A program made the position numbers and the translations under genes. Source: an uncultured Verrucomicrobiota bacterium (GTDB lineage Bacteria; Verrucomicrobiota; Kiritimatiellia; CAIVKH01). Taken from it: 64,000 bases of DNA. Location: the NCBI GenBank assembly GCA_937872895.1, contig CALMUP010000038.1, positions 62,001 through 126,000 on the forward strand. The letters are read 5' to 3'. The notes beneath the pieces are model-generated. The model was given only the letters and a program-made list of their open reading frames with translations. It made no database searches and was not told the DNA's origin. Positions 1 through 64,000 of this stretch are shown here, piece after piece (the first letter of the stretch is position 1; every line of letters starts with the position of its first letter).

Positions 1-1
1 G

Positions 2-460
2 AACCTGATCGTGCGCCGCAACGTCAAGTACACCGTTTCCGGCAACGGCGCGGTGGCCGGCTATATCCACCTCGGTGGCAAGGTCGGCGTGCTCCTCGAA
101 GTCGGCTGCGGCAAGGCGGAAACCGCCTCGGCCGAGCTCTTCAAGGAGACGATCAAGGACGTGACCCTGCACATTGCTGCGGCCAACCCGCAGTTCCTAA
201 ACCGCTCCGACGTCGCCGCCGAGGTGATCGCCGCCGAGCGTGAGATCTACGCGAAGCAGGTCGAAGGCAAGCCGGCCAACATCGTTGACAAGATCGTCGA
301 CGGCAAGCTGGAGAAGTACTACAGCCAGATCTGCCTGGTCGAGCAGGGCTTCGTCAAGGATCCCGACCAGACCGTGGCCGACATGCTGGCCGCCCGCGGC
401 AAGGAACTCGGCGACACGCTGACCATCCGCCGCTTCACCCGCTACCAGGTCGGGGTGTAG
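2..460 (+). CDS. tsf: Elongation factor Ts, C-terminal part (5' end outside window)
   Basis: EF-Ts is the guanine nucleotide exchange factor that recycles EF-Tu during translation in the cytoplasm. The reading frame is open from the first bases of the window, so this is the last ~152 residues of a longer protein. The visible part has the EF-Ts core pattern: a segment reading VRRNVKYTVSG, the GYIHLGGKVGVLLEV strand, and the family's C-terminal module with FVKDPDQTVADML. Residues such as AANPQFLNRSDV match the dimerisation region. A rho-independent terminator follows 35 bases after the stop, so tsf ends its transcription unit (usually rpsB-tsf). Nothing looks broken; the truncation is due to the window edge. 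Confidence 0.95.
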   Translation, partial: NLIVRRNVKYTVSGNGAVAGYIHLGGKVGVLLEVGCGKAETASAELFKETIKDVTLHIAAANPQFLNRSDVAAEVIAAEREIYAKQVEGKPANIVDKIVDGKLEKYYSQICLVEQGFVKDPDQTVADMLAARGKELGDTLTIRRFTRYQVGV

Positions 461-495
461 TCACCCGCACGAAGGCCCCCGGGCCGGACGCGCAA

Positions 496-522
496 GGCGG
501 CGATTCCCTCGCCGCCTTTTTT
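496..522 (+). terminator. Rho-independent terminator of tsf
   Basis: A perfect 8-bp stem (GGCGGCGA pairing with TCGCCGCC) with a 5-base loop is followed directly by six T. It stands 35 bases after the tsf stop codon. Confidence 0.9.
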
Positions 523-570
523 ATTGCGCGGCCCGGCCCGTTGCCGGATAAACCCGAAAACGAACGTGAA

Positions 571-600
571 ACCACGGATGAACACGGATAGACACGGATT
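571..600. repeat. Degenerate CACGGAT tandem motif
   Basis: Three successive units of about 11 bases built on CACGGATgaa/gaa/aga are visible. The motif is non-coding and lies downstream of the tsf terminator. It looks like a member of a genome-wide simple repeat family, but only this copy is in the window. Confidence 0.5.
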
Positions 601-702
601 CGCGGGGGTGTACCCTGAATACCACGGTGTTGAAAAGGACCGGGCTCCTTCCTGTGATGAACCCGTTCCACGGTCTTTATCCGGGTGAATCGGTGTTCAT
701 CC

Positions 703-731
703 CCGCCGAAGGCGGATCCGCCTATGGCGGG
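703..731. repeat. GGCGGATCCGCC palindromic interspersed element, copy 1
   Basis: The element reads CCGCCgaaGGCGGaTCCGCCtatGGCGGG, a double hairpin made of alternating CCGCC and GGCGG blocks. A second copy with the same block order and spacing lies at 59116-59145, more than 58 kb away, so this is a dispersed repeat. Confidence 0.7.
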
Positions 732-824
732 CGTGGTTCCTTCAACTCCTGTTTTCGGGATAAAGGCTGGACGCCCGGTTTCCGCTCCTGTTATACCTAA
801 CGCCCGTTTTTTGAGGGACCCGCC

Positions 825-1304
825 ATGGATGAATTGCTGAAATTGCTGAAGAAAAATGCACTCGAAACCCCCGAGGACCTCGCCAAGATGCTCGATCTGC
901 CGGTCGCCGCCGTGAAGGCGAAGATCGCCGAGTACGAGAAGTCCGGCGTGATCCGCGGCTACCAGGCCGTGGTCAACCAGGACCAGCTCGACATCAACCT
1001 CGTCACCGCGGTGATCGAGGTCAAGGTCACCCCGGAACGCGAGGGCGGCTTCAACCACATCGCCGAGCGCATCAGCAAGTTCGAGGAGGTCCAGTCGCTG
1101 TACCTCATGTCCGGCACCTTCGACCTGCTGATCTTCATCTCCGGCCAGTCGCTCAAGGACGTGGCCTTCTTCGTCAGCGACAAGCTGGCGACCATCCCCG
1201 GGGTGATCTCCACCTCGACCCACTTCATGCTGAAAACCTACAAGGACCACGGCGTCCTGATGGAGACCGAGGACGAATATGAACGGCTCAAAGTCTCGCC
1301 CTGA
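825..1304 (+). CDS. Lrp/AsnC-family transcriptional regulator
   Basis: The 159-residue product has the two-part Lrp/AsnC layout. Residues ~1-50 form a short winged helix-turn-helix (TPEDLAKMLDLPVAAVKAKI, then GVIRGYQAVVN), and the rest is the RAM/Lrp ligand-binding fold with a conserved GTFDLLIFI strand. Such proteins are DNA-binding octamers that sense amino acids or related metabolites. The start at 825 is supported by GAGGGACC about 8 bases upstream. Its 3' end overlaps the next gene by 26 bases, so it is probably co-transcribed and translationally coupled with the aminotransferase; a role in controlling that enzyme in response to an amino acid is inference. Confidence 0.9.
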   Translation: MDELLKLLKKNALETPEDLAKMLDLPVAAVKAKIAEYEKSGVIRGYQAVVNQDQLDINLVTAVIEVKVTPEREGGFNHIAERISKFEEVQSLYLMSGTFDLLIFISGQSLKDVAFFVSDKLATIPGVISTSTHFMLKTYKDHGVLMETEDEYERLKVSP

Positions 1305-2469
1305 CCGCATCGCGTCGCACGTGCGCACGATGCCCCCGTCGGGCATCCGCGATTTCTTCGACATCGTCAGCACGATGAAGGATGTCATCAGCCTCGGCAT
1401 CGGCGAACCCGACTTCGTCACCCCGTGGCACATCCGCGAGTCGGCCATCTATTCGCTCGAGCGCGGCATCACCAGCTACACCTCGAACCTCGGCCTGCTG
1501 AAGCTGCGCCAGGCCCTCGCCGGCTACGTCGAGCGCGTGTTCGGCGCGTCCTACAACCCCGCGAACGAGGTGCTGGTCACCGTGGGCGTCAGCGAGGCGC
1601 TCGACCTTGCCATGCGGGCCATCCTCGAGCCGGGCGATGAAGTGATCTTCCACGAGCCCTGCTACGTGTCCTACGGTCCGGTGATCGCCTTCGCCTACGG
1701 CAAGCCCGTGCCGATCCAGACCGATCCGCAGGGCGGCTTCGTCCTCACCGCCGCGCAGGTCGCCGCCGCGATCACCCCGCGCACCCGCGCGATCATCCTG
1801 AACTACCCGAACAACCCGACCGGGGCCTGCCTGCCCGAGGCGGAGCTGAAGGCGATCTGCGACCTCGCGGTGAAGCACGACCTGATCGTCATCGCCGACG
1901 ACATCTACGCGGAACTGTCCTACGACCACCCGCACACCAGCGCGGCGTCGCTGCCCGGCCTGAAGGACCGCACGATCTTCCTGCACGGCTTCTCCAAGGC
2001 GTGGGCGATGACCGGGTTCCGCCTCGGCTACGCCTGCGGCCCGGCCGACCTGATCGGTGCGATGATGAAGATCCACCAGTACACGATGCTCTGCGCCCCG
2101 ATCACCAGCCAGGAAGCGGCCATCGAGGCGCTGAAGCACCCCGACCAGGATATCAACGGCATGAAGGCCGAGTACCAGCGCCGCCGCAACTTCATCCACG
2201 CCTCGTTCACCGAGATGGGCCTGCCCTGCCCGCGCCCGGCCGGCGCGTTCTACGCCTTCCCCAACATCGCCGCCACCGGCATGACCTCCAAGGCCTTCGC
2301 CTACGGACTGCTCGAGGCGGAGAAGGTCGCGGTCGTTCCCGGCACCGCCTTCGGCCCCTGCGGCGAAGGGTATGTACGCTGCTCCTACGCGACCTCGATG
2401 GACCAGATCAAGGAAGCCATGGTCCGCTTCAAGCGCTTCGCCCACCAACGCATGGCCGCCAAGGCCTGA
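1279..2469 (+). CDS. Class I/II PLP-dependent aminotransferase (aspartate aminotransferase-like)
   Basis: A fold-type I aminotransferase of 396 residues. It shows the substrate-side segment SLGIGEPDF (~38-46), the YPNNPTG motif (~176-182), the Asp/Tyr pair of IADDIY (~205-210) that contacts the pyridine ring and phosphate, and the Schiff-base lysine Lys240 in LHGFSK followed by WAMTGFRLGY. A late Arg in GYVRCSY probably binds the substrate carboxylate. The start at 1279 lies inside the Lrp-type gene. The exact amino donor cannot be read from sequence. Family members paired with Lrp-type regulators include aspartate, alanine and aromatic aminotransferases. Confidence 0.93.
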   Translation: MNGSKSRPDRIASHVRTMPPSGIRDFFDIVSTMKDVISLGIGEPDFVTPWHIRESAIYSLERGITSYTSNLGLLKLRQALAGYVERVFGASYNPANEVLVTVGVSEALDLAMRAILEPGDEVIFHEPCYVSYGPVIAFAYGKPVPIQTDPQGGFVLTAAQVAAAITPRTRAIILNYPNNPTGACLPEAELKAICDLAVKHDLIVIADDIYAELSYDHPHTSAASLPGLKDRTIFLHGFSKAWAMTGFRLGYACGPADLIGAMMKIHQYTMLCAPITSQEAAIEALKHPDQDINGMKAEYQRRRNFIHASFTEMGLPCPRPAGAFYAFPNIAATGMTSKAFAYGLLEAEKVAVVPGTAFGPCGEGYVRCSYATSMDQIKEAMVRFKRFAHQRMAAKA

Positions 2470-2549
2470 ACCGGGCAATTTCCGGCCGCGCGCGACCGGG
2501 AAAACCACCCGGAAAAGTTATCCACAGGGAACCGCGTCCCATCAACGGG

Positions 2550-2584
2550 TTACGCAAAAAAGCCCGGTCGATCGGGCCGCGTAA
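2550..2584 (-). terminator. Inverted repeat between convergent genes, possible leftward terminator
   Basis: An outer TTACGC/GCGTAA and an inner GCCCG/CGGGC inverted repeat flank a run of six A. Read leftward this is a GC stem followed by six T. It sits beyond the stop of the leftward ribbon gene. Confidence 0.5.
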
Positions 2585-2611
2585 GCGCTTGGTGGGGAGC
2601 GTGATGCGGTG

Positions 2612-2634
2612 AAAAAAGCCCGCGAAAAACAGGC
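2612..2634 (-). terminator. Probable terminator of the leftward zinc-ribbon gene
   Basis: Read on the minus strand, GCCTG pairs with CGGGC (one G-U) and is followed by six T. It is the nearest such structure downstream of the stop at 2736. Confidence 0.5.
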
Positions 2635-2735
2635 GTTGGAATTATTAACAGTCCGCACGAATCCCTGTGTACAAGTAAAATAAGACGTGGACGTTTGTGC
2701 GGCTGCGACAAAAACGTAGCGAGGTCGGTTGGTGG

Positions 2736-3113
2736 TCAGTTCGAGGGGCTGCGGGTTTCGACCACTTCGGTGATCCGGTCGAGGGCGGCCTGGATCAGGG
2801 CGAGTTCGTCACCGATGCGTTTGATGCACTGGTTGTCGGTGCGCTGTTGTTGCTCGAGGCGGGCGATCTTGGCCTGGAGCTGGCCGAGCATTTCCTCGAT
2901 TTCCACGCGGTGGCGCTCGTCGTCGCTCGGGGTTTCCGCGTCGTGTCCGGCGTTCCAGGCCGGGACCTGGATCTCGTTGTGGCAGTCGGGGCAGACAATC
3001 AGGTAACCGGCGCCGCGGGCGTCGATCTCCAGGCTTTTACCGCACTGCGGGCACTCGAACAGGATGGCGGTGGCGACGGGTTCGGCGGCATCCTCGGAAT
3101 GGTTCGTGTTCAT
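2736..3113 (-). CDS. Small zinc-ribbon protein with coiled-coil tail
   Basis: Translation from the ATG at 3113 gives 125 residues and is preferred over an upstream in-frame start because GGGAG lies about 8 bases before it. The N-terminal part has two CPxC pairs (ECPQCGKSLEI and CPDCHNEIQVP), a typical zinc ribbon. The second half is a charged, heptad-like helix (IEEMLGQLQAKIARLEQQQ) suited to self-association. No enzyme motif is seen. A related ribbon (CxxCG...CPTC...IKVP) is encoded at 44503-44778. Function unknown; a structural or nucleic-acid/protein-binding adaptor is a guess. Confidence 0.75.
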   Translation of the reverse strand: MNTNHSEDAAEPVATAILFECPQCGKSLEIDARGAGYLIVCPDCHNEIQVPAWNAGHDAETPSDDERHRVEIEEMLGQLQAKIARLEQQQRTDNQCIKRIGDELALIQAALDRITEVVETRSPSN

Positions 3114-3262
3114 GGCGCAACTCCCTCTGCTGGGTGAATCATACCCGACACGGGCCCTGTTGTGCATTCCAAAATCCCCGGTTGTGCGGCGAGGGTGTTC
3201 GTTTGTGATCGTCGCGGCGAAGCCTCCTCCCGTAAGCTATGTCCCGCAAACCGGAGGTAGGT

Positions 3263-4210
3263 ATGATCTTGGCGGGCATGTTGGCGGCGGGGTTGGTGCT
3301 GCTGTATTTCGGGGCGGACTGGCTGGTGCGCGGATCATCGCGGTTGGCCTTGCGGGCTGGAGTGGCCCCGTTGGTGGTGGGGTTGACCATTGTGGCCTTC
3401 GGCACGAGCGCCCCGGAGTTGGTCGTCAGCACCAAGGCGGCCCTCAACGGGCAGGGTGGCATTGCCATCGGCAACGTCATCGGCTCCAACATCTTCAACA
3501 TCGCGGTTATCCTGGGCTTGTCCGCGGTGATCCGTCCGTTGGTGGTGCAGTCGCAGTTGGTGCGGTTTGACATGCCGGTGATGATCGGCGTCAGCCTGGT
3601 CTGCTGGTGGCTCTTTTCCGATGGAACGCTGGTGCGGTGGGAGGCCGGGTTGCTGTTCGCGGGCATCGTGGCCTATACCGGATGGAACATCGTGATGGCT
3701 AGGCGTGAAAGGGCGCCGGTGGTGCTCGACGAATTTGCCGCTGCGGCGCCGACCGGCGCGAAGGAGGGTTCCGCCGGAAAAGACCTGCTGCTGATCCTCG
3801 GCGGGCTGGTGTTGCTGGTCGCGGGCTCGCGGTTTCTGGTCGATGCCGCGATCCAGATGGCCCGGATCTGGGGGGTGAGCGAGGCGGTGATCGGATTGAC
3901 CATCGTCGCGGCGGGCACGAGCCTGCCCGAACTTGCCACCTCGGTCATCGCGGCCTTCCGCAAGCAGGATGACATCGCCATCGGCAACGTTGTCGGTTCA
4001 AATGTATTCAACATCCTCGGCATTCTCGGTGTGTCCGGTCTGGTACAGCCGCTCGACGCGACCGGTATCAGCACGATGGACTTCAGCATGATGCTGCTGC
4101 TTGCGGTCATGCTCTGGCCGCTGATGCAGACCGGCATGCGGATCATCCGCTGGGAGGGTGCGTTGCTGGTCGCCGGTTATGGCGCCTATCTCGCCTGGTT
4201 GTGGCCGTGA
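3263..4210 (+). CDS. Na+/Ca2+ antiporter (CaCA family, YrbG-like)
   Basis: An integral inner-membrane exchanger of 315 residues, expected to expel Ca2+ in exchange for Na+ or H+. It contains both inverted alpha-repeats of the CaCA family. The first has GTSAPEL followed by GNVIGSNIFN, the second GTSLPEL followed by GNVVGSNVFN; the acidic residue in each PEL and the Asn in each SN.FN are ion-coordinating in the family. About ten hydrophobic segments are visible, with a central loop near residues 145-175. The ATG at 3263 is chosen because GGAGGT precedes it; an ATG 24 bases upstream lacks a site. Confidence 0.93.
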   Translation: MILAGMLAAGLVLLYFGADWLVRGSSRLALRAGVAPLVVGLTIVAFGTSAPELVVSTKAALNGQGGIAIGNVIGSNIFNIAVILGLSAVIRPLVVQSQLVRFDMPVMIGVSLVCWWLFSDGTLVRWEAGLLFAGIVAYTGWNIVMARRERAPVVLDEFAAAAPTGAKEGSAGKDLLLILGGLVLLVAGSRFLVDAAIQMARIWGVSEAVIGLTIVAAGTSLPELATSVIAAFRKQDDIAIGNVVGSNVFNILGILGVSGLVQPLDATGISTMDFSMMLLLAVMLWPLMQTGMRIIRWEGALLVAGYGAYLAWLWP

Positions 4211-4270
4211 CGCGATCCGGGCGCGGGCGTCCGGAACTTCATCGGGTCACGAGGTTGTGGGGTGGACGAC

Positions 4271-5623
4271 TTATTCCCACGGAATGAGTAGCCACGCGCC
4301 GGATACCAGCGGCCGGGAGGGATCCAGGCCGGGGTTGTGGGCGATCAGGTGGTCCGGCGGGGTGCTGAATTTCAACGCGATGGACGCCACGGTTTCGCCC
4401 GTCTTGATCCGGTAGGGAAAGGTTTCCTCGCTGGTGGATTCCGGCATGGGAAACGAATGTTCGTACTGCTCCTCGTACGGAGGCGGCGGTTCCCAGGGTC
4501 CGTAGTAATCGCGCGCGGTGAGCCGGTTGACGCCGCCGTGTGCATAACCCCCCTGGGCATCCGGGAAATCCTCCGCGCGCCACCGCGCCGGATTGATCCA
4601 GCTCATAGCCTCGGCCGGGTTCTTGGCGACGCCGACGTACATGGTTGGATGGAATGAGCGGGGTTTGCCGGACTCGGTGCTCTGGATGATCAGGTCGAGC
4701 AGCTCCTGCTGCTGGGTATCACGGGCGCTGTGGCGTGCGCTCTTGAGCTGGGGCAATGCGAGCGGGCCGAGCTGGCGCAAGGCATACGCGGCCGCGCCAG
4801 CGTCACCGGAGAGGTCGTTGTCGGAGAGGTGGGGCAGAAGGGTGCGGACCAGGCCCGGGGCGAAGGCGGCCTCGCGGTGGTTCGCCGCGAGCAGGCTGGA
4901 GTATAAGCGAACCGCCGGGTCCGGGTGGTTGAGTTGATTCAGGATGCGCGAGCGGGCCAGCGGATAGACGTTCGAGCCGGCGAGGAAGTCGTAGGCCGCC
5001 GCAGTGTAGGCCAGTTCGCCGTCGTAGGATTCTTCGCCGCCATTCAGCAACTGCAGGGTCACCTCGATCAGGCGCTCGCTGGCCGGATGTTCAGGGCAGA
5101 GGGTGCGCAGCAGGTTCGCGGCGATGTGGCGGCCTTGGGGGTCATCGCTGAACAGGGCCTCCTCGAGGTATGGAACGGCGGTGCAACCGAGTTCCAGCAG
5201 GCGGTAGTAGGCATCGTGGGCGTTCCAGCGGATGTCGTCGTCGCGCAGGTTCCGAACCAGTGCGCGGATCTCGGCGGCGGAACCGGGATCGGTGGCGGGC
5301 GCATCCGAGCCCAGCATGACCGCATCGCCCAGGCGGTAGTCGCCCTCCCCGTCGGATTCATACGAGAGCAGGAAACTCACACGGAGCCGGTCGAGCAGTT
5401 GTTCCAGGGGCAGGTCGCGGAAGGTCGCGTGGACGGTGCGGTCGGTGTTGCTGTAGAACCGCAGCGTCGCTGTTTCGTGCCGGTCGATCGCGGCGAGGAT
5501 CTCCGACAACGGCGCGCCGCTCGCCACCAGGGTGTAGCGGCCTCCCGCCTTCTCCAGCGAAAACGAGGCTCCCCGCGCGGGCAGCAGGCCGGCCAGGATC
5601 AGCAGGAGGAGGATGGTGCGCAT
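4271..5623 (-). CDS. Secreted STN-HEAT-LysM protein
   Basis: A 450-residue exported protein with an unusual domain order. Residues 1-19 are a signal peptide ending in PARGA. Residues ~20-110 resemble the short N-terminal domain of secretins and TonB receptors (LSEILAAIDRHETATLRFY, then LPLEQLLDRLRV). Residues ~130-320 are helical HEAT-like repeats (IRALVRNLRDDDIRWNA, AVPYLEEALFSDD). The last ~47 residues are a LysM module (YRIKTGETVASIALKF...LLIPWE) that should bind peptidoglycan. It is downstream of the ABC transporter operon on the same strand, 78 bases after the permease. A periplasmic scaffold anchored to the cell wall is inferred. Confidence 0.75.
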   Translation of the reverse strand: MRTILLLLILAGLLPARGASFSLEKAGGRYTLVASGAPLSEILAAIDRHETATLRFYSNTDRTVHATFRDLPLEQLLDRLRVSFLLSYESDGEGDYRLGDAVMLGSDAPATDPGSAAEIRALVRNLRDDDIRWNAHDAYYRLLELGCTAVPYLEEALFSDDPQGRHIAANLLRTLCPEHPASERLIEVTLQLLNGGEESYDGELAYTAAAYDFLAGSNVYPLARSRILNQLNHPDPAVRLYSSLLAANHREAAFAPGLVRTLLPHLSDNDLSGDAGAAAYALRQLGPLALPQLKSARHSARDTQQQELLDLIIQSTESGKPRSFHPTMYVGVAKNPAEAMSWINPARWRAEDFPDAQGGYAHGGVNRLTARDYYGPWEPPPPYEEQYEHSFPMPESTSEETFPYRIKTGETVASIALKFSTPPDHLIAHNPGLDPSRPLVSGAWLLIPWE

Positions 5624-5701
5624 GGGATGCCATCAAGGAACACGAAAATCCCGCGCGACGGAATCCTTTTCTTGCGGAAATAATCCACTGGCCCGGGCGG
5701 C

Positions 5702-7408
5702 CTACACGCGGAAGATCGCGCCCATCTTCTTGCCGAGGATCAGGCTGCTGCCGATGATCGTCACGGTCAGGAACATCATCGCCCAGACGCCGAGCGCGGA
5801 AGCGATGTACTTGCCGGTGCCGATGAGCTGGAATAGCTCGTAGATGGTCTTGGTAATGGGGTAAAACTCCTCGCGCTGGGCGAGCATCAGGCTGTCCGAG
5901 ACCTCGAGCATGCTGAACGAGAAGGCGAGCAGGCCGCCGGCGATCAGGTTGGCCATGATCAGCGGGATGGTGATCTTGCGGAGCGTCGTCCACAGGCTCG
6001 CGCCAAGGTTGGCCGCGGCCTCCTCGAGGGTCACCGAGGTCTGCTGCAGACCGGCCACCGCCGAGCGCACCATGTAGGGCAGGCGGCGGATCGCGTAGGC
6101 GACCACGAGGAACAGCGTCGGGTTGGTGCGCACGTCGAGCAGGTTCTGCCAGAACGGCTGTTCCTTCACCCAGTCCTGGTTGCTCAGGTACGAGCTGATG
6201 GCGAGGTAGCCGAAGGCCATGACCAGGCCGGGCACGGCGAGCGGCAGCATGGCCAGCGCATCGAGCACGCCGCGCAACGGGATGGTCGATCGCACCACCA
6301 CGTAGGCGATGGCGATGCCGAGCACGGTATTGAACATCACGGCGAGAACCGAGTAGAACAGGCTGTTGCGGATGCTGCTCACCGTCATCGAGTGGCCGAG
6401 CGCCTCGATGTAGTTCGCGGTGGTGAATTCCTGGGGCAGGATGCTCTGGTACCAGCTTCCCGGCACGCTGAAGCTGGTGGCGATCACGCCGAGGTGCGGG
6501 GTCAGGGCGACGAAGATGACGAAGGCGAAGGGCAGCAGCACCAGCCAGCCCTTGAGCCCGCGCGCCTCCACGGTGGCCGACACCGTCGCGGCCTTGCTCT
6601 GCATGGCGTAGGCCTTGCCCCCGAACACGAACTTGCCGAACGCGTAGAGGGACACGCTCATCGCCAGCATCACGAAGACCAGCGCGTAGGGGAAGGGGTT
6701 GGTCCCGATTTCCTTGAGCGCATCGAAGACCTGCACCGAGGCGCACTTCGTGAAGTTCATGATCAGCGGGGTGCCGAGTTCGGTGAAGCTCCAGATGAAC
6801 ACGATGGTGCCGCCGGCAAACAGGCCGGGCATGATCAGGGGTAGCGTGATCTTGAAGAACTTCTTCGCGCCACGGCAGCCGAGGTTGGCCGCCGCTTCCT
6901 CCATCGCCGGATCAATGTTGGCCAGTGCCGCCGAGGCGTTGAGGTACATGATCGGATAGAGCGCGAGGGCCTGCAGGCTGATCACGCCCCAGTACTGCAG
7001 CTTGCCCAGCCAGTCGATCGGGCCGAGACCGAGCATGACGTTGAGTCCTCCGTAGAGGCCGAGGATCTGCTGGAAGCCGATCGCCCCGACGAACGGGGGA
7101 AGGATCATCGGCACCAGGATCAGGCCGCTGACCAGCTTCTTGCCGGGGAAGTCGTACTTGTTGCCAAGCCAGGCCAGCGGCACGGCGATCAGCGTGACCA
7201 GCGTGGTCGTGCCGATGGCGAGCAGCAGGCTGTTGATCAGACCCTCGGTGTACACCGGGTTCTGGAACACGCCGCGCAGGTAGGCCAGGGTGAAGCGTCC
7301 ATCCACGATGAACCCGCCCTTCACCACCATCCACAACGGGGCGATGAACAGGAACCCGAAGATCACCGAGACGAGGATGAAGATCGACCATGAAAGTTTG
7401 GCGCGCAT
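5702..7408 (-). CDS. ABC transporter double permease (Fe3+/putrescine type)
   Basis: The 568-residue inner-membrane protein contains two fused binding-protein-dependent permease domains, about twelve membrane segments in all. Each half has an EAA loop that docks on the ATPase: EEAAANLGCRGAKKFFKITL near residue 190 and EEAAANLGASLWTTLRKITI near 490. This fused form is typical of FbpB/SfuB iron permeases and of 2-aminoethylphosphonate or spermidine-like systems. It is the last transporter gene of a three-gene leftward operon (ATPase 9217-10320, binding protein 7422-9203) and starts 13 bases after the binding-protein stop. Confidence 0.9.
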   Translation of the reverse strand: MRAKLSWSIFILVSVIFGFLFIAPLWMVVKGGFIVDGRFTLAYLRGVFQNPVYTEGLINSLLLAIGTTTLVTLIAVPLAWLGNKYDFPGKKLVSGLILVPMILPPFVGAIGFQQILGLYGGLNVMLGLGPIDWLGKLQYWGVISLQALALYPIMYLNASAALANIDPAMEEAAANLGCRGAKKFFKITLPLIMPGLFAGGTIVFIWSFTELGTPLIMNFTKCASVQVFDALKEIGTNPFPYALVFVMLAMSVSLYAFGKFVFGGKAYAMQSKAATVSATVEARGLKGWLVLLPFAFVIFVALTPHLGVIATSFSVPGSWYQSILPQEFTTANYIEALGHSMTVSSIRNSLFYSVLAVMFNTVLGIAIAYVVVRSTIPLRGVLDALAMLPLAVPGLVMAFGYLAISSYLSNQDWVKEQPFWQNLLDVRTNPTLFLVVAYAIRRLPYMVRSAVAGLQQTSVTLEEAAANLGASLWTTLRKITIPLIMANLIAGGLLAFSFSMLEVSDSLMLAQREEFYPITKTIYELFQLIGTGKYIASALGVWAMMFLTVTIIGSSLILGKKMGAIFRV

Positions 7409-7413
7409 CGGGA

Positions 7414-7456
7414 TGAGAGGGTTAATGGTTAATGGGGGATGGGGATGGGGAGGGGA
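7414..7456. repeat. TTAATGG/GGGGATGG interspersed repeat at the 3' end of the binding-protein gene
   Basis: This stretch (GGTTAATGGTTAATGGGGG then GATGGGGATGGGGAGGGG) matches the wording of the non-coding repeats at 58948-59170 and 60275-60360. Here it encodes the last ~10 residues (PSPSPSPINH) and stop codon of the binding protein. Confidence 0.65.
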
Positions 7457-9203
7457 CGACCGCGGCGGCGGCTTCGCGGTAGCTGTCGCGGAAGAACAGG
7501 GTCCAGGTGCGCATGTAGTCCAGGCGTTTGCCGGGCACGTTCAGCGACGGTGCCCAGGTGAAGGGGACGGGCGTTTCGGGTAGGCGATGGAGCAGGGCCA
7601 TGGCTTCGGGTTGGGCGGCCGGGCCGCCGTGGTCGATGATCGTTTGCCACGCGGCCTTCAGCTCCTCCGAGGAGTCCATGCACATTGCCCGGATCAGGTC
7701 GCGCAGGATGCCGAAGTGGCCGCCGGTCCATCGCCGGTAGTAGGTGAAGTGCTGGGCGAGTTCGTAGGGGTTGATCGCCGGGTCGGCGAGGTCGTCGGCG
7801 GCATGGCGGAGGTGTTCCTCGTGGCGGGCCTGGATCTCGGGGTGGTCGGATGGATAGAAGTCGCGGCGGATGGGTACGCGGCGCAGCGCGTATTTTTCCG
7901 GTCCGCCGGGGGTGCCGGGCCGGTAGGTCCAGAGCCGCTGGCCTTCCGGGCTGAGCACGAATTCGATGAAGCGCACGGCGGTTTCCCGGTTCGGGGCACC
8001 GCGCAGCAGGCTGATCGGGTCGCAGCTCACCCCCGAGCCGCCGAGCGGGGTCAGGTAGGCCATGCGGGCGACGCCATCCGGGGTTGTGCTGACCTGGGCC
8101 TGGTAGCGGCCGTAGAAGTCGATGGCGATGCCGGCGGCGGCGTTGCCCATGCTGACGTCGATCGGGACCTTGGTGGCGGAGTCGGTGAAGTAGCGGGCGT
8201 TGGCACCGATCAGCTGGATCATGCGGATGCCGTCCAGGAAGCCGGCCTCGATGGCCTGCTGGTAGGCGGCGGGCACGTCGGGGAGCAGTTCGCCGTCGGG
8301 CAGTTTCGCCTTGGCGATCGCGGCCTCGAACGCGTCGATCTGGTCCTGGGTGAAGCCGGCCGCATCCACCGCTTCGCGGACGGCGGCGTGGAGCATCAGT
8401 TCGAAGGCCTTGGCCACGCTGCCGCTTTTCGTCGGGTCGGCCATGCCGAGCTGGCGGAAGTAGGCCGGGTCGGTCAGGTCGATCCACCGGGCGGGCGGTG
8501 CGGCCTTGCCGAGGTCGGCCAGCCGGTCCATGTTGTAGCAGATGCCGAAGGTGCTGACCGCGTTGCCGAAGAACGTGGGCGTACGCCAGGTTTCCCCGCT
8601 GATCTTCGCCGGGATCAGGTCCGTGCCGTCGGCGGTGCGGTACAGGTCGGCCGGTTCCTCGCCTTCCGGCCATGGTGGGACGGTCAGGCCCTGGCCGTGG
8701 ACGCGGCTGTGGTCGTATTCGCCGCCGCCGAAGAAGAGGTCGATGCGGCTGCCGAACTGCGCTGCGTCGTCGGTGGCGCGGAAGGCGGCGTGCAGGTCGC
8801 GCAAGGTCTCCCATCGCGGCACCTCGGCCGGGTCGGCGGGCGGTGTCCTGGTGTTGAAGCGGCGGTCCACTACGGCATCGCTCGCCCCGTTCGGCCAGTC
8901 ACGGCCCTGGTTGCGCCACCAGGAGCGGAATGCGTTGACGTATTCGGCGACGAGGTAGCGGGCGATCTCCGACGTGCCGCCGATGGCCCGCCAGTCGATC
9001 TTCACCGGAGCGCCGTAGCGTTCCTGGTGCCAGCGTGAGAAGGCGGTGGCGAACTCGTACCGGATCGCCTCGTTGTGCGCGGTCACGATGACCAGTTCCG
9101 GATCGCCCGGTTTCCACGCACCGACCGGGGCCGGCCGGCGGAAGATGAATGGAAGCGAAACCACCAGGGCGGCGAGGAGCAGGATGGCGAGGTTGCGCTT
9201 CAT
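7422..9203 (-). CDS. ABC transporter extracellular solute-binding protein (large)
   Basis: The product has 593 residues with an N-terminal membrane/signal segment (LAILLLAALVVSLPFIF) and a type 2 periplasmic binding-protein fold: ELVIVTAHNEAIRYEFATAF at the first strand, IGGTSEIARY, TPTFFGNAVSTFGICYN, and GVSCDPISLLRGAPN with FIEFVLSPEGQRLW later. It is larger than usual iron-binding proteins (~340 residues), with extra sequence around residues 90-160 and a long C-terminal helical part. The last ten residues, PSPSPSPINH, are encoded by an interspersed repeat. The ligand (iron, phosphonate or an organic solute) cannot be assigned. Confidence 0.85.
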   Translation of the reverse strand: MKRNLAILLLAALVVSLPFIFRRPAPVGAWKPGDPELVIVTAHNEAIRYEFATAFSRWHQERYGAPVKIDWRAIGGTSEIARYLVAEYVNAFRSWWRNQGRDWPNGASDAVVDRRFNTRTPPADPAEVPRWETLRDLHAAFRATDDAAQFGSRIDLFFGGGEYDHSRVHGQGLTVPPWPEGEEPADLYRTADGTDLIPAKISGETWRTPTFFGNAVSTFGICYNMDRLADLGKAAPPARWIDLTDPAYFRQLGMADPTKSGSVAKAFELMLHAAVREAVDAAGFTQDQIDAFEAAIAKAKLPDGELLPDVPAAYQQAIEAGFLDGIRMIQLIGANARYFTDSATKVPIDVSMGNAAAGIAIDFYGRYQAQVSTTPDGVARMAYLTPLGGSGVSCDPISLLRGAPNRETAVRFIEFVLSPEGQRLWTYRPGTPGGPEKYALRRVPIRRDFYPSDHPEIQARHEEHLRHAADDLADPAINPYELAQHFTYYRRWTGGHFGILRDLIRAMCMDSSEELKAAWQTIIDHGGPAAQPEAMALLHRLPETPVPFTWAPSLNVPGKRLDYMRTWTLFFRDSYREAAAAVVPSPSPSPINH

Positions 9204-9216
9204 GGCGGCGGACCGG

Positions 9217-10320
9217 TCAGTGTTTCAGGATCACGACGTTGTTGGTGCGGAACCAGATCTTGGCCAGCTGGCGTTCGCCGTCGAGGGCGACGATCTTCGG
9301 GTTCATGTCGAACACGTTCAGTTTCACGTCGCCGGCGTGGCCGGACGTCCGGTTCATCACGTTGACCTCGTGCTGGGCCATCTCGCCGAGGTAGATGGTG
9401 TCGTGCACGGCGGCGTCGAACACATTGCCCGCATCGTCCGGCGGTTCGTAGCCGACGTGGATGACCTCCGGGCGCACCGACAAGGTGACCTTCTGGCCTA
9501 CCTCGACCGGCTCGGCGGGGGTGCCGGTGCTGGTGATCGGGCCGATCGGCGAGGCGAGGTGGATCGCGCCGCCGGCGATCCGTTCCACGGTCGCATCGAT
9601 GAAGTTCGTCTCCCCGATGAAGTGGGCGACGAAGCGCGAGCGAGGTGTCTTGTACACGTCGCGCGGCGAACCGCACTGCTGGATCTTGCCCTTGTCGAGC
9701 ACGGCGATGCGGTCGGCGATGGACAAGGCCTCCTTCTGGTCGTGGGTCACATACACCGCAGTCAAGCCGAACTGCTTGCAGATACGGCGGATCTCGCCGC
9801 GCATCTCCAGGCGCAGTTTCGCGTCGAGGTTCGACAGCGGTTCGTCGAGCAGCAGACACTGCGGGCGCACCACCAGGGCGCGGGCCAGCGCCACGCGCTG
9901 CTGCTGGCCGCCGGAAAGCTGGTTCGGTTTGTAGTCGGCCCGCTCGGTCATCTTCACCGCAGCCAGCGCCTCGGCGACCCGCTGCTGGATCTCCGCCTTC
10001 GGCACCTTGCGCAGCTCCAGGCCGAAGGCCACGTTCTCCCGCACCGACATGTGCGGCCACAACGCGTAGCTCTGGAACACCATGCCGGTGTCGCGGTCCT
10101 CCGGGGCGAGGGTGGTCACGTCCCGGTTGCCGATGAAGATCTTGCCGGAATCGGGGATATAGAAACCGGCAATGCAACGGAGCAGGGTGGTCTTGCCGCA
10201 GCCGCTCGGACCCAGCAGGAAAAACAACTCCCCCGGCTCGATGGTCAGGTCGATGTCGTCCACGACCCGGTTGTCGCCGAAACACTTCGTGACATGCTCA
10301 AATCGAATCGATACCGCCAT
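9217..10320 (-). CDS. ABC transporter ATP-binding protein (FbpC/PotA type)
   Basis: A 367-residue ATPase that energises the importer of this operon. Walker A is GPSGCGKTT (residues 37-45), the Q-loop is VFQSY, the signature is LSGGQQQR (135-142), Walker B is CLLLDEP (155-161) and the H-loop is YVTHDQKE. Residues beyond ~240 form a TOBE regulatory domain. It is the first gene of the leftward transporter operon; the binding protein begins 13 bases after its stop. The AT-rich bases upstream of 10320 probably hold the promoter. Confidence 0.95.
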   Translation of the reverse strand: MAVSIRFEHVTKCFGDNRVVDDIDLTIEPGELFFLLGPSGCGKTTLLRCIAGFYIPDSGKIFIGNRDVTTLAPEDRDTGMVFQSYALWPHMSVRENVAFGLELRKVPKAEIQQRVAEALAAVKMTERADYKPNQLSGGQQQRVALARALVVRPQCLLLDEPLSNLDAKLRLEMRGEIRRICKQFGLTAVYVTHDQKEALSIADRIAVLDKGKIQQCGSPRDVYKTPRSRFVAHFIGETNFIDATVERIAGGAIHLASPIGPITSTGTPAEPVEVGQKVTLSVRPEVIHVGYEPPDDAGNVFDAAVHDTIYLGEMAQHEVNVMNRTSGHAGDVKLNVFDMNPKIVALDGERQLAKIWFRTNNVVILKH

Positions 10321-10528
10321 AACACCCCGGATTGGTTCACGTTGAAGTCCGTGGCATCATCGCGGGAGGGCTGAAACGGGTCAATGGCGAACGCCTTTTT
10401 AACGGTTTTCTAACCGCGGGGGATGCGCCGTTGGCAACCCGTTGATGCAACGCGAGTAAGGGCGCGGCGTTCCGTGTGTGGGGTCGCCAAGAAGCGGTCC
10501 TGTCTCGGCAGAGAGCAATCCCGGGATA
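10321..10528. other. Intergenic region upstream of the ABC operon
   Basis: No open frame with coding character is seen. The part next to 10320 should carry the ABC operon promoter (it includes a short T-rich patch near 10390-10410). The far end adjoins the terminator of the leftward transporter gene. Confidence 0.4.
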
Positions 10529-10560
10529 CAAAACCGCCGGGAAGCGGTGGGCTTCCCGGC
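10529..10560 (-). terminator. Rho-independent terminator of the OPA-type transporter gene
   Basis: A perfect 10-bp inverted repeat (GCCGGGAAGC with GCTTCCCGGC) encloses a 5-base loop. On the minus strand it is followed by GGTTTTG. It lies 30 bases after the stop at 10591. Confidence 0.8.
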
Positions 10561-10590
10561 GGGGAGGGTTTCAATCCAGATACGATGCGC

Positions 10591-12021
10591 TTACGCGGCG
10601 GCTGCGGCTTTCATGCGCTTCTGTTTCTGCATGACCAGGAACATGGCCACGCCACCGAGGATGCCGAAACCGGCCATGATCACATACCAGAACAACCAGC
10701 CATGTTCAGCTTTCGTGGCATCCAGCACGCGGCCGGTGACGATCAGTGAGATTGCCCCGCCGTAATACTGGAATGAGTCGATCACGCCGGCGGCGAAGCC
10801 GGCCATCTTCTTTCCACCGATGTCCATCGGGGCGGCCGCGCCGACGATCGAGTGGGTCGAATTCGCGGTCAAGGCGATCATGATCAGGATGCCGCACCCG
10901 GTCAGGATACCAGCCGGGGTCGGTCCCACCAGGCCCTTCAGCAGCAGCACGGCGGCGAAGCCGATGACCACGGCCTCGAGGAAATAGAGGCACATCGCCA
11001 CCGGCGACCGGTGGCCCTTGAAGAACTTGTCGGAGATCCAACCCGAGGCCAGCGATCCCACTACGGCGGCCATCGGCATGATCGCCAGCGTCCAGGCCAC
11101 GGTGGCCGGGATGTTCTTCTTCATGTCCATGCCGAGTTGTTCCTGGAAGTACAGGATCGACAACTGGTCGGAGCTGGTGCGTACTGCGCCGGTACAGGCG
11201 TAGGCACAGGCGTAGAACCAGACAAGGGGATGGGTGAAGATCGTCTTGAACGATTCCTTCAGGGTCACGGTTACGCCTTCGGAATTGTCGAGTTCGTCCT
11301 CGATCACACCGGGGTAACCCGCCTCATCGGGCGAGGGCTTGGCTGCCCACGACATGAAGATCGCCGCGACAAGAGTGACTGCCGGGGGCAGGATGAACAG
11401 CCAGCGCCATTCTCCCTGGGCGATGGCGAGGCCGCCGATGGCAAATCCGGCGAGGATGGCCCGCGACAATTTCGCGCTCAGCACCTGACCCAGCTGGATC
11501 ATGAAGCCGAAGATGCCTGCGAAGGTGCCTCGCTCGGTGCGCCGGAACCAGGCCGCGTTGATCTTGACCATGCCGGGAGCTCCGAAGGACTGGAACCACC
11601 CGTTGATCAGCCAGATCGTGGCGATGGCGACGAACGCCGGATCAACCCCATCCACCCCGAGCACCTTCGCGCTCGCGGCCAGGGCACCGCCGATGGTCAG
11701 CAACGGCAGCAGGCCGAGCATCAGGTTGACGATGATCGTACCGAATGCACCGATCTGCATCGAACGTTTGCCGCCGATCTTGTCGGTCAGCAGGCCGTTG
11801 ACCAGTTGGCCGGTACCATAGGTGAGAGACCAGATCGCGAGCATGTCGCTGATCTGGGTGGTGGTGAAACCGAACTCCGCTTGCATGCCGGGAGTGGCAA
11901 ACCGGAAGTTGTAGCGGCACATGTAATACGCCGCGTACATCAATCCGAGCGATGTCCAGTTAAGTCCCCGCCGACCCCGAAATCCCGGGGGATACGAACC
12001 GTGCGTTGTAGCGTCAGGCAT
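10591..12021 (-). CDS. MFS transporter, organophosphate:phosphate antiporter (GlpT/UhpT-like)
   Basis: A 476-residue inner-membrane carrier with about twelve hydrophobic segments. The N-terminal half has the OPA wording YYMCRYNFRFATP in helix 1, GTGQLVNGLLTDKIGGKRSM across the helix 2-3 loop, and a related basic loop further on. OPA proteins exchange sugar phosphates or glycerol-3-phosphate for inorganic phosphate. The ATG at 12021 is used; a GTG two codons upstream is also possible. It is a single-gene unit ending in a strong terminator. The substrate is not resolved. Confidence 0.88.
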   Translation of the reverse strand: MPDATTHGSYPPGFRGRRGLNWTSLGLMYAAYYMCRYNFRFATPGMQAEFGFTTTQISDMLAIWSLTYGTGQLVNGLLTDKIGGKRSMQIGAFGTIIVNLMLGLLPLLTIGGALAASAKVLGVDGVDPAFVAIATIWLINGWFQSFGAPGMVKINAAWFRRTERGTFAGIFGFMIQLGQVLSAKLSRAILAGFAIGGLAIAQGEWRWLFILPPAVTLVAAIFMSWAAKPSPDEAGYPGVIEDELDNSEGVTVTLKESFKTIFTHPLVWFYACAYACTGAVRTSSDQLSILYFQEQLGMDMKKNIPATVAWTLAIMPMAAVVGSLASGWISDKFFKGHRSPVAMCLYFLEAVVIGFAAVLLLKGLVGPTPAGILTGCGILIMIALTANSTHSIVGAAAPMDIGGKKMAGFAAGVIDSFQYYGGAISLIVTGRVLDATKAEHGWLFWYVIMAGFGILGGVAMFLVMQKQKRMKAAAAA

Positions 12022-12119
12022 GGGCACACATCATAAGGAGTCGCTCATCGATGGCTAACAAAATCGGCGGAACTTCGAGGAAAAACGTTTTATACCGGCC
12101 GGGTTGGCGGTGAGGCGGT

Positions 12120-13091
12120 TTATTGAACCGGGCGTTCGAAGATGACTTCGCGGCCCTGGTTGTTGATGACCAGGTCGAAGCGTTCGAGAAGTTGGCGGCC
12201 GATACGGAGCGGGGTGTCGCGGCCGAGGCCGAGTTCATAAGCGGAGTCCACATTGACCTGGCGGAACACGAGGTCGCCGAGGCTGAGTTGGCGGATGACC
12301 GGTTGGTCGGATGAACCCATTGCGACTTCGAAGTCGCCGGCGATGTCGAGGATGGCGGGGGTCTTCTCGCCATTTACCAGGGCTTCGACGGCGATAGCCC
12401 CGTTGAGGTCGATGGTCGGGAGTGTGGCCAGCGGGGCGGCGGGTGGCGGATAGGCATCGGTGGCCGAGAAGACCAGGTAGCGGCCGCGCAAGCTGATGCG
12501 GGTGAACCGGAACGTGCGCAGGAAATCCGCCCCAAGCACGCCATCGAAGGGTGGTGATTTTTCCCAGCGGGTCAGGGCGCCCAGCGGTCCGCGGGCATTG
12601 CGCGCATACGCGATGACGTTTCCGACATGCAGTTTGTCGATGGTGAGGCGGGGCACCACCGTGGCGAAGCCGCCAATGGTGTCATAGACGTGCCGGGGTG
12701 TTTTCTCGAATGGATTCGGGCCGGCGAGGGCGATCGCCTTGAGCGTCGCCACCGCCTCGGTGGTGATCCAGCTTTCGCTGGCGCTGCTGTCCAATAGCAT
12801 GATGAGTTTGTCGTCGTTGACCTTCACCGCCGGGGTCGTTGTGTTCGGGTCGGAGGCGAAGGCTACCCGCGCGACATGGCCCTGGTGCTGGCGGAACCCG
12901 CCGGCAAATACCGCGCCCTCCGGCGAGGAGTAGGCGGTGAGTCCGAAGACCTGGGGCGCTTTCGCGCGGTTGAGCAGGGCGGCCTTTTCCTGGGTGCCGA
13001 GCGGGACCGGGGTTTCCAGGCGCGGTGTGGAGCAGGCGGTGAGCAGGGCAAGACCCGCGAACGTCAGGGCGAGTGAAGTGAAGCGTTTCAT
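12120..13091 (-). CDS. Lipoprotein with retropepsin-like aspartic protease fold, active-site variant
   Basis: The 323-residue product begins with a lipoprotein signal (MKRFTSLALTFAGLALLTAC), so Cys20 should be lipidated. The rest resembles retroviral-type aspartyl proteases found in bacteria: a first flap-strand unit with LIMLLDSSASESWI, the hydrophobic VLGADFLRTF of the family, and a second related unit (ETPAILDIAGDFEVAMGS). The expected D-T/S-G triad reads Asp-Ser-Ser in the first half and Asp-Ile-Ala in the second, so proteolysis is doubtful. It diverges from sucC with a 107-base shared upstream region. Confidence 0.65.
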   Translation of the reverse strand: MKRFTSLALTFAGLALLTACSTPRLETPVPLGTQEKAALLNRAKAPQVFGLTAYSSPEGAVFAGGFRQHQGHVARVAFASDPNTTTPAVKVNDDKLIMLLDSSASESWITTEAVATLKAIALAGPNPFEKTPRHVYDTIGGFATVVPRLTIDKLHVGNVIAYARNARGPLGALTRWEKSPPFDGVLGADFLRTFRFTRISLRGRYLVFSATDAYPPPAAPLATLPTIDLNGAIAVEALVNGEKTPAILDIAGDFEVAMGSSDQPVIRQLSLGDLVFRQVNVDSAYELGLGRDTPLRIGRQLLERFDLVINNQGREVIFERPVQ

Positions 13092-13198
13092 GGCGTTAAC
13101 CTGTCCTTTGCCGACACGGCGGGCAAGGAGAAAGCGAATGGAATGAGTGCGAAATCACTTGCCCGAACCGCAAACCGGGGCCTACCATCCGCCCCCGT

Positions 13199-14349
<1,151 letters not shown>

Positions 14350-14353
<4 letters not shown>

Positions 14354-15222
14354 GTATCCTACTGGACCAGAACACCCGCGTGCTCGTGCAGGGCATCACC
14401 GGCCGTGACGGCTCGTTCCACGCGAAGCAGATGATCGACTACGGAACGAAGGTCGTCGGTGGCGTGACCCCCGGCAAGGGCGGCCAGTCCATCCACGGCG
14501 TACCCGTGTTCAACGACATGAAGGAGGCGGTGGCCGCGACCAAGGCCGATGCTTCGGTGATCTATGTGCCCGCGAAGTTCGCCCCCGCCGCGATCATGGA
14601 TGCGGCCCATGCCGGCATCAAGCTGATCATCGCCATCACCGAAGGCATCCCCGTGCTGGACATGCTGGAGGTGTACCACGAGGTGCGCCGCCTCGGCATC
14701 ACCCTGATCGGCCCGAACTGCCCCGGCCTGATCTCCCCCGGCAAGGCGAAGATCGGCATCATGCCCGGCTCGATCCACCTGCCCGGCCGCGTCGGCGTGA
14801 TCTCGCGCAGCGGCACGCTGACCTATGAGATCGTCTATGCGCTGACCAACCTCGGCCTCGGCCAGTCTACCTGCGTGGGCATTGGCGGCGATCCGATCGT
14901 CGGCACCGGCCCGATGGACCTGCTCCCGCTGTTCGAGAAGGATCCTGACACCGACGGCATCGTGCTGATCGGCGAGATCGGCGGCGACGAGGAGGAACGC
15001 ACCGCGGAGTTCATCCGCCAGCACATCACCAAGCCGGTGTTCGCGTTCATCGTCGGCCACACCGCCCCCGAAGGCAAGCGCATGGGCCACGCCGGTGCGA
15101 TCGTCTCGGGCGGCAGCGGCACCGCCGGCTCGAAGATCAAGGCCTTCTCCCACGCCGGCGTCCCGGTCGCGAATACCATCGACCAGCTCGCCGCGATCAC
15201 GCAGATGGGCCTGAAAAAATAG
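14350..15222 (+). CDS. sucD: Succinyl-CoA ligase alpha subunit
   Basis: A 290-residue protein that binds CoA and carries the phosphohistidine intermediate. It starts [17 protein letters not shown], has a Rossmann CoA-binding domain ([23 protein letters not shown]), the [11 protein letters not shown] segment, and the active-site histidine in [12 protein letters not shown] near residue 246. The start at 14350 overlaps the sucC stop as ATGA, indicating translational coupling for equal subunit amounts. A long terminator begins inside its last codons. Confidence 0.97.
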
Positions 15223-15253
15223 CGCCGCGCGAAGACGCGTGGCGCTATTTTTT
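15214..15253 (+). terminator. Terminator of sucCD
   Basis: A 13-bp arm AAAAAATAGCGCC pairs with GGCGCTATTTTTT, with an inner GCGCG/CGCGT extension. It ends in an uninterrupted T run and overlaps the sucD stop codon. The symmetry suggests it can also act on leftward transcription. Confidence 0.92.
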
Positions 15254-15636
15254 CAACCTTCAACATCCAACGCTCAACATCCAACATTCAAGAAGGATCA
15301 TCCACCGTTGGATGTTGGCTGTTGAACGTTGAAGGTTGAACGTTGTGTCTTCAACCTCTCCGCGTCCCCGTCCCGTTCCCCATCCGCGCCATCTTCGTAA
15401 TCTGCGGTTCATGGTTTCAGGGCTTCGGGTTCACGGGTTGGTTTCCAACCTGCAACGAAGGATCATCCACCATTGGATGTTGGCTGTTGAACGTTGAAGG
15501 TTGAACGTTGTGTCTTCAACCTCTCCGCGTCTCCGTCCCGTTCCCCATCCGCGCCATCCGCGCCATCTGCGTAATCTGCGGTTCATGGTTTCAGGGCCTC
15601 GGGTTCACGGGCTGGCTTCCAACCTGCAACAAAGGA
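15254..15636. other. Intergenic tandem repeat block
   Basis: The gap between sucD and the desaturase contains no gene. It consists of a short inverted lead-in (15254-15292, TCAACCTTCAACATCCAACG-like) and direct repeats of 165 and 174 bases, described in the next entry. Confidence 0.85.
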
Positions 15637-15696
15637 TCATCCACCATTGGATGTTGAGTGTTGAACGTTGAAGGTTGAACGTTGTGTCTTCAACAC
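15293..15696. repeat. Long tandem repeat (165/174-base units, two full and one partial)
   Basis: Units begin with AAGGATCATCCACC at 15293, 15458 and 15632. Each contains TTGGATGTTGG, then GTTGAACGTTGAAGGTTGAA, a TCTCCGCGTC segment and GTAATCTGCGGTTCATGGTT. The second unit is longer by a 9-base duplication (CGCGCCATC). The third, partial unit runs into the 3' end of the desaturase gene and encodes its last ~19 codons. The TTGAACGTTGAA section is an inverted copy of 15254-15292, so long hairpins are possible. Confidence 0.9.
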
Positions 15697-16599
15697 CTCC
15701 GCCTCCTCGTACAGCTTCTCCGGCGGCGGACGCAGGTCCCAGACGACCCCGAGCGCCTCGAGTCCCTTGAGGAGGTAGTAGGTCGCGTCGATCTCCCACC
15801 AGTAGAACCCCTGCCGGGTCGAGACCGGGTACCGGTGGTGGTTGTTGTGCCAGCCTTCGCCCATCGTAACCAGCGCGAGGGCGAGGCTGTTGCGGCTGTG
15901 GTCGTTCGTGTTGTAGCGCCGCGTGCCGATCATGTGGGTGAGCGAGTTGATGCAGAACGTCGCGTGGTACACCAGCACCGTGCTGACGAAGAACCCCCAG
16001 GCCACGAGCTGCCAGCCCGAGGTGTTGAGTCCCGGATAACGCGGACCGAGGAATTCCCCGAGCGCATACAGCCCGACCCCGAGCAGCACCGGCGGCACCG
16101 CGTGGAACCGGTCGAGGAACCGCAATTCCGGATACTTCGCGAAGTCCGGGATGCGCGCCAGTTCGGTGGTCGCGTACTTGCGGCACAACAGCCAGCCGAT
16201 GTGCGACCAGAAGAATCCCTTGCGCACCGGCGAATGGATGTCCTGTTCGGTGTCGGCATGCTGGTGGTGGTGGCGGTGGTGCGCCGCCCACCACAACGCG
16301 CCGAGCTGCGCGGCCATGCCGCCGGTGAAGGCGATGACGAACTGGAACACCCGCCCGGTCTTGTAGGAGTTGTGCGAGAAGTAACGGTGGTACCCGCCGG
16401 TGAGCGCGAACACGCGCAGGACGTACAGGAACGCCGCTACCGCCACCGCGAACCAACTGAACGGCACGAAGAAGACCATCAGCAGGCCGAGGTGCATCAA
16501 CGCGAGCGGCGTGCTGTCGATCAGGTTCGCGTTCTCGTCGTCGTGGAGGATGTTGTCGCGCAAACGCGCGAAAAGCGTGCCGGATTTTTGTTCGTTCAT
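15637..16599 (-). CDS. Acyl-CoA/fatty acid delta-9 desaturase
   Basis: A membrane di-iron desaturase of 320 residues that introduces a cis double bond into saturated acyl chains, tuning membrane fluidity. All three histidine boxes are present: HRYFSH (71-76), HHRHHH (107-112) and HNNHH (251-255). Hydrophobic segments lie at ~32-65, 85-105 and 160-200. The C-terminal ~18 residues (from TQRSTFNVQHS to the stop) are encoded by the tandem repeat unit at 15632-15696 and do not belong to the enzyme family. It is a single leftward gene. Confidence 0.92.
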   Translation of the reverse strand: MNEQKSGTLFARLRDNILHDDENANLIDSTPLALMHLGLLMVFFVPFSWFAVAVAAFLYVLRVFALTGGYHRYFSHNSYKTGRVFQFVIAFTGGMAAQLGALWWAAHHRHHHQHADTEQDIHSPVRKGFFWSHIGWLLCRKYATTELARIPDFAKYPELRFLDRFHAVPPVLLGVGLYALGEFLGPRYPGLNTSGWQLVAWGFFVSTVLVYHATFCINSLTHMIGTRRYNTNDHSRNSLALALVTMGEGWHNNHHRYPVSTRQGFYWWEIDATYYLLKGLEALGVVWDLRPPPEKLYEEAEVLKTQRSTFNVQHSTSNGG

Positions 16600-16615
16600 G
16601 CAGTCACCGTGTGGA

Positions 16616-16685
16616 TGCGGCCTGACGTCCGCACTACCAACGCAGCATGAACCGCGGGCGTTCGTAGTGACGCCGCCAGGCGTCA
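16616..16685. repeat. Inverted pair of GTAG-hairpin (REP-like) elements
   Basis: Two hairpins face outward around a 26-base spacer. The right one is GTAG (16664-16667) followed by TGACGCC-GCCA-GGCGTCA, a perfect 7-bp stem. The left one, on the other strand, is GTAG (16634-16637) followed by TGCGGAC-GTCA-GGCCGCA with one mismatch. A GTAG tetranucleotide 5' of a hairpin, arranged as an inverted pair, is the layout of REP/BIME sequences. Confidence 0.7.
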
Positions 16686-16693
16686 GGTTCGCC

Positions 16694-17167
16694 CTATTGC
16701 GCGTTTTCCGTCAGGAAATCAAGCACATCTTCCGGATGCTCCTCGGCCTTGCCGACCTTGGTCCAGTGCTTGATCACCTTGCCGGTGCCGTCGATGACCA
16801 CGGTCGAGCGGATCGTCCCGGTGACCGGCTTGCCGTACATCAGCTTCTCGCCCCAGGCTCCGTAGGCCTGCATCACCGTGGTCTCCGGATCGGATAGCAG
16901 CACGAAGGGCAGCTTGAACTTGCCGATGAATTTCTGGTGCGAGGCGATGGAATCCTTGCTGACACCCAGCACGACGGCGCCCATCTTCGCCATCTTGCTG
17001 AAATGGTCGCGGAAACCGCAGGCCTCCTTGGTGCAGCCCGGGGTGTCGTCCTTCGGATAAAAGTACAGGACCACCGTCTTGCCCTTGTAGCCGGCCAGGG
17101 TGTGGGTCTTGCCGTCGCTGCCGGCCAGCGAAAACGCCGGCGCCTTCTTGCCTTCGAGGTTGCTCAT
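16694..17167 (-). CDS. bcp: Thioredoxin-dependent peroxiredoxin (Bcp/PrxQ)
   Basis: A 157-residue cytoplasmic peroxidase that reduces hydrogen peroxide and organic hydroperoxides. The peroxidatic Cys45 lies in DTPGCTKEAC and the resolving Cys50 is five residues later, the exact spacing of Bcp-type enzymes. The ATG at 17167 is used because GGGAG precedes it by 8 bases; an upstream in-frame start would add 18 residues that do not fit the family. Neighbours give no extra clue. Confidence 0.94.
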   Translation of the reverse strand: MSNLEGKKAPAFSLAGSDGKTHTLAGYKGKTVVLYFYPKDDTPGCTKEACGFRDHFSKMAKMGAVVLGVSKDSIASHQKFIGKFKLPFVLLSDPETTVMQAYGAWGEKLMYGKPVTGTIRSTVVIDGTGKVIKHWTKVGKAEEHPEDVLDFLTENAQ

Positions 17168-17264
17168 GCTGAAACTCCCGTGTTGGTGGGGCAATCTACC
17201 CCGCAATGGGCGGAAGTGCAAATGGCCGGGTGCGGAGCAGGCGCTGGACGGGTCGCGGCGGACC

Positions 17265-17768
17265 TTATTCCTGCCGCTTGATGTTCAGGCGGATCGGGGG
17301 GCGCTGGGGCAATTTGCGGATGCCGGGGCGGACGGGCGGGGTGGCCACCGCGGCCGGGGCGGGCGGCGGGGGGGCGGCGGGCTCCTGGGAATCGTTGACG
17401 ATTTCCTTGAGCAGGGTCGAGTAGCCCTTGCCGAGGTCCATTTCGTCGCTGATCTCGCGCAGGGCGGTTTCGGTACCGGTGCCGGCGGGTTGTTCAAAGG
17501 TGAAGGTGTAGCCGCCCACCTTGATGATGTCCGAGGCTTTCAGTTTGGCGACCTCGACGCGGCGTCCGTTCACGAAGGTGCCGTTCTTCGATTTCAGGTC
17601 CTTGATGTAGAACTCGCCGTCCCACAGCCGGATACCGCAATGCACCCGCGATACCTTGTCGTCGAGCAGGATGATGTCGGCGTCGGGGCTGCGGCCGATG
17701 GTGATCGAGCGCTCGCCGATGTCGAACTCCTTCGAGATGCCATCCTGTTTGCTGTAGTGGAGTTTCAT
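17265..17768 (-). CDS. FHA-domain protein
   Basis: The 167-residue product has an N-terminal forkhead-associated domain (residues ~1-95) that binds phosphothreonine peptides. The conserved GRSPDADI, SRVHCGI and KSKNGTFVNG motifs are all present and carry the Arg, Ser, His and Asn of the binding site. The C-terminal part is rich in Pro and Ala and probably disordered. It lies 35 bases downstream of the nucleotide-sugar enzyme gene on the same strand. A Ser/Thr kinase partner is expected in the genome but not in this window. Confidence 0.9.
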   Translation of the reverse strand: MKLHYSKQDGISKEFDIGERSITIGRSPDADIILLDDKVSRVHCGIRLWDGEFYIKDLKSKNGTFVNGRRVEVAKLKASDIIKVGGYTFTFEQPAGTGTETALREISDEMDLGKGYSTLLKEIVNDSQEPAAPPPPAPAAVATPPVRPGIRKLPQRPPIRLNIKRQE

Positions 17769-17803
17769 GGGTCGGTTATCTCACAACGTGGCGGGTTCAG
17801 CAA

Positions 17804-18769
17804 TCAGAGTTCGCCGCGATCGATCAGGTTGCGGAAATAGGCGATGGTGGATTCGAGGCCCTGGTCGAGGGTGACCTTCGGTTCCCACTTCAGCACGCGA
17901 CGGGCCTTGGTGATGTTGGGTTGCCGGATCTTCGGGTCGTCCACGGGCAGTGGCTTGAAGATGATTTCCGATGAGCTGTTGCAGCGGCGGCGGATCGTCT
18001 CGGCGAATTCGAGCACGCTCATCTCGGTCGGATTACCGATGTTGGTCGGGTACACCTCGTCGCTCTGCGACAGCGCGTAGATGCCCTCGATCAGGTCGGA
18101 CATGTAGCAGAAGCTGCGGGTCTGGCTGCCGTCGCCGAACACGGTGATCGGTTCGTTCTTCAGGGCCTGGGTGATGAAGGCGGGCACGACGCGGCCATCC
18201 TTCGGGCGCATGCGGGGGCCGTAGGTGTTGAAGATGCGCACGATGCGGGTCTCGACGCCGTGGTAGCGGTGGTAGGCCATGGTGATCGACTCGGCGAAAC
18301 GCTTGGCCTCGTCGTACACCCCGCGCGGTCCGATCGGGTTGACGTTGCCCCAGTAGTCCTCGGTCTGCGGATGCACCAGCGGGTCGCCGTACACCTCGGA
18401 GGTCGAGGCGAGCAGCAGGCGCGCCTTCTTGGCCTTGGCCAGGCCGAGTGCGTTGTGGGTGCCGAGCGCGCCGACCTTCAGGGTCTGGATCGGCAGTTCG
18501 AGGTAGTCGATCGGGCTGGCCGGCGAGGCGAAGTGGAAGATGTAGTCGATCGGGTCGGGCAGGTCGATGTACTTGGTAACGTCGTGGTGGACGAAACGGT
18601 AGTCCGGATTGCCCTTGAGGTGGGCGATGTTGGCGAGGTTGCCGGTGATCAGGTTGTCCATGCCGATCACCGCATGGCCCTTGGCGAGCAGGAAGTCGGT
18701 GATGTGGGAGCCGAGGAAGCCCGCGCCGCCGGTGATCAATGACAAAGGTTTCGCTTTCGCAGAGGCCAT
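17804..18769 (-). CDS. NAD-dependent sugar epimerase/decarboxylase (UDP-xylose synthase-like)
   Basis: A 321-residue extended short-chain dehydrogenase. The NAD-binding motif is GGAGFLGS (14-21), and the catalytic pair is Tyr152/Lys156 in YDEAKR with the Ser/Thr of STSEVYGDP. The strings [24 protein letters not shown] and [12 protein letters not shown] are typical of UDP-glucuronate decarboxylases, which make UDP-xylose for surface polysaccharides. The ATG at 18769 begins [15 protein letters not shown]; longer in-frame starts upstream run through the opposite gene. It is divergent from the SGNH-TPR gene. Confidence 0.88.
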
Positions 18770-18886
18770 AACGTACGCTCTTTCCGTTAATGATTGGACC
18801 ATGAACCTAATCCAACCTGTTTCGGCAAACAACTTAAAAGAGTGCTGGATGGCGGCGTTCGCGGTTGTTCCGGAGGGCGGTTGACC

Positions 18887-20902
18887 GTGTGGGCGCGGCG
18901 CTGGCTGGCGAAGGTGGCGTTGGCGGTGGTGATCCCGCTGTCCGGGCTGGTGGCCGTGGAGATGTTCCTGCGGTGGGTCCCGGTCGGGATCGAACCTTCG
19001 TGGACGGTGCACGAGGAGGTGGCGACGGGTTCGGTCTGGCGCGATAATCCGGACATCGGCCGCCTGTGGTTCGCGCCTGGCCAGGTTCGTTCGCCGGTGC
19101 CGTTCCGCTCGTCCGGTGCGGAGCCGGGCCTCCGGGTCGTGGTGCTGGGCGAGTCGGCGGCGATGGGTGATCCCGCACCGGCGTTTGGCTTCGCCCCGCA
19201 ACTGGAGGTGCTGTTGCGTGCGGCGTATCCCGGCATCTCCGTGGAGGTGGTCAATGCGGCGATGACCGCGATCGATTCCTCGGTGATCGTGGACATTGCC
19301 CGGTCGATCGCCCGGCTGAATCCCGACGTGGTGGTGGTGTACATGGGCAACAACGAGGCGATCGGTCCGTTCGGGCCGGTGCCCGGAACCCGCTTTCTCA
19401 CGTCAATCGAGCCGTGGTACGCCCGCGCCGTGCTGACCGCGCGCGGATGGCGGATCGGCCAGTGGTTGCGGGGCTGGTACGGTGATCTGGTGGAGAACGA
19501 GTCGACCGGCTGGCGCGGATTGGCCCAGTTTTCCGACCGCATTATCGAACCCGATTCGCCGGTGCTCGACGCGGTCCATCGTCGGTATGGCGCAAACCTG
19601 GCGTCCATACTCGCCGCGATCCGCCGGGCCGGTGCCGAGCCACTGGTAGCCACGGTAGCAAGCCAGCCCTTCCGCGCCCCGTTTGCTCCGCCGGCTACCC
19701 CGGGCGGCGTGGCTGCCCTGGCGGCATACCACGAGAGCCTGGACCTGCAGGCGCGCGGCGAGGAAGGGGCGGCGCAGGCTGCGTGGCGGCGTTCGCGCGA
19801 TCTGGATCCGCGACGCTTCCGTGCGGATACCGTGATCAACGACCAGGTGCGCGCAGTGGCCGGACACGCGACCGTGGTCGATGTGGAGGCGCACCTGCTG
19901 GCGCGTCCGGATGCGGCCGGCCTGTTCTGGGACCATGTCCATTTCACCCCGCACGGCAATTACGAGGTCGCCCGCCTGCTGGCCGAAGGGCTGGTCCCGT
20001 TGCTGCCGCGCCGGGGGGTGGGTGAATCACCGCGCGCATGGCTTTCGCGCGAGGAGGTGCTGGAGGCGTTGATCTACACGCGGTGGGATGATCTCAATAC
20101 CACCAGCGTGATGCATGCGCGGTTGCTGCGGCCGCCGTTTGCCGAGGTGGCCGATCACCCGGCCCTGGTTGCAGCCAGCACCGCGCGGTTGCGCGATCTG
20201 CGGGCCCGGATCGGGTTGCGCGAAGTGACGGGGGTGCGGGACCGGTTGATGGCCGCGTGCCAGGTCGCGCCGATTCCGCCGCAACACGGCGTGCGGTTGT
20301 TGCGGGTGTTCGAGGAGCTGGAGCAGTGGGACGAGGCGTGGGGGGTGGCCCGGCGGTTGGCCGCCGAGTGGCCGCACGTGCGGGCGCATCACCATGCGCT
20401 CGGGCGGCATCTGGTGCGGCGCGGGCAGGTTGCCGAGGGGCTCGCCGCGCTGGAGCGCGGGGATGTTCCGGGCGGGCGACGTCCGGCCGCTCTGGCCCGG
20501 ATCGAAGCGGCCACGTTGCTGGCGGAATTGGGGCGCACGACCGAAAGCCTCGACCTGTTGAGCCGAGTCGTCGCGGAGACCCCATGGCTGGGCAAGGCAT
20601 GGTACAACCGCGCCGTGGTGTATGGCCGGTTGGGTCAGCTCGACCTCGCCGAGCGCGATTTCCTGCAAGCCCTCGCGTGCGAGCCGGACATGGTTGAGGC
20701 GTTCAACAACCTCGGGGTGATCGCGCTGAAGCGCAACCGGTTCGAGGATGCCGAGCGCCATTTCCGGCAAGCCCTCGAGCAGGTGCCCGGCCACGCCAGC
20801 GCCTTGCGGAACCTGGCCCTGGTGCTGCAACGGCGGGGTGCGCATGCCGAGGTGGCGGAGATCGGGCAGCGGTTGGCCGTCTTTGATCCGGATCGGGAGT
20901 GA
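18887..20902 (+). CDS. Membrane-anchored SGNH hydrolase-like protein with C-terminal TPRs
   Basis: An N-terminal membrane segment (residues ~8-26) anchors the protein. A GDSL/SGNH-type domain follows: VVLGESAAM (nucleophile Ser ~90), [10 protein letters not shown] (oxyanion Asn) and [10 protein letters not shown] (Asp-His pair, ~348-351). The last ~180 residues are tetratricopeptide repeats ([40 protein letters not shown]). SGNH enzymes are esterases or O-acetyltransferases acting on glycans. The GTG at 18887 is chosen because GGAGGG lies about 10 bases upstream; TTG at 18881 or 18794 are alternatives. The product has ~671 residues. Confidence 0.8.
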
Positions 20903-20985
20903 GCTGCGCGGCGTCGGCGGGACCGGCGCAGTCCGGGCGTGACGGCAAGTCGGTTGAGGCCTACAGTGAAGGAAGGAGAACAGGT

Positions 20986-21339
20986 ATGGACATTAAAAGC
21001 GTTACGGGTTCGTTGTACCGGGTAAAGGGATGGATCACGTTTGCCGGGGTGTTGTCCATCATTCAGGGCGCGATTACGGCGATCAGCATTGTCGGGTTGC
21101 TGGTCGCGTGGTTACCGATCTGGATGGGCGTGATCCTGCTCAAGACCAGCAAGGCGCTGGCGGATGCCCATGAGCACGAGGACGAGGCGGCGCTGAACGA
21201 GGCGCTCGGTCGGCTGGCGCTGTACTTCAAGATCCTGGGAATCCTGTCGCTGATCGGCCTGGTCGTTGCCGTGCTGGCCCTGATCGCCGGGATGCTGGTG
21301 CCGGCCTTCTTCGCCGCGTTGCAGGCTGCGGGGTCGTGA
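20986..21339 (+). CDS. Small membrane protein, DUF5362-like
   Basis: A 117-residue protein with two hydrophobic parts: residues ~15-50, probably two short helices (FAGVLSIIQGAITAISIVGLL and ILL), and ~82-110. A conserved-looking polar helix with KALADAHEHEDEAALNEALG lies between them. The wording (YRVKGWITFAGVL) recalls DUF5362 proteins of unknown function. The start is supported by AAGGAG about 8 bases upstream. It follows the SGNH-TPR gene by 83 bases and ends 5 bases from the convergent gene. Confidence 0.7.
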   Translation: MDIKSVTGSLYRVKGWITFAGVLSIIQGAITAISIVGLLVAWLPIWMGVILLKTSKALADAHEHEDEAALNEALGRLALYFKILGILSLIGLVVAVLALIAGMLVPAFFAALQAAGS

Positions 21340-21344
21340 GGTTT

Positions 21345-21923
21345 TCAGCCCGCCGGCGACGGCTCGTTTGACGCGGGCGGGTTTTCCGGTGCCGCAGGGG
21401 CTGCCGTCGCGATCGCGGCGGCGGCAGGCATGCCGATGCCGAGCAATTCGTTCACTTCCTTCTGCACATCCTCCAGTTGGTCGAGGCGCAGTTCCGGGTC
21501 GGGAACGGTGAAGATTTCCCCGGTCTGCTTGTGCTCGTAGATGCGCAACTTCGAGCCGTCGTCCTTGCGTTGCACGTCGCGTTCGATCAACACGCGCTTG
21601 CGTTCCAGCATCACGGTCAGGATGTACACCACGTTGATGCGCGAGTAGTCCTCGCGTGACATGTACTGGCGCAACAGGGTTTCGACGGTCTCCTTCTTCA
21701 GCGGTTCCTGGGCGGGGGGCGGTGGCGCCTGGTACACGGTGCGCCAGAAGCTGACGATGCCGTCGCGCGGGGCGTCGGGCCAGTGCGCCTCGCAGATATC
21801 AAGGCGCTCGAATCCTTCGCCGCCCCGGTTCAAGGTGGAGTAGATGGTGGCTCCGTCGGTAAACGGCTCCCCGCTGATGGCGCACGCATGGGCGCGGCTT
21901 TTGATGACCCAGTCCTGACTCAT
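21345..21923 (-). CDS. Conserved hypothetical protein with N-terminal two-cysteine motif
   Basis: A soluble protein of 192 residues without a signal peptide. The N-terminal part has HACAISGEPF and later DICEAHWPDAP, a Cys pair pattern that could form a small metal site. The middle (EPLKKETVETLLRQYMSREDYSRINVVYILTVMLERKR) is helical. The last ~40 residues are Ala/Pro-rich and probably disordered. I do not assign a function; the N-terminal wording resembles small proteins of unknown role seen in PVC bacteria. Confidence 0.65.
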   Translation of the reverse strand: MSQDWVIKSRAHACAISGEPFTDGATIYSTLNRGGEGFERLDICEAHWPDAPRDGIVSFWRTVYQAPPPPAQEPLKKETVETLLRQYMSREDYSRINVVYILTVMLERKRVLIERDVQRKDDGSKLRIYEHKQTGEIFTVPDPELRLDQLEDVQKEVNELLGIGMPAAAAIATAAPAAPENPPASNEPSPAG

Positions 21924-21981
21924 GGCGGCACGTTACGGGAATCGGCGGTGTTAATCAACGACTCGTTCGCGGACGGGATGT

Positions 21982-24306
21982 TCAGGGTTGTGCCGGCCAC
22001 CGTTCCAGCGAGCGGGCGGCCCAGTCGCTGGTCGGGAAGCGTTGGCGGAGTTCACCGAGCACGCGGTCGCGCTGGCCACCGAGCTGGCGGGCGTGAAGGG
22101 CCCCGGCGGCGCGGTAGAGGCTTTCCGGGGTGACCGAAGGATCATCGAACAATACGCCGACGCTGAGATAGTAGCGCGAGGCCTCGGCCCAGTTCTCCAG
22201 CGCTTCGTAGGCGAGGCCGAGGTGCAGGTAGCTGCGGGCGCGGAGGTCCATCATCGTATCGGAGCTGGCGCGTTCGGCGGCGCGGCGGAAGTGGTTCACG
22301 GCCTGGTCCGGCTGGCGGGCGGCGAGGGCGAGTTCACCGAGCTGGTAGGCGGCGTCGACGGCTTCGCGGGCGTTGAGGGGCGAGGCGTCGGCCTGGGTGA
22401 AAGCGGCGATGGCGGCGTCGGTCTTGTCCTGGCGGCGTGCGGCCACGCCGGCGATGTAGTGGCCGAGCAGATTCCAGCCCGGGGTATTGCCGTGCCGGGC
22501 GAGCAGGAGGGCGGCGGCTTCGGCCTCGGCATTGGCGCGTTGCTCGAGGTTCCAGCGCGCCAGCCATTCCAGCAGGGCGGGGGGCAACTGGCCACCGGCG
22601 CCGTCGCGAATCAATTCGTTCATCAGGGCGGCGGCTTCGGGGTCGCGCTGTTGCCGTTGCAGCACGGCCACGCGGCGGAACTGGATGGTGCGGGCCAGGG
22701 AGGCGGGAGGGTCGCAGGACAAGGCCGCACGGTACGAGGTCTCGGCGGCGGCCGGGTCTTCGGCCTGTTCGTGCAGGGTCCCGCGCAGGTAGTGGGCTTC
22801 CGCGAGGTAACGGCGGTTGGTGGAGATGGCGATGACGGCCTCGAGGGCGGTCGCCGCCGGCTTGGCGCGTTCGAGGGCGATTTCGGCGCGGGCGCGGCCG
22901 AGGTGGGCTTCGTCCAGGCCTGGATACGCCGGGTGTTCCTCGACGAGTTTACGGAAGGCCGTCGCGGCTTCCTTCATCTGACCGGCGCGCTGCCACATCG
23001 TGCCGGCGGCCATGCGGGCATCCGCGGCGAGGGCGTGTGCGGGATAGGTGGTGGCCAGGGTGGAGAAGGCGGTGGCGGCGGCCGCGAAGTCGCCCTCCTC
23101 GTCAAGCATCAGGGCGAGCTGGTAGGCGGCGGCCGGGGCGCGGTCGGAGTCCGGGAAGGTCGCGATGAGATCCTGGTAGGCGGCGCGGGCCTCGTCGGTC
23201 TGGCCGAGGGCGCGGTGGGCGCCGGCTTCCATCCACAGCAGGGTCAGGGCGCGATCCGCCGGTCCGCGGGCGATCGGGATGAGTTCGAGGACGCGCGCAT
23301 ACTGGAGGCGCTGGAAGGCGAGGCTGCTGGCTTCGAACGCGGCGGCTGGAGCCAGTTCGTGGGTCGGGGCGGTGGCGAGCATCCGGTCGTAGGCGACGAG
23401 GGCGGCGGCGTTGTTGCCGGCGCGGCGGGCGATGTTCGCCTCGAGGTACAACCAGGCGGGGGCCTCGTCCGGAGACGCCGCGGCCAGCCCGTCGGCGGTG
23501 AGCACGCGGGCCGCCTCGGTTTGGTCGGACAAGAGGAATGCCCACGCCGCCTCGAGCCGGGTGCGGGCGATCCACGGCGAGGTCGGGTAGCGTTCCGCCA
23601 GGGCGGCAAACCGGGCTGCCGCATCGGCGTGGCGTTCGGCGCGGGATTGAACCAGGGCGGCCTTGGCCAGGGCCTCCGCGCCGAGGGCCGGTGTCTCGGG
23701 ATCATCCGCGACCTCGATCAGCCAGGCTTCCGCCTCCGTTGCGGTGGCATCACGCGCCAGCACGAGATCCGCCAGCGCGATGCGGCCATAGTCGGTGTAG
23801 GGCGAGGCGGGATGGGCGCGGACCAGGCGGCGCAGCGATTTTTCGGCGGGGCCGGTGCGGTCGAGGCCGAGTTGACAGAGGCCTAGGTGGTACAGCGCGG
23901 CGGCGGCGATGTCCTCGGGCGGGTCGCGGGCGAGCACGGCCTCGAAGCGGGCGGCGGCGTCCTTCATGCGGCCGGCCTGCCAGTCCAGTTCAGCGCGGCG
24001 GAAGCCGGCGCGGTGTGCGAACAGGCTGGCCGGGTGGTCGGCGATGACGCGTTCGTAGGCGATCGCGGCCTCGTTGGTCAGGCCGAGCTGGCGTTGGCAT
24101 TCGCCGATCCGGAACCAGGCGATGTCCTGCATGTTGGTCGCGGCGGGATCGGCGAGCAAGGTCTGGAATTCGGGGATGGCCAGTTCGTGGAGGCCGCGGC
24201 GGTAGAGGCCGTTGGCGAAGAGCAGCCGCTCCTCGCTGTCCATGGCCGCGGCGCGGTCGGAGGCGGCGAGCGACCCGAGCAGCAGGATCGCCAGCAGTTT
24301 CTTCAT
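21982..24306 (-). CDS. Exported TPR-repeat protein linked to ExbB/ExbD
   Basis: A 774-residue protein with a signal peptide (LLAILLLGSLAASDRAAA) and about eighteen tetratricopeptide-like helices up to the C terminus, including LHELAIPEFQTLLADPAAT, WFRIGECQRQLGLTNEAAIA and ELALAARQPDQAVNHFRRA. Such periplasmic TPR proteins act as scaffolds in Tol-Pal-like or TonB-like complexes. Its ATG overlaps the exbD stop by four bases (ATGA), so the three proteins probably work in one envelope complex driven by the proton gradient. No enzymatic motif is visible. Confidence 0.8.
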   Translation of the reverse strand: MKKLLAILLLGSLAASDRAAAMDSEERLLFANGLYRRGLHELAIPEFQTLLADPAATNMQDIAWFRIGECQRQLGLTNEAAIAYERVIADHPASLFAHRAGFRRAELDWQAGRMKDAAARFEAVLARDPPEDIAAAALYHLGLCQLGLDRTGPAEKSLRRLVRAHPASPYTDYGRIALADLVLARDATATEAEAWLIEVADDPETPALGAEALAKAALVQSRAERHADAAARFAALAERYPTSPWIARTRLEAAWAFLLSDQTEAARVLTADGLAAASPDEAPAWLYLEANIARRAGNNAAALVAYDRMLATAPTHELAPAAAFEASSLAFQRLQYARVLELIPIARGPADRALTLLWMEAGAHRALGQTDEARAAYQDLIATFPDSDRAPAAAYQLALMLDEEGDFAAAATAFSTLATTYPAHALAADARMAAGTMWQRAGQMKEAATAFRKLVEEHPAYPGLDEAHLGRARAEIALERAKPAATALEAVIAISTNRRYLAEAHYLRGTLHEQAEDPAAAETSYRAALSCDPPASLARTIQFRRVAVLQRQQRDPEAAALMNELIRDGAGGQLPPALLEWLARWNLEQRANAEAEAAALLLARHGNTPGWNLLGHYIAGVAARRQDKTDAAIAAFTQADASPLNAREAVDAAYQLGELALAARQPDQAVNHFRRAAERASSDTMMDLRARSYLHLGLAYEALENWAEASRYYLSVGVLFDDPSVTPESLYRAAGALHARQLGGQRDRVLGELRQRFPTSDWAARSLERWPAQP

Positions 24307-24722
24307 GGTGCTTCCGGGACGCCGGTGGCGAAGGAGATGTTCCAGATGTCGGCCTGGCGGCAGAGGTCGAGTACGCGGATCACGTGGTCGTAATCGGTCG
24401 TCTTGTCGGCGCGCAGCAGGACGGGCTGGCCGGGGAACAGGGCGGCGATGTTCACCAGCATCGCGCCGAGTTCATCGGGGCCGAGTTCGCGGCCGTTCAC
24501 GATGGTGGTGCCGTCGTCGCGCAGGTTCACGATGATTTCACCGGGCAGGCGCTGGGGCAGTTGGCCGGTGCGGGCGGTGGGCAGGGTGATGTCGATCTCG
24601 GTTTCCCACTGCGCGTAGAGCTGGCTGGTCACGAAGAAGCAGAGCAGCAGGAAGACCACGTCGATCATCGGGGTCATCTGGAAGCCGGGCGATTCCGGCC
24701 GCTGGCGGGCGCGGAATTTCAC
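24303..24722 (-). CDS. exbD: ExbD/TolR-type biopolymer transport protein
   Basis: A 139-residue inner-membrane protein. A single transmembrane helix at ~19-34 starts with the family motif QMTPMIDVVFLLLCFF; Asp21 corresponds to the proton-carrying aspartate of ExbD/TolR. A periplasmic domain follows (PGEIIVNLRDDGTTIVNG, VLLRADKTTDYDHVIRVLD). The GTG start overlaps the exbB stop by four bases, and its own stop overlaps the TPR gene. The longer in-frame reading upstream is a shadow of exbB. Confidence 0.93.
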   Translation of the reverse strand: MKFRARQRPESPGFQMTPMIDVVFLLLCFFVTSQLYAQWETEIDITLPTARTGQLPQRLPGEIIVNLRDDGTTIVNGRELGPDELGAMLVNIAALFPGQPVLLRADKTTDYDHVIRVLDLCRQADIWNISFATGVPEAP

Positions 24723-25477
24723 CGGGATTCGTGCTCCTGCAGTTCGGCGGCGAGATCGGCTGACGCGGCTTCGAGGTCGGAGATCAGCCGCGAGGCGCGG
24801 TTGCGGAAGTAGGCGTAGGCGACCATGGCCGGGATGGCCACGATCAGGCCGGCCACCGTGGTGATCAGGGCCTGGGACACGCCCTCGGCGAGGGCGAGGG
24901 GGCGGGCGCGGGCCATGTCGAGCGCGACCGAATTGAAGGCCTTGAGCATGCCCATGACCGTGCCGAGCAGGCCGACCATCGGGGCGATGATGGCGATGTC
25001 GAGCAGGTACTGGGTCTGGTTCTGGATCAGCGTGGCCTGGCGTCCGCCCTCGCCTTCCATCGTCTCGCGCAACTGGCCGGGTTCGGTGGAACCGACGCGC
25101 AGTTTGTGGCGGATCGCGGCGAGGGCGATCGCGGCGAGAGCGCACGGGCGGGCCAGGCAGGTCTTCTCCGCGCCGACGAAGTCGCCCTTCGCGAGGTGCG
25201 CCCGGAGTTCGTCCTGCAGTTTTGCCGGGGCGATCTGTTCGCGGCGCAGTACGAGCACGAAATAGATCACCAGGGCGAGGCCGATCACCGACATCGCGGC
25301 GAGCACGTAGATCAGCACGCCGCCGGCGTCGAGGATCTGGGCCCAGGTCATGGTTTCCGCGGTGGCGGTTGCCGTCGCGGCAGCATCCGTTTCCGCATCC
25401 TGTGCGGTGGCGGTCAGCGGGGCCAGGGCCAGGGCGGCGGCGGTGAAGGCGAGGGTGAGGGTGGTGCGAAGGTTCAT
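24719..25477 (-). CDS. exbB: ExbB/TolQ/MotA-type proton channel subunit
   Basis: A 252-residue protein with a cleavable signal peptide (to ~residue 26, LTATAQ), a feature of the longer ExbB forms. Membrane helices lie at ~52-76, ~165-187 and ~205-227. The MotA/TolQ/ExbB core is recognisable in LLDIAIIAPMVGLLGTVMGM and SQALITTVAGLIVAIPAM, which line the proton path. With ExbD it converts the proton motive force into mechanical work on a periplasmic partner, probably the TPR protein encoded next. Confidence 0.93.
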   Translation of the reverse strand: MNLRTTLTLAFTAAALALAPLTATAQDAETDAAATATATAETMTWAQILDAGGVLIYVLAAMSVIGLALVIYFVLVLRREQIAPAKLQDELRAHLAKGDFVGAEKTCLARPCALAAIALAAIRHKLRVGSTEPGQLRETMEGEGGRQATLIQNQTQYLLDIAIIAPMVGLLGTVMGMLKAFNSVALDMARARPLALAEGVSQALITTVAGLIVAIPAMVAYAYFRNRASRLISDLEAASADLAAELQEHESR

Positions 25478-25516
25478 GGTGCTCCTGCTGGTGGCATCAA
25501 TATGCGGTGGTCCGGG

Positions 25517-26164
25517 TCAGCGCCGGTTCATCAGTTCCTGGTGTTGGCTGAAATAGAGGTATCCCGAGGCGACGGTGATCAGGGCGATGGCCACGGCGAT
25601 GGCGTGCGAGGCGTAGATGAAAATGAAATCGAAGGCCGCCCGCGCCTCGTCGCCGGCGTGGCGGAGCAGGTCGGAGCGGTAGGAGAGGCCGATCAGCAGC
25701 AGCACAATGGCCACGATCTGCCAGACCGTCTTGTGCTTGCCCCACTTGCCTGCGGCGATGACGATGCCCTTGTTCACCGCGAGCAGGCGCAGGCCGGTGA
25801 CCAGGAATTCGCGGGAGATGATGATGACGGCAATCCAGGCGGGCACCAGCGGCACCACGTTGACCCCGTTCACCACCACGCCGCCATGCAGGAAGGTGCC
25901 GGGATGTGCGAACGAGATCTCCACGAAACTCACGAAGGCCGCGCAGACCATGACCTTGTCGGTCAGCGGATCCATCAACTGCCCGAACGAGGTGATCAGG
26001 TTGTACTTGCGGGCGATGTAACCGTCGAGGAAGTCGGTGATGCCGGCGATGGCGAAGACGATCAGTGCGGCCGTCTTGCTGAACGGGAACGACATGGTCA
26101 GCAGCAACATCATGATCAGGGCGAGGAACAGGCGGCTGACCGTGAGCAGGTTGGGCAGGTTCAT
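25517..26164 (-). CDS. pgsA: CDP-diacylglycerol-glycerol-3-phosphate 3-phosphatidyltransferase
   Basis: PgsA makes phosphatidylglycerol phosphate, the committed step to phosphatidylglycerol, in the inner membrane. The 215-residue protein starts MNLPNLLTVSRLFLAL and contains the full CDP-alcohol phosphotransferase motif: the first aspartates and Arg in DFLDGYIAR, Gly at FGQLMD, and the last two aspartates in MDPLTDK. Several hydrophobic helices follow. The ATG at 26164 overlaps the stop of the rodZ-like gene by four bases. Insertions around residues 85-110 make it slightly longer than usual (~185). Confidence 0.93.
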   Translation of the reverse strand: MNLPNLLTVSRLFLALIMMLLLTMSFPFSKTAALIVFAIAGITDFLDGYIARKYNLITSFGQLMDPLTDKVMVCAAFVSFVEISFAHPGTFLHGGVVVNGVNVVPLVPAWIAVIIISREFLVTGLRLLAVNKGIVIAAGKWGKHKTVWQIVAIVLLLIGLSYRSDLLRHAGDEARAAFDFIFIYASHAIAVAIALITVASGYLYFSQHQELMNRR

Positions 26165-26808
26165 GGCGTGGTTTCCTCGGGGGCGGGAAGATCGAGGTGG
26201 CGGACCGGCGGTTCCTTCAGGATGGCCGAGCGATCCATTTCCATAGCCGACGAGGGCGTCGGTTCGGGGCGGGAGGACATCGAGGCCGTGCAGCGGGAGA
26301 TACCGACCACGACCAGGACCAGCGCGGCGGCAAGCAACAGCTTGGGGATGAGCGGCGCGATCCGTTGCATCGCGCGGGCGATGGCCGGGCCGGGGCGCCA
26401 GTTCTTCCACGGCGGACTCCACGGCTTGCGTTCCCGCGCGCGACGCGGCGCGGGTTCCGGCACGTCCGTAACGTCGTCTTCCGGTTCTTCCAGTTCGAAC
26501 GCCGGCGGGGGGGGTGGCGTGGCGGGGGTGGCGCGGCGGGCCGGTTTCGGGGCGGGCCGGTGGTCGTCGGCGGGATTCAGGTGGCGTTCGACGTACTCCT
26601 CGACGAGCGGGATCGGATCGAGGCCGAGGAACGAGGCGTAGATGCGGATGAAGCCCTTGGCGTAGGTCGGGGCGGGCATCTTGGAGAAGTCGTCGTTCTC
26701 CATCATCTCCAGATGCTGCACCTTGATGCGGGTCAGGGCGGCGGCCTTCGAGATGTTCAGCTTCTTCTTTTCGCGGGCCGCGCGAAATTTCTGTCCCATC
26801 GTTTCCAT
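26161..26808 (-). CDS. RodZ-like helix-turn-helix membrane protein
   Basis: A 215-residue protein with a cytoplasmic HTH_25 domain at residues 1-75 (GQKFRAAREKKKLNISKAA, then PAPTYAKGFIRIYASFLGLD). A proline/acidic linker leads to one transmembrane helix at ~153-172 and a short extracytoplasmic tail. This matches the RodZ layout, where the HTH domain binds MreB and controls rod shape. The periplasmic domain of classical RodZ is largely missing. It starts two bases after the ftsK stop. Confidence 0.85.
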   Translation of the reverse strand: METMGQKFRAAREKKKLNISKAAALTRIKVQHLEMMENDDFSKMPAPTYAKGFIRIYASFLGLDPIPLVEEYVERHLNPADDHRPAPKPARRATPATPPPPPAFELEEPEDDVTDVPEPAPRRARERKPWSPPWKNWRPGPAIARAMQRIAPLIPKLLLAAALVLVVVGISRCTASMSSRPEPTPSSAMEMDRSAILKEPPVRHLDLPAPEETTP

Positions 26809-26810
26809 CG

Positions 26811-29222
26811 TTACGTCGGCTCCTGGTCCTGGTGGGTCGGCACCTCGCCGTCAAGGTCCACCAGGATTTCCCGCGGGTCCGAGCCCTGGGCCGGTCCCAC
26901 GACGCCCTTCTCCTCGAGAATATCCATGATCCGGGCTGCCCGTGTATAGCCGATCCGCAGCCGGCGTTGCAACGACGAGGTGGAGGCGCGTTTGGTCTGG
27001 CGGATGATCTCGACCGCCTGCTCGAGCAGGTCGTCGTTCTCTTCCATGTCGGGCAGTTCGGCTGCGGTGCTCTCGATCTTCTCCTTGATGGCCGCCTCGA
27101 AGACCGGGGCCACGCCCTGGGCCTTGATGAAATCGACCACGCGGTGGATCTCCTGGTCGCTGGTGTAGGTGCCCTGGGCGCGGGTGAGTTTGCCGCCCGG
27201 CGACAGGAAGAGCATGTCGCCCTTTCCGAGCAGCTTGTCCGCGCCGGCCGCGTCGAGAATGGTGCGGCTGTCCACCTTCTGCGCGACCTGGAACGAGATG
27301 CGCGCGGGGAAGTTCGCCTTGATCGTACCGGTGATGACGTTCACCGAGGGGCGCTGGGTGGCGATGATCATGTGGATGCCGGTGGCGCGCGAGAGCTGGG
27401 CGAGGCGCGCGATGTAGCCCTCGATCTCGGCCTGCGCGACCATCATCAGGTCGGCCAGCTCGTCGATGACGATCACGATGTACGGGATCTTGTCCGGTAC
27501 CTGGTCGGCCGGCGGCGGAACTTCGGCGGGCAGCAGCGCATCGCCGCCGAACAGTTCCTCCTGCTGCACCTTCGGCCGGCTGTTGAAACCCTTGATGTGG
27601 CGGACGCCGACCTTGGCGAACATCTTGTAGCGGCGTTCCATTTCGGCGATGGCCCAGCGCAAGCCGTGGGCGACCTTCTTCGGATCGGTGATGACCGGCA
27701 CCACGAGGTGGGGCAGGGTGTTGTAGTTCGAGAACTCGACGATCTTCGGGTCGACCAGCATCAGCTTCATCTCGTCGGGCGAACGCGCCATCAGCAACCC
27801 GGTGAGGATCGAGTTCATGCACACCGTCTTGCCCGCGCCGGTCGCGCCGGCGATCAGCAGGTGCGGCATCTCGGCGAGGTCGGCGATCAGCACCTTGCCG
27901 CCGACATCCTTGCCGAGGGCGAGGGGCAGGGCCGGTTTGCCGCTCTGCCAGTAGGCGCTCTCGACCATCTCGCGGAAATAGACGGTGGTGCTGGTGCTGT
28001 TGGGGATCTCGATGCCGACCACGCCCTTGCCGGGGATCGGGGCCTGCACGCGGATGCTCTCGGCCTTCATGGCGAGGGCGATGTTGTTGCTCAGGCCGGA
28101 GATCTTCTCGACGCGCACGCCGGCTGCGGGAAGCAGCTCGTAGCGGGTGACCACCGGGCCGCGCTCGACGTTGGTGACCTCGACCTCGATGCCGAACTCG
28201 GCGAGGGTCTCCTTGAGGATCAACCCGGAGTCGGTCATGTCCGTGCCGAGATCGCGGTTCGCCGTGGCCGGGATGGTTTCGAGCAGGCTCAACGACGGTA
28301 GCTTGTACCCGTTCGCCTTCTCGGTCGGCATCATCACCACGACCGGTGCGGGCTCGGGCGGCTTGTCCTTCGGCTTGCGGTCGAACAGGGCCGGCATCTT
28401 GGGTTTCGGGGGCGGGGGAGGGGGCGGGGGCTCCACCTCGTCGGCCTCGTTCTCGAGCTCGTCGGCTTCCGGTTCGTCCTCGTCCGGCGGGGGTGGAGGC
28501 GGTTTCGCGACCGGTTTCGGCTGCGCCTTGGCCACCTTCACCGGGGTCTTCATCGACTCCTCGAGCTGGCGACGCCGGCGGGCGATCTCCTTTTCCTCCT
28601 CCTCGAGCTGGGCCTTGCGGTCCATCCGGCTGCGCCGCCACGCGGCGATGCGTTCCTGCACCGCGCCGAATCCTTCACGCGCCTTGGTCCACAAAACGGC
28701 CGGATGCACTTCCAGCAGCATGACCAGCGCCACCACGAACAGGGTACCGGCGAGGATCCCGGTACCGATGCCGCCAATCAGGCCGGCCAGGAAACGCTGG
28801 GCAATCACTTCACCGAGCAGACCGCCGGCAAACCCGATGTTCAGGTTCGCACAGCGCTCGCTCCAGCCATCGGGATTCAGCGCCATTCCCATCGATACCG
28901 CCAGCAGCAACAGGCTCAACCATCCGGCCCGCCGACCGGTTCCAATGTCGGGTTTGAGCAGGCTGGCCAGCCCGAGGTACAGCAGGCCGGCCGGAAACAG
29001 GTACGCCGTGATGCCGATCAGCCCGAACAAGCCGTACGAGAACCAGGCCCCGACCGGACCGATGTAGTTCACCGGCGGATCGTTCGGCGGCGTCTTCAGC
29101 GTCGCGATATCACGCCATTCGTAGGAATACAGACCCAGCAGGCACAACGCACCTGCCGCCAGCAACAAGATCCCGATGGCTTCCTGCCAACCGGTCCGCA
29201 AGACTTCTTTCTTAACCGCCAT
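26811..29222 (-). CDS. ftsK: DNA translocase FtsK/SpoIIIE
   Basis: FtsK pumps chromosomal DNA through the closing septum and aligns the dif sites. Four membrane helices lie within residues 13-175, then a linker rich in Pro, Glu and Asp (~225-300), the motor alpha/beta domains with Walker A GATGAGKT (459-466), Walker B in IVIVIDELADLM (~575-586), and the gamma winged-helix at the C terminus (RRLRIGYTRAARIMDILEEKG) that reads orienting KOPS-like sites. The ATG at 29222 (MAVKKEV) has AGGAAGTGG upstream; a longer frame exists but is not needed. The product has 803 residues. Confidence 0.95.
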   Translation of the reverse strand: MAVKKEVLRTGWQEAIGILLLAAGALCLLGLYSYEWRDIATLKTPPNDPPVNYIGPVGAWFSYGLFGLIGITAYLFPAGLLYLGLASLLKPDIGTGRRAGWLSLLLLAVSMGMALNPDGWSERCANLNIGFAGGLLGEVIAQRFLAGLIGGIGTGILAGTLFVVALVMLLEVHPAVLWTKAREGFGAVQERIAAWRRSRMDRKAQLEEEEKEIARRRRQLEESMKTPVKVAKAQPKPVAKPPPPPPDEDEPEADELENEADEVEPPPPPPPPKPKMPALFDRKPKDKPPEPAPVVVMMPTEKANGYKLPSLSLLETIPATANRDLGTDMTDSGLILKETLAEFGIEVEVTNVERGPVVTRYELLPAAGVRVEKISGLSNNIALAMKAESIRVQAPIPGKGVVGIEIPNSTSTTVYFREMVESAYWQSGKPALPLALGKDVGGKVLIADLAEMPHLLIAGATGAGKTVCMNSILTGLLMARSPDEMKLMLVDPKIVEFSNYNTLPHLVVPVITDPKKVAHGLRWAIAEMERRYKMFAKVGVRHIKGFNSRPKVQQEELFGGDALLPAEVPPPADQVPDKIPYIVIVIDELADLMMVAQAEIEGYIARLAQLSRATGIHMIIATQRPSVNVITGTIKANFPARISFQVAQKVDSRTILDAAGADKLLGKGDMLFLSPGGKLTRAQGTYTSDQEIHRVVDFIKAQGVAPVFEAAIKEKIESTAAELPDMEENDDLLEQAVEIIRQTKRASTSSLQRRLRIGYTRAARIMDILEEKGVVGPAQGSDPREILVDLDGEVPTHQDQEPT

Positions 29223-29420
29223 AATCGACAACCACTTCCTGATGGGTCCACCCTGCGCCAGCCGTGGCCGGACGCGTGGTTCATTCCACCACAAATGCAT
29301 AGGGCTTGCAACAGATGGTTGCACCTTCGCGGCCGTGCGTGTGGCCTCAGGCGGTTTTGCTCCCGGTCGCCTGCGCGGTCCCGCACCGTAGGTCTTTCGC
29401 CGCGCGGAGCCGCCGTCGGG

Positions 29421-30407
29421 CTATCGGTTCGATCCGGCCTCGAGGGCGAGGGCGAGTGCGCCGAGTTCGCCGATCTGCGGACCGAGGGCGCTGGGGGCGA
29501 TCTTCAGGTCCTTCAGCGCATCCGGCCAGGCGTAGCGGGCGAGGCGTTCGCGCAACGGGTTCAGCAGCAGGTCGCCGGTGTGGATCGCCGCGGTGCCGAG
29601 CACGATCGCCGACGGATTGAAGCACATGCACAAGGTGCCGATACCCTGGGCGAGCCGTTCGAGGAAGGTGTCCCAGTAACGCAGGGCCAACGCATCCTGC
29701 CGCGCCGCCGCCCGGGCGATGGCCGAGAGGGTCAGGCCTTTCGGATCGCCGTTCGATTCATCGAGCACGGACGAGGTCGAGCCCGCCGCGAGCTCCGCCT
29801 GCACCTGCAGGATCACGTTGCGTCCGCCGCAGTACATTTCCAGGCAGCCGCGTTGGCCGCACGGGCAGGGCAAGCCCTGCGGGTCGAGCACCATGTGGCC
29901 GATCTCGCCGCCGAGGTCCCGCGCGCCCTGCACCAGGCGTCCGCCCGAGATCACCCCGCCGCCGATGCCGGTGCTCATGGTCAGGTAGATCAGGTCCGGG
30001 GTGCCGCGGAAGGCACCGAACCGGTACTCGGCGAGGCCGGCCGCGTTCGCGTCGTTGTTGATGTGCACGGGCTTGCCGGTCAGCGTCTCCACCCACGCAC
30101 GCACCGGCACATTCCGCCAGGCCGGCATGTTCGGCGGGGTCAGCACCAGGCCGGCGGCCACGTTCATAGGGCCGGGCACCGCCAACCCCACGGAAACGAT
30201 GTCGCGCAGCGGGACTCCGGCCTTGACCAGCACCGCATCGATCAACCCGGCCAGCCGATCGCGCCAGAGCGAAGGCGGGGCGGACGCCTCGGTCGGCATG
30301 CGCTCGCCATGCACCAGGCGGCCGGTGGCATCCCCCACGCACACCGCGGTCTTCGTGCCCCCGAGATCAATGGCGAGGTAAAGGTCGGTAGGGTTGGACA
30401 TAGACAT
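29421..30407 (-). CDS. ROK-family sugar kinase (glucokinase-like)
   Basis: A 328-residue cytoplasmic kinase of the ROK family. The phosphate-binding loop AIDLGGTKTAVCV is at the N terminus, the catalytic Asp is in HINNDANAAG, the GTGIGGG motif is in STGIGGGVISGG, and the ROK zinc site is the CPCGQRGCLE string. Such enzymes phosphorylate glucose, N-acetylglucosamine or mannose; the substrate is open. The start at 30407 has AGGAG 7 bases upstream. With two alpha-glucan hydrolases in the window, glucose phosphorylation is plausible but not shown. Confidence 0.92.
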   Translation of the reverse strand: MSMSNPTDLYLAIDLGGTKTAVCVGDATGRLVHGERMPTEASAPPSLWRDRLAGLIDAVLVKAGVPLRDIVSVGLAVPGPMNVAAGLVLTPPNMPAWRNVPVRAWVETLTGKPVHINNDANAAGLAEYRFGAFRGTPDLIYLTMSTGIGGGVISGGRLVQGARDLGGEIGHMVLDPQGLPCPCGQRGCLEMYCGGRNVILQVQAELAAGSTSSVLDESNGDPKGLTLSAIARAAARQDALALRYWDTFLERLAQGIGTLCMCFNPSAIVLGTAAIHTGDLLLNPLRERLARYAWPDALKDLKIAPSALGPQIGELGALALALEAGSNR

Positions 30408-30431
30408 GGCGCAGCTCCTGCATCCCCGACC

Positions 30432-30779
30432 CTACCACGGCACCTCCCCGGGAACAGAGCAAAGAACGATACCCAACAATGCCACTCCGCCACCTCTCCG
30501 TGCGCCACACACCTCGTTCTCAACGCCAAGGAGAAGACGGAACATGCAACCAAGCTTCGCGCTCGACCCATAACCGGTCCATCCGGCCAAAGGGGCCTCT
30601 GGACGGATCATGGCGATGACCGAGCGATCGTGATCCCGGACGACATGCAGTCCCGCCGCGTCCCATTCCGGCATGTCGCCGATGAGGGAGGCATGCGTGA
30701 ACGCCAGGTCGAGCGAGGTTCCGTTCAGGTCGGCAATTTCCCGGGCGAAGGCCTCCGGGTCGTCAGGGGGATCGATCAT
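30432..30779 (-). pseudogene. Orphan 115-residue ORF, possible gene remnant
   Basis: The frame begins MIDPPDDPEAFAREIADLNG and the first ~70 residues (up to LAGWTGYG) have a plausible soluble-protein composition. The last ~45 residues (LLGVENEVCGARRGGGVALL) look like random translation. No family is recognised. It lies between the ROK kinase gene and tRNA-Leu on the same strand, so a decayed or truncated gene is the best description; a real small protein is not excluded. Confidence 0.3.
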
Positions 30780-30927
30780 GGAGGCAGTAACGCTCACCCG
30801 GATCTCGGGTCAAGCGGAAGCGGCGGTTGAGCCGGTTGTTGGCGGGTGGGTGGAGGCGGACGGCGGGACCGCGTGCCTCAGAAGCGACGTTTTGCGAATG
30901 AGAGGCCTGATCCGGCCAAAAAGGAAT

Positions 30928-31013
30928 TGGTGCTCGGGACAGGACTTGAACCTGCACAGCCTTGCGGCCACTAGCCCCTCAAGCTAGCGTGTCTGCCATT
31001 TCACCACCCGAGC
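30928..31013 (-). tRNA. tRNA-Leu(GAG)
   Basis: On the minus strand the 7-bp acceptor GCTCGGG pairs with CCCGAGC, followed by A and an encoded CCA. The anticodon arm is CTAGC-TTGAGGG-GCTAG with anticodon GAG. A long variable arm (TGGCCGCAAGGCTGT region) and the T-arm GCAGG-TTCAAGT-CCTGT mark a class II leucine tRNA. Confidence 0.96.
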
Positions 31014-31123
31014 ACGGGGGGGAACGTTGCGAGGTGGCATGGTACGCCAACCGGACGACGGGGCGCAAGTGCGGAATTCGGGCCGGATCCGTTGCGCCCC
31101 ATCCGGTCTCCAACGGTGGAACT

Positions 31124-31151
31124 GCCGACCCCGGCTCGGTCGGGCCTACAG
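31124..31151 (-). repeat. GTAG-hairpin (REP-like) element at the 3' end of the amidase gene
   Basis: Read on the minus strand: CTGTAG, GC, then a stem CCGACC/GGTCGG around a 7-base loop. The TAG of CTGTAG is the stop codon of the amidase gene. The stem sequence differs from the CCGGCG-type copies near 59 kb and the GACGCC type at 16.6 kb, but the GTAG leader is shared. Confidence 0.55.
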
Positions 31152-32051
31152 GTTGTTGAGCATGGTTTCGGTGGGAAAGCGTTTCCCCGGGCAGGCGGTC
31201 GGCTTGGTGTTGATCTGTTTGTGGGTGCGGACGGCGCTTTTGGGGATGTTGCAGCGGCGGCTCAGGTAGGAGACCAGGGCGTAGAGGTTTTTCATCTGGG
31301 CGGCGGTCGGGCGATCCACCTCGAAGTTGCCGACGAGGCAGATGCCGATGCTCACCTCGTTCAGGTCGTCGCTGGCGAGGTGTCCTCCCTTGATCTGGCG
31401 TTTCCAGCGGTTGCCGACCTCGATCTTGCCGTCCGGCATGCCGTTGCCGTTGCCGATGACGAAATGGTAGGCGAGGCCGTTCTCCATCTTGCGCTTCTGG
31501 CGGTGGTACATGTCCATACCCTGCAGGGAGCCGTTTTTCGAGGCGCTGTGGTGGATGACGATGAATTTCCATTTTCCCTTGGTGACGGGCATGGCGTCGA
31601 GGAGCCGCTTCATGCTGGCGGGCAGTGGATTGGCTTCCTCCGCAGCTTCCCGGGCCGAGGGGGATTCGCGCGGAATCTGCAGCACCTGCCCGGCACGCAG
31701 GGTTTTGGGGTCATCGATCTTGTTGTGCAACCCCAGGGCGGCCGCCGTAGTATTATGGGCGACGGCGATCGAACCGAGGGTGTCACCCGGTTTCACCGTG
31801 TAGGTGATCGGTGCGTTCGGATTCGGCGGGACCTTCAGGGTCATGCCGGGTGCAATGCGGTTCGGGTTGTCGAGGTCGTTGAGCTGGGCGATCGCCGCCG
31901 GGGCGACGCCGAACTGCTTGCCGATGCCGTCGAGGGTGTCGCCCGGTTTCACCGTGTACGTCGTCTGGGCCAGGGCCAGGCCGGCTGCGACCAGGCAACC
32001 CGCCAGCAGGAGCAGGCGGAGGACCGGATGGTTGGCGGGGCGAAGGTTCAT
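31146..32051 (-). CDS. LysM-containing N-acetylmuramoyl-L-alanine amidase (Amidase_2)
   Basis: A secreted cell-wall hydrolase or recycling enzyme of 301 residues. A signal peptide (LLLLAGCLVAAGLALAQ) is followed by two LysM modules (TYTVKPGDTLDGIGKQF and TYTVKPGDTLGSIAVAH). The Amidase_2 zinc domain has IVIHHSA with the first ligand, YHFVIGNGNG, and the C-terminal zinc site in HKQINTKPTACPG. It should cleave the amide bond between muramic acid and L-alanine. The ATG at 32051 is preferred; a start at 32090 would overlap the previous gene. The stop codon lies in a GTAG-hairpin repeat. Confidence 0.9.
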   Translation of the reverse strand: MNLRPANHPVLRLLLLAGCLVAAGLALAQTTYTVKPGDTLDGIGKQFGVAPAAIAQLNDLDNPNRIAPGMTLKVPPNPNAPITYTVKPGDTLGSIAVAHNTTAAALGLHNKIDDPKTLRAGQVLQIPRESPSAREAAEEANPLPASMKRLLDAMPVTKGKWKFIVIHHSASKNGSLQGMDMYHRQKRKMENGLAYHFVIGNGNGMPDGKIEVGNRWKRQIKGGHLASDDLNEVSIGICLVGNFEVDRPTAAQMKNLYALVSYLSRRCNIPKSAVRTHKQINTKPTACPGKRFPTETMLNNL

Positions 32052-32064
32052 CGGCGGGGTGCGG

Positions 32065-32256
32065 TTATTCCATGGATTCAGCTTCTGCATCTATCACCGG
32101 AGTTCCATCATCGTCAAGGAACTGCGTGATGCGGATTGGCCGGCAGCACACCTCGCAATCGGTGGTGAAGGTCTGGCGGCGACCGCCCGAGGCATCGACC
32201 GGCAGGATGTTCATCTGGCCGCAGACCGGGCAGGGGAATTCGAACTCGGTGATCAT
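32065..32256 (-). CDS. CPXCG-family small cysteine-rich protein
   Basis: A 63-residue protein with the family pattern FPCPVCGQMN near the start, a middle CEVCCRPI, and an acidic tail (DDDGTPVIDAEAESME). The two CxxC units should bind one zinc. Function of the family is unknown. The ATG at 32256 (MITEFEF) fits the family start; the longer frame is upstream sequence. It precedes the amidase gene by 13 bases and is divergent from the HD-domain gene. Confidence 0.8.
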   Translation of the reverse strand: MITEFEFPCPVCGQMNILPVDASGGRRQTFTTDCEVCCRPIRITQFLDDDGTPVIDAEAESME

Positions 32257-32319
32257 GGTGGTGCGGGATTTTACAACATTAGCGTTTACAAGGCCGTCCG
32301 GGCGTTTCATCCTTCCCGT

Positions 32320-33108
32320 ATGAGCTTCAATATACCGGTCAAGGACAACGTCAAACTAAAGCAACTCGTCGATCTGATTCAAGCCGATGCCGAGCTGAAC
32401 CAGTTGTGGAAATGCGCGAACATGAATGCCGTGGACCGTTGCGGCATCAGCGATCACGGCGAGATCCATATCCGCATCGTCGCGAATTCGGCGCTGCGCA
32501 TCTACCGGTTGCTGGTCGAGGGCGGCGTCGTTCCCAGCGTGGTCAAAAACTACGGCCTCACCGCCGAGGACGGCGAGCTGGTGGTGGTGACGGCGGCGGC
32601 CATGCACGACCTGGGCATCAGCGTGCACCGCGACCAGCACGAGCGCTACAGCCTGTGGCTGGCCTATCCGAAGGCCCGCCAGTTGCTTGGGCATATCTAC
32701 CAGGAACCGCAACTCACCATCATGGTGGCCGAAGTCCTGCACGCGATCATCGCCCACGATTCGGACGAGCGTTGCCTCACCATCGAGGCCGGCGCGGTCA
32801 AGCTCGCCGATGCGACCGACATGTCCGAAGGCCGCTCGCGCATCCCGTTCCAGCAGGGGCAGGTCAATATCCACTCGGTGTCGGCCCGCGCGATCGACAG
32901 CGTGAAGATTGAGAAGGGTGAAAAACTGCCGGTGCGCATCACGGTCAACATGGGCAATTCGGCCGGGGTGTTCCAGGTCGATGACCTGCTGCGCCACAAG
33001 CTCAAGACCAACACGATCAATGCCTATGTCGAGGTGGTGGCCCGCATCACCGGTTCCACCGAGGGCGAAAAACGCCTGATCGACGAGTACAAGTTCTCCG
33101 CGCACTGA
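32320..33108 (+). CDS. HD-domain metal-dependent phosphohydrolase
   Basis: A 262-residue cytoplasmic protein with an HD domain. Metal ligands are visible as His in RIVANSALRIYRLL-type helix context, the His-Asp pair in AAAMHDLGISVHRDQHE, and later histidines in EVLHAIIAHDSDE, followed by LADATDMSEGRSR. HD proteins hydrolyse phosphomonoesters or phosphodiesters of nucleotides. The C-terminal part after ~180 is a beta-rich region with VNIHSVSARAID and no motif I recognise. The ATG at 32320 begins MSFNIPVKDN. Substrate unknown. Confidence 0.85.
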   Translation: MSFNIPVKDNVKLKQLVDLIQADAELNQLWKCANMNAVDRCGISDHGEIHIRIVANSALRIYRLLVEGGVVPSVVKNYGLTAEDGELVVVTAAAMHDLGISVHRDQHERYSLWLAYPKARQLLGHIYQEPQLTIMVAEVLHAIIAHDSDERCLTIEAGAVKLADATDMSEGRSRIPFQQGQVNIHSVSARAIDSVKIEKGEKLPVRITVNMGNSAGVFQVDDLLRHKLKTNTINAYVEVVARITGSTEGEKRLIDEYKFSAH

Positions 33109-33120
33109 CGCGGCGTCGCG

Positions 33121-33834
33121 CTATTCGTCCACGCGGAACGGGAAAATTCCCATCGGGCCCAGCTCGGCGATCTCGATCCGGTAGTCGCCCGGCGGCAAGG
33201 GGTCGATCGTTCCGTCCAGCCGCACTGTTCCGCCTGGCCCGGCATCGGTCTCCCCCTCGGCATGCCCGCGCGCCCGGATCCGCACCACCGGCGGCTGCAC
33301 GTTGATGTCGAAGCGGGTGAAGGTGAAGCTGGGCGAGGGGGCGGTGCCTTCGATCGAGAACCGCACCGGCTGCCCGGCCTGCACCACTTCGTCCACGCGC
33401 ACCGACCGGATTGAAACCTGGCCCTGGTGGCGCGGCGGCAGGTGGCGCATGATCGTGCCGGGATCGTTCACCGTCTCCTCCGGATAACGCTGGGCGCGGA
33501 TCTTCTGTTGCGCCTCCAGCATCTGGGCCATCGTGTAACCCAGTTCCTCCTGCCATTTCGCCGCGATCTCCGAACGCAGGAAGGGCGTCATCTCCGCCTC
33601 GCTGATTTCATCCGCAAGCACCGGGGCCGCCGTGACCGCATCGATTGCTGGCGAAGCCCCGCCGTTGCCGGCCGGGGTCGCTGGCTGGGTCGTCGCCACC
33701 GCTGTCGAAGACGCATCGGGAACGCCCGCGCCGGGTGCGGCCTCGCCGCCTCGCCACCGAGCCACCACCATCGCGACCACCACGCCCACCACCGCCGCCA
33801 GACCGCCCATCACCCATTGTTTCGATGCATGCAT
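33121..33834 (-). CDS. Membrane-anchored hypothetical protein
   Basis: A 237-residue protein with one N-terminal membrane helix (GLAALVVGVVVAMVVA-like, residues ~10-26), a low-complexity Ala/Thr/Pro linker to ~70, a helical part (ISEAEMTPFLRSEIAAKW, then QMLEAQQKIRAQRYPEE), and a C-terminal beta-sandwich-like region (QPVRFSIEGTAPSPSFTFTRF, PGGTVRLDGTIDPLPPGDYR). I recognise no family. The domain is probably extracytoplasmic. It converges on the HD-domain gene with 12 bases between stops. Confidence 0.65.
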   Translation of the reverse strand: MHASKQWVMGGLAAVVGVVVAMVVARWRGGEAAPGAGVPDASSTAVATTQPATPAGNGGASPAIDAVTAAPVLADEISEAEMTPFLRSEIAAKWQEELGYTMAQMLEAQQKIRAQRYPEETVNDPGTIMRHLPPRHQGQVSIRSVRVDEVVQAGQPVRFSIEGTAPSPSFTFTRFDINVQPPVVRIRARGHAEGETDAGPGGTVRLDGTIDPLPPGDYRIEIAELGPMGIFPFRVDE

Positions 33835-34095
33835 GCGCGCATCCTACGCAGTGCACACCCGACCGGCCAACCCAATTCGTTTCCGGGACACAAAAAAGTA
33901 GAGCGTTTCGATAAAATCAGCGCCCGCGCAAATCGAAACGTTGTACCTCGCAAAAAATTCATACGCTTTACCATTTTCTGATAACACGCTCACAATGCAT
34001 TGTATCTATATGTAGCTCAAATATTTATGCGACATAATGTTTTCATAAAAAGCAGTGCAGATCATCCGTTTGTGTCCCTCGCAAGGGCGAAAATC

Positions 34096-34111
34096 ATTAA
34101 AACGCTTTACA
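34096..34111. promoter_or_regulatory. Putative LacI-family operator, GH31 gene
   Basis: The 16 bases ATTAAAACGCTTTACA match the palindrome TGTAAATCGCTTTACA at 49131-49146 in 13 positions, and both fit the CG-centred half-site pattern TGTAAA-N-CG-N-TTTACA typical of LacI/GalR repressors. The site lies 116 bases before the GH31 start. No LacI-type regulator gene is in the window. Confidence 0.55.
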
Positions 34112-34124
34112 GTGAAGCGTGTTT

Positions 34125-34149
34125 CCGTATCGTCTATCCCTCCATACGG
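34125..34149. repeat. Short inverted repeat in the GH31 leader
   Basis: CCGTAT and ATACGG (with flanking TTT/AAA partial pairing) enclose a 13-base loop. It lies between the putative operator and the start codon and could be a second operator or a 5' leader hairpin. Confidence 0.4.
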
Positions 34150-34227
34150 AGAAACAGGTGTTCTGGCGGGTGTCCGGAACGTGGTTTTTCCGGGTGGGTG
34201 TGATCGACAGGAATGTGGAGATACGAC

Positions 34228-37200
34228 ATGAAAACGATGCGAAACAAATGGATGATCGGGCTGGTTGGTCTGGCCCTGTTGACGGGTCAGTGGGCGCACG
34301 CGGCCATTCAGGCGGCGGGCTCGGTGACCGCGGCGACGGTGACCACCGATCCGGTGAACGGCAACAAGAAGGTGACTTTCACGTTGAGCACGGGGGGCGC
34401 CCTTGAGGTGGCTCCGTATGCGCCGGACGTGGTGCGGGTCCGTTTCCACTGGGACGGGATCTGGGCGAAAGAGGATGTGGCCATCGCCAAGCCGTTTGAC
34501 CAGTTCCCCGGTTTCGCCGCGACCTTTTCCGACCTCGGCGCGACCTATGTGATCGCGACGCCCGAGCTGGACATCGAGGTCGTCAAGAGCCCGAACGTGC
34601 TCGTGCACTTCAAGTCGAAGCAGGGCTTCTACCTCTCGCGCGACTACCGCATCGAGTACGAGACGCTCTACGATCCGATCAGCGATCCTTCCTACGACAA
34701 CGTCCGCTACACCCATGCCTTCCCGGTCCAGTTCAAGCTGAAGAACATCCGCGAGATGCCCGCCGGCGAGGCCTACTTCGGCCTTGGCGAGTACCCCGGC
34801 CCGATGAACCGCCGCGGCCGCGACATCCAGATGTGGAATGCCGACACCTTCAGCTGGCAGGAATTCTGGACCCCGATGTACATGACCATGCCGATCATGT
34901 ACGGCGTGCAGGGTGCGAAGCCCGGCCGTCCGTCGACCACCTACGGCATCTTCTTCAACAACCCGGCCCGCCCGATCTTCCGCCTCGGCACCCAGTGGGG
35001 TGACCGCTATTCGTTCGAGGCCGCCGACGGCCAGGTCGACTATTTCTTCTTCGGCGGTGGCGCGAACCACCAGATGCGCAAGGTCGTCGACCGCTACACG
35101 GAAGTGACCGGCCGCCCGACCATGCTGCCCAAGTGGGCGTTCGGCTACCATCTCTCGCGCTGGTCCTTCAACTCCCAGGGATGGGTGGAGTGGCTGGCCC
35201 AGGAGTTCCGCAACCGCGACATCCCGCTCGATGCCATCTACCTCGACCTCGACTACATGGATATCGACCGCAACGATTACTACCAGGACGGCACCCTCCA
35301 CCAATTGACCTTCAACAGCAACTTCCCGAACGTGCCCGGCATGATCAACTACACCGGCCAGCGCGGCGTGAAGCTGATCCCGCTGATCGAGCCCTGGCTC
35401 TCCACCGGCGACGGCAAGTGGAGCCAGGCCGCCGGCCTGTTCCACTTCATCAAGGACTACAACCTCGTCCAGATGATCACCCCGATCTACTTCGGCAACG
35501 TGTCGTGGCTGGACTTCAGCAGCACCCCCGCCCGCAACTGGTGGAAAGGCAAGCTGCTCGGCTTCCTGAATGCCTATCCGCTGGCCGGCATCTGGAACGA
35601 CCTGAACGAGCCCGCCGACAACGAGGCGATTCCGCGCAACGGCCAGTATTACCTCGACGGCAAGTACCCGAACCAGTGGGACAGCCGCCGCTTCCACCTG
35701 AACGAGAAGAACGTCTACAACATCCGCGAGACCTCGCTGACCTACGAGGCGCTGCTCGAGAAGTATCCCGGCAAACGCCCGTTCGTGCTGAGCCGCGCCG
35801 GCTACCCCGGCATCCAGCGCTACGCCCTCGGCTGGAGCGGTGACAACGTCGCCTCGTGGGACCACTGCCGCCACAACATCGGCCTCGGCGTCAGTGTCAT
35901 GATGTCCGGCCAGGCGAACTTCGGCCACGACGTCGGCGGCTTCGTCGGCAATCCCTCGGCCGAACTGATCACCCGCTGGCACGAATGGGCCTCGCTGACC
36001 CCGTTCTTCCGCAGCCACTCGATCAAGGGCAACGACGAACGCGAACCCTGGCGCTACGGTGCCTTCCACGAAGGCCTGATGCGCAACGTGATCAAGAACC
36101 GCTACCGCTTCATGCCCTACATGTACACGCTGGCCCACCGCTCGACCGTGGACGGCATCCCGATGAACACCCCGCCGGTGTTGCATTTCCAGAACGATCC
36201 GGAAACGCACTACCGCAACGACAACGATTTCATGTTCGGCGACTGGATCCTCGTCTCGCCGGTGTACGAACCGGGCAAGAGCGACCGCTGGACCTACCTG
36301 CCCGCCGGTTCCGACTGGTATAACTACTACACCGGCACGAAACACGCCGGCGGCACCTGGGCCAACCAGGCCGCCCCGCTGGGCACGCTGCCGCTCTACG
36401 CCCGCGCCGGCGCGATCGTGCCGACCGGTCCGTCGATGACCCACGTCTACCAGTTCCAGCCGGACTTCCTCGACATCAACATCTGGCCGACCCCCGCCGG
36501 TTTCGGGTCGAGCTTCACCCTGCACGAGGACGATGGCGAGACCTTCAACTTCCTCGCCGGCGCCTTCGCCCAGACCACCTTCTCGGCGACCAACCAGGGC
36601 ACCGCGTTCGGCGTGAAGATCGCCGCGCGCCAGGGCACCTACAACCCCGGCACGCGCAACTTCTTCCTGAAGGTCCGCGACCTCAACGCCCCGGTGTCGG
36701 TGACCGTGAACGGCACGGCCCTACCGGTCGATGCCACCCACGCCGCCCCGACCTGCTACAGCTACGACGCAGCCAAGCGCACGGTCATCGTGAAGGTGCC
36801 CGACAACGCCGCGGCGAAGGATGTGGTGATCAGCTTCATCAATACCATTGATACCGATGGCGACGGCATCTTTGATGCGAACGACAACTGCCCGACCACC
36901 CCGAACGCCAACCAGGCCGATACCGATGGCGACGGCGTGGGCAATGCCTGCGACAACTGCCCGACCGTGGCCAATGCGAACCAGGCCGACGCCGACAACG
37001 ATGGCATCGGTGACGTGTGCGACAACGATTCCGACAACGACGGCATCGCCAACCACCTCGACAACTGCCCGAACACGCCGAATCCCGACCAGGCGAACTT
37101 CGACGGCGACGCCCAGGGCGACCTGTGCGACACCGACGATGACAACGACGGCATGCCCGACACCTGGGAAATCCAGTACGGTCTGAATCCGTTCTTCGCC

Positions 37201-38910
37201 GGTGACGCCGCCCTCGACCTCGACGGTGATGGGCGCTCGAACCTGAGCGAGTACCAGAACGGCACCGACCCGACCGTGCCCAACGCGTTCGTCTCGAACT
37301 ACACCTCGATGACCCTTGCCGGCACGTTCAACAACTGGGTGGCCAGCCTGAACAACATGGTCCTGGTCAATGACTACACCTGGCAGCGCGACCAGGTCCT
37401 GACCGGTGCGACCAACGTGAAGTTCAAGTTCACCGCCAATGGAACCTGGTCGCCGAACTGGGGTGAGAACAACCAGTCCGACCTCGACATCCCGCTGCAG
37501 GGCGGCATCGCCGAGGCGTCCGGCGCGAACATCCTCGCCAACGGCACCCTGACCGGCACCTTCCGGTTCACCTTCAACGAGCAGACCCGCGCCTACACGG
37601 TGGTGAAGCTTGCCGATACCGACACCGACGGCGATGGCATCGCCGATATCGTGGACAACTGCCCGAACACGCCGAACGCGAACCAGCTCGACACCGACGG
37701 CGACGGCATTGGCGACGTCTGTGATCCGGATGTCGATGGCGATGGCGTGACCAACGGTGCGGACAACTGCCCGACCGTGGCGAATCCGACCCAGTCCGAT
37801 CTCGACAACGACGGTGTCGGCGACGCGTGTGATTCCGACCGCGACGGCGATGGTGTCGCGAACGACTTCGACAACTGCCCGAACACGATGAATGGCAACC
37901 AGGCCGATCGTGACGGCGACGGCATCGGTGACGCCTGCGATTCCGACGAGGACGGCGACGGCATGCCCAACGCCTGGGAGCTCCAGTATGGCCTGAACCC
38001 GCTGAATCCCGGCGACGCCGCCCTCGATCCCGACGGCGACGGCCGCACCAACCTGCAGGAATACCAGCTCGGCTCGAACCCGAACGTGCCCGACGCCTTC
38101 GCGTCGAACTACACCACGATGACCGTGGCCGGCACGTTCAACGGCTGGAATCCCGCCGCGAACAACATGGCCCTGGTCAGCAACTACGTGTGGCGCTTCA
38201 CCGTCACCCTGACCAACGCCAGCGCGCCGCGCTTCAAGTTCGTGGCCAACGGCGCGTGGTCGGTCAACTGGGGCGAGAACAACCAGTCCGACAGGGACAT
38301 CCCGCTGCAGGGCGGCATCGCCGAGTTGTCCGGCGCGAACATCGAGATCAACGGCACGCTGAACGGGACCTACACCTTCACCTTCAACGAGCAGACCCGC
38401 GCCTACACCGTCACCACGCCGCCGCCGGCGGACACCGACGGCGACGGCATGCCCGACGCGTGGGAACTCCAGTACGGCCTGAATCCGAACAGTGCGGCCG
38501 ATGCCTCGCTGGATCCGGACGGTGACGGGTTCACCAACCTGCAGGAGTACCTGAACGGCACCAACCCGAACGTCGGCGAGTCGTTCAACTCGAACTACAG
38601 CGCGATGACCGCCGCCGGCACGTTCAACGGCTGGAACCCCGCCGCGAACAACATGCGCCTGGTCACCCACTACATCTGGGAGACCACGGTGACGCTGAAC
38701 CAGTCGGGCAACATCCAGCTCAAGTTCGCCGCGAACGGCGGCTGGGGCACCAACTGGGGCGAGACCAACCAGTCCGACTTCACCATCGATGTGTTTGGCT
38801 ATGCCGAACAGACCGGCGGCAACATCACCGTGAACGGTCCGTTCAACGGCACCTACAAGATCAAGTTCAACGAAGTCACCCGCGATTACGAGGTCAAGTT
38901 CGTCCCGTAA
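34228..38910 (+). CDS. Secreted multidomain GH31 alpha-glucosidase with TSP3 repeats and three starch-binding-like modules
   Basis: A 1560-residue exported glycosidase expected to release sugars from alpha-glucans or alpha-glucosides. A signal peptide ends near AHAA (~26). The GH31 catalytic region covers ~30-800: the nucleophile is Asp458 in IWNDLNEP, the acid/base Asp539 in WSGDNVASW, with [14 protein letters not shown] on an earlier strand. From ~875 calcium-binding thrombospondin-type-3 repeats ([18 protein letters not shown]) alternate with three similar ~100-residue beta modules beginning near 1021, 1290 and 1455; each has AGTFNxW near its start and FAANGxWxxNWGE in the middle, like X25/E-set starch-binding domains. 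The ATG at 34228 has GGAG upstream. A terminator follows. Confidence 0.92.
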
Positions 38911-38944
38911 CGGGCCGCGTTCCGCGACAACGCAATGAGGATCT

Positions 38945-39001
38945 GCGGGGGTCTCCTGTCCATTCCGAAGCAGGCATGGATGGGAGGCCCCCGGTTTTTT
39001 G
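38945..39001 (+). terminator. Terminator of the GH31 gene
   Basis: A long inverted repeat (GGGGGTCTCC...CCAT with ATGG...GGGAGGCCCCC, minor mismatches) ends in a run of seven T at 38995-39001. It begins 35 bases after the stop codon. Confidence 0.85.
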
Positions 39002-39266
39002 GCCCAACCCTGAAGCGCAGGACCTTCATGACGCCATGTCCATCTGAGCGATCGTCACCATCGGGCATCGCATGGCTACGCCCGGACACGTCCGCGGTCA
39101 TCCATGCAGGTGTCCGGGTTTGGTCCGAAAACGGGAATGGGTCGTTCGCTGCAGGCTTGTCGTCATCCGAACGTTTTGTCGCTGAATCGGTCTCGCGGGA
39201 GCTCGAGCCTCCTGCGCGGCGAAACCGTCTGTGCCATCACGGGAGGGGCAACCTCCGCGTTGCGGA
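39002..39266. other. Intergenic region between convergent GH31 and wzt genes
   Basis: No gene is seen. A loose pair of CGGACAC/GTGTCCG inverted bases occurs near 39084-39118 and could form a hairpin. The rest lacks recognisable features. Confidence 0.4.
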
Positions 39267-40457
39267 TCAGCGACCTGCGTGGTGTTCCCAGCGGGTGGGG
39301 AGTTGGAACACGCCGAGCGCGCCGGCCTCGGCGTTCTTCACCGCGAAGGGGTACCAGTCCTCGCGGCGGTGGTACTGGGTCGCGTGGTCCCACGAGTGGA
39401 TGGCGAGGGAAAGGAAATACTTGCCTTCCATCAGGGTCAGCGGGTCGATGGTCAGGGTGACCGTGCCTTCGCCCTCGATCGCGTCGATCGGGTATTGGAG
39501 GATCTGCGTGTTGGTGCCGAAGAGGAACATGCCGGTGCCGGTCTTCACCGAATAGCCGAAGACCGGTTGCTCGATGCGGCGGTGGGCGCGGTAGCGGATC
39601 TCCACGGACATCGGCGCGCCGGACTCCATCGTGGTCGCGGGTTTGCCGTGCTTGTCGCGCAGGGTGACGTCGAGGAATTCGACCTCGCGGGTGCCGTGTT
39701 CCTCGACGTTGAGGTGGCCGATGCGGGTCATGTAGGACTTCAGGTAGGTGAGGACGACATCGGACGGATTGCCTTCGGCGACGAGGCGGCTCTGGTGGAT
39801 CAACTTCACCTCGTCGCAGAAATTCTCCACCGCGACGAGGTCGTGGGTGACGAGCAGGATGGTCTTGCCGCGCTTCTGGAAATCCTTCACGCGGTCGAAG
39901 CATTTCATCTGGAAGGCCATGTCGCCGACCGCGAGCACCTCGTCGATCAGCAGCACGTCGGGGTTCATCTCCACGGCGACGGCGAACCCGAGGCGCACGT
40001 ACATGCCGCTCGAGTAGTGTTTCACCGGCATGTCGATGAAGTCGGCGAGGTTCGCGAAGTCGATGATGTGGTCCATGCGGCGGGCGATGTCCTCGCGCGG
40101 GATGCCGATGACCGAGGCGTTGAGGAACACGTTCTCGCGGCCGGAGAGGTCGGGGTGGAAGCCGGCGCCGAGTTCGAGCAGCGACGAGATGCGGCCGTGG
40201 CAGGTGATCGAGCCTTCGGTCGGGTAGATCGTGCCGGCGGCGAGGCCGAGCAGGGAGCTTTTGCCCGAGCCGTTGGGGCCGACCACGCCGACGGTGCAGC
40301 CGCGCGGGATGGTGAACGACACATCGCGCAGCGCCCAGAACGGTTCCGGTGCGGGCGGGCGGCGGCCGGCCAGGCGGCCCATCAGCGTCGGGGCGCCGAT
40401 GGTGCGTTTGCGGTAGGCCTTGCCGAGGTGGTCGGCGATGATCGCGGGGGAGCTCAT
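39267..40457 (-). CDS. Polysaccharide/O-antigen ABC exporter ATPase with C-terminal glycan-binding domain (Wzt-type)
   Basis: A 396-residue ATPase driving export of lipid-linked glycan across the inner membrane. Walker A is GPNGSGKS (60-67), the signature region is HYSSGMYVRLGFAVA, and Walker B is VLLIDEVLAVGD. The N-terminal ~250 residues are a KpsT/Wzt-type domain. The remaining ~145 residues (EFLDVTLRDKHGKPATTMES, GTGMFLFGTNTQILQYPID) form the Wzt C-terminal immunoglobulin-like domain that recognises the modified glycan end. The start at 40457 overlaps the permease stop by four bases. Confidence 0.93.
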   Translation of the reverse strand: MSSPAIIADHLGKAYRKRTIGAPTLMGRLAGRRPPAPEPFWALRDVSFTIPRGCTVGVVGPNGSGKSSLLGLAAGTIYPTEGSITCHGRISSLLELGAGFHPDLSGRENVFLNASVIGIPREDIARRMDHIIDFANLADFIDMPVKHYSSGMYVRLGFAVAVEMNPDVLLIDEVLAVGDMAFQMKCFDRVKDFQKRGKTILLVTHDLVAVENFCDEVKLIHQSRLVAEGNPSDVVLTYLKSYMTRIGHLNVEEHGTREVEFLDVTLRDKHGKPATTMESGAPMSVEIRYRAHRRIEQPVFGYSVKTGTGMFLFGTNTQILQYPIDAIEGEGTVTLTIDPLTLMEGKYFLSLAIHSWDHATQYHRREDWYPFAVKNAEAGALGVFQLPTRWEHHAGR

Positions 40458-41254
40458 AGCAGGTCGGCGAAGTCCCGTTGCAGGCGTTGGAAGTTCCGGT
40501 AGGCGACGACGAGCAGGGCGAAACAGCCGGCGATGGCGACGAGCACGGCGGGCGACCACGGGAAGGTGGCGTCGGGCAGCAGCGCGGCGCGGTAGCCGGT
40601 GGTGATCACGGCAATCGGGTTCAGCAGGTAGGCGTGCAGCAACCATGGGTGGTCGCCGGCGAGGCGTTCGACGAACGACAGGTTGTACATCACCGGGCTC
40701 ACGAAGAACCAGGCGCTGAGGCCGACGCCGACCAGGTGTTCGGTGTCGCGCAGGTACACGTTGCTCGAGGCCATCAGCAGGGCGAGGGCGAGGTTGAACA
40801 CGAATTGCAGCGCGAGCACGGCGGGCAGGGCGAGGGTCCACGGGCTGAGGGTCTGGCCGGCGAGGGCGAGCAGGACCAGCAGGATGGCGAACTGCACGAC
40901 CAGGCTCAGCAGGTAGTTGATGGTGTTGGCGAGGGTGGCGGAGAGCGGGAGGATGAAGCGCGGGAGGTACACCTTCTTCACGAGGTTGGTGTTGCCGGTG
41001 ATGCTGTGCAGGCCGCTGTTCACACACTGGACGGTGAACTGCCAGGCGAAGACGCCGATGATGATCTCGGCGAGGGGCACGCCGCGCCCGGCCATCAGGC
41101 GCAGGAAGCCGACGTAGATGATGGCCATGAACAGCGGGATGAGCAGGGTCCAGAGGAAGCCGAGCACCGAGCCGCGGTACCGGATTTTCAGCTCGCGCTT
41201 GACGAGGTTGGCGAGCAGTTCGCGGCGTTCGCGTATGACGGCCAGCGGGTTCAT
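40454..41254 (-). CDS. Polysaccharide/O-antigen ABC exporter permease (Wzm-type)
   Basis: A 266-residue inner-membrane protein of the ABC-2 polysaccharide exporter class, with six hydrophobic helices. It has the cytoplasmic amphipathic start ERRELLANLVKRELKIRYRG with the SVLGFLWTLLIPL helix typical of Wzm/KpsM. It forms a dimeric channel with the next gene's ATPase to flip undecaprenyl-linked glycan. The start at 41254 overlaps the stop of the gspM-like gene by four bases. Confidence 0.93.
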   Translation of the reverse strand: MNPLAVIRERRELLANLVKRELKIRYRGSVLGFLWTLLIPLFMAIIYVGFLRLMAGRGVPLAEIIIGVFAWQFTVQCVNSGLHSITGNTNLVKKVYLPRFILPLSATLANTINYLLSLVVQFAILLVLLALAGQTLSPWTLALPAVLALQFVFNLALALLMASSNVYLRDTEHLVGVGLSAWFFVSPVMYNLSFVERLAGDHPWLLHAYLLNPIAVITTGYRAALLPDATFPWSPAVLVAIAGCFALLVVAYRNFQRLQRDFADLL

Positions 41255-41751
41255 CGGGCGGATGATGCGTCCTTCGGGGCCAGTTCGGCAAGCGCGAGTT
41301 GCAGGGTGAGCTGGCCGGGGGCGGCGGGGGCGGTGGAGACCTGGATGTCGATGAGGCGCACCGGCGGCCGCGCGTTTTCGCAGGCGGCGAGGAAACGGGC
41401 GGCGGCGGGACCGTTGATGCGTTCGATGCGGAGGTCGTAGCGGGCGGTGAACCATTCGCCGCCTTCATCGCGGCGTTCGCGCAGGGCGAGGTCGTGCGGG
41501 GCGCCGTCGAGGTGGCGGCGTACGAGTTCGGCAAGTCGGTCTTCGGGGCGGGCGGTGGCGGCGAAGGTGTCGTGGGCGCGGCGGAGGTCGGCGAGGGAGC
41601 GGGCGCGCTCGGTGAGGGCGGCGCGTTCGAGGGCGCGGGCGGCGAGTTGGCGGTCGAGGAAACGCAGGCGTTCCGCGCCATGCCAGGCGGCGGCGAAACC
41701 GGCGAGGACAAACGCGGCGGTGATTGCGGTGCGGAGGCGGTCGCGGTTCAT
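41251..41751 (-). CDS. Type II secretion GspM/PilO-like protein
   Basis: A 166-residue bitopic membrane protein with a helix at ~9-27, a coiled-coil-like segment to ~75 (LAARALERAALTERARSLADL) and a C-terminal ferredoxin-like half (FTARYDLRIERINGPAAARFLAACE, VRLIDIQVSTAPAAPGQLTL). That arrangement is GspM/PilO-like, part of the inner-membrane platform of type II secretion. The assignment rests on layout and position after a GspL-like gene, since sequence identity in this family is low. Confidence 0.7.
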   Translation of the reverse strand: MNRDRLRTAITAAFVLAGFAAAWHGAERLRFLDRQLAARALERAALTERARSLADLRRAHDTFAATARPEDRLAELVRRHLDGAPHDLALRERRDEGGEWFTARYDLRIERINGPAAARFLAACENARPPVRLIDIQVSTAPAAPGQLTLQLALAELAPKDASSAR

Positions 41752-43118
41752 CGTCCGGCCCTCACCGTGTAGTGGACGCGTTCATCGAGGCCGGCCTCGG
41801 CGCGTTCGATCTCCACCGGCCAGCCGGCGGCGGCGAGCGGGCGGGCCAGGCGTTCGGGGTCGGACCAGTCGGTGCCGGAGCCGCGGATCAGGGCGGAGGC
41901 GGCGCGCACGGACAGGGTTTCGAGGCGTTGGTCGCGCGCGGCGGCATCGGTCAGCAGTGCGGCGAACAGCGGGTAGGCGGTCGGCTCGAGCCAGGCGTTG
42001 AACGGGGCGTAGCGGGAGCGGGCCTCGGCGATGACCTGATCCACGACGAACAGTTCCTGGCCGCGCGGGGCGCGGATGCCGTCGGTCAGCTTGAACGCCT
42101 GTTCCTGCACGGCGGCCTGGGCGCGGGTGTGGCGTTGTTCGACGAGGGCCGGCAGGCCGAGGCCGGCGGCGATGGCGAGCAGCGCGGCCAGGCGGACGCG
42201 GGTGTGGCGGCGGGCGCGGTGCGCGGTGCGGCGGCGCGGGAGGTTCGGGTGTTCGTGGTCGCCGGTGCGGAGGTTCACCGACCAGGCGTCGGGGGCGAGG
42301 GCGGCGCGGGCCAGCGAGCGGGCGAGCATCGACTCGGCGTGTTCGGCGAGGCGGATGTGGTCGGCCGGGAGGTCGAGGCGTTCGGCCACGGAAGCGGTGG
42401 CGGTACGGGCGAGCGGGCCGGCGAGGATGAAGTGCGGGTCGGGGGCTTCGGAGCCGGCGCGTAGGCCGGCTAGGAACGGGCGGAGCCGGGCGAGCAGGCG
42501 TTCGGTGGAGGCGTGGTCGCCGGTGCGCCACCCGGTGCGGGCGCTGAACACGGCGGCGGGTTCACTGCGGCCGCTCACCGCCACGGTGCGTTCCTCGCCG
42601 AGGTAGAGGACGACGGTGGATTCGCCGGGGGGCGGTGCGGCTTGACGCCACAGCGCCACGGCTTCGTGGTCGATCAGGTCGGGATCCAGACCGGCGGATT
42701 GCAGGGTGGCGAGCAGGGCGGCCACGCGGTCATTCGGCATGGCCACGGCGGTGGCGCGGACCGGTTCGCCGCGCGGTTGCGGGGCGAGAATGAAGTGGCA
42801 GGCGCACTGTTCCAGCGGGAACGGGAGTTGCACGTCCAGCAGCGAGGGCAACACCGCGCGCGCCTTGGCGAGGGAGGCGAACGGGGCGTTCAGGGTGCGC
42901 AACACGCTGTCCTGGGCGGGTGCGGCGAGGGCGATGGCGGCCTTGTCGCGGGCCTGTTCGGCGGCGAGGCTGCGCAGGGTGTCGGCCAGGGCCGGGAGCG
43001 GTTGGTGCGAGGCCAGGGTTTCGAGGTGGATCGAGCGGCCGCGGCGGCGGGCGCGGACGATGGTGGCGTGGCCGCCATCGAGGTCGAGGCCGTAGGCGAT
43101 GGTGGGGGTGCCGCTCAT
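41748..43118 (-). CDS. Type II secretion GspL/PilM-like protein
   Basis: A 456-residue protein. The cytoplasmic part (~1-280) has an actin-like ATPase fold as in PilM/GspL: IAYGLDLDGGHATIVRARR at the first phosphate loop, later VLYLGEERTVAVS. A membrane helix lies at ~295-315 (LAALLAIAAGLGLPALV) and a periplasmic domain follows. GspL links the cytoplasmic secretion ATPase to the pseudopilus platform. The stop overlaps the start of the GspM-like gene by four bases; its start is three bases after the GspK-like stop. Confidence 0.78.
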   Translation of the reverse strand: MSGTPTIAYGLDLDGGHATIVRARRRGRSIHLETLASHQPLPALADTLRSLAAEQARDKAAIALAAPAQDSVLRTLNAPFASLAKARAVLPSLLDVQLPFPLEQCACHFILAPQPRGEPVRATAVAMPNDRVAALLATLQSAGLDPDLIDHEAVALWRQAAPPPGESTVVLYLGEERTVAVSGRSEPAAVFSARTGWRTGDHASTERLLARLRPFLAGLRAGSEAPDPHFILAGPLARTATASVAERLDLPADHIRLAEHAESMLARSLARAALAPDAWSVNLRTGDHEHPNLPRRRTAHRARRHTRVRLAALLAIAAGLGLPALVEQRHTRAQAAVQEQAFKLTDGIRAPRGQELFVVDQVIAEARSRYAPFNAWLEPTAYPLFAALLTDAAARDQRLETLSVRAASALIRGSGTDWSDPERLARPLAAAGWPVEIERAEAGLDERVHYTVRAGR

Positions 43119-43121
43119 GGA

Positions 43122-44408
43122 TCAGAAGATTGCCTGCACGGCGCTGACCCGGCCATCGCGGGTGCGCCGGGCGACGAGGTCGAGGCGGGCCATGCGGCCG
43201 TCGCGGAACGCGCTGGATTGGACGAGGAAAAATTCACTGCGCACGTCGAGGTAGGGTGCAAGGGCGGCATAGGACGGGGGGCCGAGCAGTTCCGCGAGGA
43301 AGGCGGTGGTGCGGTAGGGGGTGTCGGCGCGGCGGGCGAGGATGCGCTCGACCAGGCCTTCGCGGCCGAAGCCGAACAGGCCGTGCAGGGTCGAGGGGGT
43401 GGCGGTGTTCAGGTTCACCGGGATCACGCGGGTGCGGGGGGCCGGGATCAGGGTCAGTGCCTCGCCGAGGTTGTGTTCAAACGGTGCGCCGGGGCGGCGG
43501 TAGGGGGATGGCGCGAGCAGGTCGGGGGTCCAGGCATGGACTTGGTACAGCTCGCTCCAGCCGTAGAGGAGGCGGTTGGCGATGCGGGCGGGCGGGTCCT
43601 GTTCCAGGTAGTGGCGCGATTCCCACGGGCCGCTGTCGTCGGCGTCGAGCCAGTCGCGCAACGCCTCGATGGCGGTGCCGGGGCGCATCTGGCCGCCTTG
43701 CATCATCACCGAGGTCAGGACGTCGCGCGGGGACATCGCATCGCCGGTGGGATCGACGGCCAGGTTGTTCAGGTCGAAGGCGCGTTGGGCATCGGTGATG
43801 CGGACGAGGCGGGTGATGCCGGCGGGATCGGTGGATTCGCGGGCGGTCGCCCACGGTTCGTTCAGGTGATCGAGTTCGAGGTCCGGATCATCGGCCAGTT
43901 GCTGCAGCGCGGCGCGGGCGCTGTCGAGGGCGGCGAGGCGGAGCAGGCCCTGGTCGGCGCGGGCCCGGGCGAGGCGCAGGTCGGCGCGGGAGGTGACGAT
44001 GGCATGGGTGGCTGCCGCGGCGACCAGCCCGAGCAGGACCAGCACGACGACGAGGATGCCGCCGGACTCCCCGCGACGAGGACCGGGGGGCGGACTGGCT
44101 TTTGCGGGTCGCTGGTAGGCGCGGGCGACGGCGCGGCGTCGGGAGGACGTTCCGGAGCGGCGATCGGACAGGAAGTCCGGCACCGCGAACAACACGCCGT
44201 ACAGGCCGAGCAAGGCGCCACCACCACCGAGGAAATACATGCCGAGGCGCAGGAACGGTCCGCGTTCGTGTTCCATGCGCAGCATGGCCGCGAAGGCGAT
44301 CATCAGGCCGATGGCCAGGCACAGCACGCTGCAGACGACGAGCAGGGTGACCAGGCGTTTGCGGTATTTGCGCAGGCTGGTCCGGCGATGCACCACGGGT
44401 TGTTCCAT
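43122..44408 (-). CDS. GspK-like minor pseudopilin with an extra N-terminal two-helix extension
   Basis: The 428-residue product combines two parts. Residues 1-~85 contain two membrane helices (LLVVCSVLCLAIGLMIAF at ~22-40, FLGGGGALLGLYGVLFAV at ~59-76). From ~112 a GspK-type pseudopilin begins: RRGESGGILVVVLVLLGLVA, ALDSARAALQQLADD, FDLNNLAVDPTGD, LRDWLDADDSG and VNLNTATPSTLHGLFG, the helix-hairpin-helix-like end of GspK. In known GspK the pilin helix is at the very N terminus after a short leader, so this fusion is odd. It opens the leftward gspK-L-M-wzm-wzt run. Confidence 0.75.
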   Translation of the reverse strand: MEQPVVHRRTSLRKYRKRLVTLLVVCSVLCLAIGLMIAFAAMLRMEHERGPFLRLGMYFLGGGGALLGLYGVLFAVPDFLSDRRSGTSSRRRAVARAYQRPAKASPPPGPRRGESGGILVVVLVLLGLVAAAATHAIVTSRADLRLARARADQGLLRLAALDSARAALQQLADDPDLELDHLNEPWATARESTDPAGITRLVRITDAQRAFDLNNLAVDPTGDAMSPRDVLTSVMMQGGQMRPGTAIEALRDWLDADDSGPWESRHYLEQDPPARIANRLLYGWSELYQVHAWTPDLLAPSPYRRPGAPFEHNLGEALTLIPAPRTRVIPVNLNTATPSTLHGLFGFGREGLVERILARRADTPYRTTAFLAELLGPPSYAALAPYLDVRSEFFLVQSSAFRDGRMARLDLVARRTRDGRVSAVQAIF

Positions 44409-44502
44409 GCGGCGAGTATGCCCGAACGCGGCGCGGGAGGCCAAGGGATTTTCCCGGTGTGGCGGCGCTTGCCTCGGCGGGGTGATTCGTCATACTGCGA
44501 CC
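44409..44502. promoter_or_regulatory. Divergent promoter region between gspK-like and zinc-ribbon genes
   Basis: These 94 bases separate two divergent starts and should hold both promoters. No clear -35/-10 pair or operator palindrome was identified. Confidence 0.4.
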
Positions 44503-44778
44503 ATGCCGAACGACGTTTCCTTCCAGTGTACCGCGTGTGGCCAGTGGCTTGAAGCTCCGCCAAGCATGGTCGGTTTGTTTGTCGAGTGTCCGACCTGCCA
44601 GGCCATCATCAAGGTGCCGTCGGCGTCGGAGCCGGAAAAGCCGTTGCCGCCGCGACCTCCGCCACCGCCGGATCCGAAGGGGACGACCATGCGCATCGAC
44701 TTGCCGCCGAACCTCGGCATTCCCGTGCCACCGCGCCGGCGGTTTGTCATCCGGAGAAAAGGAGCGGGCGATGCCTGA
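44503..44778 (+). CDS. Small zinc-ribbon protein with proline-rich tail
   Basis: The 91-residue product has FQCTACGQWLEAPPSMVG and FVECPTCQAIIKVP, a two-CxxC ribbon whose wording closely follows the ribbon at 2736-3113. The second half is proline-rich (PLPPRPPPPPDP) and basic at the end (PPRRRFVIRRKG). It overlaps pdxB by eight bases and is probably co-translated with it. Function is unknown. Confidence 0.75.
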   Translation: MPNDVSFQCTACGQWLEAPPSMVGLFVECPTCQAIIKVPSASEPEKPLPPRPPPPPDPKGTTMRIDLPPNLGIPVPPRRRFVIRRKGAGDA

Positions 44779-45964
44779 GACGGGTACCTGGACAACGGTT
44801 TGTGCGACCAGCGTGGCGGGCGGCGAGGAGGCCTTTGCACGGCTGGGCAGGGTGGTGATGGTGCCGGAGGCGGAGATCAACGCCTCCGTTCTTCGCGGCG
44901 CGCAGGCGCTGGTCACACGGTCGAAGGTCAAGGTGACCGAGGCCCTGCTGGCGGATTCCTCGTTGCGGTTCTACGGGACGGCGACGGCGGGAACGGACCA
45001 TGTGGACATCGCGGCGCTTGAGCGGCGGGGCATTGCCTGGAGCGAGGCGGCGGGCAGCAACGCCAACAGCGTGGCCGAATACGTGCTGTGTGCGCTCGCC
45101 CATCTCGGACTTGCCCGCGGGATGGTCTGGCGCGGCAAGACGCTTGCCATCATCGGCGCGGGTCATGTCGGTTCACGGTTGGCCGAACTTGCGCCGTCGC
45201 TCGGGCTGCGGGTCTTGCTCAACGATCCGCCGTTGCGCGACCGGACGGGAAATCCGGCATACCGGCCGCTGGCCGAAGTGCTCGCCGAGGCGGACCTGGT
45301 TTCGCTGCATGTGCCGCTTACCGATCACGGACCGCACCCGACGCGCGGGATGGCCGACGCGGTGTTCTTGGCCTCGATGAAGCCGGGAGCCGTCTTCATC
45401 AATGCCAGCCGGGGCGAAGTGGTCGTCGAGTCCGCATTGCGCCTCGCCGCCGCCCGCGGTGCGTTTGCCGCCGTCATCCTGGATGTGTTTGATCATGAGC
45501 CGGACATCGACCTCACGACCCTGCAGCTGGCCGATCTGGCCTCGCCCCACATCGCCGGCTATTCCCTCGACGGCCGGCTCAAGGGGACGGAGCTGGTGTA
45601 CCGTGCGGCGTGCCGGTTGCGGGGGGTTGATCCGGTCTGGCATCCACCCTCGGCCGCCCATCCGACGTCCATCGAGCTTCCGGCCGGGGTGGTCGGGGAT
45701 GTCCTGGTCCAGCATGCCCTGCTTGGTGCCTACCACCCCATGCGCGATGACGAGCGGTTGCGGGCGTTGCCGGTGGGGGTACCCATGCGGACCCATTTCC
45801 AGGCCTTGCGCCATGCCTATCCGGAGCGGCGCGAATTTCCGCATTTCCAGGTCGATGCCGCCCGGTGTGATGATGCGGCGGCAATGGCCTTGCGCCGCCT
45901 GGGATTTGCCGTAACGGATTTCCGCTTCACCTCCTCCGGCGGACGGCGTAGCATGGCGACATGA
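44771..45964 (+). CDS. pdxB: Erythronate-4-phosphate dehydrogenase
   Basis: PdxB oxidises 4-phosphoerythronate in the DXP-dependent route to pyridoxal phosphate. The 397-residue protein has the D-2-hydroxyacid dehydrogenase fold: TAGTDHVDI, NANSVAEYVLCAL, the NAD motif IIGAGHVGS, and catalytic Arg in NASRGEVV, Glu in FDHEPDI and His in SPHIAGYSLDGRLKGTELVY. The last string and the ~110-residue C-terminal dimerisation part separate PdxB from SerA-type enzymes. The start at 44771 has GGAGCGG just upstream. PLP is the cofactor of the aminotransferase encoded at 1279-2469. Confidence 0.9.
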   Translation: MPETGTWTTVCATSVAGGEEAFARLGRVVMVPEAEINASVLRGAQALVTRSKVKVTEALLADSSLRFYGTATAGTDHVDIAALERRGIAWSEAAGSNANSVAEYVLCALAHLGLARGMVWRGKTLAIIGAGHVGSRLAELAPSLGLRVLLNDPPLRDRTGNPAYRPLAEVLAEADLVSLHVPLTDHGPHPTRGMADAVFLASMKPGAVFINASRGEVVVESALRLAAARGAFAAVILDVFDHEPDIDLTTLQLADLASPHIAGYSLDGRLKGTELVYRAACRLRGVDPVWHPPSAAHPTSIELPAGVVGDVLVQHALLGAYHPMRDDERLRALPVGVPMRTHFQALRHAYPERREFPHFQVDAARCDDAAAMALRRLGFAVTDFRFTSSGGRRSMAT

Positions 45965-48750
45965 CGCGGATTTTTGCTGTCCGGTTGGTCGGGTTGCTGC
46001 TGGTGATGGGTGCTCTGGTCGCCGTCTGTCCATCCTGCCGCCGGGCTGAGGATCCCCTGGTATCCGCCGCGATGATGGATCGGTGCATCGTGCTCGGGGC
46101 CGCGGAGGAGGAGCGCGACGCCTCGGGGTGGACTCGCTGGTTGAACCGGCATCTTCCCGGCGCACCCCGGTTTACGGTGGAACGCATCCATGAGGCCACC
46201 ACGTCCGCACTCGCGGATGACCGGATTCTGTTGGTCACCGGCGGGCTGACCGACTCGGCAACCCTCATCGAGTCGCTCGGCGATTTCCTGTTCCAGGGCG
46301 GGCGTTTGCTCGTGCTGGGCGCCCATCATCCCCTGGAAAAAGCCACCTCCGAGGAGGTGCGCGCCGCCGCGGGCTTTGCCGCGCCGGCCTTTTCCGCCAC
46401 CGGACAAGCCTATCGTGTGCGGGGTCATGACGGACCGGTGAACTGGCCTGGCCGCACGGTACGCAGCATGATGCCCGGCCCCACCGGATCGGGTGGTGAG
46501 CGGGCGGGGGATACACGGTGGATCCCGCTGGTCGAGGTGCTGCGGGATGATGGCCAGGCCTCGGCCTGGCCCGGTGCGGTGTGGCTAAGTCCACAAGCAC
46601 TGGGGCGGCATGCGGTCGCCGGATGGGTGGGATTTGATCTGGTGCGTGAGGAAGGACGCGCCCTGATCGCGCCCATCAACGCCATTCTCGGCTCGATGAG
46701 CCAGTCGGTGTATATCCAGCGGTACGGCTTGCCGTACCACGCAATGGATGACAAATCGCCGCACCATGTGCACCTGCGCCTGGTGGACCGCCGCCTGCAG
46801 GATCTGGTGCCGTTGCGTTTGGCGGTGGAGTGGATCAACGAGCGGGGCCAGGAGGTCCGGCGGCACATCTCCGCGCCGATTGATGCCCTGACCGGACAGG
46901 TGACCCTCAACATCGGCCTGGCTCCCGGCCCTGCTTCAGGATCCGAATACTACACCCTTCGTTTCGTTGTGCGGGATCGCAACGACCAGCGCACCCTCGA
47001 CACGGCGGAACAATCGGTCAAGGTGTTTGCCAGCGAGGCCGGGGAAGCACCAATCGAACCGGTCACCGTCCATATCGGCCAGTTGGCACAGGGTCGCCGA
47101 CCGGTTTTCCTGATGGGGGCCAACTACTGGCCCCGCCTGTCGGTCGGGTTGATGGAGCAGGGCCGTCACTGGTTGCATCCGGCGAATTTCCACCCGGCGA
47201 CGGTGCAACAGGATCTGGACCTGCTGGCTTCGGTCGGCTTCAACGCCATCGCCTTCGAATACACCGATCCCGACCAGGCCCCGCAGGTGCGGTTTGTCCT
47301 CGATGAATTGCGGCGGCGCTCGATGATGGCCAGCATCTACCTGCCCGCGCTGAACCCGCTGGACCTCCGGTTTGACGATGCCCGGGTCATGCTGGACGCG
47401 GTGCGCCTCAAGCACTGGCCGGAGGTGGCGGTGCTGGAAGTCGCGCGCGGGTTCGCCATTCCGCCCCGCGCCGAGCGCCGCCGTCTGGACGAAGCGTGGC
47501 GGCACTGGATCGAGGAGCATTTCAATTCGGTGGATGAGGCGGAGCTCAAGCTGGCCTTGACCTTGTGGCGCGAACGCGGCCGGTTGGCCGGTCCCCCCGA
47601 CCACGAATTGCGACGCGGGCCCTCCCGCGACCGGGCCGTCGCGCTCTACCTGTGTTTCCTGCGCGATTATGTTTCCCGCCGGGTCGGCCTGATCCGCCGG
47701 TGGCGGGAAGAATCGGGCTACCAGGTCCTGCTGACCGCCCGCTCCGCCTACGGGTGGCCGGGCGACGCCCCGCCGGATGTTCTTGATGTCCTCGATATCT
47801 CCACCGGGGCCATTCACCTCGACCTGCTGTTTCCGGATGCCTGGTCGGTGCATCCCTTGCGCGCGATGCAATCCGATGGCGATCTGCTCGCGGCGTATGC
47901 CAGGGGGGCGGCGGCCGGCAAACCGATCGTCTGGTCCGCCTATGGCCAACCGGTCGGGGTCACCGCCGATCCCTCGTCCTTGCAGCGCCAGCAGGAAGTG
48001 TTCGCCCAGAGCCTCAACCAATTCATCAAGCACGAAGCCGCGGGAGCCTTTGCCTGGTGGTATCCGCCCGGATCGGGCGGGCCGGTGCGCGACGACTGGG
48101 GCCTGGTCGAGCCGTCCGGTCGGTGGCGTCCGGTTGAACGCGCCCTGCGCGCGGCCCGGTTGCAGATACGGCAGTTGCGCATGCAGCCACGCTCGGCGGT
48201 GCGGCAGGGTGGCCCGTTGATGCTGGCGGCTTCGCAGTGGATGGACCTGTTGCGGGAACGACCGCCCATGCTGGCGGCGGCAACCCAGGCCGGCGTTACC
48301 GATTGGCTGCCGCCCGGCGTGGGTTCAGACACCTCGGCCTTGCTCGATCCGCGGTTTCGCCGCTCCTGGACCGAAATCGATGCCTTCAGCCTGCTGAACG
48401 CCGAATGGGGCCGGGTGCACGTGGGAGGCACCGCCACCGCCCGCGCTCCGGGCGATCCGTTGCGCAGCTACACCGGCCGTCCCATCCGGGCCGAAATCAT
48501 CAACACCGGTTCCTTGCGCTGGCTCGGTGCCCCTCAGCGCAACCATGGCTCGGTCTGGGTGCGCATTTCGCAGGCCGGGCATCAGGATGAGTGGCTGTCG
48601 GTACCCGCCACCGAACGCGGCGATCGCCGGGAAGTGACCTGGATGCCTCGCGAACCCGGCCTCTGGGAACTCCAACCCTTCCTCGTCGGGTACGGCAAGT
48701 TCGGCGAACGCCTGCTCGTCGAGGCCTCCGCTCCGCCCCGCCTGTTCTGA
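45961..48750 (+). CDS. Exported protein with glycosidase-like TIM barrel
   Basis: A 929-residue protein with an N-terminal export signal (FAVRLVGLLLVMGALVAV); a Cys-Pro-Ser-Cys follows, but the lipobox is not canonical. Residues ~40-240 resemble a GATase-like/unknown domain (DDRILLVTGGLTDSATLIES). Residues ~250-350 form beta-sandwich sequence. From ~385 a (beta/alpha)8 glycosidase-like domain begins with RPVFLMGANYWPRLS, then LDLLASVGFNAIAFEY and, near its end, GAFAWWYPPGSGG with DDWGLVEPSGRWRPVERALR, the closing pattern of GH2/GH5/GH42-like barrels. It overlaps pdxB by four bases. Substrate is unknown. Confidence 0.7.
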   Translation: MTRIFAVRLVGLLLVMGALVAVCPSCRRAEDPLVSAAMMDRCIVLGAAEEERDASGWTRWLNRHLPGAPRFTVERIHEATTSALADDRILLVTGGLTDSATLIESLGDFLFQGGRLLVLGAHHPLEKATSEEVRAAAGFAAPAFSATGQAYRVRGHDGPVNWPGRTVRSMMPGPTGSGGERAGDTRWIPLVEVLRDDGQASAWPGAVWLSPQALGRHAVAGWVGFDLVREEGRALIAPINAILGSMSQSVYIQRYGLPYHAMDDKSPHHVHLRLVDRRLQDLVPLRLAVEWINERGQEVRRHISAPIDALTGQVTLNIGLAPGPASGSEYYTLRFVVRDRNDQRTLDTAEQSVKVFASEAGEAPIEPVTVHIGQLAQGRRPVFLMGANYWPRLSVGLMEQGRHWLHPANFHPATVQQDLDLLASVGFNAIAFEYTDPDQAPQVRFVLDELRRRSMMASIYLPALNPLDLRFDDARVMLDAVRLKHWPEVAVLEVARGFAIPPRAERRRLDEAWRHWIEEHFNSVDEAELKLALTLWRERGRLAGPPDHELRRGPSRDRAVALYLCFLRDYVSRRVGLIRRWREESGYQVLLTARSAYGWPGDAPPDVLDVLDISTGAIHLDLLFPDAWSVHPLRAMQSDGDLLAAYARGAAAGKPIVWSAYGQPVGVTADPSSLQRQQEVFAQSLNQFIKHEAAGAFAWWYPPGSGGPVRDDWGLVEPSGRWRPVERALRAARLQIRQLRMQPRSAVRQGGPLMLAASQWMDLLRERPPMLAAATQAGVTDWLPPGVGSDTSALLDPRFRRSWTEIDAFSLLNAEWGRVHVGGTATARAPGDPLRSYTGRPIRAEIINTGSLRWLGAPQRNHGSVWVRISQAGHQDEWLSVPATERGDRREVTWMPREPGLWELQPFLVGYGKFGERLLVEASAPPRLF

Positions 48751-49190
48751 TTTGCCAGTCTTGTCTGACCGCACCCCCAGTCAGGTAGCATTCCCCTTGA
48801 ATCAGGGTAACCTGAAGCCCCGCAACTAAGTAGTTATCCGGATTGTTTATCAGAGTTTTACGGATTTTACTTATTTGGTTATCTTCCTGATTAACAGGGG
48901 AAAAGTGAGGTGTTATGCTGCTTTTTGACATGAACGCGTCGCCCAAGAAACCGGCCAGGCCATCAAATTCCCTTCGTCCGCCGCCGTCCCAACCCAGCCC
49001 CAAAGATTCCGCTCCCTCCGATATCTACCGCGTCCCATCCCGCCCCAAGGCCATTCCACCCCGCGTAAATGGCCGCCGGGTAGAGGGTTGATGGGAGCGA
49101 ATTCCGGGGCGACACCTCCGGGACTCCTTTTGTAAATCGCTTTACACAATCCGTTCGCGCCGGTATGTTGTTCCTTTTGGAGATACGGCT
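48751..49190. other. Long AT-richer intergenic region upstream of the GH57-like gene
   Basis: About 440 bases without a supported gene. 48782-48818 holds an imperfect TCAGGT...ACCTGA inverted repeat that could end the preceding gene's transcript. 48830-48900 is AT-rich, a likely promoter area. 49131-49146 is the LacI-type palindrome. Confidence 0.55.
49131..49146. promoter_or_regulatory. Putative LacI-family operator, GH57-like gene
   Basis: TGTAAATCGCTTTACA is palindromic except for one T/G pair around its CG centre. It fits LacI/GalR operators and lies 45 bases before the start codon, a position where a bound repressor would block transcription. A related site precedes the GH31 gene at 34096. 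Confidence 0.65.
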
Positions 49191-52100
49191 ATGGAACGAG
49201 CGGTTTGGGTAATTTCGGGTTGGGTGCTGGGCGGAGTAATCGCAATGTTGGGGTCAACGGCCGGAGCGATCACCATCGGGGCCGGTCCGGCGGTCGGTAT
49301 CGATAAGCGGGGCACGGTCTGGTACCAGGAATTTCAGGACTGGAAGGCGACCGACCTGCGGGCCCTCGACACGAACAACGACCAGTACCTGTTCAATACC
49401 AGCAAGGACCCGGCCCGTGACCTGGTCGCCTTCTATTCCCATGACGACGGCACCAACGTGTACTTTCGCATGGATCTCTTTGATCTCGGCTTGAAAGACT
49501 GGGAGGCCGAAGTTGACCTGTACCTCGCCATTGATTGCGCTGCCGGTGGCGAGGAGTGGCTGCCGGACTTCTCCGACACCAAGACCGACCGGCCCTGGGA
49601 GGCGGCGGTTGCGGTATACGGTCCGTCCTCCGGCAAGTTGCTCGCGGCCGGCTGGACCGAACATCCGGCCGATTACCTGGGTTCCTACTGGAATGCCGAC
49701 CTTGATGCCGTCGAGTTCGGGATCAAACGATCCTTCCTGACCGCCCGCGGCTGGGATGGCAATCCGGCGAACCTGCGCATGCAAGCCTTTACCACCCGCC
49801 CCGGCACGAACAATGGCGGCGGTGAGATCAACGGTCAGGCCAGCGATGTGGTCGATGCGATCGGCGTCCAGCTTGTGCGCGGATCGGTTTCCTCGAATGG
49901 TTGGTTGCTCGGATCGGTATCAGCCGCCGCCTCCACCGGACGCGCCAAGTATGCGATCATCGCCCACGCGAACCAGTCGGTGGCCCCGCAGACCGGCACC
50001 CAGGGGCATATCTATACCGATCGCAGCGACGTCAACCTCCACCCCGGCTTCATCCGCCTGCTCGATTCGGCCGAGATGTTCGACACCCCGATCAACCTCC
50101 ATATCAGCGGAACGCTGATGATGTCGTTCCTGTGGGCGAAACAGAATCCCTCCGAACCCGGTTACCCCAGCCGCGACGGACCGACCTTCATGCAGCGCTG
50201 CAAGGACTTCGTCACCACCGGCCCCGGCTCGCTGATCGGCGGCGTGCTCGCCGAGCACATCATGCCCTACTTCGAGGGCGAGGTGAACCGCAAGAGCATC
50301 GAGCAGAACAGCCAGCTCATCGAGCATTACTTCGGCCTGACCGAACAGGACATGAAGGTCATGCACGTGCCCGAACGCGTCATCCGCACCCAGACCAACC
50401 ACCCGCGCGTCTCCGCTTCCGGTCCGCTCACCGGCAAGACCTTCGAGGACATCGAACAGAGCGGCTTCACCGCCACCTACCTCGACGAGGTCACCCACCT
50501 GCACTGGTGGTTCTACCCGAACGAGCAGAACAATCCCGGCTGGGACGACTTCAACTGCGGACGCTGGGCCGGCGGGCAGGGCAACGACGAGGAGCCCTAC
50601 CACCACAAGGTCCACAAGATCAACGGCGTCTATACCTTCATGATCAACGACCGCGAGGACCAGTCGAAGTTCGGCAACGACGACGGCGGCATGGCCCTCG
50701 ACACCCGCTATACCCTGCTCCAGAAGGCGCTGAACCCCGATTCGTCGCAGATCACCATCGTGTTCGACGACTGGGAGGCCCTCGCCGGCAACTCGTTCGC
50801 CTCGCCCCTGCCGAACAACAACGCCGACCAGTTCCACCGCACCCTCCGCTGGGCTGCCAACAAGCCGTGGATCGACATCAAGAACCTCAAGGATGTCCTC
50901 GACTGGGCGGTGAACGATCCGAGCTGGGTCATCGACCACGGCTATGTCTATGACAAGTCGTCCCAGACCTACGAATGGCTCAAGCGCGCCAGCGAACAGG
51001 ACTACGACCACTGGTACTACGGGCTCACCGTGAACGGAACCAACCGCGAGGAAAGCTTCTTCGACCGGCACGCCCCCGTGATCTACGGAACCAATCTCTA
51101 CACACACAAGAAATACGGCGATATGAACACCCCCGGTACCTTGATCCGTGACTCGTGGGATGCCATCCAGCAGATCACCAATTCCCCGTACCTGAAGATG
51201 ATCTCGGAATGGTCGTACAGCGCGATGATCTACGAGACCGCCTGGCACGACGAGGACGCCAACCCTGACCGGTACAAGTCGCGCAACTACCAGGTGGATT
51301 TCAACCGCGGTGTCGCCCAGGGCAACTGCGACGAGTCGGTCGCCGACACCACCTACGACCCGATCTCCGGCTGGGCCGTGCGCCTGCACGGCCACGTGCG
51401 CGACATGGGCGTGATGAAGGCCGCGTCGGATTGGATCGCCGCGATCAAGTCCGGTGCGCAGGGACCGGAAACCACCGTGTACGCCGCCGATATCGACGAC
51501 GACCAGCTCCACGAGTATGTCCTGTGCAACGACAAGGTGTTCCTCTGCATCGAGCGCTGGGGCGCCCGGGTCATCAAGGCCTTTGTCTATGATCCGTTCA
51601 TGAACGGCGGCGATGCCCGCATGGTCATCGGCGTGCCGGTCAGCAACCCGCCCGAGGAATCCGAGAACGAAGGCGCCAGCAACAACCGCACCTCGGTCTT
51701 CAAGGACCACTGGAGCACCGGCCAGAGCACGGGTGCCTACATCGACATGGATTACGCCGCGCCGGTCGCGCCGGTCGCCGGGTCCGATTCCTGGACCTTC
51801 CGCTCGCGGGACGGCCGCATCCTCAAGCGCATCCAGCTCCCTCGCGGCCGCGACCTCGCCGTCGCCACCTACACGATCTCGAACAGTGTCGGCACCGTGT
51901 ACGTCCGCAACGGCCTCGGCCCGAACCAGCTCGACATCATGTTCAACGGCAGCGACAACCTCGTCCGCAGGAGCGACGCCTCGTTCAAGGGATTGGCCAA
52001 TACCCAGGGTGGCGAGGCCTACCTCGTCCGCGCCACGAATGTCGCGCTCAATGCCGGCCCGGTCTTCCAGGGCGGGTGGGATAACCGCGAGCTTCCGATG

Positions 52101-52685
52101 ATCGAGATCTACGAGGCCAACAACACCGGCAACGCGACGAACTTCTCGATGGCGATCGCGTTCAGCGAGGCCACCGCGCGCGATGCCGACGGCGATGGCC
52201 TGGCGAACACCAACGAGTACCTCGTCGGCACCGATCCCTTTAACGCCGACAGCGACAGCGACCAGATCCCCGACGGCTGGGAGGTCGCGCGCTCCCTCAA
52301 CCCGCTCAACCCCGCCGATGCGATGCTCGACCCCGATGGCGACGGCCTGAACAACCGCGACGAGTACATCGCCGGCACGCTGCCCGGTGATGGCACGTCG
52401 TACTTCACCGTCGCGGATACCCGCCCCATGGCCGAGGGCGCTCGCCACGTGATCGTCCATCAGGCGCAGAGCGGCCGCTGGTACCAGGTCTATTTCGCCG
52501 ATCAGGCCCTCGCCGGCGCGTGGCAGTGGCAGGCCTTCGCCAACACGAACGTTCCGTTCGGGCGCTACTACCACGGTGCCGTGGCCGGACAGCACAGCTT
52601 CACCGATGATTTCAGCGCCGCGACGTCCGGTTCGATCCCCACCAATGGATTGCGCCTGTACCGGATCGGCGTGACCGTTCCGTAG
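49191..52685 (+). CDS. Secreted GH57-like alpha-glucanase/pullulanase-type protein
   Basis: A 1164-residue exported protein. A signal peptide ends near TAGA (~26). Residues ~45-215 resemble the DOMON/glucodextranase-type carbohydrate-binding domain (VYFRMDLFDLGLKDWEAEVD). The following domain looks like a divergent GH57 barrel: His259 in IIAHANQ stands where GH57 has HQP, MHVPERV (Glu395) suits the nucleophile region and VFDDWEALAG (Asp526/527) the acid/base region. The C terminus has calcium-type repeats (DADGDGLANTNEY, DPDGDGLNNRDEY) and a ~75-residue end module. Amylopullulanase-like activity is inference. A related operator links it to the GH31 gene. Confidence 0.72.
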   Translation: MERAVWVISGWVLGGVIAMLGSTAGAITIGAGPAVGIDKRGTVWYQEFQDWKATDLRALDTNNDQYLFNTSKDPARDLVAFYSHDDGTNVYFRMDLFDLGLKDWEAEVDLYLAIDCAAGGEEWLPDFSDTKTDRPWEAAVAVYGPSSGKLLAAGWTEHPADYLGSYWNADLDAVEFGIKRSFLTARGWDGNPANLRMQAFTTRPGTNNGGGEINGQASDVVDAIGVQLVRGSVSSNGWLLGSVSAAASTGRAKYAIIAHANQSVAPQTGTQGHIYTDRSDVNLHPGFIRLLDSAEMFDTPINLHISGTLMMSFLWAKQNPSEPGYPSRDGPTFMQRCKDFVTTGPGSLIGGVLAEHIMPYFEGEVNRKSIEQNSQLIEHYFGLTEQDMKVMHVPERVIRTQTNHPRVSASGPLTGKTFEDIEQSGFTATYLDEVTHLHWWFYPNEQNNPGWDDFNCGRWAGGQGNDEEPYHHKVHKINGVYTFMINDREDQSKFGNDDGGMALDTRYTLLQKALNPDSSQITIVFDDWEALAGNSFASPLPNNNADQFHRTLRWAANKPWIDIKNLKDVLDWAVNDPSWVIDHGYVYDKSSQTYEWLKRASEQDYDHWYYGLTVNGTNREESFFDRHAPVIYGTNLYTHKKYGDMNTPGTLIRDSWDAIQQITNSPYLKMISEWSYSAMIYETAWHDEDANPDRYKSRNYQVDFNRGVAQGNCDESVADTTYDPISGWAVRLHGHVRDMGVMKAASDWIAAIKSGAQGPETTVYAADIDDDQLHEYVLCNDKVFLCIERWGARVIKAFVYDPFMNGGDARMVIGVPVSNPPEESENEGASNNRTSVFKDHWSTGQSTGAYIDMDYAAPVAPVAGSDSWTFRSRDGRILKRIQLPRGRDLAVATYTISNSVGTVYVRNGLGPNQLDIMFNGSDNLVRRSDASFKGLANTQGGEAYLVRATNVALNAGPVFQGGWDNRELPMIEIYEANNTGNATNFSMAIAFSEATARDADGDGLANTNEYLVGTDPFNADSDSDQIPDGWEVARSLNPLNPADAMLDPDGDGLNNRDEYIAGTLPGDGTSYFTVADTRPMAEGARHVIVHQAQSGRWYQVYFADQALAGAWQWQAFANTNVPFGRYYHGAVAGQHSFTDDFSAATSGSIPTNGLRLYRIGVTVP

Positions 52686-52720
52686 GCAATGGTTTGCGCG
52701 GGGCTCGGGACGGGTCGCCG

Positions 52721-55084
52721 TCAGGATTGCTCGAGCACATCGCGCAAGGTGGTCAGCAACTGGAAGGCGCTCACCGGCTTCTGCAGGTAGCGCCAGCCCT
52801 GTTCGCGGATTTCCGCCCAGCGGGTCCGGTCGTCGGTGTAGCCACTCACCATGATCACCCGCAGGTGGCCGAATTCCCTGGTCAGCTCGGACACCAGATC
52901 GAATCCGCTCCGGCCGGGCAGCACCACGTCCGAACAGATCACATCGATCGGCCGGCTGGCTTCGCGGAACACCCGCATCGCCTCCTCGGCATCCGTGGCC
53001 AGCAGGACCTCGTACCCGTGCTGGTGCAGCAGGCGGGCCATCATCGACCGCACCATTTCCTCGTCCTCGACCAGCAGGATGCGCTCCTGCTGGCCGCGCG
53101 GGGGCAGGGGTGATGCTCCCGGTTCCTCCGTCTGGGTGCCCGCTTGGTGAATCGGGAAATACACCTCGAAGCTGGTGCCGCGCCCGATTTCGCTGTCCAC
53201 GTTGATCCAGCCGCCGTGCTGTTTCACGATGCCGAAGACCGTGGCCAGGCCGAGACCGGTTCCCTTGCCCAGGCCCTTGGTGGTGAAGAACGGTTCAAAG
53301 ATGTGGCGCTGCACGTCGGCGGTCATGCCGGTTCCGGTATCGGTCACGGTCAACCGGATGAATCGCCCGGGCTGGGCATCCGAGCGGGTCGCGCACACCT
53401 CCTCGGTCACATCGATCTCGCTGGTCGCGATCTGCAGCCTCCCGCCCTCGGGCATCGCATCGCGCGCGTTGACCACCAGGTTCAGGATCACCTGTTCGGC
53501 CTGACCGGGGTCGACAAAGACCGGGCGGATGCGCGGCGAGAGTTCGAGGGTGAGCTTCACGTCCTCGCCGATCACCCGGCGGATCATCTTGCCCATCCGC
53601 TCGACGAGTTCGTTCAGGTCGAGCACCTTCCGCTCCAGCACCTGGCGGCGGCTGAAGGCCAGCAGTTGGCGGGTCAGCGCGGCGGCGGAAAGGCCGGCCC
53701 GGTGGATCTCCGGCAGGTAGGTCGAACGCAGCGTTTCCGGATCCTCCTCGGTCATGGCCAGTTCGGCGAAGCCGAGCATCGACTGGAGGATGTTGTTGAA
53801 GTCATGGGCCACTCCGCCGGCGAGCTGGCCGATCAGCTCCATGCGCTGGGACTGGTTGAGCTGGTGCTCGACCTCGGTCTCGCGGGTGATGTCGCGTTTC
53901 ACCGCGACGAAACAGTTCAGTTCGCCCTGCGCATTGAACACCGGCGAGATGGTGGCGTCCTCGAGGTAGATCTCGCCGTTTTTCTTCTTGTTGTAGAGGC
54001 GACCCGACCAGGCCTGGCCGCTGGAGATCGTCTTCCACATGCGCTGGTAGTAGGCATCGTCCTGGCGACCGCTTTTCAGGATGCGCGTATGCTGGCCGAG
54101 GGCCTCCTCGCGGGTGTAGCCACTGACCCGGGTAAAGGCCGGGTTGACATACTGGATGAACCCTTTCGCGTCGGTGATGACCACGGTTTCCGCCGCCTGC
54201 TCGATGGCCGAGGCGAGGCGTATGCGTTCCTGTTCGCCGCGTTTCTGGTCCTCCAGCACACTCAGCAGGGCCCGGCGTGATTGCTCGGCCCGTTGCAACA
54301 ACCGTTCGCGCTCCTCGTTCGCGGCACGCTGCTCGGTGACGTCGGTAAAGAACCCGATCACCATCGCCTCGCCGTCGATCTCCGCCAGGCTGGCCCGGAT
54401 TTCCATCCAGAGGATCGTGCCATCCTTGCGCCGGCAGGGCAGCGTTCGGTTGCGCATGGTTCCTTGCTGGTTGAGGCTCTCGAAATCCTTCCGCACGGCT
54501 TCGAGGTGTTCGGGAGGGTGAAGGTCCCGCACGGTGAGATCCCGGAGGTCGGCCTGTTCATAGCCCAGCATGCGGCACAGGGCCGGATTGGCATAGCGGA
54601 GGTGCTGGGTCTGCCGATCCACGACCAGGATGCCCTGGCTGGTTCCCTCGAAGATGGCCATGAACCGCGTCTCCGAGTTGCGCAACACCGCCTCGCGCTG
54701 CTTGCGTTCGGTGATGTCGGTGAAGGCGGTGGCGAATATACCGTCGGCAACCCGGAAGGCGTGCACCAAAAAAAACCGCTGGAGCGGCGTGGAGAAGAGT
54801 TCGTCCATCCATGGTTGCCCGGTGATCGCCACCGCGCCATACCGCGCGATGACATCGTCCTTGCGGATGTCGGGAAGCACCTCCGTCACGGTGCGTCCGA
54901 TCAGCCGGTCCGCAGCCAGGCCGGTGATGCGCTCAAAGGCCGGATTCACGGCAAGGAACGTGTAGTCGACCGGCGTCCCGGCGGCATCGAGGATGATCCG
55001 GTGCAGGGCGAACCCCTCCAGGCTGTTCTCGAAGATCAGCCGGTAGATGTCGCCCTCTCCGGGTGGTGGTTCAGATGTGTTCAT
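52721..55084 (-). CDS. Soluble hybrid sensor histidine kinase with three PAS domains and receiver
   Basis: A 787-residue cytoplasmic signalling protein without membrane helices. PAS domains lie at ~13-130 (YRLIFENSLEGFALHRI), ~135-255 and ~275-395 (VVITDAKGFIQYVNPAFTRV). The phospho-accepting His is near 425 in GGVAHDFNNIL, and the ATPase has NLVVNARDAM, DTGTGM and GKGTGLGLATV. A receiver follows with VEDEE and phospho-Asp ~719 in ICSDVVLPG. Its start overlaps the upstream sensor gene by 14 bases. No DNA-binding output domain is present. Confidence 0.92.
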   Translation of the reverse strand: MNTSEPPPGEGDIYRLIFENSLEGFALHRIILDAAGTPVDYTFLAVNPAFERITGLAADRLIGRTVTEVLPDIRKDDVIARYGAVAITGQPWMDELFSTPLQRFFLVHAFRVADGIFATAFTDITERKQREAVLRNSETRFMAIFEGTSQGILVVDRQTQHLRYANPALCRMLGYEQADLRDLTVRDLHPPEHLEAVRKDFESLNQQGTMRNRTLPCRRKDGTILWMEIRASLAEIDGEAMVIGFFTDVTEQRAANEERERLLQRAEQSRRALLSVLEDQKRGEQERIRLASAIEQAAETVVITDAKGFIQYVNPAFTRVSGYTREEALGQHTRILKSGRQDDAYYQRMWKTISSGQAWSGRLYNKKKNGEIYLEDATISPVFNAQGELNCFVAVKRDITRETEVEHQLNQSQRMELIGQLAGGVAHDFNNILQSMLGFAELAMTEEDPETLRSTYLPEIHRAGLSAAALTRQLLAFSRRQVLERKVLDLNELVERMGKMIRRVIGEDVKLTLELSPRIRPVFVDPGQAEQVILNLVVNARDAMPEGGRLQIATSEIDVTEEVCATRSDAQPGRFIRLTVTDTGTGMTADVQRHIFEPFFTTKGLGKGTGLGLATVFGIVKQHGGWINVDSEIGRGTSFEVYFPIHQAGTQTEEPGASPLPPRGQQERILLVEDEEMVRSMMARLLHQHGYEVLLATDAEEAMRVFREASRPIDVICSDVVLPGRSGFDLVSELTREFGHLRVIMVSGYTDDRTRWAEIREQGWRYLQKPVSAFQLLTTLRDVLEQS

Positions 55085-57587
55085 ACACCGGCGGTTTACC
55101 CGCCTCCTTCGACCAGCGGTTGACTTCGCGCTTGAGCTCCAGGATCCGGCCTTCGCGGTCGAGCATGACATCCTGCCAGCGCTGCAGTTCCTCCATGTTC
55201 GCCCGCAACCGTTCCTGGTTGCCCTTGATGGCGGTGATGTCGGTGGAGATGCCGCACACGCCGGTGATGGTACCCTGCTCGTCCCGAAGCGGGAACTTGA
55301 TGGTGAAGAACCAGCGGGTCTCGCCGGTAAAGGCCATGGATTCTTCCTGTTCGCAGATCGCCCCGGTCTGGAAGACCTGTTGGTCGCCCATGGCGAAATG
55401 GGAGGCCAGGTCGGGCGGAAACAGGTCGGCATCGCGGCGGCCAAGGGTACGTTCGCGGGAAATACCCGTGACGGCTTCCCACCGTTGATTCGCCAGGGTG
55501 TAGAGGCCTTCCCGGTTTTTCACGAAGATCAATGCCCCGCTGTTCTCGACCAGGCCGGAAAGGAAGCGGCGGTTCTCTTCCAGCGCGATCTCGGCTTGTC
55601 GCCGTTCGGTGATGTCGCGGGTGGTGCCGCGGATTTCCAGGCGGCCGTTCAGGGGGTTGCGGGTGAAGCTGGTTACCACCTCGGTCCAGAAAACCTGGCC
55701 GTTCCGGTGGCGTTGCAGGATCTCGTCGATGAAGTAGTTCTCCGGGCCGATTCGTCCGGCCACGAAATCCGTCACGCGTGTCTTGAGCTGGTTGATCAGG
55801 TGTTCGCGTTGCGATTCCACGAGGGTGAAGTCGGGTGGCTTGTCCATCATCTCCTGCGCGGAATAGCCTCCGATCCGCTTGATGGAGGGACTTATGTAGG
55901 TATAAACCCATTGTTCGACATCGACCGACCAGACCACATCCCGCATCGACTCGGCGATCATGCGGAATTTCTGTTCGCGTTCACGGATGGCGTTGGTCTG
56001 TTCATCGACCAGCCGCTGCAACTCTTCCTTGCGCCGCAACGGGGCCCCGATCATGAAGGCGATAGCGGATGTGATGGAGCCTCCCGCGACGGCGGCCAGC
56101 ATCGGCGTAATCGTGGCGGTGTTGCCCAGGGTGCGGGCCGGTTGGTGTGAGGCAATCAGGAAGGTATGTCCGAACGCGCTCACCGGGCGGATGACCTCCA
56201 GCATGGCATCGCCGGAGCGATCGATATGGTCAAGGGTAAGGGGCGCATCGCGACCGCGAAGCACCGACACGTGGTGATGGATGCCGGATAGGCTGTTGGG
56301 GCGGGGGTTGATGCCGTTCAGGTCCAGATCGAGGCGGATGAATCCCTTGAGGCCACCCGCGGAACGATCGTAGACGAACATGCGGTGCGGGTGGGTGTTG
56401 ATTTCGGGGTCGGGCAGGGTTCCGTGCGCCAAGCCATGGCCAGCCGCGCGTTCAATCGCGGCCCGGTGGGCCGGATGGTCGGTATCCCGCCGCAGTTCGG
56501 TGTCGGCTGCGGTCTGCGGCGGGTTGGACAATGCCGGAGGGCGATCGCCGACGGATTCGGGTGATGCAGGTAACCAGATCCAGCGTGTGATCATCGGATC
56601 ATCGAGCAGCCCGGAGGTAAAGGTGATGAATTCCTGCTCGGTGACGTGGTGGCTTGATTCGATATAGCGCCGTACGCTGACCAGGTGGTTGTCGCGGATG
56701 TTGCGGATACGCTCGGCCAACATGTCGGATTCGCTGGTGGCCAACTGGTCGAACTTGAGGCGGACCTGCCGCTGTTCGAAGCGTAGCAGGTACAGGCAGA
56801 GGAAGCTGGTCAACAGCAGGCCGGTGGTGATGACCGCGACGACTTCCAGGCGTGTCGACCAGGGTACGTTCAAGGCGCCCCGGGATCGGCGCCGGAACAG
56901 CAGGCTGAAGGTGGCGATGGCCACCAGCAGCAAGACGAAGACCAGTGCCAGGGGCAGCGTCTTCAGGATCAAGGTGCGGTGCCAGGTGGAAGCATCGATG
57001 TCCATGCCGAACAGCGCCAGCACCTGTTTGCCCGACGGATCAAAGACCGGTACATACCCCGTCACGAAAACGCCCCAGCGGTCCGGGGTTGGTCCGAGGA
57101 CCATGGCGATCCCATGGTCGAACACGGCCTGCTCGTCCTGGTTCGCCTCCGCGTACACATCGCCTGGCGGTGAATGATCCGGCGAGTCCTCCGGTTCATC
57201 ATCGGCAAGAATGACCACCGTACCGTCGGTGCGTCGTCCCATCAGGTAGGTAAACCGCAGATCCGGATAGATCAGCTGGTGTTGTGCCAGTTGCCGGCGG
57301 ATTTCCTCGTAGGCGGGATTTCCCCGGTCGCTTTCGCTGCCGGTCAGGCTGCGGATCAGCGAGGGATTGATGCTTTCCGCCGCACGTTGCGTCCGGTTGA
57401 GCAGGGCCGTGCGCATCTCGGCTTGCTCGTTGTCGTAGCTGGCAAACAGCAGGAAAAGGCCGGTGCCGATGATGGCGGCGTGCAGGAGAATGATCACCGA
57501 ACGCGGAACAAGGGTGGACGAGGACGTCACCGCAGGGCGGGGCGGGTTCTCGGGCGGTCGTTCGGTCGATGGCCGCGACGCGTTCAC
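55071..57587 (-). CDS. Membrane sensor with CHASE-like and PAS domains, no kinase domain
   Basis: An 838-residue inner-membrane sensor. Membrane helices lie at ~29-49, ~212-234, ~247-268 and ~500-520. The loop between the first two resembles a Cache-like domain (LIYPDLRFTYLMGRR, VFVTGYVPVFDPSG). The next is CHASE-like (VRRYIESSHHVTEQEFITF). Two PAS domains follow (FRMIAESMRDVVWSVDVEQ; NRRFLSGLVENSGALIFVKN). The protein ends in a conserved-looking helix (RWQDVMLDREGRILELKREV) with no histidine kinase. It should pass its signal to the kinase encoded next. The start at 57587 is a GTG. Confidence 0.85.
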   Translation of the reverse strand: MNASRPSTERPPENPPRPAVTSSSTLVPRSVIILLHAAIIGTGLFLLFASYDNEQAEMRTALLNRTQRAAESINPSLIRSLTGSESDRGNPAYEEIRRQLAQHQLIYPDLRFTYLMGRRTDGTVVILADDEPEDSPDHSPPGDVYAEANQDEQAVFDHGIAMVLGPTPDRWGVFVTGYVPVFDPSGKQVLALFGMDIDASTWHRTLILKTLPLALVFVLLLVAIATFSLLFRRRSRGALNVPWSTRLEVVAVITTGLLLTSFLCLYLLRFEQRQVRLKFDQLATSESDMLAERIRNIRDNHLVSVRRYIESSHHVTEQEFITFTSGLLDDPMITRWIWLPASPESVGDRPPALSNPPQTAADTELRRDTDHPAHRAAIERAAGHGLAHGTLPDPEINTHPHRMFVYDRSAGGLKGFIRLDLDLNGINPRPNSLSGIHHHVSVLRGRDAPLTLDHIDRSGDAMLEVIRPVSAFGHTFLIASHQPARTLGNTATITPMLAAVAGGSITSAIAFMIGAPLRRKEELQRLVDEQTNAIREREQKFRMIAESMRDVVWSVDVEQWVYTYISPSIKRIGGYSAQEMMDKPPDFTLVESQREHLINQLKTRVTDFVAGRIGPENYFIDEILQRHRNGQVFWTEVVTSFTRNPLNGRLEIRGTTRDITERRQAEIALEENRRFLSGLVENSGALIFVKNREGLYTLANQRWEAVTGISRERTLGRRDADLFPPDLASHFAMGDQQVFQTGAICEQEESMAFTGETRWFFTIKFPLRDEQGTITGVCGISTDITAIKGNQERLRANMEELQRWQDVMLDREGRILELKREVNRWSKEAGKPPVYEHI

Positions 57588-57700
57588 CCGGTCAGCATCT
57601 CCCCGCCGGGGACAGGAGGCAAGTGCAGAATGGATAGGGGTTTGCTTTGTCTGGGCGGAAATTTACCTGCAGGCGGGTAGTTGGTGCGGGTGGCCTGGCA

Positions 57701-58381
57701 TCAAGCGGCGCGCTGGGGGTAGGCGATGTTGATGTCGGGTTGCTCGTCGCGGGCGAAGACGAACGTGAGTTGTTGCGCGCCGAAGGCCTTGCCGATCGAG
57801 GCCAGCACCGCCCGGGCCGAGGCCTGCACTTCGGTCTGGAGCGAATCGATCAGCTTGCGCGCCTCCTTTTCGGCGTGGCTCTTGGCCGAGCGGACCAGGT
57901 TGTTCTTGTCCTCCTCGGAGAACCCGGCGCCGAGGAAGCCGTTCAACAGGTCCGGTACCAGCCACGGCATGAACTTCGCGCCTTGCTCGTCGTAGAAGCG
58001 GATGTCGCGGATGTGTACTTCGTACTGGCAGGGCGGCAGGGTCAGTTCGTAGGATCCGGCCCCGCGGTCCACGATCGCGAAGTCCGAGCGGCGCAGGTCG
58101 TAGCGGAAATCGATCTCGAACTCGAAGATCATCGCCATCTTCTTCTGCGACAGCACCCAGCTCAGGTACTTCTTGCCGAACGAGCCCCAGGAGTGGTCGG
58201 TTTCGGTCACGATCTCCTTGGTCACCGCCTTGAAGACGGAAAGCTGGCCGATCGCCTTGAGCTGCTCGATCGAGGAGAAGATCGTGATCGCAGGGGCCGG
58301 ATCCTTCCGTCCCTTGCGCATCAACCAGACCCCACCCAGCACGCCCACCGCCATCGCCAGCAGCAAAACCATGAATTCCAT
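57701..58381 (-). CDS. DUF4230-family membrane-anchored protein
   Basis: A 226-residue protein with one N-terminal helix (FMVLLLAMAVGVLGGVWLM) and a DUF4230 domain: TIFSSIEQLKAIGQLSVFKAV, FEFEIDFRYDLRRSDFAI, LPPCQYEVHIRDIRFYDEQG, then an acidic/basic helix (EKEARKLIDSLQTEVQASA). The family's function is not known to me. The start at 58381 is clear. It lies between the PAS sensor and tRNA-Met as a single gene. Confidence 0.8.
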   Translation of the reverse strand: MEFMVLLLAMAVGVLGGVWLMRKGRKDPAPAITIFSSIEQLKAIGQLSVFKAVTKEIVTETDHSWGSFGKKYLSWVLSQKKMAMIFEFEIDFRYDLRRSDFAIVDRGAGSYELTLPPCQYEVHIRDIRFYDEQGAKFMPWLVPDLLNGFLGAGFSEEDKNNLVRSAKSHAEKEARKLIDSLQTEVQASARAVLASIGKAFGAQQLTFVFARDEQPDINIAYPQRAA

Positions 58382-58811
58382 CCCGTCATGCTACCCCTCC
58401 GGAACCAGCGCGACAAGTACGAGGTTCGGAACAACCCCGGAGTACGGGCAAGCCGGACCCGGGCCGATGTGACCGGGGTGGGATACCGGGTGCAGTGAAC
58501 GAACCTGGTCCCGTTGTTGTTGATCCGGTGGTGATCCGGATTCGCGGATGGATCCTGATGGCCAGAACGTTCGTCGTCATCGAACCACCGCACCGACTCG
58601 AGGTCGGTTGTCCAGGCATTGGAAACGAACGGCGAGAATCGTTCCAACCGTTGGAATGCCATGCGTTGCCCCAGCGACACGGATCCCGAAGTTCCCGGGA
58701 CGCGCATTCGGATTCGGAAACGCGAACCATGGCTGGCCGCAGGTTGGCGTCATGGGTTCTTCGGTCGGGAGCGTATGCCCCCGTTAATGGTGTAGAGCCC
58801 CCGTAGCGAGC
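58382..58811. other. Intergenic region with a TTGGAA palindrome
   Basis: No convincing gene is present; short frames here have random-looking composition. At 58618-58656 the words CATTGGAA and TTCCAACCGTTGGAA form a palindromic repeat. The end next to the tRNA gene contains GTAATGG-like spacer sequence. Confidence 0.5.
58618..58656. repeat. TTCCAACCGTTGGAA palindrome with upstream ATTGGAA
   Basis: A 15-base near-perfect palindrome (TTCCAAC-C-GTTGGAA) at 58642-58656 is preceded 18 bases earlier by CATTGGAA. The layout suggests a dispersed TTCCAAnnnTTGGAA repeat type. Only one copy is in the window. Confidence 0.5.
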
Positions 58812-58888
<77 letters not shown>

Positions 58889-58994
58889 GCACGAATGAAG
58901 GGCCGATACCCTAGGAAACGGGGGGGCGTTTGTCAATCTTGAGGGCAATGGAAGAATGGTTGATGGTTGATGGGGAATGAGCGGTACAAGGGGG

Positions 58995-59022
58995 CTGTAG
59001 TTCCGGCGTTATACGCCGGAAG
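58995..59022 (+). repeat. CTGTAG hairpin (CCGGCG type), copy 1
   Basis: CTGTAG is followed by the stem TTCCGGCGT-TAT-ACGCCGGAA. The GTAG leader plus hairpin resembles REP elements. Confidence 0.75.
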
Positions 59023-59115
59023 GGGATGAGAACGGGGATGGGGAAGAATGGTTGATGGGGGATGGACGGTGCAAAGGGACAGGGTGGCAAGGGCGCAAGG
59101 GGGGGAGAATGGGTG

Positions 59116-59145
59116 GCCGCCGGAGGCGGGTCCGCCTTTGGCGGG
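59116..59145. repeat. GGCGGGTCCGCC palindromic interspersed element, copy 2
   Basis: The element reads GCCGCCggaGGCGGgTCCGCCtttGGCGGG, matching the copy at 703-731 in all four CCGCC/GGCGG blocks with changes only in the spacers. Confidence 0.75.
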
Positions 59146-59187
59146 ATGGCTGATGGTTGATGGGGATGCCTAGGTGGTTGGTTCGAA

Positions 59188-59216
59188 CTCTCCGGCGTAC
59201 AACGCCGGAGCTACAG
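59188..59216 (-). repeat. CTGTAG hairpin (CCGGCG type), copy 2, inverted
   Basis: On the minus strand, CTGTAG is followed by CTCCGGCGT-TGT-ACGCCGGAG. The outer pair is C-G instead of the T-A of other copies, so base pairing is kept. Confidence 0.75.
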
Positions 59217-59243
59217 GGGTGTGGTGATGTGCGGAGCTGTTTG

Positions 59244-59271
59244 CTGTAGTTCCGGCGTTATACGCCGGAAG
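59244..59271 (+). repeat. CTGTAG hairpin (CCGGCG type), copy 3
   Basis: CTGTAG followed by TTCCGGCGT-TAT-ACGCCGGAA, identical to copy 1. It ends about 12 bases beyond the stop of the acyltransferase gene. Confidence 0.75.
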
Positions 59272-59282
59272 GGACCTGTCGC

Positions 59283-60188
59283 TTAACCGAACGAGGGGTC
59301 GAGGACCCAGCGTTTGTTGTACCAGAAATACTGGCCGGGATCGCGGCGGATCTCGGCGTCGAAGCGGGCCATGATGATCGTGAGCATCCGGGCGATGTCG
59401 TCGTGTTTGTCGAGCGATGGATCCGGGAAGATGGGGTCGTGGACGACGATCTGGTGGCGGGTCCAGCCAACCCGGCGCACGTAGGCGGTGATGACCGGGG
59501 TTTCGGTGTGGCGGGCGAACAGGCAGGTGCCCGCATTGAGGTACGCCTCGCCGCCGAGGAACGAGACCCGCACCGCGCCGTCGGGCGATTTGGCGCGGAT
59601 GTCGGGCAGGATGGTGAAGACCTCGCCGGCGCGGATCCGCTTGGCGATCTGGCCGAGGGCCTTGCTGTGCCGCTCGATAGCCCCGACCCCGGCCGCCTCG
59701 CGGATCCGGTTGAGGTAGGCGGTGACGAGGGGGTTGGACTGGCCGCGCATCATGACGAACAAGGGAAGGCCCAGTAGCCGCACCGTGAACCCCGCGAGTT
59801 CCCAATTGCCCATGTGGCAGACCGCCATGGTGAAACCGCCCCGGGTCCGCTGGCGCTCGAGCAGCTTGCCGACCTCGGTGTAGTCGACCAGGCGGTCCAC
59901 CTCGGCCCGCGTCCACCGCGGCGCACGGGCGATCTCGACGACATTGAAGAAGATGTTGCGCCAGGAGGTCCAGGCCCAACGGCGCAGGTCCCGCTCGGGG
60001 ACGTCCGGCCCGAGCACCGACCGCATGCGCCGCCGCGCCTCGGCCGCGCGCTTCGCGACAAACGGATACATCAATGCGGCGAGCACCCAGCCCAGCGCCA
60101 GCGCCCCGCGCAACGGCAACACCTGCATCAACGCGGTCGCGCCGCGCAGGAAGCCGTATTCAACGATGTGCTTGGTCCGGTAGGCCAT
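59283..60188 (-). CDS. Lysophospholipid/lipid A-type acyltransferase (LpxL/HtrB family)
   Basis: A 301-residue inner-membrane acyltransferase that adds an acyl chain to lipid A precursors or a related lipid. The catalytic H-x4-E motif is in VCHMGNWELAG, followed by the family's LFVMMRGQSNPLV and later AGEVFTILPDIRAKSPDGAV and FARHTETPVITAYVRR. The N-terminal hydrophobic stretch (LPLRGALALGWVLAALMYPF) anchors it. The ATG at 60188 starts MAYRTKHIVEYGF; in-frame sequence further upstream is repeat-derived. Repeats flank it on both sides. Confidence 0.9.
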   Translation of the reverse strand: MAYRTKHIVEYGFLRGATALMQVLPLRGALALGWVLAALMYPFVAKRAAEARRRMRSVLGPDVPERDLRRWAWTSWRNIFFNVVEIARAPRWTRAEVDRLVDYTEVGKLLERQRTRGGFTMAVCHMGNWELAGFTVRLLGLPLFVMMRGQSNPLVTAYLNRIREAAGVGAIERHSKALGQIAKRIRAGEVFTILPDIRAKSPDGAVRVSFLGGEAYLNAGTCLFARHTETPVITAYVRRVGWTRHQIVVHDPIFPDPSLDKHDDIARMLTIIMARFDAEIRRDPGQYFWYNKRWVLDPSFG

Positions 60189-60471
60189 GCGGCCAGTGTG
60201 GCAGAACCGGGGCAAGGGTTCAACGGCGCAAGGGGACAAGGGGACAAGGTGACAAGGGGGCAAGGGGACAAGGAATGGGAGGAATGGTTGATGGTTCATG
60301 GTTGATGGGGATGGGGAGGGGGAAGAATGGTTGATGGGTGATGGGGATGGGGAATGAGCGGGGCAAGGGTGCAAGGAAACAAGGGCGCAAGGGGGCTGTA
60401 GTTCCGGCGATATTCGCCGGAAGCGAGCACGGGGGGATGTGGTGAGGAGCGGCGTGGGGCTGGGCGACGGG
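60189..60471. repeat. ACAAGG and TTGATGG repeat cluster with GTAG hairpin
   Basis: Bases 60215-60275 are iterations of GGGGACAAG/GTGACAAGGGG. 60275-60360 repeats AATGGTTGATGG and GGGGATGGGG. 60361-60395 has GCAAGGAAACAAGGGCGCAA. The fourth CCGGCG hairpin follows. No gene is present. Confidence 0.8.
60396..60422 (+). repeat. CTGTAG hairpin (CCGGCG type), copy 4
   Basis: CTGTAG followed by TTCCGGCGA-TAT-TCGCCGGAA. The T-A pair next to the loop in copies 1 and 3 is A-T here, a compensatory change that keeps the stem. Confidence 0.75.
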
Positions 60472-61182
60472 TTATTCGATGACGAAGCGGAAACCGACGT
60501 CGGCGTCGCGGTAGGTGCGGGGCAGTTCCATGCGGTGGCTGATGCGGAGCAGGGAGGGGGAGCGTTCGGCCCAGCTTCCACCGAGCGCGGGGGCGGTGGG
60601 GGAAGCGGGATCGGCGTGGCACCACTCGGCGAGGTTGCCGGCAAGGTCGTGGAGGCCGGCGGGGTTGGGCGGATAGGAGGCGATGTCGCGCGCGTGGGGG
60701 AGGTCGAAGGCGGCGCGTCCGTCCGGGGCGTTCCATCCCCACGGATACGGAACGCCGGGGGTGCCGGCGCGGGCGGCGGCTTGCCATTCGTCGGCGGTGG
60801 GCAGGCGGATGGCGAGGCCGGTATGGCGGCCGAGCGCGGCGCAGAGGGCTTCGGCCTCGGCGTGCGAAACGTAGGCGGCGGCGCGGCGCGGGGTGGAGGT
60901 CGGGGCGCGGCCTTCAAGCTGATCACGCCACGCCTGCGGGAACTCGACAGGCCAGATGCGGAAGGCGGGCAGGGTGGTGCGGCGCGGCGGATAACAACCG
61001 GGTTCGCGGCTGCCGACGGTGTGTTCACCGGCGGGGATCAGGACTGCTGCGCGCAGCAAGGACGCGCGGGTGACGGGCCAGCGGGTCGGGTCGGGCGGGC
61101 GCTGGTGCGACCAGGCCCACGTGCCAAGGGCGGTGAGCAGTACGAGGACGATGGCGATTCCGATGAACGCGGGTTTTGACAT
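60472..61182 (-). CDS. Membrane-anchored FGE-sulfatase-fold protein
   Basis: A 236-residue protein with an N-terminal helix (AFIGIAIVLVLLTALGTWAW) and a formylglycine-generating-enzyme/sulfatase-modifying fold: IPAGEHTVGSREP, AAYVSHAEAEALCAALG, RLPTADEWQAAARAG, YPWGWNAPDG, GLHDLAGNLAEWC and GGSWAERSPS with a final VGFRFVIE. The segment where true FGE carries its reactive cysteines (after GGSW) has none, so it probably is not a sulfatase activator. Many bacterial relatives are ligand-binding or unknown. Confidence 0.82.
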   Translation of the reverse strand: MSKPAFIGIAIVLVLLTALGTWAWSHQRPPDPTRWPVTRASLLRAAVLIPAGEHTVGSREPGCYPPRRTTLPAFRIWPVEFPQAWRDQLEGRAPTSTPRRAAAYVSHAEAEALCAALGRHTGLAIRLPTADEWQAAARAGTPGVPYPWGWNAPDGRAAFDLPHARDIASYPPNPAGLHDLAGNLAEWCHADPASPTAPALGGSWAERSPSLLRISHRMELPRTYRDADVGFRFVIE

Positions 61183-61247
61183 GGCGGGGAGGGTTGCTTT
61201 ACGGTGTCACCGTACTTCCGGTTCTATTCACATCAGGAGGCTTGGCC

Positions 61248-62018
61248 ATGGATACGATGACGATTGCAGTAGCGGTGGTGGGGCTGTTGACGTTGGTGGT
61301 GCTGGTGATGGCCCTTACCAAAATCCAGGCGCTCAGTAAAAGCATTCAGCGGTTGAGCGAGCAGATTCCGGGCACCGGGGCGACCGCGCAGGAGATCGGG
61401 GCGGCGCTGGGCGGCTCGATTGAGTCGTCGTTCCAGAAATACATGCCGCAGCCGGAGAAGGTGTCGGCGGCGATTTCCAGTTCGGTCGAGGCGTCGCTGA
61501 AGACCGCGTCGGCCGGGGTGGAGTCGATGCACACCAAGATGCTGGCCAGCCAGGGTGCCGTGCTCGAGAAGTGGGCGGCGCACGAGAAAAATGCCGGGGC
61601 CGGGCTGGAGGCGATCCGCAAGGCGCTGGAGGGTGCGACGCAGCAGTTGGGGATCGGGCTGACCGGCGGGAGCGACAAGATGACGGCGTCACTTGATGGC
61701 GGCGCGAAGAAGCTGGGCGAGACGCTGGGTGCGGTGGCGGCGAAGCTGGAGGCTTCGTTGAACGACCATGCGGAGAAGACCGGCAAGGCGAGTGCGCAGC
61801 TCGTGGCCCAGCTCGACAAGATCGCCGCGCTCGAGAAGGAGATCGACAAGCTGCTGCACCTGCAGCAGAGCACCGAGGGCACGATCAAGTCGGTCGCGGC
61901 CAGTGAGGAGTTCAAGAGCCTGGTCAAGGCGTTGCGCGATCACCTGCAGCAGTCCGACGCGGTCCTGCGCGAGGTGGCCAAGCCGCGCACCATCCGGTTG
62001 GTCGAGTCCGATACCTGA
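61248..62018 (+). CDS. Membrane-anchored coiled-coil protein
   Basis: A 256-residue protein with one N-terminal helix (TIAVAVVGLLTLVVLVMAL) followed by long, Ala/Lys/Glu-rich amphipathic helices with repeated SLDGGAKKLGE/ASLNDHAEKTGK-like units. It resembles chemoreceptor-like or RmuC-like coiled coils but no domain is recognised. The ATG at 61248 has AGGAGG 8 bases upstream. It lies in the same direction as, and 43 bases before, the GlsB-like gene. Confidence 0.75.
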   Translation: MDTMTIAVAVVGLLTLVVLVMALTKIQALSKSIQRLSEQIPGTGATAQEIGAALGGSIESSFQKYMPQPEKVSAAISSSVEASLKTASAGVESMHTKMLASQGAVLEKWAAHEKNAGAGLEAIRKALEGATQQLGIGLTGGSDKMTASLDGGAKKLGETLGAVAAKLEASLNDHAEKTGKASAQLVAQLDKIAALEKEIDKLLHLQQSTEGTIKSVAASEEFKSLVKALRDHLQQSDAVLREVAKPRTIRLVESDT

Positions 62019-62061
62019 GGTCCGTTACCCGCCGCTGGCGGATCAACAAAAGGCGCTGGTT

Positions 62062-62313
62062 ATGTCGATTGAACAAATCGTGACGATGCTGGTGGTGGGT
62101 GGCGTGGCGGGCTGGCTCGCCGGCACCATCATGAAGGGTGGCGGCTTCGGGGTGGTCGGGAACGTGGTGGTGGGTGTGTTGGGCGCATTGGCCGGTTCGT
62201 ACCTGTTTGATGCGCTGTCGATTTCCATCGCCAGCGGATTGCCCGGGTCGTTGATCCGCGCGGTGATCGGATCCGTGGTGGTGTTATTCGTGATCGGATT
62301 GATCAAGAAGTAA
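62062..62313 (+). CDS. GlsB/YeaQ/YmgE-family small membrane protein
   Basis: An 83-residue protein with three hydrophobic glycine-rich segments: IVTMLVVGGVAGWLAGTIM, VVGNVVVGVLGALAGSYLF and IRAVIGSVVVLFVIGLI. This is the transglycosylase-associated family pattern, often induced by stress; its molecular role is not known. Spacing to the preceding gene suggests co-transcription. Only a weak AAGG precedes the ATG. Confidence 0.9.
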   Translation: MSIEQIVTMLVVGGVAGWLAGTIMKGGGFGVVGNVVVGVLGALAGSYLFDALSISIASGLPGSLIRAVIGSVVVLFVIGLIKK

Positions 62314-62314
62314 C

Positions 62315-62335
62315 CGCGCGGGGTGGTGCCGCGCG
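62315..62335. terminator. GC hairpin between convergent genes
   Basis: CGCGCGG pairs with CCGCGCG around a 7-base loop directly after the GlsB-like stop codon. There is no T tract, so terminator function is uncertain. Confidence 0.35.
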
Positions 62336-62358
62336 CCGGGTAGGTGTTTCACGCGGAA

Positions 62359-63666
62359 TCAGGGGGCATGGCCTCCCAGGGCACCCACGAGGGTGAGGTG
62401 GTGGCGCAGGCCGGTGGCCACCCAGAGGGAGCGATCCCGTGCCGCAGCCGCTCGCTCCATGCGCGCCATCCTCCAGTCGGATTCCTGGATGAGTCCGGCC
62501 GCTCGTTTCCGCGCGGAGGATTCCTCCTCGGCGGCGCGCAGGTCTTCCCGCTGCTGCATGTGTTGGATCATGGCTTCGGTGCGTTCCCGGTCCGTGCGGG
62601 CCGCATCAATTTCCTCCATGGCGAGAAGGCTGGCTGACTCGAACCGGGCGGCGGCTTCATCGGTTTCGGCGGCGGCACCGCGTGCGCGGCTGCCGCGTCG
62701 CGGTTCCCACAGGGGGACGGTCAACATCGGGCCGGCCCAGGCCTCCCAGCGTTCCGGGTCGGTCGAGGCATCGCCTTCCCCGGCGGCGCTGGCGACCAGC
62801 GCCAGTGAGGGTAGCCGGTCGCGCGCCACGCTGCCAGACCGGCCGGCTGCGGCTTGCCAGGCGTGGTACGCGGCGACGATATCCGGGCGGTTCAGGTAGA
62901 GGTTGGTCCGGGTCAGGTCCGGAACGGGCGGGAGGGTGAAGCCGGCGAGCGATTCAGGCGGCACGGCGGGTGGTTGTCCGCCGAGCAGGCGGTGAAGCAT
63001 GGCGGTAGCCTTATCGCGCATGGCCTCAGTCATCATGCGTTCATGGTCCATCAACTGCGCCTCCGCTTCGGCGCGACGGAGATCCGCCGGGTCATCAAGT
63101 CCGGCCTGCACGCGCCGTGCCGTGCGGTCGCGCAGGGCGTGGGCATCTTCGATTGTCCGGTCGAACCAGGCGATCTCCTCAGTCCGTTGGGCGATTTCCA
63201 CATAGGCCCGGGCGATCTCGAGGGACAGGGCAAGGCGGATGGCTTCGGCATCTGCCACTCGCATGGCGGTTTCCGCCTCGGCGGCCTGAACCGCGGCACC
63301 GACCCGGCCGAAGAGGTCGATTTCCCAGGACAGCCGGGCGGAAGCCATCAGCGGGTCGAGGTCGTCCGTCATACCGTCGGTCATATCGGATTTCTCCCGC
63401 CCAAAGCGGTAGGCCGCTTCTGCCATGGCCATCGGTCTGCGCTCGGACCGTTCCGTCTCCGCCATGGTGGCGGCGGCGCGGATGCGGGCGAGGGCGCCGA
63501 TCGGATCGGGATGCTCGTTCAATCCCTGTTCGATGGCGGTGGTCAGGCCGTCGTGGCCGAACGCGAGCCACCAGTTGTCGGCGTGGACCGCCGGCGCGAG
63601 CAAGCCTACCGCCAGCCCCACGCGCAGCCCGAGCCGCCTGCCGCGATGACCGACGGGCGCGATCAC
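62359..63666 (-). CDS. TolC-family outer membrane efflux protein
   Basis: A 435-residue exported protein forming the outer-membrane channel of an efflux or secretion system. The helical TolC/OEP pattern is clear: LSWEIDLFGRVGAAVQAAEAE, SLEIARAYVEIAQRTEEI, ARRVQAGLDDPADLRRAEAE, and RPDIVAAYHAWQAAAGRSGS in the second half. A signal region (LGLRVGLAVGLLAPAVHA) follows the start. The GTG at 63666 overlaps the upstream stop by four bases. It is slightly short for the family (usually 450-490). Confidence 0.85.
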   Translation of the reverse strand: MIAPVGHRGRRLGLRVGLAVGLLAPAVHADNWWLAFGHDGLTTAIEQGLNEHPDPIGALARIRAAATMAETERSERRPMAMAEAAYRFGREKSDMTDGMTDDLDPLMASARLSWEIDLFGRVGAAVQAAEAETAMRVADAEAIRLALSLEIARAYVEIAQRTEEIAWFDRTIEDAHALRDRTARRVQAGLDDPADLRRAEAEAQLMDHERMMTEAMRDKATAMLHRLLGGQPPAVPPESLAGFTLPPVPDLTRTNLYLNRPDIVAAYHAWQAAAGRSGSVARDRLPSLALVASAAGEGDASTDPERWEAWAGPMLTVPLWEPRRGSRARGAAAETDEAAARFESASLLAMEEIDAARTDRERTEAMIQHMQQREDLRAAEEESSARKRAAGLIQESDWRMARMERAAAARDRSLWVATGLRHHLTLVGALGGHAP

Positions 63667-63998
63667 AGGAGTTCGATCCCGGTGGCGTTGATGATCAGGG
63701 CGTCGACGGACGATTGCGGGGCGACCACGCCCTCGACGCGGACGCGGCTCAGTTCCTTCAGGCCGTTCACGCCGCGGAGGCCGTGCTTGAGCACGTTGCC
63801 CGCCGCGTCCACGACCTGGATGGTGGCGGTGCCGGCGCGGATCGCGTCGGGGTCGTCGCAGCAGTTGTCCCACGGGGTTTTGCAGGTATCGCCCTCGCGC
63901 AAGTCGCACGAGGTCAGCGTGCCTTCATCGCCGACCACAAACAGGGCGCGTTGGTCCACGAACGGCGTTTCCGTGCCCATGACCTTGGCTTCGAGCAC
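63663..63998 (-). CDS. Cysteine-rich conserved protein, 5' end outside window
   Basis: The frame is open at the window edge, so the GTG at 63998 may be internal. The visible ~111 residues include TSCDLREGDTCKTPWDNCCDD, in which five cysteines cluster, then ATIQVVDAAGNVLKHGLRG and VEGVVAPQSSVDALIINATG, a small beta domain. I do not recognise a characterised family; a periplasmic metal-binding or redox protein linked to the TolC-type channel is a guess from the cysteines and the coupled neighbour. Confidence 0.6.
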   Translation of the reverse strand: MLEAKVMGTETPFVDQRALFVVGDEGTLTSCDLREGDTCKTPWDNCCDDPDAIRAGTATIQVVDAAGNVLKHGLRGVNGLKELSRVRVEGVVAPQSSVDALIINATGIELL

Positions 63999-64000
63999 GA

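Follow-up and report, generated by a model that had tools for sequence, protein, structure and literature searches.

Hairpins led by CTGTAG in an uncultured verrucomicrobial bacterium are very probably the REPs of a RAYT system

REP elements are copied around genomes by RAYTs, which are domesticated transposases. RAYTs and BIMEs were described in 2010 (PMC2817692), and GTAG repeats followed in 2013; Opitutus terrae (Verrucomicrobia) has several families of them, and the main text describes dimers, clusters and complementary stem variants (PMC3733652). In Pseudomonas and Stenotrophomonas, abundant REPs without a cognate RAYT "appeared quite often" and were ascribed to loss of the RAYT or to a change of its flanking REPs (PMC3686654). 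Loop positions are critical for the group 3 systems, which is not the case for TnpA-REP of E. coli (PMC8266576). A search for the phrase "repetitive extragenic palindromic" in combination with Kiritimatiellae found no papers in the collection searched. Because GTAG repeats of Verrucomicrobia and REPs without RAYTs have already been reported, the novelty of the hairpins described here is modest: they make up a new family (CCGGCG) of an ordinary, known kind of element. The main text of the 2013 study prints neither CCGGCG nor CTGTAG; its family consensus sequences stand in a figure.

The window, i.e., the whole stretch of 64,000 nucleotides that was analysed, corresponds to positions 62001-126000 of contig C38 in a genome (G000) of 3.87 Mb and 51 contigs. 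It carries four solo REPs, which lie among a tRNA gene (from an Rfam scan), an acyltransferase-like gene and a sulfatase-modifying-factor-like gene (the two protein-gene names were assigned by reading the open reading frames):

58995..59021, plus strand: solo REP, T-type, CTGTAG TTCCGGCGT-TAT-ACGCCGGAA
59190..59216, minus strand: solo REP, C-type, CTGTAG CTCCGGCGT-TGT-ACGCCGGAG
59244..59270, plus strand: solo REP, T-type, CTGTAG TTCCGGCGT-TAT-ACGCCGGAA
60396..60422, plus strand: solo REP, T-type with an A-T loop-closing pair, CTGTAG TTCCGGCGA-TAT-TCGCCGGAA

All four had been recognised in the initial annotation, which placed the start of the inverted copy about two bases off (59188 instead of 59190). 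The stem changes it described are also present: in positional order, the loop-adjacent pair reads T-A, T-A, T-A and A-T, and the outermost pair T-A, C-G, T-A and T-A. The hairpins at 58995 and 59244 have the same sequence throughout. Exact matches to CTGTAGNNCCGGCGNNNNNCGCCGG occur four times in the window (58995 +, about 59190-59216 -, 59244 +, 60396 +), against a mean of 0.41 chance matches in shuffled sequences even when three mismatches are allowed. The copies at 59190-59216 (minus strand) and 59244 (plus strand) are neighbours with GTAG facing GTAG, and because of this orientation they do not form an outward REPIN. The copy at 59244 lies directly 3' of the acyltransferase-like gene and the one at 60396 is intergenic, flanked by two genes. 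Low-complexity extragenic sequences (ATGGTTGATGGTTGATGGGG, AAGGGGACAAGGGGACAAGG, ACACGCGAAATACGCGAAAA, CGCGGATTTCGCGGAGGACGCGGATGA) surround the REPs, both in the window (58955-59160 and 60211-60395) and at locus L040 on contig C30 (480-540 and 820-850). Two small adjoining palindromes, CCGCC-GGA-GGCGG and CCGCC-TTT-GGCGG, lie between the REPs at 59117-59145.

The genome was searched with the pattern CTGTAG-[T/C]TCCGGCG-loop-CGCCGGA[A/G], and such a plain pattern sufficed to find the family because its members are so uniform. The search gave 92 exact copies, a number that rises to 110 in 3.87 Mb once a single mismatch is tolerated; the reversed control pattern had no match in the same genome. 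In every exact copy, CTGTAG stands directly 5' of a 9-bp stem, within the distance of 0-2 nt between GTAG and hairpin that marks the GTAG superfamily. The copies are strongly extragenic (10 of 90 within open reading frames of at least 250 aa, against a background of 80%). Contig ends near REPs of this family or its sister family (see below) number 18 out of 102, where 2.9 were expected, and these REPs account for part of the fragmentation of the assembly. In the class, 287 other genomes, the genus-mate among them, gave no match to the same pattern; the family is so far private to one verrucomicrobial species.

The initial annotation had also claimed that structure is kept while sequence changes, and the compensatory change at two stem pairs is real. 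Among the 91 copies read for the detailed analyses, the outer pair is T-A in 41, C-G in 41, A-T in one, T-G in one and unpaired in seven, and the loop-closing pair is A-T in 48, T-A in 41, C-G in one and unpaired in one; all four combinations of the main states are seen. The statistics rest on 33 distinct sequences; since copies share descent, these are not independent events. Standard pairing is found at the two variable pairs in 30 and 32 of these 33, a level reached at either position by none of 20,000 shuffles, and changes on both sides fill 29 cells (11.8 in shuffled data). The covariation score, 0.213, falls to 0.072 on shuffling and does not exceed 0.098 on sliding. The other seven of the nine pairs are invariant and hence uninformative on covariation.

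Many copies are paired into larger units. When plus and minus neighbours lie less than 400 bp apart, 17 of 20 do so at exactly two spacings, and the outward doublets, which mainly have these spacings, form REPINs of 83 or 91 bp (from TGTAG to CTACA). Most REPINs join a T-type (TTCCGGCG...CGCCGGAA) to a C-type arm (CTCCGGCG...CGCCGGAG); the spacer sequence recurs across copies, and the end-to-end fold of a REPIN as single-stranded DNA has a z of -7.1. Arrays with a period of 124 bp are found on contigs C31, C23 and C12.

These features place the hairpins close to several described systems. As in the group 3 REPtrons of Stenotrophomonas (Sm) and Marinomonas (Mb; PMC8266576), GTAG stands beside a short-looped, perfectly paired hairpin of about 8 pairs, and there are multiple REP families per genome; loop positions matter there in vitro, and here loops follow the RAYT clade. 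The stems, loops and phylum differ from those of the group 3 systems, and the RAYT group is here judged from the shape of the REPs. GTAG families 17, 19 and 20 of Opitutus terrae and other PVC bacteria share, according to the main text of their description, the superphylum, GTAG-tagged palindromes, dimers, clusters and stem variants (PMC3733652). The REP/BIME system of E. coli (TnpA-REP, PDB 4er8) likewise has GTAG plus a hairpin, a related Y1 HUH transposase and mixed REP types within BIMEs, but its REP stems are bulged, whereas the CCGGCG hairpins are perfect. We regard the hairpins as very probably the REP family of a RAYT system, which, from the shape of its REPs, may be group-3-like. They would be the non-autonomous REPs of such a REPtron: the unit would be CTGTAG with a hairpin of up to nine pairs, and two inverted units with their GTAG ends outward would give the 83- or 91-bp REPIN, able to fold end to end as single-stranded DNA. 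The RAYT, a Y1 HUH transposase, would bind GTAG and the hairpin in single-stranded DNA and then copy the element into new extragenic sites, and the arrays would have been built afterwards by tandem duplication.

Six genes of the genome score over the NCBIfam REP_Tyr_transpos cut-off:

C30:23369-23848 (L040:1369-1851, minus strand in L040): C30 RAYT, 160 aa
C30:37.6-39.8 kb of G000 (L074, L075, L269): two near-identical RAYT genes with GGAG-headed hairpins, not GTAG
C3:90.2 kb: C3 RAYT, flanking REPs GTAGYA-GCGCCTC
Contig C16: C16 RAYT, flanking REPs GTAG-AGCCGGS-TTTAY
Contig C26: C26 RAYT, flanking REPs GTAG-CCCGGGGTT-CAAG

The first of these is, by its sequence, a RAYT, i.e., a predicted Y1/HUH transposase. 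It scores 115 bits with NF047646 (cut-off 80) and matches PDB 4er8 (TnpA-REP in complex with a REP hairpin) both by sequence and by its predicted fold (model pLDDT 79, TM-score about 0.57); its PDHVH (HxH motif) and the tyrosine of EYVRQNP are aligned with those of 4er8. The gene sits amid 13 CTGTAG hairpins. On both sides these are CTGTAG-CGGGAYC hairpins, the sister family, interleaved with CCGGCG copies; the nearest are CTGTAG-CCGGGACC-GGT and CTGTAG-ACGGGATC-GGT, and two exact and one degenerate CCGGCG copy lie about 100-700 bp past the 3' end of the gene. None of the assembled RAYTs has a CCGGCG copy immediately beside it, and in the flanks examined none lies near any RAYT other than this one. 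The initial reading was right in kind: with the high copy number, the covariation and the presence of RAYT genes, none of the three outcomes that it named as refuting was observed. One of the six RAYTs has CCGGCG copies within 0.7 kb, with immediate flanks made up of the sister family. The GGAG-headed hairpins (GGAGGGGCACGCTCCGCGTGCCC, GGAGGGGCAGGCTCCCGCCTGCCC) occur genome-wide in 15 exact copies, of which the two near-identical RAYT genes account for 10. Some REPs of the C3 type (GTAGTA-GCCGCTC-CGC) stand apart from their RAYT (L267 1358-1480, L270 1011-1040), and one has a CCGGCG copy as a neighbour at about 100 bp. The genome also encodes longer Y1_Tnp proteins of about 250-370 aa (C13:37394, C20:87803, C38:146480, and others on C19, C3 at 25 kb, C9 and C27), which fall under the NCBIfam RAYT cut-off and mostly lack recurring GTAG hairpins nearby; the C13 and C20 hits have equal scores and are perhaps a recent copy.

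Most of the named C30 RAYT relatives belong to Verrucomicrobiota (Kiritimatiellae, Opitutae, Chthoniobacterales and others). At 80 of these relatives, GTAG hairpins reach 1.61 per kb up to 500 bp from the gene, a 13-fold excess over the 0.12 per kb at greater distances. The genus-mate (G002) has a RAYT 57% identical to that of C30, flanked by CTGTAG hairpins with a different stem. Comparison with the same genome gave no pair of empty and filled sites: the orthologue of the acyltransferase-like gene has no GTAG hairpin and different neighbours, and this locus was rejected as evidence of insertion for lack of synteny.

Among RAYTs labelled by their loops, stems drift while the class of the apical loop follows the RAYT tree. 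We took loop labels from perfect-stem hairpins flanking RAYTs, left out RAYTs with other loop types and removed rows at least 90% identical, which gave 51 RAYTs (26 TNY, 25 GNY). The tree requires 3 changes of loop class, whereas 5000 shuffles required 17.4 on average and never fewer than 9. The rule was first seen in 80 loci and then extended, not blindly, to later loci, some of them from genomes of species already sampled. The exceptions are L195 and L290. A strict version of the rule, in which all TNY RAYTs except L195 form one clade, was rejected (p-AU 0.007), the GNY case L290 being nested among them. GNY loops accompany the clade of the C30 RAYT, and the loops of the CCGGCG family are TNY.

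The nearest anatomical match comes from a genome of the same class and another family (G110, locus L257), where a frameshifted RAYT of the TNY clade lies between TTCCGCCG/CTCCGGCG REPINs on both sides. Like the CCGGCG REPINs, these have a TGTAG head, a T-type and a C-type arm, the CTCCGGCG stem and an outward pair of about 85 bp; unlike them, they have TTCCGCCG as the T-type stem and 6-nt loops, and there are four such REPs only, all at the RAYT gene. Because this is the closest anatomy found, the likeliest cognate of the CCGGCG family would be a RAYT of the TNY-loop clade, like the decayed one of G110, that is now lost or unassembled, a proposal to which we give roughly even chances. The link to the clade of the G110 RAYT draws more on the likeness of stems and doublets than on loops, because that RAYT, with its 6-nt loops, is unlabelled.

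A possible, if somewhat doubtful, alternative is that the C30 RAYT moves both the CCGGCG and the CGGGAYC families in trans through their common CTGTAG head, like the y and z REPs in the BIMEs of E. coli. It is kept in play by the interleaving of the two families, whose CTGTAG heads are identical, and by the CCGGCG copies near the gene; 10 of 16 CGGGAYC clusters lie at most 500 bp from a CCGGCG copy, although 1% of the genome is that near to such a copy. However, the two families may merely share tolerant extragenic sites or be co-duplicated, the hairpins adjoining the gene are all CGGGAYC with GGT loops, and the C30 clade goes with GNY loops rather than the TNY of the CCGGCG family. It is improbable that the family is moved by the C3 RAYT, the sole one of the TNY clade in the assembly. 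This protein is the closest in the genome to the TNY-clade profile, at 158 bits with nothing nearer (the G110 RAYT, itself in the profile, scores 223), and a TGT loop is present in one hairpin beside its gene, but its flanks show another stem and foot; the same holds for the orthologue in the genus-mate, a genome that lacks CCGGCG. A role in transcription, with the hairpins retained as intrinsic terminators or RNA elements, is very unlikely: they are extragenic and one directly follows a gene, but none of the four window copies is followed by a T-run, and the CCGGCG copies occur in both orientations and in head-to-tail REPIN arrays. An intrinsic terminator was rejected by a terminator scan, which picks none of them, and a known RNA family by the Rfam scan, whose only match is a tRNA. 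Least likely of all is a palindromic repeat class unrelated to RAYTs, e.g., integron attC-like sites or MITEs of a DDE transposon, since the repeats are short, palindromic and arrayed but their head-plus-hairpin layout is that of RAYT-flanking hairpins across the phylum (the array contigs being annotated in part).

Returning to a cognate RAYT of the TNY clade, we tentatively suggest that the apical loop of REPs in Verrucomicrobiota may be an inherited recognition mark of the RAYT clade (GNY or TNY) that outlasts the stem, and that the CCGGCG REPs may be relics, amplified by a TNY-clade RAYT that has since vanished. The genome, from a verrucomicrobial lineage that has received little study, holds a rich REP/RAYT population with about six REP families. 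The association between loop class and RAYT clade is the evolutionary counterpart of the loop recognition seen in vitro for group 3 TnpA-REP, and it supplies testable pairings of REPs and RAYTs. If the suggestion is true, REPs that lack a RAYT would be assignable to a RAYT lineage through their loop class.
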